Source of the DNA: a virus
Strand: one strand, 5' to 3'
DNA: 24,319 bases
IMG/VR virus record: IMGVR_UViG_3300042863_000202
Location: 1 to 24,319 of that record
A program made the position numbers and the translations under genes. Shown here one piece after another: positions 1-24,319 of this stretch; the stretch's first letter is position 1, and the number at the start of each line of letters is the position of its first letter. A model generated the notes under the pieces. The model saw nothing but the letters and a program-made list of their open reading frames with translations. It was not told the DNA's origin and did not search any database.

Positions 1-652
1 TTTCATCACACATGTGACCAATCTCGTAGCCACGCAAAGTTTCTCCTTCACCATTATTTCTAAGTTCATATGTTACCATATGCGAAGCAATTCTGTGTGA
101 GTGACCTCTAATTAATGAAACCTGCATGTCTTCCATATCTTTTCTTACAGACCCTGTAGCTGAAATTGAAAGTCCGTGGTGAACGTGTATATCTCCAAAT
201 CGTTTCTTTGGTAGTTCATTATAGTAGATATAGTCGTAGCCTAATGAATCTAAAGACCATAATGATTCTGGTGTAACATCATTTAAATAGTCTGGAAGCT
301 TTGCATCAACATAGTTAAAAATTCTAACGTCGTGATTTCCTAAAGCAGAAAACAATTGTGCGTCTGGCAACATCTCTCTCGTCTTAGCATAAAAATCTCT
401 AGCGCCTTTTGCCTCATGTCTCATCATTGGAACAATTAAGTCACGGCTATCATCTTTATGCAGTTGCATAAACTCAGCAGAACGTCCCTCTGTATATTTA
501 CTGTAACAAGCTTGATCGTCTGTATCTCCAAGATAGTCTACTACGTCTGGCTTAAACCATTTCATTACTTTAAACCATAGAGCAATCATCTTATCATCTT
601 GGTACGGGAATTGCTGATCGGATGATAACATCCACTTTAAATCGTTTGACAT
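1..652 (-). CDS. Calcineurin-like metallophosphoesterase (3' end beyond window)
   Basis: The frame reads 217 codons from ATG at 652 and is still open at the left edge, so the C-terminus is missing. It shows the metal-binding motifs of the metallophosphoesterase superfamily in order: D12-x-Q14 (motif I, with Gln where DxH is usual), GDTDD at 42-46, GNHD at 105-108, HHG at 158-160 and GHSHR at 183-187. The family hydrolyses phosphomono- or diesters at a two-metal centre; the substrate cannot be read from sequence. An AAGG ribosome binding site lies 7 bases before the ATG. The gene sits beyond the terminator that closes the tail operon and appears to have its own promoter, so it probably begins a non-structural module. 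Whether it acts in nucleotide metabolism, DNA processing or host takeover is not known. Confidence 0.88.
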   Translation of the reverse strand, partial: MSNDLKWMLSSDQQFPYQDDKMIALWFKVMKWFKPDVVDYLGDTDDQACYSKYTEGRSAEFMQLHKDDSRDLIVPMMRHEAKGARDFYAKTREMLPDAQLFSALGNHDVRIFNYVDAKLPDYLNDVTPESLWSLDSLGYDYIYYNELPKKRFGDIHVHHGLSISATGSVRKDMEDMQVSLIRGHSHRIASHMVTYELRNNGEGETLRGYEIGHMCDE

Positions 653-670
653 TAAATTACCTTAATAATT

Positions 671-692
671 AAAAAAGCCACGGATACGTGAC
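671..692 (-). terminator. Rho-independent terminator, or attenuator ahead of the phosphoesterase gene
   Basis: On the minus strand GTCACG and CGTGGC (692-687 and 682-677, one G-U pair) form a 6-bp stem with a TATC loop, followed directly by six T residues (676-671). It would end transcripts from the tail genes. It lies downstream of the promoter at 708-735 as well, so it may also attenuate that promoter. Confidence 0.75.
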
Positions 693-696
693 TTAG

Positions 697-717
697 ATGT
701 TACAGTAATTGTAACAT
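697..717. repeat. Inverted repeat overlapping a promoter -10 box
   Basis: ATGTTAC (697-703) and GTAACAT (711-717) are a perfect 7-bp inverted repeat with a 7-base spacer; an added A-T and G-T pair could extend the stem to 9 bp with a 3-base loop. It covers the -10 hexamer (708-713) and the expected start site of the minus-strand promoter. It has no T-tract, so it is not a terminator. An operator for a DNA-binding regulator or a 5' leader hairpin would both fit. Confidence 0.5.
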
Positions 718-735
718 ATGATTACTGATTGTCAA
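708..735 (-). promoter_or_regulatory. Sigma70-type promoter ahead of the metallophosphoesterase
   Basis: TTGACA (735-730, perfect -35) is separated by 16 bases from TACAAT (713-708, 5 of 6 to the -10 consensus). The -35 box starts just after the stop codon of the last tail gene. Predicted start is near 701, upstream of the hairpin-U6 structure at 671-692, giving a leader of about 49 bases to the ATG at 652. Confidence 0.65.
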
Positions 736-738
736 TGT

Positions 739-1164
739 TTAAGCTGGTGACATTTGTACTGCTATCCATGTCACATTAAATGTGCTCTTAGAAGAGTTAA
801 CATTTGATACCCATATCTTTGGTGAAGCTGTAGCAGCTCCAGCAACTGAAAGAGTTACTGAGTCTCCAGTTGCAAGTCCGCCCGCCAAAGACACGACAAT
901 GCGTGGTGGGTTAGAAGAAACATTGCTAAATCCAGTACCTAGGTCTAAATCAAAAGATTTTGTTGTGCCTTTAGATACTCCTTTGCATTCTACAGTACCT
1001 GCATTTGTAATTGCTTTAAATGAGGAAGTTTGTCCATCTAGGGTTGAGTTAAATAAATTGTTAGCCGTAGCATAAGTAGTTACAATATTTTCTTGTAGCT
1101 TATTTAATTTATTTGGATCTAGAGGTTCACCCTCATTAAATGTAATTGTCTCAAACGTTGGCAT
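739..1164 (-). CDS. Small tail-tip or receptor-binding type protein
   Basis: A 141-residue protein and the last gene of the tail operon. The N-terminus contains FNEGEPLDPNKLNKLQENI (residues 9-27), a short anchor-like segment seen at the start of many phage fibre-associated proteins. The rest is Ser/Thr/Gly-rich and predicted beta, ending in FNVTWIAVQMSPA; a terminal strand of the N-x-x-WIA type recalls small lectin-like or fibre-head domains. No catalytic motif is visible. The ATG overlaps the previous stop codon by one base (TAATG), indicating translational coupling. Position after the S74 fibre gene supports a virion role at the tail tip, possibly in host recognition; this is inferred from location and composition, not from a firm family match. 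Confidence 0.6.
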   Translation of the reverse strand: MPTFETITFNEGEPLDPNKLNKLQENIVTTYATANNLFNSTLDGQTSSFKAITNAGTVECKGVSKGTTKSFDLDLGTGFSNVSSNPPRIVVSLAGGLATGDSVTLSVAGAATASPKIWVSNVNSSKSTFNVTWIAVQMSPA

Positions 1165-1553
1165 TATAGATCTTCTCCCAATTCATGCATACTTGCTTCA
1201 AAGGCACTTACTTCTACTACCTGTGATCTATCCAAACCATATTTATTAAATGTATCTGGATCAACAATATGTCTTTTCTTATTTTGTGATATTAAATATA
1301 GTTTACCATCTGCTATGTTTTTTATCAAGGTGCCGTCTCTGAATCCCAGCTTTCCTGCTAGCTTCATTCCAGCCACAGATGACTCTGTTGCCTCTACGGT
1401 AGTAAACAGCCAAGACTTTGCAGCCCTGTCTGATATAAGCTTAAACCTTTTGCCGTCTTTAATCCAGTAAATTCCTTTATCGGTTTTGACTGCAATCCCT
1501 GACGGGAAAATGGTGGGGCTAGTTACTATCTTCTGTGGCTTCTTCTTGAACAT
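1164..1553 (-). CDS. Protein with two YLI-GKKR type repeats, probable accessory virion protein
   Basis: The frame is open from ATG at 1607, but that start lies well inside the small coiled-coil gene 1519-1674 and its first 18 residues look like an out-of-frame reading of it. ATG at 1553 (129 residues), with GGA 5 bases upstream, is the better start. The protein has two related units: GIYWIKDGKRFKLI and, about 60 residues later, GKLYLISQNKKRHIV followed by DPDTFNKYGL. The shared pattern is aromatic-hydrophobic, turn, G/N-K-K/R-R-hydrophobic. Similar repeats occur in uncharacterised exported or surface proteins of bacteria, from general recollection. A positively charged FKKKPQK tail begins the protein. 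It lies between fibre genes and ends overlapping the next start. A role in surface or wall contact is possible but unproven. Confidence 0.6.
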   Translation of the reverse strand: MFKKKPQKIVTSPTIFPSGIAVKTDKGIYWIKDGKRFKLISDRAAKSWLFTTVEATESSVAGMKLAGKLGFRDGTLIKNIADGKLYLISQNKKRHIVDPDTFNKYGLDRSQVVEVSAFEASMHELGEDL

Positions 1554-1674
1554 CTTTTTCCATAAGCTGAGTAAGCTCTGCCCGTAGTATTGCAATCTGA
1601 GTTTCATAATTTGCTACAATCTCTCCAATGCGCTGCTGAAGGGCGGTAATAATTAATTCTGCCTTTGTTGACAT
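1519..1674 (-). CDS. Small coiled-coil protein (51 residues), hypothetical
   Basis: An open frame of 51 codons plus TAG begins at ATG 1674, with a GGAAG ribosome binding site 4 bases upstream. It fills what would otherwise be a 100-base gap after the S74 fibre gene. The product starts MSTKAELIITALQQRIGEI and is almost entirely amphipathic helix with regular hydrophobic spacing (I/L/V every 3-4 residues through about residue 40), then an acidic tail ending EEATEDSN. This predicts a short oligomeric coiled coil. It overlaps the start of the next gene in another frame. Small coiled-coil genes of this kind occur near fibre genes in actinobacterial phages and may aid fibre assembly; that role is inferred. 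Confidence 0.65.
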   Translation of the reverse strand: MSTKAELIITALQQRIGEIVANYETQIAILRAELTQLMEKDVQEEATEDSN

Positions 1675-1707
1675 TATTCTTCCAATCTATTAGTACTAAG
1701 GATAACA

Positions 1708-4101
1708 TTATCCTTCTAGGGCGTCAAGTCTTGTTGAAATTTCTTGTATTGCTTTAATTATTGGAGAAATAAATTGATGATACACTAGGCCTTGGTCTGA
1801 AGATAGATCATTTTTATCATCTAGTTGCCAACCGCCAAAATCTTCAACTCCAGATAAATCTATAGCAGACTTTACCTCCTGTGCTATTAAACCATAATGG
1901 TCTCTTATTCCTGGCCTAGAAGAAAAAACATAGTTGCCATATTCATCAATTAACTTATTCCCACTGTCATCTAATACTGGCTCATTGCCACCAGATATCA
2001 TTTTATATTTAACTGGCCTAAGACTATTTATAAAATCTAGTCCCAGGTCAGAGTCTACAATATTTGTTTTCTTTCTCTGATCTGAAGTAGTTGAAACTCC
2101 ACCAGCTGATCTGACAATAGACCATCGAGCACTTGTAAAACCCAAAGAATATGTGTCATCAAAAGATGGGGCAAAGGCTCCGTTTACTCTTAAGTTACCT
2201 ATAGGGCTTAATGTTGCAGAAGTGCTTAAAAATGTTATTGCTCCACTTCCAGCTGCCGTGGAAAATCCAGTAGATGCGTAGATTTCTTTATTTGTATATA
2301 TTGAAAACAGGCTTCCATTTGGATCAGTCGTTGTTGGAGAAAATAAATATGTTGCAGATAGTCCTGAGCCAGCGCTCAACGTTCCAAATGAATCTACTGA
2401 CCAAGCTCCGATGACGCTTCCATTATTTGCGGTTAATGTTCCATTAATAGTTACGCTAGATGCACTAAGAATTCCGCTAGAAGTAACTCCAAAATTACCA
2501 CTTGTTGTTGTAATTGCTCCAGTTGCTGCAATATCTAGTGCGGTTGTATCTAGTGCGCTTGCAGTAATTGTTCCAGATATTTCTGCGCCAGTTGCTATTA
2601 ATTTACCAGCTGCAGTTACTTCAAATCCTCCTGCATTTACAATTCTTCCTGTATCATAAATAGTAAGATTTGTTGTGGTAATTGTTCCATTGCTATTAAG
2701 GGTTAGATTGCCTGAAGATAGTGTTGAAGTTCCTATTGTCCACCCAGAAATTGTGCTTGATGCCAATCCCAAAGTGAATCTTCCAGAAGCTGTTGATCCA
2801 CCATTTGCGCTATGATAAATACCAAGAGTTGGGCTAATTATTACCGCATTGCTAGATGAAGATCCTGCTCTAATTACTCCGCTACTATCTATTTTAAATG
2901 TGCCGCCAGAATTTTGTATACCGTCTGCTGCAATTGTAATTCCACCAATTGTTCCTCCAGATGCAGTTATTGTTCCGTCAAATGACCCAGTTGCTGCAGA
3001 TAAAGTTCCAGTGAATGTTCCAGTTGCTGCAGATAAGGCACCGCTAAATGTTCCATCACCAACAATTGTAAGCTTGGCTCCATTGTAACTAAGAACTGGA
3101 TTTGAGGTTCCACCACTTCCATAAATAATAAACGGATCTCCCGTTCCAGATAATTTAATATGTTTTCCAGATGTGCTTCCAACTGTTATTGTTGAGCCAG
3201 ATGATAATGTGCCCGTAGCAATCTTATCTGCATTTATTGTAACTATATCACCCGTAGTAACCTGACCAACTCTTACTGGGTTTCCCGTTGCCGAGACTGC
3301 TGTAGATGTGTCTGTTCCATTAGTTGTTGCAATTTTAATATAATAATCAACGCCATATGTCAGGGCAACTGAATCTACAATAGTTCCAACGCCAATATTT
3401 AAAGTATTTTGTCCATTAGCAAAGTTCAGTACGTCTACCTGATTTGATGAAGATGGGGTAAAACCAGCTGAGGTTCCTACATAAACTTTGGCTGCATTAA
3501 ATCCAAACGGCTGGTCTGCCCCAGTAGATGTTTTTCCATTCCAAGATAGTTGAATTGCGCCAAGTACTGAAGAAACTGTTGGGGTTGATGGAGTTACTGA
3601 AGATGCTGCAGATTGTACTGCAGATGTTACAGTAACTGTTCTTGCTGTACTATATAAAGATTCTGATCCGTTTACTGTTAATATTTTTAATTGAACTATA
3701 TATTCTCCAGCAACCGCTGCAAATGTTTGTGTACCCGCCTGTTTAAAAAATCCAGCAGGCTTTGTTCCATCTCCAAATGTCGTTCCAGATATATGAACAT
3801 TTACTCTATCAAAATTAGATGCTGCAGTAGACAGAGCATTATTTCCATCCCATGTTACCTTGATAAACCCTGCGCCTCCTACAACATCTCCAGATCCCAA
3901 ATTAGGTTCTGATGGAATTGTTGCAGATTCACTAACAAATGTTTTTACTGAGCTCCATGCTCCTAATGTGCCATTTTTATTTTTCCATCTAAATTGAAGT
4001 GGATATGCAGTACCTAAATCTAAATCTGTAATAGTAACTAGAAAATAATTACCATCATCTTTAGACTCTGATGTATCTTTTAATAGGTCTTCATATGCCA
4101 T
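1708..4101 (-). CDS. Tail fibre/tip protein with FN3-like domains, beta repeats and a C-terminal S74 chaperone
   Basis: A 797-residue fibre protein. Residues about 1-160 and 170-272 look like fibronectin type III folds. Then come long Gly/Ser/Thr-rich beta repeats, including three 11-residue units of the G-T-F-x-G-x-L-S-A-A-T type near residues 350-380, and further degenerate units to about 640. The C-terminal 125 residues carry the intramolecular chaperone of the endosialidase family (peptidase S74): TTSDQRKKTNI around Ser673, a LRPVKYKM strand, HYGLIAQEV and a final amphipathic helix ending LDALEG. In this family the chaperone drives trimerisation and is then released by self-cleavage before the Ser of the SD motif, so Ser673 is the expected cleavage site. 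The gene starts one base after the previous stop. Adsorption specificity probably resides in the beta-repeat body. Confidence 0.88.
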   Translation of the reverse strand: MAYEDLLKDTSESKDDGNYFLVTITDLDLGTAYPLQFRWKNKNGTLGAWSSVKTFVSESATIPSEPNLGSGDVVGGAGFIKVTWDGNNALSTAASNFDRVNVHISGTTFGDGTKPAGFFKQAGTQTFAAVAGEYIVQLKILTVNGSESLYSTARTVTVTSAVQSAASSVTPSTPTVSSVLGAIQLSWNGKTSTGADQPFGFNAAKVYVGTSAGFTPSSSNQVDVLNFANGQNTLNIGVGTIVDSVALTYGVDYYIKIATTNGTDTSTAVSATGNPVRVGQVTTGDIVTINADKIATGTLSSGSTITVGSTSGKHIKLSGTGDPFIIYGSGGTSNPVLSYNGAKLTIVGDGTFSGALSAATGTFTGTLSAATGSFDGTITASGGTIGGITIAADGIQNSGGTFKIDSSGVIRAGSSSSNAVIISPTLGIYHSANGGSTASGRFTLGLASSTISGWTIGTSTLSSGNLTLNSNGTITTTNLTIYDTGRIVNAGGFEVTAAGKLIATGAEISGTITASALDTTALDIAATGAITTTSGNFGVTSSGILSASSVTINGTLTANNGSVIGAWSVDSFGTLSAGSGLSATYLFSPTTTDPNGSLFSIYTNKEIYASTGFSTAAGSGAITFLSTSATLSPIGNLRVNGAFAPSFDDTYSLGFTSARWSIVRSAGGVSTTSDQRKKTNIVDSDLGLDFINSLRPVKYKMISGGNEPVLDDSGNKLIDEYGNYVFSSRPGIRDHYGLIAQEVKSAIDLSGVEDFGGWQLDDKNDLSSDQGLVYHQFISPIIKAIQEISTRLDALEG
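2954..3060 (-). repeat. 33-base tandem repeats in the fibre gene
   Basis: Three in-frame units of 33 bases encode 11-residue blocks of the G-[TS]-F-x-G-x-[LI]-[ST]-A pattern. A 17-base core (ccagttgctgcagataa on the plus strand) is identical at 2987-3003 and 3020-3036. The blocks probably stack as turns of a beta-helical shaft, and the near-identical DNA makes copy number prone to change. Confidence 0.75.
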
Positions 4102-4102
4102 A

Positions 4103-5257
4103 TTAGAAACTCAAATCTAAAATGTATTCTACGTCTATTGGTCTTCCCTTTATTTTTACTAATGGTGTGGCCAATGTTGATCTGCTAATAATACCAAAGA
4201 TTGGGTCAAAGGTGTCTTCGTCATTTATTCTTAGTCCGTCCGCCCCAATTGATGTTACATTGCTAGATGTTGGTGTAATAACAATACCAATTTTATTAAT
4301 ATTTGTTTTATCTGGTGAATTAACTGCCCCCGCAAATACTGTACTCATTAAAATGTCTGGAACAATTTTATATCCAAGTCCAGTCTGTGGAGTAATTGTA
4401 ACCTCATAGTATTTTGTAGCTTCGCTATAAAATCTAATTTTAATGCTTAGCACATCTGCCTCTGGTTTATTATATGCAAATGTTATTGAGTCGTTAACGC
4501 TATATCCAGAAAAATCAATTGGGTTAATGTTTTGTGTATATATCATGGCTGATGTGCCATTAGATTCTAACTCAATAACATTGTCGCCAATTTTTTGACC
4601 AGTTGTTAATACAGATGGATGATCTCCATTTTCATCTGTCCAATCAAATGCGTCATTAAAGTCTGCAAGATACTTGCTGTCAAAGTTATTGACTGAGCTT
4701 CTTGCTGATGGGTAAAGACCAATTTCTGAAATGGTAGCAGATACGTCCTGTGGAATAGTTGCTTTATACACTACCGAATATGTTGTTGTTCCTGCAGATG
4801 TCTGAATGTCTGTGCTAGCTAATTGAATTGGAAGCCTATAGAATTCAAAGCCAAGTCTTGTATCTTCGTCTGTGGCCTTTTTAAATGCCCGTCCAGATGT
4901 TGATGCAGATACAGCTGTTCCTGTTGCAGCATTGGTTACTGTAAATTGTGTTGTACTGGCAGAAGCAACTGTTACGTTTGTCAGATTAAATGCAGACGTT
5001 GAAAGCCCATAAATGCTTACAGTGTTTCCAGCAACGAAATAATTGTTTGCTGTATATGTAACTGTGCCTGCAGCCGCAGATGCTGCAGTTACAAGAGCTT
5101 CCTTTCTGTCTATTCCAAATGCTAGATCTTTATTGGCATCTGCAATATTTCCTGCAATAAAATTAGTTAAAAATCTTTTACCAAACTTGGTAATAACATT
5201 AGATGAGCGGCATATTTCTTTGCCATCCTGATAGAATATATAAGTTCCTTTAATCAT
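4103..5257 (-). CDS. Minor tail / tail-tip protein with embedded beta-sandwich domain
   Basis: A 384-residue protein. The N-terminus (MIKGTYIFYQDGKEICRSSN) and central IPQDVSATISEIGLYPS segment resemble tail-tip proteins that sit between hub and fibres. Residues about 65-130 form a Ser/Thr/Ala-rich insert with strands such as NTVSIYGLSTSAFNL and TQFTVTNAATGTAV, likely an Ig-like or similar beta domain. Residues about 190-310 look like a second jelly-roll-type module (SNGTSAMIYTQNINPIDFSGY), a layout common to carbohydrate-binding folds. No catalytic residues are recognised. It starts in a 4-base ATGA overlap with the previous gene and ends one base before the S74 fibre gene, so it is probably translated in step with both. 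A role as adaptor or carbohydrate binder is inferred. Confidence 0.65.
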   Translation of the reverse strand: MIKGTYIFYQDGKEICRSSNVITKFGKRFLTNFIAGNIADANKDLAFGIDRKEALVTAASAAAGTVTYTANNYFVAGNTVSIYGLSTSAFNLTNVTVASASTTQFTVTNAATGTAVSASTSGRAFKKATDEDTRLGFEFYRLPIQLASTDIQTSAGTTTYSVVYKATIPQDVSATISEIGLYPSARSSVNNFDSKYLADFNDAFDWTDENGDHPSVLTTGQKIGDNVIELESNGTSAMIYTQNINPIDFSGYSVNDSITFAYNKPEADVLSIKIRFYSEATKYYEVTITPQTGLGYKIVPDILMSTVFAGAVNSPDKTNINKIGIVITPTSSNVTSIGADGLRINDEDTFDPIFGIISRSTLATPLVKIKGRPIDVEYILDLSF

Positions 5258-5679
5258 AGCTTTTCGGAAGGATTATAAACCCTTGCGTCTACCCCCTCAA
5301 TGTTTATTTTATCCCTGCTTGTATTTGTTACCTTAATAACAATTTTACCCTTTTCTACTTTTGTTACTGGATCATAGTATTTTGTAGAGCTGAATAGTTC
5401 TATGTCAGTTAAATTAGGAACATCTGGTAATTCAATTGGCACAACCTCTGCCTTATTTCCTGCCGCATCATTTATGTTTCCAGCTGGCGTTTCTGCGAAT
5501 GCTCTTCCAAACGGTGAGCCTGGGCTAAATTTAGTATACTGTATTTTGCCGCCGTCTTTAACTAAAAATTGTGAGGGGTCATAAAAAGATATAAACTCAT
5601 CATTTGTTGTTACAACAATGGGGGCTCCACGAACAATAGCCGCCTTGGAGACTCTAGATAAATTTTCTTCTTTACTCAT
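5254..5679 (-). CDS. Small tail-tip protein, hypothetical
   Basis: The frame is open from a TTG at 5703 placed directly after the previous stop codon, but ATG at 5679 gives a more natural N-terminus (MSKEENLSRVSKAAIVRG, 141 residues), so it is preferred. Neither start has a clear ribosome binding site. A perfect extended -10 box (TGGTATAAT, 5694-5686) would place transcription start at about 5679, the A of the ATG, suggesting a leaderless transcript; coupling from the upstream gene is the alternative. The product is predicted beta-rich with a central Pro/Gly segment (FSPGSPFGRAFAETPAG) and a C-terminal strand pattern KGKIVIKVTNTS. I recognise no family. Its place between hub and tip genes implies a structural role. 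Confidence 0.6.
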   Translation of the reverse strand: MSKEENLSRVSKAAIVRGAPIVVTTNDEFISFYDPSQFLVKDGGKIQYTKFSPGSPFGRAFAETPAGNINDAAGNKAEVVPIELPDVPNLTDIELFSSTKYYDPVTKVEKGKIVIKVTNTSRDKINIEGVDARVYNPSEKL

Positions 5680-5685
5680 TTTTTT

Positions 5686-5694
5686 ATTATACCA
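5686..5694 (-). promoter_or_regulatory. Possible extended -10 promoter for a leaderless transcript
   Basis: TGG followed by TATAAT (5694-5686) is a perfect extended -10 element. There is no good -35 box (GAACTT at the 17-base spacing). A start 7 bases downstream falls on the ATG at 5679. In an AT-rich genome TATAAT can arise by chance, and these bases are also part of the TTG-initiated reading frame. Confidence 0.35.
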
Positions 5695-5703
5695 TTTGGT
5701 CAA

Positions 5704-7428
5704 CTATAAAGTTCGACAAGTAATGGAGGTCTCCAATCCTGCGTTGTATCTATGCGTAACGCTAGTTACGATTAATTTTTCTGTTCCAGCAAAACCCTGA
5801 TATGAATATTTTATAGTAATTAAATCTCCTACTGATATAAATGGGTTTCCAAATACATCCATAGAAACAACCTTGCCTCTATTTACCACAGTATCTTTAA
5901 TCCAGTCTGCTAATGACTTAACATCAGTTAAATTTTGAAGCCACGTTGATTGAAATTGAATTGGCTCTTTAGAAGTATAGTCAGAAACCTCTTCTGTTGT
6001 ATATTCTAGATCCCCCGACATTCCTAGTGTATTTCCAAACACATAAAAGTATGAGCTTTCATTATCGGCTAAAGGTATTGTTGTTGAAGTATTATTTAAA
6101 ATGTAAGCCTCTGCTGAAAAATTAGATACCTTTGAGGCTAAAATTTTTGCGTATGGGTTACCGCCAGTTGTCCACATAACTGGAAATGTTGGCCTGCTGT
6201 CAAATTTAACTTTAGCGGTTGAAATTTCTCTAACTACTGTGCCAAACTCATCAACCATAGTTTTCTTTTTTTCGTATTCGTCTTCTTCAAGCGAGGCGTT
6301 GTATATGGTTTCTCCAAATGCCACATCTATAACGTCGTTAGAAAATTGCCCCTCATAAAAATTAGTTTTATATGCCGCATCATTATATCTTGCAGTATCT
6401 ATATCTGTTCCGTAAACATAATCGAACGCTGCTGTGCCTCTTGTAGCCATAAGCGCAACACGCTTTGTTGGATGAATAACTTCATCTAATCCTGTGCCAA
6501 TTGTAGTGTCTGTTGCCGTTATCTTAAACCCATTAACGTATGCAACTATTTCTACAATTAAATTTTTTACTTTGACCTTTACGTCAATTGAATATGATGT
6601 TGCTCCATATACCCCGCCAAACGTACTGGTTGTGCTCTTTTGGGAATCTGCTAAAACTTTCATCTTAGTCCCATTAGTTTTAATAATTCTAATTGACTTT
6701 CTATCTTGAGAGGAAGATAGGCTAGTTGATTCAACAACAACAAAGTATCCAGAAGTTGCTTCTGTATTTACAAAGAAGCCAAGACCTGCACCTGGGGTTG
6801 AATCTTTAATTGATTCCATAAATACTGTGGTTCCAAATGAAAAATAAGACTCGGTGTTATTTTTCATGGCCTGGTCTACTGAATAGGTTCCAGTTAATAT
6901 TGCTGTAGTTTGTGATGGAATTGTTATTGCAGGAAACTCTCTGCTTGAAACAGCAAATTCATCCTTAAGTTTTGTATTGTTTGATATGGTTAAATATGAT
7001 TTTCCTTTACCTATATTCTTTGGGTCTAGCGGAGAGCCTATTACTTTGCCGTTAAAACTACTTGAGGCTAATTCAATTTGTGTAGATAATAAGTTGCCGT
7101 ATGCAACGCTTGTTTTTGCTTGTATTGTAAACTTATATCTTCTTTCTGATGTTAAGCTTCCTACTGCAAATACTAGCTGGTCAGAATTATTTGTAATTGT
7201 TGCTGTTGATACTACTGCCGATCCGTCGTTTGTACCATCTGTCAGTAGCCTTTGTGTGGTTATTTCAATGCTGGTTGGCTGTACGCTTGCCTTAAGTTTT
7301 GAAAATGATATCTCTACTGCTGTTGTACTTGTTTGATTTACAACTAAATCTGACATTGTTAAAGTAGCGGTGGATCCAGCTGGAAAAACCGAGGTGTCTT
7401 TATATTGATACTCTGAGTCTAATGACAT
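5704..7428 (-). CDS. Tail hub-like protein with central LamG/lectin-like domain
   Basis: A 574-residue protein. The C-terminal part (about 470-574) has KSLADWIKDTVVNRGKVV, then GNPFISVGDLITIKY and a closing SVTHRYNAGLETSITC strand, the usual end of siphovirus hub proteins (gp27/Tal-like). Residues about 140-340 resemble a concanavalin/LamG jelly roll: YFSFGTTVFMES, GLGFFVNTEATSGYFVVV, a strand pair around VKVKNLIVEIVAYVNGFKI, and RVALMATRGTAAFDYVYG. Such domains bind carbohydrate in known tail proteins. The N-terminal 100 residues look FN3-like. The ATG overlaps the previous stop by one base (TAATG). With the upstream gene, which carries the other half of typical hub features, it probably forms the tail-tip hub. 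Lectin activity is inferred from fold resemblance only. Confidence 0.7.
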   Translation of the reverse strand: MSLDSEYQYKDTSVFPAGSTATLTMSDLVVNQTSTTAVEISFSKLKASVQPTSIEITTQRLLTDGTNDGSAVVSTATITNNSDQLVFAVGSLTSERRYKFTIQAKTSVAYGNLLSTQIELASSSFNGKVIGSPLDPKNIGKGKSYLTISNNTKLKDEFAVSSREFPAITIPSQTTAILTGTYSVDQAMKNNTESYFSFGTTVFMESIKDSTPGAGLGFFVNTEATSGYFVVVESTSLSSSQDRKSIRIIKTNGTKMKVLADSQKSTTSTFGGVYGATSYSIDVKVKVKNLIVEIVAYVNGFKITATDTTIGTGLDEVIHPTKRVALMATRGTAAFDYVYGTDIDTARYNDAAYKTNFYEGQFSNDVIDVAFGETIYNASLEEDEYEKKKTMVDEFGTVVREISTAKVKFDSRPTFPVMWTTGGNPYAKILASKVSNFSAEAYILNNTSTTIPLADNESSYFYVFGNTLGMSGDLEYTTEEVSDYTSKEPIQFQSTWLQNLTDVKSLADWIKDTVVNRGKVVSMDVFGNPFISVGDLITIKYSYQGFAGTEKLIVTSVTHRYNAGLETSITCRTL

Positions 7429-9464
7429 TATTTAGATCCTCCTGTTGTCCAGGTTATTGTTCTGCCAGTCCATTGATTTAAAGAATCTGCTGCTGTAGCA
7501 CTATGAAAAGCTGCTGTCGTTCCAAGCGACGCCCTTGATTTTACACGAACTCTATTTGTTGGTTTAAAGTATGCGCTTTCTGGTCTTGTGGGATCTTGAA
7601 ATCCTGGTTTTGACAAGTATCTATATTTGCTTACATCTGATTGTGACTCTATCCACACAGGAATCCATGTAGGGGTTGCACTAGAATCTTCTTTTGCAAC
7701 GTATTGATATTGTAATGCATCAAACTCAAATATTTCTGAGTCAATTAATAAGTAGCCATTAAAATTAAATATAGATTGATACTGGCTATAGTTATCAACA
7801 GTCTTTGTTTCAATTTGCAATCCTGGATACGTCGTTGCATTAGTTAAATTATTTAAATCTGCAACTGTTGTGTCTGCGGCAATTGCATATTTTAACCCAC
7901 CTGCAGAAAGAAATGTTGTTGGTGACTCCCAAAGAGGTCCTGAGCTTTGTACATAGTTAGACTTTAATGGTGTCTTCCAAATAATCTTAACCTGGTTCCC
8001 AGATGCAATTTCATCCTGGCTAAAAGAAATTATATTAGGCAATGCTGAGCCTTCCGCCTCGCTATAAAATGACCATGCGCTAGATCTTGCTGAATCATAG
8101 ATATAGTCTCTACTATAAAATTGTAATATGCCTTCATCGTCAAAGAATGCGTTCATTTGTATGTCTCTACATAATATCTGTATCGCTTCCCATACTGTCT
8201 GGCTGTCTTCCGTCCACCAATAATTAATGAGCGGAACAGAGGTGTCTGGTGATTTTAAATTAAAGTTGTAGTCAGTAAATCCAATTGAGTCTAGCAATCT
8301 TCTTAGAATTGCTGTTACTGGATAATCTTCGCATAATATATCTGGGCAAAATGTTTCCATTAAATACTTTGCGCCATCTAAAGCAACTACTCTAACATCT
8401 CCGTATTCAGAAATTGACCAGTTGTCAATATAATAAATGCCTTGTTCAACTCTGTCATATTTATCAGATCCAGAAGTTATTGCCCCATCTGAATGAAATA
8501 CTTTAATGTATGGTTTTAATTCTGCATACTTAAACATATACGTTTTGTCTGTATCAAATGACTCTGACAGCCTATTATATGAAAGTGTCTGTAAAGCGGT
8601 TTGGTTATATTTAGACAAATTTAAATCTATGTTGTTTGCTGTAACTATTCCAACTGGCAATATGTCTGATGGATTAGATGAAGATTCTTTAGTAATGTCT
8701 AGTGAAACTATGTCTGAAGATATGTCCTTTATCCATCTAGCTGATACTTCAATAATTGCTATTACTTTGCCGCTTCCTGGATTTGTTGCTTGAACACGAA
8801 TTGATTTAATAGCTTGTGGTGTTGCATATGTAATTGGCTCTGTTGGTGCCGTCGCTGACCAAGATGAGCCACCATAATAAAGGGTTACCAGACCGCTTGC
8901 TGGTGTGCTTGTAGGGCCAAGCACCTGTGTTGAGTTATCAGACTTTGTAATAGTAATTGTATACGTTGTTGGAAGTTGATTGTACTTATCAAATTTGACT
9001 ATAATTTTATTTGCTACAGCATTTTTGTTTCCAGTTACTGGGTTGGAGGCCTGCTTATATGTTACTGTTAAATCTGCGGCGGCATTCTTGGGAGCTACCC
9101 AATATTTATAAGTTGTGCTAATTCCAGGATAATAAACTCTAGGCTGTGTGTTTGGATACTGCAATGTTCTAAATGCAGAAAATGCTGTTGTGTCGCTTGG
9201 AAGGGCAATAAAATATTTAATGCCTGGTCCTGAAGGTCTAAATGGCTTTATTACAGAATCAACTGGGAAAAGCTTTTTAAATGGATTTAATCTAATAGTT
9301 GTTCCAGCGGCAGAAGTAACTCCAGAAATATAATTTGCATCTGTTGCAGTTGTGCTTGCGGCAATTCCATCAATCATAGAATTCATATTATATTCAATGG
9401 TGCATCCTATATCAGTTCTTACTGATGTATTGTTGTAGAATACATTTTCAAGATTTGTAGGCAA
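7428..9464 (-). CDS. Minor tail / hub protein with discoidin-like N-terminal module
   Basis: A 678-residue protein starting with TTG at 9464, supported by an AGAGG ribosome binding site 7 bases upstream and the 2-base spacing to the previous stop. Residues about 120-250 have a beta-sandwich resembling discoidin/galactose-binding modules (NKIIVKFDKYNQLPTTYTI and a later IKSIRVQATNPGSGKVIAII). Residues about 380-470 carry a hub-type segment: VTAILRRLLDSIGFTDYNF, SQTVWEAIQILCRDIQMNAF and FDDEGILQFYSRDYIYD, typical of tail-tip proteins just downstream of the distal tail gene in actinobacterial phages. No peptidase or lysozyme motif is seen. It probably forms part of the ring that closes the tube and contacts the receptor; the detailed assignment rests on motif resemblance and gene order. 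Confidence 0.7.
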   Translation of the reverse strand: MPTNLENVFYNNTSVRTDIGCTIEYNMNSMIDGIAASTTATDANYISGVTSAAGTTIRLNPFKKLFPVDSVIKPFRPSGPGIKYFIALPSDTTAFSAFRTLQYPNTQPRVYYPGISTTYKYWVAPKNAAADLTVTYKQASNPVTGNKNAVANKIIVKFDKYNQLPTTYTITITKSDNSTQVLGPTSTPASGLVTLYYGGSSWSATAPTEPITYATPQAIKSIRVQATNPGSGKVIAIIEVSARWIKDISSDIVSLDITKESSSNPSDILPVGIVTANNIDLNLSKYNQTALQTLSYNRLSESFDTDKTYMFKYAELKPYIKVFHSDGAITSGSDKYDRVEQGIYYIDNWSISEYGDVRVVALDGAKYLMETFCPDILCEDYPVTAILRRLLDSIGFTDYNFNLKSPDTSVPLINYWWTEDSQTVWEAIQILCRDIQMNAFFDDEGILQFYSRDYIYDSARSSAWSFYSEAEGSALPNIISFSQDEIASGNQVKIIWKTPLKSNYVQSSGPLWESPTTFLSAGGLKYAIAADTTVADLNNLTNATTYPGLQIETKTVDNYSQYQSIFNFNGYLLIDSEIFEFDALQYQYVAKEDSSATPTWIPVWIESQSDVSKYRYLSKPGFQDPTRPESAYFKPTNRVRVKSRASLGTTAAFHSATAADSLNQWTGRTITWTTGGSK

Positions 9465-9466
9465 GA

Positions 9467-9940
9467 TTAAACCTCTTCCATTGAAAGAGATATATTCCAG
9501 TGTGCTTGAATTCCACGCTTGACTAGATCAAATGAGCAGTCTGTAAATGAAACTGTAAAGGCTTCATATCCAGAAGATACCTGGCTTGATCCATCTTTTG
9601 CATAATTAATGCGTATGTCAAACGTACCTTGTCCAAGAGTACTGTTATAAAATGTTCTTAGATCCTCAGCTCCCCAATATCCATCAACTGTTAATGTTCT
9701 ATATGATGGTACTAGATCCCATGAAATATTGAATGCTTCCTTATCTGCAACAAAAAATTTGCGTAAAGTTCCATTTGCCATTCTTTTTGATTGTTGAATT
9801 CGGTTATGGTTTATTGTAAATTGACCTCTATTGTGATCTGTTACTGTATTCCATTTTGTTGTTCCATCCCCGCCATTTGCCGATGCATCTACTCCATATA
9901 TTTGAAGAAGGGCGCCTTTAGGTAATGTTATTGCTGCCAT
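9467..9940 (-). CDS. Distal tail-type minor tail protein
   Basis: A 157-residue protein encoded immediately after the tape measure gene, with its ATG overlapping the tape measure stop (TGATG) and a GGGAG site just upstream. It is beta-rich and aromatic-rich (GYWGAEDLRTFYNSTLGQGTF, residues about 86-106) and ends in a strand reading IQAHWNISLSMEEV, like the closing strand of tube-fold proteins. Distal tail (Dit) or tube-like caps are normally encoded here, and the fold pattern fits. It is short for a Dit with a galectin domain, so it would be a minimal core-only version. No enzymatic residues are visible. Confidence 0.65.
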   Translation of the reverse strand: MAAITLPKGALLQIYGVDASANGGDGTTKWNTVTDHNRGQFTINHNRIQQSKRMANGTLRKFFVADKEAFNISWDLVPSYRTLTVDGYWGAEDLRTFYNSTLGQGTFDIRINYAKDGSSQVSSGYEAFTVSFTDCSFDLVKRGIQAHWNISLSMEEV

Positions 9941-12900
9941 CAGTTATTTCTCCCTCTTCCAATTGTTGCTTCACGAATTCTCATCTTTCTTTCAATTGCA
10001 TTTGCTACGTCATCTGCAGACATGTCTGTTCCATTAAGTGTAACGTTAATATTATACAGGGAGTTTGAAGAAGTTGCCATACCCCCATTATTATATTTAA
10101 CTCTTCCTCCCATTGAATATGCTGGAACATTATAAACTGGACCACCCATAGCCATTTTATTAATTTTATCAAGCATAGGTATTCCTGCTGCCTGGACAGC
10201 TTTTGCACTTACAACATACTCTCCATTTGAGAGCATTGCTGGAATTGAATCAGATGTTCCATTTCCTGCTCCACTTACATATCCGCCCATAGCCATCTTA
10301 GCTCTTTTGCCAACTTTATTAGATACAGAATCAAATTCATATGCAACTCCTACTGAGTCCACCGCATAAGTTTTTCCGTTATATTTAAATAATTTATAGT
10401 TAGAATTAGTATTTGGATCTGTAAATTGTGATTTAGACAACTGTCCTTTTTTAGCAGCTTCTTTAAGTGTTTTTGCTTGTATATTTGGGGTATCTCCGCC
10501 AAATTTATTTGGAGAAGACGAACGGTTATTTGAAACACCCTCCCTAAAAGACTTAACTGCTTCTAAGAATATATCTACAGCACTTGCAAACTTTTGATCT
10601 GCTCCTGCTACAGACTTGCTTGAAAATTCATTCATCATGGCTTGATAAGGACTTATTTCTCTTATCTCTCTGCCATCATAAGCTTTTCTTCCAGTGTATT
10701 CTTTAATTAATGCTTCTGCAGCTGCTTTTTGTGGCCCCCCTGCTTCTTTTGCTTTTTGTAAAACTTCCATCAATGAAGTAATACCTTTTGCTGGAGAGCC
10801 CGCATATTTTGCAACTATATTTGCAACTTGATTCTGTAGTGCCTGTAGCTCAGCTGATTTATCAGCTGTTGCAGATTGTCTTTTGCCAGCAACAGTTAAT
10901 GCTTTTTGCAAAGCATCTTTCTTTGCTTGTAGGGCTTCAATTTCGTCTTCAATCTTTTTACGATCAGCATCAGCCTTATCGTTAATAGAATTTCTAGCTA
11001 ATTCTTTTTCTCTTTCCCCACGTAATTTTTGTATGTTTAATTGCTCTTGTGCCGCCTCTGACATATTTCCAGAAGCCAACGCTTCTTGATATTTAATTTG
11101 CGCTTGCTTTATAGATATTTCGAAACTTTGTGATCTTTCCTGAAGATCTAGTATTGCTAATCTCTTTTTTCTTTCTTCTTCAAGCTTGTCTATTAATTCT
11201 TCTTTATTTTTAATAGCCTCGTCATAAAAAGAACCATCTATCTTTTGTGCATTCTTAGCAGCAGTTGCCGCATCCTCTGCTGCCGCTTTTGCAGCTGCCG
11301 CTGCTTTTCCAAGACTTGTGCTTCCAAGTACTGTTGTTGCTGATCTTTGTAGTTCTTCAAATCCGTTTACTGCGTTTATTGCATCCGTTGCGCTTAGTCC
11401 ACCTATATCTAAGACATCTGACAATCCAGATAAATAAAGTTTATATTTTGCAAAAACACTTAGAATGCTTTCGGAATTGCTAAGCATTGAGCCAAGAACA
11501 AGGTTCTGGCTTTTTAGCTCCTGAAGATTTGCTTGATCAATTTCTTGTGTGGCCGACTTAATCTTTTTAATTTCGTCAATAGTCTTTTTAAATGCATCTG
11601 CTTCTGTAATTTTTTTACCATCAATTTTAGTTCCAATAAGGGAGTTCATGTATGAGTCTAAATTATTTAGTACAGCATCTAGTCCATTTGCAAATTCTTC
11701 TACATTAAATAATGATTTGTCAGAAACTACTTTGCCAAGCAATTTTACAGATGTCATAGCCGCAGATGATCTATCTTCAATTTCTTTAAACCCTGTAGTA
11801 GTTATTGATGCCAGAGCCTGTGAAGATTTATTTGATGCGCTCACAAGAGTGTATATCTTATTTGTTGCTTCTTGGACACTCATTCCAAGTGAGACGTATT
11901 GTGCCTTCATTGCAATTGCTAAATCATTTACTCTTGCAGAGTCTATGTTGTTAAACAAATCTACAGTATCTTTTGCATTAATCTTTGCATCTTTTATGCC
12001 TTCTTTTAGCTGAGTAATTGTTAAATTTAATCCTGGTATTCCAGAAGATGTCATTGATGCATAGTTTGATGCATTTTTAGCTTGAGTTAATTCTAATTCT
12101 TCTCTGACAGCCTTCATTCTTTCTGCTACTGAAGTATATTGAATTCCTACTTCTGCAAGTTGTTCTTTTGTCCCGCCAAACATTGCACGATTAACTTTAC
12201 CAGCGTCTTCGGCATCTTTTTTAAATTTATTAATTAATCCTATAACTCCAGCTAAAGCTCCGATAAGAGCCCCTGGAATTGTTAATCTTCCTAAAATTGT
12301 TGCTACCGTTTTTATAGTAGGCAGAAGTCCAGAAAATCCTTTCATTGCAGTCATCATTGGAAGAATGTTTGACGCCATCATAATTGCTGTTCCAGTATTT
12401 CCGCCAACCATTGATCCAGCAATTCCACCTGCCACTCCAATTCCAAGTTGTGCTGGTAGTCCCATTGGGCCTCTAGACATTCCTTTAGCCAAGCCTCTTC
12501 CGTATGGGTTCTTAAGGCCAGCGATAAATCCACCGCTATTAGGTCTAACATCTCCGCCATCTTGATATCCTGGAATTATCCCGCCTGCGTTTCTAGGAAC
12601 AAATAGCTCTGGACCATTTTCTCCAACAAGGTAAGGTCTTCCAGCATTTACTGGACCACCCATTGCACGAGCACCATCTACAACTGTTTCTAGTTGCAGT
12701 CTTCCATTTTCTGCATTAACAATTCTAAACTTTCCGCCAAATATAGATTCTTTTTCTGATCTTGAATTGTTTGTTAGCTTTTGTCCAAATGGTGCCGCAA
12801 ATTTTGCTTGTGGGAAAATTTCTGAAGATGGCACAACATTTCTATTTTTTACTAAAGCTTCTAATAAAATTGATTTACCTTCAGTGTCTGCTCTAAATCC

Positions 12901-15900
12901 TGGAGCAAACATTGAGGCAACGCCTCTGTCTGAACTCCATGAAGAGCGACGCATAATAAATTCTTTTCCAATTAAACCTGAATAATCTCCAGTTGCTCTT
13001 GCTTGTGTAAGAGCATCTAAAATATTTTGTGGCAGTGGGTTTGATCTATTATTGCTTAAACGAATTCCTCTATAAAGATTTCCACTAAATTTCTTTGATA
13101 AAGTTTTTATTGCTTCTGTAGCACCTGGAGTATTTAATATTCCATAGTTGCCTTCCATATATTGACGAAGTATGTATTTACCACGATCTTCTAATGTTCC
13201 AACTGGGAATCCTGGAACATGCGCCATACGTGCAAATTGTGGATCGTTATAAGCAATTTCTATAGTTCTTGCAAATGGGTCCTTCTCAAAGGGATCGTGA
13301 TGTGATTTTGATCCAACATGCATTGCTCTACCAATTTGTAATGGTCCATGTAATGGATCTTGGTTTCCTAATGTATATTGCATTCCTTGTGGATAGAATT
13401 GTTTCTTTGGCTTCCACTTAGAAGTTAGTTTATTAATTATTGATGAAGATAATGGCTTTACAATTCTTCCACGCATATTACTTCCAAAGTATTGCATACC
13501 TGGAACCATTCCGCCCATATTATATTTTCCATTTTGAACTGGAGCTGGAATACTTCTTCCGCCTTGTGATGTAACTGCTCCGCCCATCATTGGTACAATT
13601 CCCCCAGAATTCATTCCAACCCAGTTGTTTGTTGAAGCTTTAAAGTTAGATGCAATTGATTCTTCTGCTGAATCAAATACTATTTTTGCAAAATCTTGTT
13701 CGTCAATTAAACCACGGTTTGACAATACTTTATAGTTTATTCTATTTGCTGCTCCTGATAATATATTATTTACAACAGCTGGAGGCAGCCCAAGCTCGTG
13801 ATGAAGGTGCATTGCAAGGTCGGTTAAGTTTCCTGGACCAATTTTTACCCAATCTGCAGCAGTTGCAGTTTTGTCATTTAGCTTTTCGTTAAAATGTTGA
13901 GATCCTTTAACTGACATTGCTGGAAGAACTCTGTATACTTTATCTGGGTCTATTTTGCCAGTTGCTCCTAAAGCAATTAATTCTGAGCCTTTTAAATCTG
14001 GTGTAGAAGCTGTTCCTTTTGGTAAACCGTATGTATCTAAAAACTCTTCACTTACTGCATGAATATTTACTTCTGACTGTCTTTTATCAATTTTGCCGTC
14101 TGCGCCACGAACTCTCTTTAATGGCCTTGCCCCGTATAATCTAGAAACTTCTCTGCCAGCCTTAGATTTAAAAAACCTAGGAGAAGAAAAATCAGAATAT
14201 CCGAATCCACCTGGTCTTGCCCCAGGTGTTGAAAATGCATTAAATCCACTTGTTCTTTGATGCCCCTTGCTGCTCATTGTAACGCCTCTAGAGGCACCTA
14301 CTGCAATCATTTTATTTCTTATGCTTGCAATTACTCCGCCTAGCTGTCTACCTTGAACTGGAACAATCATAGCCTGTCCATCATTAAGGGCTCTCATTCC
14401 ATCAGGATCTTGCTGTGCAACACCCTTTCTGATTACAAACTCACCTGGAGTAAGCATTGCTGGAACGGTATCAGTATTTCCAGATCCTGGAACCTGATCT
14501 CCATTATTATAGAATACCTTTCCACCCATGTTAAATCTTTTTGGTCTTGTTGTTTCTATTGAGTATGGTGCACCGTAAGTTTTAACTCCTAGGGCTCCCG
14601 CAATCTTATTTATAAGAGTTCTATTTCTTGGTCTTGTTAACTCTTTCATATTAGCTTTTCCAGTTACTGGATCAAACGCTGGTTGATTTACAATTGGAAG
14701 TTGAGTTAAATTGATTGTTCTTCCTTGTGCAGTAGCAACTCCTGTTGCTGCCTGCCCCATCATTGCTTCAATCTGTTGGTTTAATGCAATAATTTTTGTT
14801 CTTGCCTGATCAACAGTTATTTTAGACGCTTGAAGCTCTGCAACTATCTGCGCTGACTCTGTTGCCGCTAAACTAGTTATTCTTGACATCTCTGGAAGAA
14901 GTGCTTGATATGAATCTGACAATGAGGTGGTAATTAATCCAGTAGCCGCTATTTCTTTTTTAAGTATTGCTATTTCTTGTTGTGACTGCATTGCTAGTGC
15001 GCCAGTCATTGAATGGAATTTAGCAGCTTCTTCTGCAACAATTCCTGTTGAAACTCCACGTATTGAGCTGACTCCTTCTATCTTTGGTAGATCGCCAGAC
15101 ATATACATTTGTGGGTTATTGCTTATTTTTTGATTAACTAATGGTGCTCCTGGAACAATGCCAAATATTGTTTGTGCAGCTTTTTGTTCTGGTGTCATCT
15201 GGCTTACTGGATTTGGATGAGAAAAAGATCTAGTATCTCTATCGCTTACAAGTGGATGGCTTGGAACAACTTCTCTTGCACCACCCATTAAAGTATTTCC
15301 CGCAATTGTTGATATTACTGGTGTTGCTGATATTGTTCCAGAACTTGCTTTTCTAGTTAGCTCATCTAGTTCTAAATTTAAATTGGCTAGCGCTTGTCCC
15401 AAAATGTTTGCTGCTTTTGCATCGCTATAGAATGTTGTTTCCATAAGATTTCCAGCTTTTTGAGCTGCTAAAATTTCAGGAGTTAATAACTTCCAGCCTT
15501 CTCCGCCTTTAAACAATGCCTTAAAATGTGCAACTCCCTTGATAATATATCCAAAGAAGTTAGCAAGAACACCAGTTAACATAATTGCAGGACCTGCTAG
15601 TGCTGTTAGCCCACCTACTAATGTTAAAATCTTTTTAATTGGGTCGGGAAGTTTATTATTAAATTCAATTACCTTGTCAATTAAGTTAATAAAGAATGTT
15701 TGAATATTAAGGAACGCATCTCCAACTCCTGCAAGATCTGCCTTTAGTCCTTCTAATGCTCTACGGTATTTACCAGAAGCCGATTCTGTAATTTGTGCTA
15801 ATTCTCGTCCAGCTACATTTGCTAAATCTGATGCACTAGCATTCATTAAATCTAAAACTTCTAGTGTTTGGCTTCCTTGTTTTCCTAGGTTATCAAATAA

Positions 15901-17241
15901 GGCTGACAATCTAGCAAACTGAAACTTTCCAAATAGTTGTTCAATTGCTTTTGATTTAGTTAATGGGTCAAGTGTGTCTAGTGCCTTTTGTAATTCTAAT
16001 ATTGTTGCTGTTAAATTTCCAGCATTGCTTGTTACGATTCCACCTAAATCTATTCCAAATCCTGCAAACATTTCCTTTGCAACTTTAGTTGGGTTAATAA
16101 GAGAAGCTAAGGATGACTTGATTGCATTTGCGCCTTCTGATGCATTGATTCCGCCTTCTTTCATAGCAGTTAAATAAAGAGCTAGGTCTTGTACACTTCC
16201 GCCTAAAGACTTTACAACTGGTCCAGCTTTTGGAATTGCTTCAACTAAATCTGCAAGGCTAGTTGAGGTTTGGTTTTCAACTGCGTTGAGGAAGTTAATC
16301 GACTCAGAAAGCTGTTGTGTATTTTGATTAAATGCTGTTTGAATTGCAAGCGTAGCCTTCATTGCTTCTTGACGATCAACTTCTCCAAGGACTGCTAGCC
16401 TTGTTGTTTCTCTAGTTGAGTTAAGAAGATCTTCTCCTTGTTTTCCAGTTGCCGCAATATCCGCTGCTAAAGCTATAGTCTCGGTATAAGATGCACCGTA
16501 TTGTTGTGCTAAATCTTTTGCTGTTGCTGCAACTTCTTTTCTAATTTTTCCTAGCTCTACAGCAGAAGTTTGTGCAACCCCACCATAAACTTTAGTAAGT
16601 CTAACTAGTTGTTCGTCTGCGACTCTAAATGCATCTGCTGCTGCTTTGCCAAATGCTGCGATTGGAACAGTAAGTCCGACGGTTAACTGACGTCCTGCCC
16701 ACTGAGTATTCTTACCCCAGTTAATTAATTGCACTCCGCCATCTTGAATTACCTTATTCATGATCTGCATTTCTTGCTTAAGCAGTGCAGCCTTATTCTT
16801 TGTTACGTCCAGTCCTCTTGGGACCTGTACGTTAAATTGCATTAACCCTTCAGCATTTCTGCCTAATGGTTGAAGAATAGAATTTTGTAATTGAACTTGT
16901 TGTTTTGCTAAATCTCTAATTAAACCGCCTGCAGTTTTTGAATGATTTTGCCATGTGCCATAATAGTCTTTTAACTTAAGTTTTCCAGAATCTAAATTCT
17001 TTCCAAACTTATCTACATCGGAAGACAGGCTTACAAAGTGTGTGGAGAACTGCCCTGTGCTTCTTAATGTTGAAGCAAAATTCTGTTGAATCTTTGCTGC
17101 TTGCAATGCAAGCGCTTTATCAGTTGTTGTAAGAGTTTGTTTTAATTGGGCAAGATTAGTAGTAACCTTATTGACATTTGCAATTAGATCTGAAAAGTCA
17201 GCATTAGCGACTATATTCGTGACTATGTTTTCATCAGCCAT
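9940..17241 (-). CDS. Tape measure protein with embedded cargo domains
   Basis: A 2,433-residue protein, the longest gene here. Residues about 205-420 match the conserved tape measure core (PhageMin_Tail type), including AQQYGASYTETIALAADIAATG and SLADLVEAIPKAGPVVKSLG. A hydrophobic stretch at about 535-580 (LVGGLTALAGPAIMLTGVLA) and another at about 1594-1672 are likely membrane-inserting. A long charged coiled coil occupies about 2014-2148. Gly/Met-rich linker motifs recur near 905, 1210, 1527 and 2318. Between them lie an unknown segment (985-1209) and an ADP-ribosyltransferase-like domain (1290-1515). Tape measure proteins set tail length at roughly 0.15 nm per helical residue, implying about 365 nm at most, less if the inserts do not count. 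It starts nine bases after the chaperone ORF, with GGGG upstream, and overlaps the next gene. Confidence 0.95.
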   Translation of the reverse strand: MADENIVTNIVANADFSDLIANVNKVTTNLAQLKQTLTTTDKALALQAAKIQQNFASTLRSTGQFSTHFVSLSSDVDKFGKNLDSGKLKLKDYYGTWQNHSKTAGGLIRDLAKQQVQLQNSILQPLGRNAEGLMQFNVQVPRGLDVTKNKAALLKQEMQIMNKVIQDGGVQLINWGKNTQWAGRQLTVGLTVPIAAFGKAAADAFRVADEQLVRLTKVYGGVAQTSAVELGKIRKEVAATAKDLAQQYGASYTETIALAADIAATGKQGEDLLNSTRETTRLAVLGEVDRQEAMKATLAIQTAFNQNTQQLSESINFLNAVENQTSTSLADLVEAIPKAGPVVKSLGGSVQDLALYLTAMKEGGINASEGANAIKSSLASLINPTKVAKEMFAGFGIDLGGIVTSNAGNLTATILELQKALDTLDPLTKSKAIEQLFGKFQFARLSALFDNLGKQGSQTLEVLDLMNASASDLANVAGRELAQITESASGKYRRALEGLKADLAGVGDAFLNIQTFFINLIDKVIEFNNKLPDPIKKILTLVGGLTALAGPAIMLTGVLANFFGYIIKGVAHFKALFKGGEGWKLLTPEILAAQKAGNLMETTFYSDAKAANILGQALANLNLELDELTRKASSGTISATPVISTIAGNTLMGGAREVVPSHPLVSDRDTRSFSHPNPVSQMTPEQKAAQTIFGIVPGAPLVNQKISNNPQMYMSGDLPKIEGVSSIRGVSTGIVAEEAAKFHSMTGALAMQSQQEIAILKKEIAATGLITTSLSDSYQALLPEMSRITSLAATESAQIVAELQASKITVDQARTKIIALNQQIEAMMGQAATGVATAQGRTINLTQLPIVNQPAFDPVTGKANMKELTRPRNRTLINKIAGALGVKTYGAPYSIETTRPKRFNMGGKVFYNNGDQVPGSGNTDTVPAMLTPGEFVIRKGVAQQDPDGMRALNDGQAMIVPVQGRQLGGVIASIRNKMIAVGASRGVTMSSKGHQRTSGFNAFSTPGARPGGFGYSDFSSPRFFKSKAGREVSRLYGARPLKRVRGADGKIDKRQSEVNIHAVSEEFLDTYGLPKGTASTPDLKGSELIALGATGKIDPDKVYRVLPAMSVKGSQHFNEKLNDKTATAADWVKIGPGNLTDLAMHLHHELGLPPAVVNNILSGAANRINYKVLSNRGLIDEQDFAKIVFDSAEESIASNFKASTNNWVGMNSGGIVPMMGGAVTSQGGRSIPAPVQNGKYNMGGMVPGMQYFGSNMRGRIVKPLSSSIINKLTSKWKPKKQFYPQGMQYTLGNQDPLHGPLQIGRAMHVGSKSHHDPFEKDPFARTIEIAYNDPQFARMAHVPGFPVGTLEDRGKYILRQYMEGNYGILNTPGATEAIKTLSKKFSGNLYRGIRLSNNRSNPLPQNILDALTQARATGDYSGLIGKEFIMRRSSWSSDRGVASMFAPGFRADTEGKSILLEALVKNRNVVPSSEIFPQAKFAAPFGQKLTNNSRSEKESIFGGKFRIVNAENGRLQLETVVDGARAMGGPVNAGRPYLVGENGPELFVPRNAGGIIPGYQDGGDVRPNSGGFIAGLKNPYGRGLAKGMSRGPMGLPAQLGIGVAGGIAGSMVGGNTGTAIMMASNILPMMTAMKGFSGLLPTIKTVATILGRLTIPGALIGALAGVIGLINKFKKDAEDAGKVNRAMFGGTKEQLAEVGIQYTSVAERMKAVREELELTQAKNASNYASMTSSGIPGLNLTITQLKEGIKDAKINAKDTVDLFNNIDSARVNDLAIAMKAQYVSLGMSVQEATNKIYTLVSASNKSSQALASITTTGFKEIEDRSSAAMTSVKLLGKVVSDKSLFNVEEFANGLDAVLNNLDSYMNSLIGTKIDGKKITEADAFKKTIDEIKKIKSATQEIDQANLQELKSQNLVLGSMLSNSESILSVFAKYKLYLSGLSDVLDIGGLSATDAINAVNGFEELQRSATTVLGSTSLGKAAAAAKAAAEDAATAAKNAQKIDGSFYDEAIKNKEELIDKLEEERKKRLAILDLQERSQSFEISIKQAQIKYQEALASGNMSEAAQEQLNIQKLRGEREKELARNSINDKADADRKKIEDEIEALQAKKDALQKALTVAGKRQSATADKSAELQALQNQVANIVAKYAGSPAKGITSLMEVLQKAKEAGGPQKAAAEALIKEYTGRKAYDGREIREISPYQAMMNEFSSKSVAGADQKFASAVDIFLEAVKSFREGVSNNRSSSPNKFGGDTPNIQAKTLKEAAKKGQLSKSQFTDPNTNSNYKLFKYNGKTYAVDSVGVAYEFDSVSNKVGKRAKMAMGGYVSGAGNGTSDSIPAMLSNGEYVVSAKAVQAAGIPMLDKINKMAMGGPVYNVPAYSMGGRVKYNNGGMATSSNSLYNINVTLNGTDMSADDVANAIERKMRIREATIGRGRNN
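10057..10290 (-). repeat. Tape measure linker motif, copies near the C-terminus
   Basis: Residues about 2318-2395: MGGYVSGAGNGTSDSIPAML, SNGEYVVSAKAVQAAG, then MGGPVY and MGGRVKYNNGG. It repeats the P-A-M-L-x-x-G-E-[FY]-V core of copy 1 and lies just before the C-terminal end. Confidence 0.6.
12547..12663 (-). repeat. Tape measure linker motif, copy 3
   Basis: Residues about 1527-1565: MGGPVNAGRPYLVGENGPELFVP, then NAGGIIPGYQDGG. The GRPYLVGENGPELFVP form is a familiar tape measure motif. It closes the ADP-ribosyltransferase-like region. Confidence 0.65.
12697..13374 (-). other. ADP-ribosyltransferase-like domain inside the tape measure protein
   Basis: Tape measure residues about 1290-1515 show the three signatures of the R-S-E class of mono-ADP-ribosyltransferases (VIP2/C3/ADPrib_exo_Tox type) in order and at plausible spacing. 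These are NLYRGIRL with Arg1391, RRSSWSSDRGVASMFA with Ser1434-x-Ser1436, and SEKESIFGGKFRIV with Glu1496-x-Glu1498. The helix before the Arg (YILRQYMEGNYGILN, then a second helix) also matches the conserved helical region ahead of YRG in VIP2-like enzymes. Such enzymes transfer ADP-ribose from NAD+ to a protein or nucleic acid target. The target, and whether the domain is active, cannot be read from sequence. Confidence 0.72.
13477..13614 (-). repeat. Tape measure linker motif, copy 2
   Basis: Residues about 1210-1255: MNSGGIVPMMGGAVTSQGG followed by a Pro/Asn-rich stretch and NMGGMVPG. It separates the unrecognised insert from the ADP-ribosyltransferase-like domain. Confidence 0.5.
13615..14289 (-). 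other. Unrecognised globular insert in the tape measure protein
   Basis: Residues about 985-1209 are unlike the surrounding helical tape measure. The segment has a basic, Gly/Phe/Ser-rich start (FSTPGARPGGFGYSDF), then a folded-looking part with VNIHAVSEEFLDTYGLPKG, KIDPDKVYRVLPAM, DLAMHLHHELGLPP (His1145, His1147, His1148) and a helical C-terminus. It is bordered by linker motifs at 905 and 1210. I do not recognise a family. It may be a second cargo domain or an N-terminal partner of the ADP-ribosyltransferase domain. Confidence 0.5.
14407..14529 (-). repeat. Tape measure linker motif, copy 1
   Basis: Residues about 905-945: MGG, a short aromatic/Asn-Gly turn, then NTDTVPAMLTPGEFVIRKG. The P-A-M-L-x-x-G-E-[FY]-V core returns at 2318-2395. 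Confidence 0.6.
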
Positions 17242-17250
17242 TTATATATG

Positions 17251-17622
17251 CTACCCCTTTTCGTATCCTAATCCTGCTCCAATTCCAAATCCTGCACTTG
17301 ATGCTAATTGACCTTGTAGTGAAACTATATCATCACCACTAGTATTTATACCAAGTGCCCGTCTTTGTACATCTTCAAAGGAAGGACCTTCTTGTTCCTC
17401 ACCGTCTTTTCCTAAGTCTATGCCTTGGATTGACGCTAAGAATCTTCTTTTTTCTGACTCAGTCTTTTGCATTGATTTCAAAGTTTGAATCAGTTCTGGC
17501 ATTGAAAGACTGTCTTCTAGTTCTTCGTAATTCTTCCAGTGTCCTAAAAGAAAAACTTCACCCTCTAAAGCGGCTAAATCTAGTTCTGACCAGCCAGAAC
17601 CGCTGCCGCTAGAAGGTTTGGG
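17251..17622 (-). CDS. Tail assembly chaperone, frameshifted (gpGT-like) C-terminal part
   Basis: This is the -1 frame extension of the chaperone gene, expressed by slippage at CCCAAAC (17622-17616). The new frame continues PSSGSGSGWSELDLAALEGE, then VFLLGHWKNYEELEDSLS and MPELIQTL, and ends at 17251: 121 residues added to the first 99, giving a 220-residue fusion. The LDLAALEGEVF..GHWKNYEELE block is typical of this domain in actinobacterial phages. An ATG at 17502 exists, but the conserved block lies upstream of it, so independent initiation there would lose it. The tail after residue 200 (GQLASSAGFGIGAGLGYEKG) is Gly-rich. The fusion is thought to recruit tube subunits to the tape measure protein, encoded nine bases downstream. 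Confidence 0.88.
   Translation of the reverse strand, partial: PKPSSGSGSGWSELDLAALEGEVFLLGHWKNYEELEDSLSMPELIQTLKSMQKTESEKRRFLASIQGIDLGKDGEEQEGPSFEDVQRRALGINTSGDDIVSLQGQLASSAGFGIGAGLGYEKG
17569..17610 (-). promoter_or_regulatory. Frameshift-stimulating nested stem-loop
   Basis: Outer stem AGCGGC (17610-17605) pairs with GCCGCT (17574-17569); inner stem GTTCTG (17600-17595) pairs with CAGAAC (17588-17583) around a GCTGGT loop. The unshifted stop codon (17582-17580) lies inside the structure. The 5-base spacer to the slippery site is suitable for stimulating -1 slippage. Confidence 0.7.
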
Positions 17623-17912
17623 TCGTCCATCTTAATCCCACCGCATACTTCAAGGATGCGATTGATTGTGGGAACGTCTAATGCATCTTCTAATGCATCT
17701 CTATCTGCTACCAATTCTGGTAACTGCTTTTCTAGTGCAACTGCACATGCGTCAATAAGGATATCTAGTGTTTCATCTTCTGATTTTGTATCTGCGGTCT
17801 TGCTAATTGCAGTCATAAATTTTCTTAACTCTTTAATTGTGAGGGGCTTTAATTTTACCTTAGCCCCATTTTGTAATTCAATTTCTTCTACGTCGTAGAT
17901 CTTAGTAGCCAA
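17580..17912 (-). CDS. Tail assembly chaperone (gpG-like), unshifted product
   Basis: A 110-residue protein starting with TTG at 17912; AGGAGG lies 5 bases upstream and the promoter at 17939-17967 gives a 5' leader of about 20 bases. The N-terminal IYDVEEIELQNGAKVKLKPL and the following KELRKFMTAISK helix fit tail assembly chaperones, which bind the tape measure protein and keep it soluble while the tube polymerises. The gene sits between the tube gene and the tape measure gene, as expected. The last 11 residues (LLAAAVLAGQN) are read only when no frameshift occurs. Confidence 0.88.
   Translation of the reverse strand: MATKIYDVEEIELQNGAKVKLKPLTIKELRKFMTAISKTADTKSEDETLDILIDACAVALEKQLPELVADRDALEDALDVPTINRILEVCGGIKMDDPNLLAAAVLAGQN
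17616..17622 (-). promoter_or_regulatory. Programmed -1 frameshift site CCCAAAC
   Basis: The codons GAC CCA AAC contain C CCA AAC, an exact X-XXY-YYZ slippery heptamer in the correct zero frame. Slippage by -1 moves ribosomes from the 110-residue chaperone frame into the frame ending at 17251, which is open across this point. Five bases downstream a stem-loop starts, at the usual distance for a stimulator. Confidence 0.9.
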
Positions 17913-17938
17913 TTTATCCTCCTAGGATTGTCTTAATT

Positions 17939-17967
17939 ATTATAACAAAACACGCTTACTAATACAA
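17939..17967 (-). promoter_or_regulatory. Extended -10 promoter for the chaperone/tape measure operon
   Basis: TGT-TATAAT (17947-17939) is a perfect extended -10 element; TTGTAT (17967-17962) lies at the 17-base spacing as a weak -35. Predicted start near 17932 gives a leader of about 20 bases containing AGGAGG. It lies directly downstream of the tube gene terminator. Confidence 0.7.
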
Positions 17968-17972
17968 GCAGA

Positions 17973-17996
17973 AAACCCCCAAATTAATGGGGGTTT
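17973..17996 (-). terminator. Terminator after the major tail protein gene
   Basis: On the minus strand AAACCCCC (17996-17989) and GGGGGTTT (17980-17973) form a perfect 8-bp stem with an 8-base AT loop. The 3' arm runs into a short TTTTCTGCTTG tail. The T-run is short, so termination may be partial, letting some tube-gene transcripts enter the next operon. Confidence 0.7.
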
Positions 17997-18002
17997 CCGC
18001 TA

Positions 18003-18020
18003 ATCTAAATAAATTTAGAT
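18003..18020 (-). repeat. AT-rich hairpin directly after the tube gene stop
   Basis: ATCTAAA and TTTAGAT form a perfect 7-bp inverted repeat with a 4-base loop, one base after the tube gene stop codon and just ahead of the GC-rich terminator hairpin. It may protect the 3' end of the tube mRNA or slow polymerase before the terminator. Confidence 0.45.
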
Positions 18021-18021
18021 A

Positions 18022-18729
18022 TTATGAGTAAACTCGGTCAATAATCTTTCCGTACTCTGAACCAGCATATGCTGACTCTGGGAGTAGACGGAATGTTACT
18101 GGGAATGTTGTTGGAGTGTTACGTGCCAACGAGAACTGTGACTGTTGTACTGAAAGAACACGACGTGCATAATATACACGCTCATTCTTTAGGCTTCCTG
18201 ACACTGCGTAATCTGGAGCTGGTCCAACAGCAACGAGCTGACGCTCTACTGGTGCTGAAAGAAGTGCTCCTGCTGCAAGACCTAATTGCTTAGGTGTTGA
18301 AGATGTTGGATCTGCAGATGTTAGTGACTGATCTGCTGTAACTGTTGTTACTGATCCACCTGAAAGTGTTCCTGGCTGTCCAAAAACTGCAAGTACGTTC
18401 TCAAGAACGCCTTCTGCCATTTCTGTTGCAATCATAACTTCCATTGACTCTTTGAATAGCTTTGCGCTATCAAGAAGCTGATCTACTGTTACATTTCCAT
18501 AAGTTGGGTTGTATGTAATCTGAAGACCGTTGTTTGTGAATCCGACATTCTTCCACTTAGTTGTTGCTGCATCTAGTGTTGTTGTATAAGATGCTGATGA
18601 AGAGAATGATTCTTTATTTGAACCCGCTGTTGGGTCTAAAGAAGAATCTCCTGTTGTAGCAAGACTAAGGAATAGTGGTGATGCACCGACTATAATATTC
18701 TTTGCGTTATTTGGCGCTGAAATTGCCAT
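18022..18729 (-). CDS. Major tail tube protein
   Basis: A 235-residue protein with an excellent AGGAGGT site 7 bases before ATG. It has the pattern of a siphovirus tube subunit: a long N-terminal arm with strands (IIVGASPLFLSLA), KNVGFTNNGLQITYNP leading to a tube-fold strand, a central helix (LLDSAKLFKESMEVMIATEMAEG), a Ser/Thr/Pro-rich loop, then LKNERVYYARRVLSVQQSQF and a closing strand with TFPVTFRLLPES. Codon use is visibly different from its neighbours (CGT for Arg, GAC, TAC), as for an abundant protein. Promoter candidates upstream and terminator hairpins downstream make it a separately controlled unit. Its place between tail terminator and chaperone genes supports the call. Confidence 0.88.
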   Translation of the reverse strand: MAISAPNNAKNIIVGASPLFLSLATTGDSSLDPTAGSNKESFSSSASYTTTLDAATTKWKNVGFTNNGLQITYNPTYGNVTVDQLLDSAKLFKESMEVMIATEMAEGVLENVLAVFGQPGTLSGGSVTTVTADQSLTSADPTSSTPKQLGLAAGALLSAPVERQLVAVGPAPDYAVSGSLKNERVYYARRVLSVQQSQFSLARNTPTTFPVTFRLLPESAYAGSEYGKIIDRVYS

Positions 18730-18754
18730 ATTTTTTACCTCCTGTTATTTCAAA

Positions 18755-18783
18755 ATCATAAATAAATCTATCAAAGCTGGCTA
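18755..18783 (-). promoter_or_regulatory. Second promoter candidate for the tube gene
   Basis: TAGCCA (18783-18778), 17 bases, then TATGAT (18760-18755): each box is 4-5 of 6 to consensus. It is closer to the tube gene than the candidate at 18806-18834. AT-rich surroundings make chance matches likely. Confidence 0.35.
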
Positions 18784-18805
18784 GGCTGTCTTTCCTCTTA
18801 GTCCA

Positions 18806-18834
18806 ATAATAGGGCTTTTTGAGTAAAAAGGCAA
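18806..18834 (-). promoter_or_regulatory. Promoter candidate for the tube gene
   Basis: TTGCCT (18834-18829), a 17-base spacer, then TATTAT (18811-18806, 5 of 6). The -35 box begins just after the tail terminator gene stop codon, as at 708-735. Predicted start is near 18799. Confidence 0.5.
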
Positions 18835-18835
18835 A

Positions 18836-19345
18836 CTAAATGAACCTTCCATTTGACCCAGCTGCTCTTGAATATTTAATTTCTAAAACAATATCTGCTG
18901 ATAGAAAGCCTTCCATTTCTTGAGATGGCTCTGTTGGGGATATATCGGCTATAAAGATGCTGTAGAATTTGAATTTATTTGATAGGTCTACCCAATTGTT
19001 TACATCTTTGGCCGACTCATCTACTCTTCTAAATTCATCTGTCATAAAGTTTCTAATCTCATTTATCTCAGAAACATCTGTTGAATAGATCGTAAATAGG
19101 ATTTGCTCACAGCATATAGCCCATAGGTCTTCATAGGACATTCCTATCTTATCGTAGACTATGTGCTTCTTTCCGCTCAAGAATTGATTTAATTCCGCCA
19201 CCTGTTGGACGGGAATAATAGGAACTGTAATATCTCCTATATTCTCACTATAGTAATCATCCTCATTAAATATATCTGTATCCTTTAACCGCTTCCAAAT
19301 ATACTTACGTAATTCCAGCATTGCGTCTAATTTATAATTAACCAT
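18836..19345 (-). CDS. Tail terminator protein
   Basis: A 169-residue protein. Position just before the tube gene and the mixed alpha/beta pattern fit the tail terminator (gpU-like) family: an N-terminal helix (LDAMLELRKYIWKRLKDTD), a strand with TVPIIPVQQV, a central helix-strand pair (YEDLWAICCEQILFTIYST), a second helix (INEIRNFMTDEFRRVDES) and a final strand SADIVLEIKYSR. These proteins form a hexameric ring that caps the finished tube and joins it to the connector. ATG overlaps the previous stop by one base (TAATG). The family match is by pattern and order; an alternative is a generic neck protein. Confidence 0.7.
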   Translation of the reverse strand: MVNYKLDAMLELRKYIWKRLKDTDIFNEDDYYSENIGDITVPIIPVQQVAELNQFLSGKKHIVYDKIGMSYEDLWAICCEQILFTIYSTDVSEINEIRNFMTDEFRRVDESAKDVNNWVDLSNKFKFYSIFIADISPTEPSQEMEGFLSADIVLEIKYSRAAGSNGRFI

Positions 19346-20124
19346 TATGCACCTCCAAATGCTGAAGTTAAAGCAAAGTTTGCCTGTGATCTGACAGTAT
19401 TAGCAGAGAATGAATATTTAACTCTTTTAATGTCGATGGGAATACTTAGTGCTTTACTAATTGAACTATTAAACATCTTTTGAAATCCCGATTTCTTAAT
19501 TGATAGGTTAACTAAATTGCCTGTAAAGAATTGTTTGTATGCTATCTTGAAGGTGTCTTTTACTCTGGTACCTCCAGGCTTTGTAACGGTCACTGCAGCC
19601 CCTTTGGGCATAAATACGGTAGAACCATCAACCTCAAAAACAAGTCGCTCTGCGGACCTTGGGCGGATTATTACGGGTATACCAGATTCCATGACTGCCG
19701 CTTTATTTGCAAATACATGTCTGTGTTTTCCCTTGCCTGTTGGAACTAATGATTTAGATAATTTAAAATTATATCCTAGTCTAAATGACAATCCATCTTG
19801 TGATAACTTGTTTATTTCAAATAGTCTTGCTTCTGAGTTTCCAGTCTTTTTCCATTCATAGACATGGTGAAATGCTATTGGTGCAGTTCTTGCCTTGGCA
19901 TCTATATATGCACCAAAGTCTTCGTTAATCTGTCTAAATATCATTGTATTAAATTTACTTTGAAAGTTTTTATTAGAAGTAAGCTTTGCCATAACATGAG
20001 CCTGATAATATACAGTAGCAGAAATTTGGGCAACCGTTGAGTCTTTTAGTATAGATGTATTTAATCCAGTCATTAATGATTCTAATCCACTGGCTACAGA
20101 TACTAATGCTGTACTAGACTCCAA
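19345..20124 (-). CDS. Neck / head-tail joining protein, gp10-like
   Basis: A 259-residue protein starting with TTG at 20124, an 11-base overlap with the gene before; AGG lies close upstream. The next Met (residue 18) would also give a plausible start but leaves a gap. It begins with an amphipathic helix region and has a basic middle (LSKSLVPTGKGKHRHVF) and a beta part with VIIRPRSAERLVFEV and STVFMPKGAAVTVTKPGG. This strand pattern is common to the tail-completion/neck proteins that follow the gp6-like adaptor. Gene order adaptor, small protein, this gene, tail terminator matches HK97-type necks. No catalytic residues are seen. Confidence 0.6.
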   Translation of the reverse strand: MESSTALVSVASGLESLMTGLNTSILKDSTVAQISATVYYQAHVMAKLTSNKNFQSKFNTMIFRQINEDFGAYIDAKARTAPIAFHHVYEWKKTGNSEARLFEINKLSQDGLSFRLGYNFKLSKSLVPTGKGKHRHVFANKAAVMESGIPVIIRPRSAERLVFEVDGSTVFMPKGAAVTVTKPGGTRVKDTFKIAYKQFFTGNLVNLSIKKSGFQKMFNSSISKALSIPIDIKRVKYSFSANTVRSQANFALTSAFGGA

Positions 20125-20539
20125 TTACCTGATTCTCCGATCTTTTAGCTGTAGTGCTATATGCAAGAATTGTTCCGAATGGATCAAGTATTGGAGTTAC
20201 GCCAATTACCTCAAATACGGTTGGAGACTCTGTTGGGTGATTTAATTCTTTCCAAATATAGTTATTGTTTTTATCTCTAATCGCTGTAATCTTATGTCTA
20301 ATGTTTAACTTCTCTACAGTTCTAATCTGTATCATTTGTTCATTAGTATACTTATTAGTCATAACTTGTCTGTCTCCGCCTCTTGAAGTTGCAGAGTTGC
20401 TAATTATTCCTTTAGCGCTACAGTTTAATGTAGTTCTATATTGAAACTCTTTTATCATAGCGCCAGTATCTGGGTCCTGTGTATCTGCTTGTATATAAAC
20501 GTCCAGCAGCATTGGTAATACTGATGTTATAAGATCCAT
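20114..20539 (-). CDS. Head-tail connector (neck) protein
   Basis: A 141-residue protein. The frame is open from ATG 20647, but that start overlaps the adaptor gene by over 100 bases; ATG at 20539, one base after the adaptor stop, gives MDLITSVLPMLLDVYIQAD and is chosen. Beta-rich features (MIKEFQYRTTLNCSAKGI; EQMIQIRTVEKLNIRHKITAI; TVFEVIGVTPILDPFG) fit the stopper or second connector ring, which closes the portal channel and docks the tail. No distinct ribosome binding site is seen, so translation is probably coupled to the adaptor gene. It overlaps the following gene by 11 bases. Confidence 0.62.
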   Translation of the reverse strand: MDLITSVLPMLLDVYIQADTQDPDTGAMIKEFQYRTTLNCSAKGIISNSATSRGGDRQVMTNKYTNEQMIQIRTVEKLNIRHKITAIRDKNNNYIWKELNHPTESPTVFEVIGVTPILDPFGTILAYSTTAKRSENQVIGV

Positions 20540-20540
20540 T

Positions 20541-21527
20541 TTAGAATGTTGCCATTCCGTTAATTCTATATGAGTTAAGAAGCTGGTCTGCATATAGATT
20601 GCCAGTTCCAGTGTGTGCTTCTGGCATGTAGTCAAATTTCCAGTCAAAAGTACTTATACTCTTAACATACTTATTTTTCCATGCAGTATCTTTATCAAAG
20701 TATTGCTGCATTAAAATACGGCATGCTTCTTCAACATTGTCTGGCACGGATGGCCAACCAAATCTTCCAGAAATTCTATATCTAAAATCTTTTTTAAATG
20801 CTCCAGAAAAACCTCTGTCATTAATAGAAGGAGGAATTAATCCGTTAGAAGTATATGTAATATTATCTAATAAGTCTTGTCTATCTACCCTAATACCAAA
20901 ATTAGATTCAGATATAATTGGGTCATAAATCCAATCATTAACATTAGCAATATTGTCTACTATAAGAACATCGTTTTCGTATAGTTTATGTATCTCATAT
21001 ATTCTATATGGAAGAGGCAATGTGTCTGAGCCATGACCATATGCAACTTCTTGATCATCATAAAGATAAAATGACTGATTGCAATATTCTTCAATAAGTT
21101 TTCTAGCGTATTTCTCCGCCATCTGTAACTCATTGTATGTCTTATAATTTGGATCACTAACATCTGAGCCGATATTTAAATCTTCAATAACTTCAGATAG
21201 ATTTGCATATGGAGTAACAACCTCTGTATATGTAGTATGAGATCCAGCGGTTGCAGAAACTGTATATGACCAAACAATCTTAAACTTTCTATTTCTGCGG
21301 CAAAATGAGACTGGCAGAACAATTTGATATGTTCCAGCATCTGAGTCTAACTTTGTTGCAGTTATTGTTGTTTGAACTGTCGTTGGAAGAACAGTGGGAC
21401 TAATCTTGACGTCTGAGGTAATATCATATACAGTCGCTACTACGCTTCCATCTGCATCGATAATTTCTCCGTCATAAAAGATTTTTGTCTTAATTGGTGA
21501 AGTTTGATCAATATATATCTCTGACAT
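20541..21527 (-). CDS. Head-tail adaptor (gp6-like) with N-terminal Ig-like domain
   Basis: A 328-residue protein. Residues about 1-110 are a beta module (TKIFYDGEIIDADGSVVATV; DAGTYQIVLPVSFC; FKIVWSYTVSATAG), resembling Ig-like modules attached to head proteins. The C-terminal 200 residues have the helical adaptor pattern: NELQMAEKYARKLIEEYCNQ, then LPYRIYEIHKLYENDVLI, GRFGWPSVPDNVEEACRILM and QQYFDKDTAWKNKYVKSIS. The helix-strand-GxxxPxxVxxA arrangement is characteristic of connector proteins that bind beneath the portal. It lies 15 bases after the preceding gene with no strong ribosome binding site. Confidence 0.78.
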   Translation of the reverse strand: MSEIYIDQTSPIKTKIFYDGEIIDADGSVVATVYDITSDVKISPTVLPTTVQTTITATKLDSDAGTYQIVLPVSFCRRNRKFKIVWSYTVSATAGSHTTYTEVVTPYANLSEVIEDLNIGSDVSDPNYKTYNELQMAEKYARKLIEEYCNQSFYLYDDQEVAYGHGSDTLPLPYRIYEIHKLYENDVLIVDNIANVNDWIYDPIISESNFGIRVDRQDLLDNITYTSNGLIPPSINDRGFSGAFKKDFRYRISGRFGWPSVPDNVEEACRILMQQYFDKDTAWKNKYVKSISTFDWKFDYMPEAHTGTGNLYADQLLNSYRINGMATF

Positions 21528-21542
21528 TATTTACGTTTTAAA

Positions 21543-21938
21543 TTAGCTATAGAAGTCTTGTGCTTCCTTTGGTGTAGCTGGTCTAAAACCCTCCTCTTTA
21601 TCAAAGATCGCTTGTGCTACGTCTGAAGACATTGCTACAAATGGGTGCGCTTTGGTGAATGTTTTTCCCATAATATCATAACGGAAGTTTTCTCTAGTCA
21701 TTCTAACAAGAACCATATCGTCTGTGATTTTCTGGTTCTTATCAAATCTAGGAAGGACTTCAATTTCTTCCGCCTCTTCCTCAATATTTTTAATTGTTTG
21801 TTCGTACACTGCCCATGTTACGCCTTCTTCTGCTAGGGCTGCAATAATATCGTTCTTGTTCTTTAAGCTGGTTGTTTCAACTGCAAAGTCCTCTGCAATT
21901 TTTTTTAGTTCTGCTACCTTTAGGGTGTCGAATGACAT
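21543..21938 (-). CDS. Small head protein with N-terminal SAP/HeH-like helix-hairpin-helix
   Basis: A 131-residue protein with AGGAG 8 bases before ATG. Residues 1-45 (LKVAELKKIAEDFAVETTSL; NKNDIIAALAEEG) match the pattern of SAP/HeH/Rho-N type two-helix domains, which bind nucleic acid or protein and are common on small proteins encoded after phage capsid genes. A short acidic linker follows, then a compact C-terminal part (DDMVLVRMTRENFRYDI; GKTFTKAHPFVAMSSDVAQA; EGFRPATPKEAQDFY). It is the first gene of the connector operon, with its own promoter. It could be a capsid-associated or connector-associated protein; the precise role is unknown. Confidence 0.65.
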   Translation of the reverse strand: MSFDTLKVAELKKIAEDFAVETTSLKNKNDIIAALAEEGVTWAVYEQTIKNIEEEAEEIEVLPRFDKNQKITDDMVLVRMTRENFRYDIMGKTFTKAHPFVAMSSDVAQAIFDKEEGFRPATPKEAQDFYS

Positions 21939-21967
21939 CTTATATTCTCCTTTTTCTAGGTCAATTA

Positions 21968-21996
21968 ATTATAGCATTAGTAAATTAAAATGAGAA
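21968..21996 (-). promoter_or_regulatory. Extended -10 promoter for the connector operon
   Basis: TGC-TATAAT (21976-21968) is a perfect extended -10 element; TTCTCA (21996-21991, 4 of 6) is at the 17-base spacing and shares bases with the 3' arm of the capsid terminator. Predicted start near 21961 gives a leader of about 23 bases with AGGAG. Confidence 0.68.
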
Positions 21997-22023
21997 GCCC
22001 CCAAAATTAATTGGGGGCCTCTC
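21992..22023 (-). terminator. Strong terminator after the major capsid gene
   Basis: GAGAGGCCCCCAA (22023-22011) pairs with TTGGGGGCTTCTC (22004-21992) over 13 bp with one G-T pair and a 6-base TTAATT loop, followed by ATTTTAATTT. The stem is long and GC-rich in the middle. A short GGATT-A-AATCC palindrome lies between it and the capsid stop codon. Confidence 0.82.
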
Positions 22024-22042
22024 TTGCGGATTTAATCCTAAA

Positions 22043-23092
22043 TTATGAAGCTACTTTTACGTTCTTCACTACGACCCAAGCATCTGCTTGTTCGATCTGG
22101 ACGCCAACACGAGTATACATTGTGTACTCAATTGAGTCCTTACGTGGCCAGAAGAAACGGTAAACAGTTACATCACGCTTAATTCCAACAACTACGTTGT
22201 TAGGGAATGTTAAGTGGATATCTCCGTGGTTTCCTGTCTCTCCTGAATAGTCGCCGTCCTGTGCTTCGTTTAGAAGTGGAACTTCAACAATTGGAATACC
22301 AAATGCATAAGGTGCTACGTAACCTGCTGGTCCTGAGACTGGCTGTACATCACCACGGATGATGCTTGAAGCAATATCCTGTGGAATTGTCTGGTTAGTA
22401 CCAATGCTGTTTGCATATAGGAAGTCCTGGATCAAGTTTGATCCAACTAGGAAGCGAAGGTCTGCACGACGCTGCTTGTACTTACGTGGAAGATCCTTTA
22501 GTGCAGAGTTAAATGCTGCACGAGAAATTGCTGCTCCACCGTGATCTACAACGTGACCGTATGACTTAGCCTTCTTTACAACACCATCAAATGCCTTGTA
22601 TAGGTTATCTGATGATAGTGATGTGTTACCGTTTAGGATAACATCTTCAATGTCGTTTCCTGCCTGTGTTGCCATCATTCTGGCAATATGATCTTCTAGA
22701 TCTGGACCTTCAATGTTGTCTTCTAGAGACTCTGTTGAAAGTTCCCAATCCAAGCGAAGCTTCTTTGTTGTCAAAGAAATCTTTGAGAATGAGACCGCTG
22801 AGTTGCCACCAGTTTGATCAGCTTCGGTTGCTAGAACCATAAGCTTCTCTCCTACTGACATACGATCAATCTCTGTTGTATCTGCTCTCATTCTTACTGT
22901 ACGGGCGACTTTACCAATTACGGTTGCATCGAACATATAGTCAAGGAAGCGAGCTGATTGCTCTGGGTTAAGGAGTCCACCTTCACCCTCAGAGCCAATG
23001 TGTACTCCAGTAGTAGCTACTGCAGCACCTGTCATATTACCTGTAACTGCTGTGTTAGCAGCTACTGACTTTTCTAATAATTCATTGCTCAT
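22043..23092 (-). CDS. Major capsid protein, HK97 fold
   Basis: A 349-residue protein with an AGGTAGGTG site upstream, 20 bases after the protease/scaffold gene. After a flexible Ala/Thr/Gly-rich N-terminus come LLNPEQSARFLDYMFDATVI (N-arm helix), VARTVRMRADTTEIDRM (E-loop region), LRLDWELSTESLEDNIEG and DLEDHIARMMATQAGNDIED (spine helix), FLVGSNLIQDFLY (P domain), FGIPIVEVPLL and a final RVGVQIEQADAWVVVKNVKV strand; this order is that of HK97-fold shells. The N-terminal region is too short for a full delta/scaffold domain, consistent with scaffold being supplied by the preceding gene. Codons favour CGT, GAC, TAC, AAC and GTC, as for a very abundant protein. A strong terminator follows. Confidence 0.92.
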   Translation of the reverse strand: MSNELLEKSVAANTAVTGNMTGAAVATTGVHIGSEGEGGLLNPEQSARFLDYMFDATVIGKVARTVRMRADTTEIDRMSVGEKLMVLATEADQTGGNSAVSFSKISLTTKKLRLDWELSTESLEDNIEGPDLEDHIARMMATQAGNDIEDVILNGNTSLSSDNLYKAFDGVVKKAKSYGHVVDHGGAAISRAAFNSALKDLPRKYKQRRADLRFLVGSNLIQDFLYANSIGTNQTIPQDIASSIIRGDVQPVSGPAGYVAPYAFGIPIVEVPLLNEAQDGDYSGETGNHGDIHLTFPNNVVVGIKRDVTVYRFFWPRKDSIEYTMYTRVGVQIEQADAWVVVKNVKVAS

Positions 23093-23112
23093 ATATTTTC
23101 ACCTACCTTTGT

Positions 23113-24319
23113 TTATCTAATTAATTCGTTTACGGAACCGAGGAAAGAACCGTTCCATTTTGATTTCTTTATTGTACTTACTTCCTGAGACCCGCCAAGG
23201 TCTGAGGACTTCTTAATTGCAGTCTCACCTTCTACTGCATCGACACGCTTTTGTACGCCATCAATCGTGTTTCTGATATCTTCAACAGCCTTTGAAAGGA
23301 CTGCGTGTTGTTCTGCTAGCTCTGTGATTCGGCCATCAATGCTCTTGCTGAAAGTTTCAACTGTTTCTGTAACAGTCTTAACCTGCGCTGCATTTGCATC
23401 TGTAGCCTTGCTTAGAGTTTCTGAGAAAAAGCCTTTAAGATCGCCCAACATCTTTGCAAAATCAGGTTCATCAACCTCAACTTCTGATACGTCGGCTGCT
23501 TTTTCCAGAGTTTCAGCAGAAGCGTCTGCTACTGCATCTTCTGCAGGAGCTTCTTCAGCAGCTGGTGTTTCTTCAACAACAGGTGCTTCTTCAACAACAG
23601 TCTCTTCAACTGTAGTGTTTTCTGTATTTTCTGACACTTCATTACCTCCTTCTGCGTTTGCCTGTTTTGCAATTGTTTGTGTTTCAGGCAACGTGGATCT
23701 TGACTTGTATAAATCAAGAATTCTATCTATCTCTTTTGACTTGTTTACATCTGATGATTCTACCCAACCGATTAAAGTTGCTGGCTTACCAGAAATTGGT
23801 GAATCTAATGTCTTGTCTGTTGATACAAAAACAGAGTTACTTTCTTCGCAATAGAAAATATTTTCTGTAACTACATCTGCCGCCATACCTTTAAATATCA
23901 TCTGTCCGTTCATCTTCTCAATTGATAAGATGTTGCACAGTTCATTTGCTGGTGAATCTACAATTGAAAGTTCAACTAGTTCATAGTCTTTAATGAAACG
24001 AACTGTCTCACCATTTGACTTGTTAACTTCGTTGTCTGATTCTAAAATTTTTCCGCCGATTGAAAATCCTGCTAGGGTGCCATCTAAAACCTTTTCCCAT
24101 GTGTCTTGTGCGCCTTTTGAAATATAAGATGTAACATAAACACCGTTATAGAAAGCTTTTGAAATTGGGTCATAGAAAGTTTCTGGCTTAAATGATACAA
24201 CCTTGCCAACTGCAAGTGGCTGATGCATTTCTCTTAGATTTCCACGGAATCTTTCAAATGCTTTCATGCTGGCCTCTGCTGTAACTACATCGCCAGTTTG
24301 ATCAATATTGTCTAGTGTT
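23113..24319 (-). CDS. Prohead protease (XkdF-like) fused to a scaffold-like coiled coil; 5' end beyond window
   Basis: The frame is open to the right edge; residues before Met at 24267 (NIDQTGDVVTAEASMKAFER) belong to the same protein, since D-x-x-G-D-x-V begins this family's fold, so the true start is outside. The protease part shows REMHQPLAVGKVV (His), WEKVLDGTLAGFSIGG and YELVELSIVDSPANELC (Ser), the pattern of XkdF-type phage serine proteases. Downstream is an acidic Glu/Val/Ala/Pro linker (about 23,640-23,450), then a long coiled coil (FSETLSKATDANAAQVKTV to VQKRVDAVEGE) and a basic C-terminus KKSKWNGSFLGSVNELIR. That second half resembles a scaffold: coiled coil plus a terminal shell-binding tail. 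The fusion would place maturation protease and scaffold in one chain, next to the capsid gene. Confidence 0.85.
   Translation of the reverse strand, partial: TLDNIDQTGDVVTAEASMKAFERFRGNLREMHQPLAVGKVVSFKPETFYDPISKAFYNGVYVTSYISKGAQDTWEKVLDGTLAGFSIGGKILESDNEVNKSNGETVRFIKDYELVELSIVDSPANELCNILSIEKMNGQMIFKGMAADVVTENIFYCEESNSVFVSTDKTLDSPISGKPATLIGWVESSDVNKSKEIDRILDLYKSRSTLPETQTIAKQANAEGGNEVSENTENTTVEETVVEEAPVVEETPAAEEAPAEDAVADASAETLEKAADVSEVEVDEPDFAKMLGDLKGFFSETLSKATDANAAQVKTVTETVETFSKSIDGRITELAEQHAVLSKAVEDIRNTIDGVQKRVDAVEGETAIKKSSDLGGSQEVSTIKKSKWNGSFLGSVNELIR

What the first reader, a model, noticed from the sequence alone, without database searches (positions are those of the whole stretch)
12697..13374. 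ADP-ribosyltransferase domain embedded in a tape measure protein
Tape measure residues about 1290-1515 contain, in order, YRG (Arg1391), S-W-S (Ser1434/Ser1436) and E-K-E (Glu1496/Glu1498), preceded by the helix pair usual before YRG in VIP2-like enzymes. Phages are known to inject such enzymes as separate proteins (T4 Alt). Here it is built into the protein that fills the tail and leaves it at infection, so ejection itself would deliver a host-modifying enzyme. The targets could be envelope or cytoplasmic proteins such as RNA polymerase. All three motifs are intact, which argues for activity.
Basis: partly seen in the sequence, partly recalled or inferred. Interest (0 to 1): 0.88.

Follow-up and report, generated by a model that had tools for sequence, protein, structure and literature searches.

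The report
ADP-ribosyltransferase inside phage tape measure protein

Summary
The 2433-residue ORF (9940-17241, minus strand) is a tape measure protein (PhageMin_Tail, 1.7e-28), and residues 1290-1521 form a discrete domain. Its AlphaFold2 model (pLDDT 80.5) matches ADP-ribosyltransferases (ARTs): the first 14 Foldseek PDB rows (best E 2.8e-5; the next, unrelated, row has E 0.89) and 50 of 50 listed VIA-align rows (Z up to 10.5). An earlier model agrees. Arg1391, Ser1434, Ser1436, Glu1496 and Glu1498 are identical in 42 of 43 distinct related ORFs; the other is cut off. Sequence-only tests are weak: no curated profile match, profile-profile E 0.25.

The ART is optional: 12 of 36 complete proteins found through the conserved N-terminus carry it, while a relative 98% identical over the first 560 residues lacks it. 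Delivery by ejection and host modification are inferred, not shown. ARTs fused to head proteins are known; my searches of an open-licence library found none in a tape measure protein. I rate it a new variant of virion-packaged ART.

The parts
9940..17241 (-). Tape measure protein, 2433 aa
   Evidence: PhageMin_Tail E 1.7e-28 (above cut-off); phrog_10030 tape measure E 1.8e-121
15928..16524 (-). PhageMin_Tail domain (residues 240-438)
15529..15633 (-). Hydrophobic segment, residues 537-571
   Evidence: Kyte-Doolittle, window 19
12517..14526 (-). Variable slot as measured between two anchor queries (residues 906-1575)
   Evidence: 299-1077 aa in 58 of 59 stop-to-stop ORFs of 1500 aa or more. The outer limits are set by the anchor queries (561-905 and 1576-2130); against the two nearest ART-less relatives similarity breaks at 955 and 943
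14416..14526 (-). Gly-rich linker with the motif DTVPAMLTPGEFV (residues 906-942)
13621..14103 (-). First slot domain ('module 1', residues 1047-1207), function unknown
   Evidence: related domains in tape measure proteins with and without the ART
13198..13374 (-). Conserved N-terminal extension of the ART module (residues 1290-1348)
   Evidence: partly low pLDDT, yet with invariant residues
13330..13365 (-). NQDPLHGPLQIG motif (residues 1293-1304)
   Evidence: pattern NxDPxHGxLxIG in 43 of 43 ART-bearing and 0 of 55 other distinct tape measure ORFs (many of the 55 are cut short before this point)
12679..13197 (-). ART catalytic core (residues 1349-1521)
13069..13071 (-). Arg1391 (YRG motif, in the first core strand)
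12934..12942 (-). Ser1434-Trp-Ser1436 (SxS motif)
12748..12756 (-). Glu1496-Lys-Glu1498 (ExE motif; Glu1498 the predicted catalytic Glu)
12568..12660 (-). Linker GGPVNAGRPYLVGENGPELFVP... (residues 1528-1558), following the ART
   Evidence: exact PYLVGE motif 15 aa after the ART in 30 of 43 ART-bearing ORFs; the stretch matches tape measure PHROGs
12223..12309 (-). Hydrophobic segment, residues 1645-1673

Best explanation
The window is a head-and-tail gene fragment of an uncultured tailed phage, probably of an actinobacterium. Its tape measure protein has an optional module, an R-S-ExE ADP-ribosyltransferase (residues 1290-1521), in a variable region between two hydrophobic segments. The most likely working is: the module is packed with the tape measure protein inside the tail tube; on infection the tape measure protein leaves the tail and inserts into or crosses the host membrane; the ART refolds on the cytoplasmic side, where NAD+ is, and transfers ADP-ribose to host proteins (arginine-specific, as predicted from ExE) to favour the phage, as T4 Alt does from the head. 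Shown here: tape measure identity, ART fold in predicted models, conserved triad, purifying selection, presence or absence among close relatives. Inferred: packaging, ejection, refolding, activity, target.
For: Tape measure identity and a gene order like that annotated in Streptomyces phage Bmoc. ART fold from two models. Catalytic residues identical in 42 of 42 scorable ORFs. dN/dS 0.085-0.256 over the module in 13 of 13 pairs. The module is present in 12 of 36 complete proteins and absent in 24. L070 shares 98% of the first 560 residues but has no ART. L074 and L076 share a nearly identical first 560 residues (dN 0.009) but carry ARTs only 70% identical. The 241 phage records with a related N-terminus are all named for actinobacterial hosts. 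Precedents seen in passages: virion ARTs modifying host RNA polymerase (PMC9503650) and tape measure proteins ejected and inserted into the membrane (PMC13277306).
Against: No experiment shows activity or delivery. Sequence-only evidence for ART is weak: no Pfam hit for the window domain; PF03496 in 2 of 35 aligned domains, best E 0.081; no PDB sequence match; local profile-profile E 0.25 with phage VIP2-like ARTs, where 7 of 30 column shuffles and the reversed profile scored higher; global mode E 0.012 aligns SxS and ExE but not the Arg, and it is the best of five settings tried. Foldseek TM-scores are low (query-normalised 0.33-0.40 in rows 1-14). A domain of about 230 residues must be unfolded, or fit, in the tail tube. 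No ADP-ribosylglycohydrolase or Macro gene was found in 14 related contigs, so no partner gene supports it.
Confidence: 0.62

Rival explanations
1. The ART is active but works in the producing cell: newly made tape measure protein ADP-ribosylates host or phage proteins late in infection, before or during tail assembly, as T4 ModA/ModB act from inside.
For: The protein is made in the NAD+-containing cytoplasm, and nothing here shows that the ART is silent there. Purifying selection fits this equally well.
Against: A purely intracellular enzyme would not need to be part of the tape measure protein (argument, not a test).
Confidence: 0.17
2. The domain keeps the ART fold but serves as a non-catalytic spacer or binding module that sets tail length or aids membrane passage.
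For: The region between the anchors varies in length (299-1077 aa), so its content may matter as length alone; profile scores to known ARTs are weak.
Against: Arg, both Ser and both Glu are identical in all 42 scorable ORFs and dN/dS is low; a spacer would not need the triad.
Confidence: 0.1
3. It is a toxin against protist grazers that engulf infected cells, as proposed for VIP2-like ARTs in freshwater phages (PMC6802176, passages).
For: VIP2 and actin-targeting ARTs are among the structural matches; that paper reports ARTs in 24 freshwater phages, some predicted to infect Actinobacteria.
Against: The same fold serves ARTs with many targets, and a domain inside the tape measure protein has an evident route into bacteria and none into eukaryotes (argument).
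Confidence: 0.05

Closest known systems
Phage T4 Alt (head-packaged ART injected with the DNA)
   Same: Virion-associated ART presumed to act early on host proteins (T4 facts from passages of PMC9503650 and PMC5512222)
   Different: Alt is a separate protein in the head; here the ART is an internal domain of the tape measure protein
MuF/portal-fused Alt/VIP2-type ARTs of phages (for example Microbacterium phages Percival and Goodman)
   Same: ART fused to a virion structural protein, here also in actinobacterial phages
   Different: In Percival and Goodman the ART lies at the C-terminal end of a head protein and scores well above the PF03496 cut-off (72.8 and 78.6 against 23.4 bits); the window domain is internal, in a tail protein, and has no PF03496 hit
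Tape measure-related effectors of contractile injection systems (Sle1, Tme)
   Same: A tape measure-like protein carrying a variable functional domain, in actinobacteria (PMC13277306, abstract and passages)
   Different: Those are effectors of bacterial nanomachines; Sle1-type proteins vary in the C-terminal region; here it is a phage's tape measure protein with an internal ART
Tape measure proteins with peptidoglycan-degrading domains (recalled, not looked up)
   Same: Enzyme domain inside a tape measure protein
   Different: Those act on the cell wall during penetration; an ART needs NAD+ and so presumably acts in the cytoplasm

Membership tests
ADP-ribosyltransferase fold superfamily (R-S-E class) | ART fold | tested here: met
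   Foldseek PDB rows 1-14 all ARTs, best E 2.8e-5; VIA-align 50 of 50 listed rows ARTs, Z to 10.5, rmsd 3.1 over 131 residues; earlier model 50 of 50 listed rows, Z to 10.3. On predicted models only
ADP-ribosyltransferase fold superfamily (R-S-E class) | Conserved Arg, SxS and ExE in order, on the expected strands | tested here: met
   42 of 43 ORFs, the other truncated; Arg1391 near the end of strand 94-105, SxS at the end of 138-147, Glu1498 at the start of 209-222. Superposition of side chains on an NAD-bound structure was not possible; the expected placement is recalled
ADP-ribosyltransferase fold superfamily (R-S-E class) | NAD+-dependent ADP-ribosyl transfer | not testable with these tools
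   needs purified protein
Pfam PF03496 (ADPrib_exo_Tox) | Score above the curated cut-off | tested here: not met
   0 families for the window domain at E <= 10; 2 of 35 members of A2, best E 0.081; 0 of 8 members in a repeat. Not filed here
Tape measure proteins | PhageMin_Tail domain and place in the tail gene order | tested here: met
   100.3 bits against a cut-off of 33.2; gene order as in Streptomyces phage Bmoc
MuF-fused polymorphic toxins | ART C-terminal to a MuF head protein | tested here: not met
   The domain is internal to a tape measure protein; the Pfam and PHROG tables for this protein list no head protein
Polyvalent proteins (Iyer et al. 2017) | Several distinct effector domains, often with a metallopeptidase, in one ejected protein | tested here: inconclusive
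   One effector domain identified; module 1 has no Pfam match; no peptidase among the families listed for 48 slots (Pfam and NCBIfam E <= 0.1, PHROGs E <= 0.01)

The most novel reading that the evidence does not exclude
The tape measure proteins of this phage group are general injected-effector carriers: the ruler has a variable region into which effector modules, the ART being one, are exchanged by recombination at Gly-rich linkers. Tail length and injected payload are thus set by the same gene, and every infection delivers several copies of a host-modifying enzyme ahead of or with the DNA.
Probability: 0.4. Interest if true: 0.82.

Novelty: new variant of a known kind. Interest (0 to 1): 0.66.

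Why it matters
Whether and how far a tape measure protein enters the host cytoplasm is hard to observe. A tape measure protein with a built-in enzyme that needs cytoplasmic NAD+ would make this directly testable: ADP-ribosylated host proteins soon after adsorption would report arrival. It also widens the ways in which phages pack early host-modifying enzymes from the head to the tail ruler, and parallels tape measure-derived effectors of bacterial injection machines.

Tried and rejected
Chance motif: rejected (1 occurrence observed; 21 of 2000 shuffles hold one; the motifs are invariant in relatives).

Recognition by sequence alone: Pfam, PHROGs and PDB-sequence searches gave nothing significant for the ART. 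Profile-profile comparison with ten phage VIP2-like ARTs (A4) gave local E 0.25 (score 14.8); 7 of 30 column shuffles and the reversed profile (E 0.16) scored higher. On the core alone five settings were tried: the three local ones had 8, 9 and 12 of 40 shuffles as good; the two global ones gave E 0.012 with 0 and 1 of 40 as good, but the Arg was not aligned. I do not use this as proof of family.

Module 1 (residues 1047-1207) as a second ART: no support (hhalign against A2 E 0.6, against A4 E 0.41). Many distinct first-slot families: not borne out, since single linkage merged 46 of 48 slot segments; the first slot domain is mostly one broad, diverged group. Partner genes: ADP-ribosylglycohydrolase 0 of 14 and Macro 0 of 14 contigs (controls rang; the contigs may be fragments). 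PF03496 0 of 14, but its control rang nowhere, so it shows nothing. Bacterial genomes: 55 stretches matched a pattern, none encoded a relative (one further scan was allowed and not used). Phage records: no match to the window domain at E <= 1. Streptomyces phage Bmoc tape measure protein: neither the ART nor module 1 found.

An error of mine, mended: I first took residue 904 as the natural edge of the variable region; it is the end of my anchor query. One search puts the break at 943-955 for the two nearest ART-less relatives.
Full report
What is there. The window is a whole virus record of 24,319 bases. Its larger ORFs lie on the minus strand. Ten of them, scanned against PHROGs, include a major head protein, a head-tail adaptor, an Ig-domain protein, minor tail proteins and a tail spike. 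The largest ORF, 9940-17241, is a tape measure protein. In Streptomyces phage Bmoc a like order is annotated: capsid, adaptor, Ig-domain major tail protein, two tail assembly chaperones, tape measure protein, minor tail. The 241 phage records with a related N-terminal 560 residues are named for Streptomyces (127), Gordonia (99), Rhodococcus (8), Tsukamurella (6) and Nocardia (1), so the host is probably an actinobacterium (inference). The tail type was not established.

The domain. Relatives of the domain were found in viral contigs (14 loci; 50, overlapping). In an alignment of 35 non-redundant domains, the 34 others 40-84% identical to the window's (A2), Arg1391, Ser1434, Trp1435, Ser1436, Glu1496 and Glu1498 are invariant. 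Two AlphaFold2 models were made: the first from 12 sequences (pLDDT 65.8), the second from 35 (pLDDT 80.5, pTM 0.73). In the PDB, Foldseek ranks ARTs 1 to 14 (best E 2.8e-5, Vis toxin); row 15, unrelated, has E 0.89. The tool notes that models without a clear match typically reach Z 7 to 8. Of the 20 viral models at E <= 0.001, four are named as ARTs, one as an ADP-ribosyl hydrolase, three as head proteins, and 12 carry no informative name. Secondary structure puts Arg1391 near the end of the first core strand, SxS at the end of the next strand and Glu1498 at the start of a later one, as is usual for this class (recalled). Foldseek TM-scores are low (0.33-0.40 by query), and about the first 30 model residues are poorly predicted.

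Which serine. In the global profile alignment Ser1436, not Ser1434, falls on the first Ser of the STS motif of phage VIP2-like ARTs. Both are invariant and that alignment is weak, so the choice stays open.

Limits of the sequence evidence. No curated profile recognises the window domain. PF03496 appears in 2 of 35 members at E 0.081 at best. The profile-profile comparison with ten phage VIP2-like ARTs is not significant locally (E 0.25) and marginal globally (E 0.012, one of two such results among five settings). The ART call therefore rests on fold and on the invariant residues, not on sequence score.

An optional module. Searching with residues 1-560 alone gave 80 loci, the best of 273 candidates, with 71 distinct proteins. 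36 are complete with both anchors and 12 of these carry the ART; L066, one of the 12, is identical to the window over the first 560 residues. The other 35 were dropped because they run off the contig, are short or lack the C-terminal anchor; six of them show all or part of the ART. Between the anchor queries (561-905 and 1576-2130) the spacing varies from 299 to 1077 residues in 58 of 59 ORFs; the 59th lacked the second anchor. The anchors, not nature, set those limits; in the two nearest ART-less relatives, L070 and L073, similarity to the window breaks at 955 and 943 and the long C-terminal match begins at 1475 and 1553. L070 is 98% identical over the first 560 residues and has no ART; L069, also 98%, has it. 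L074 and L076 have nearly identical first 560 residues (dN 0.009) but ARTs 70% identical; L034 and L037 have ARTs 85% identical but only 16-28% identity over residues 1000-1200. This fits exchange of modules within one gene. A motif, NxDPxHGxLxIG, lies just upstream of the ART core in 43 of 43 ART-bearing ORFs and in 0 of 55 others, many of which end before that point; it is also part of the profile used to call the ART. In 30 of 43 the exact PYLVGE linker motif follows 15 residues after the ART.

Selection. Over 13 pairs dN/dS of the ART is 0.085-0.256; for the first 560 residues it is 0.014-0.178 in the 12 pairs where it could be computed. The ART value is the higher in 10 of these 12. The module is constrained, usually less than the core. 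Several pairs have high pS (0.5-0.6), so those ratios are rough.

How it probably works. Tape measure proteins leave the tail on infection and insert into the membrane (passage in PMC13277306). The ART lies between hydrophobic segments at 537-571 and 1645-1673. NAD+ is cytoplasmic, so activity implies that this part reaches the cytoplasm (inference). ExE suggests arginine as acceptor (recalled). Targets are unknown; RNA polymerase is only an analogy with T4 Alt.

Literature. PMC9503650 (abstract and passages) surveyed 21,191 viral proteomes and describes ARTs fused to MuF and portal or other head proteins; 'tape' does not occur in its main text. PMC5512222 (passages) treats ARTs in polyvalent proteins, without 'tape measure'. 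PMC7302621 (passages) reports MuF-ART fusions in Microbacterium phages. PMC6802176 (passages) reports ARTs in 24 freshwater phages; the passages do not say in which protein. PMC13277306 (abstract, passages) describes tape measure-like CIS effectors with variable domains. The search for 'tape measure protein', 'ADP-ribosyltransferase' and 'phage' gave 10 papers; I looked at passages of 7 and saw the two only as separate genes or topics. 'tape measure' with 'ADP-ribosyl' and 'ejection' gave two, 'tape measure' with 'ART domain' none. Other searches. The library holds only openly licensed papers, so this is no proof of absence from print.

Verdict. The injected-effector reading is the best explanation but untested. 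It is a new variant of a known kind, virion-packaged ART, with a new carrier.

Noticed in passing
L109, L116, L106, L123, L130, L121, L122 (slot coordinates): Seven non-redundant tape measure proteins without the ART have slots of 906-1069 aa, with large extra domains; the family tables for the 48 slots list no recognised effector.
   Followed up: partly
window 13621-14103 (residues 1047-1207): Module 1, a diverged domain family found in tape measure proteins with and without the ART; no Pfam match.
   Followed up: partly
window about 10342-10941 (residues 2101-2300): A second variable stretch: identity to L069 falls to 28-31% although the first 560 residues are 98% identical.
   Followed up: no
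window 13330-13365: Highly conserved NxDPxHGxLxIG motif upstream of the ART core in a poorly modelled stretch; it could be a processing or docking site.
   Followed up: partly
L053 4984-9456; L063 6034-14821: In these two contigs the tape measure frame is split into two ORFs, with the ART in the second; sequencing error or a real break cannot be told.
   Followed up: no
window 2-652: Metallophosphoesterase-like gene (phrog_221, E 1.5e-43) near the tail genes, cut by the end of the record.
   Followed up: no
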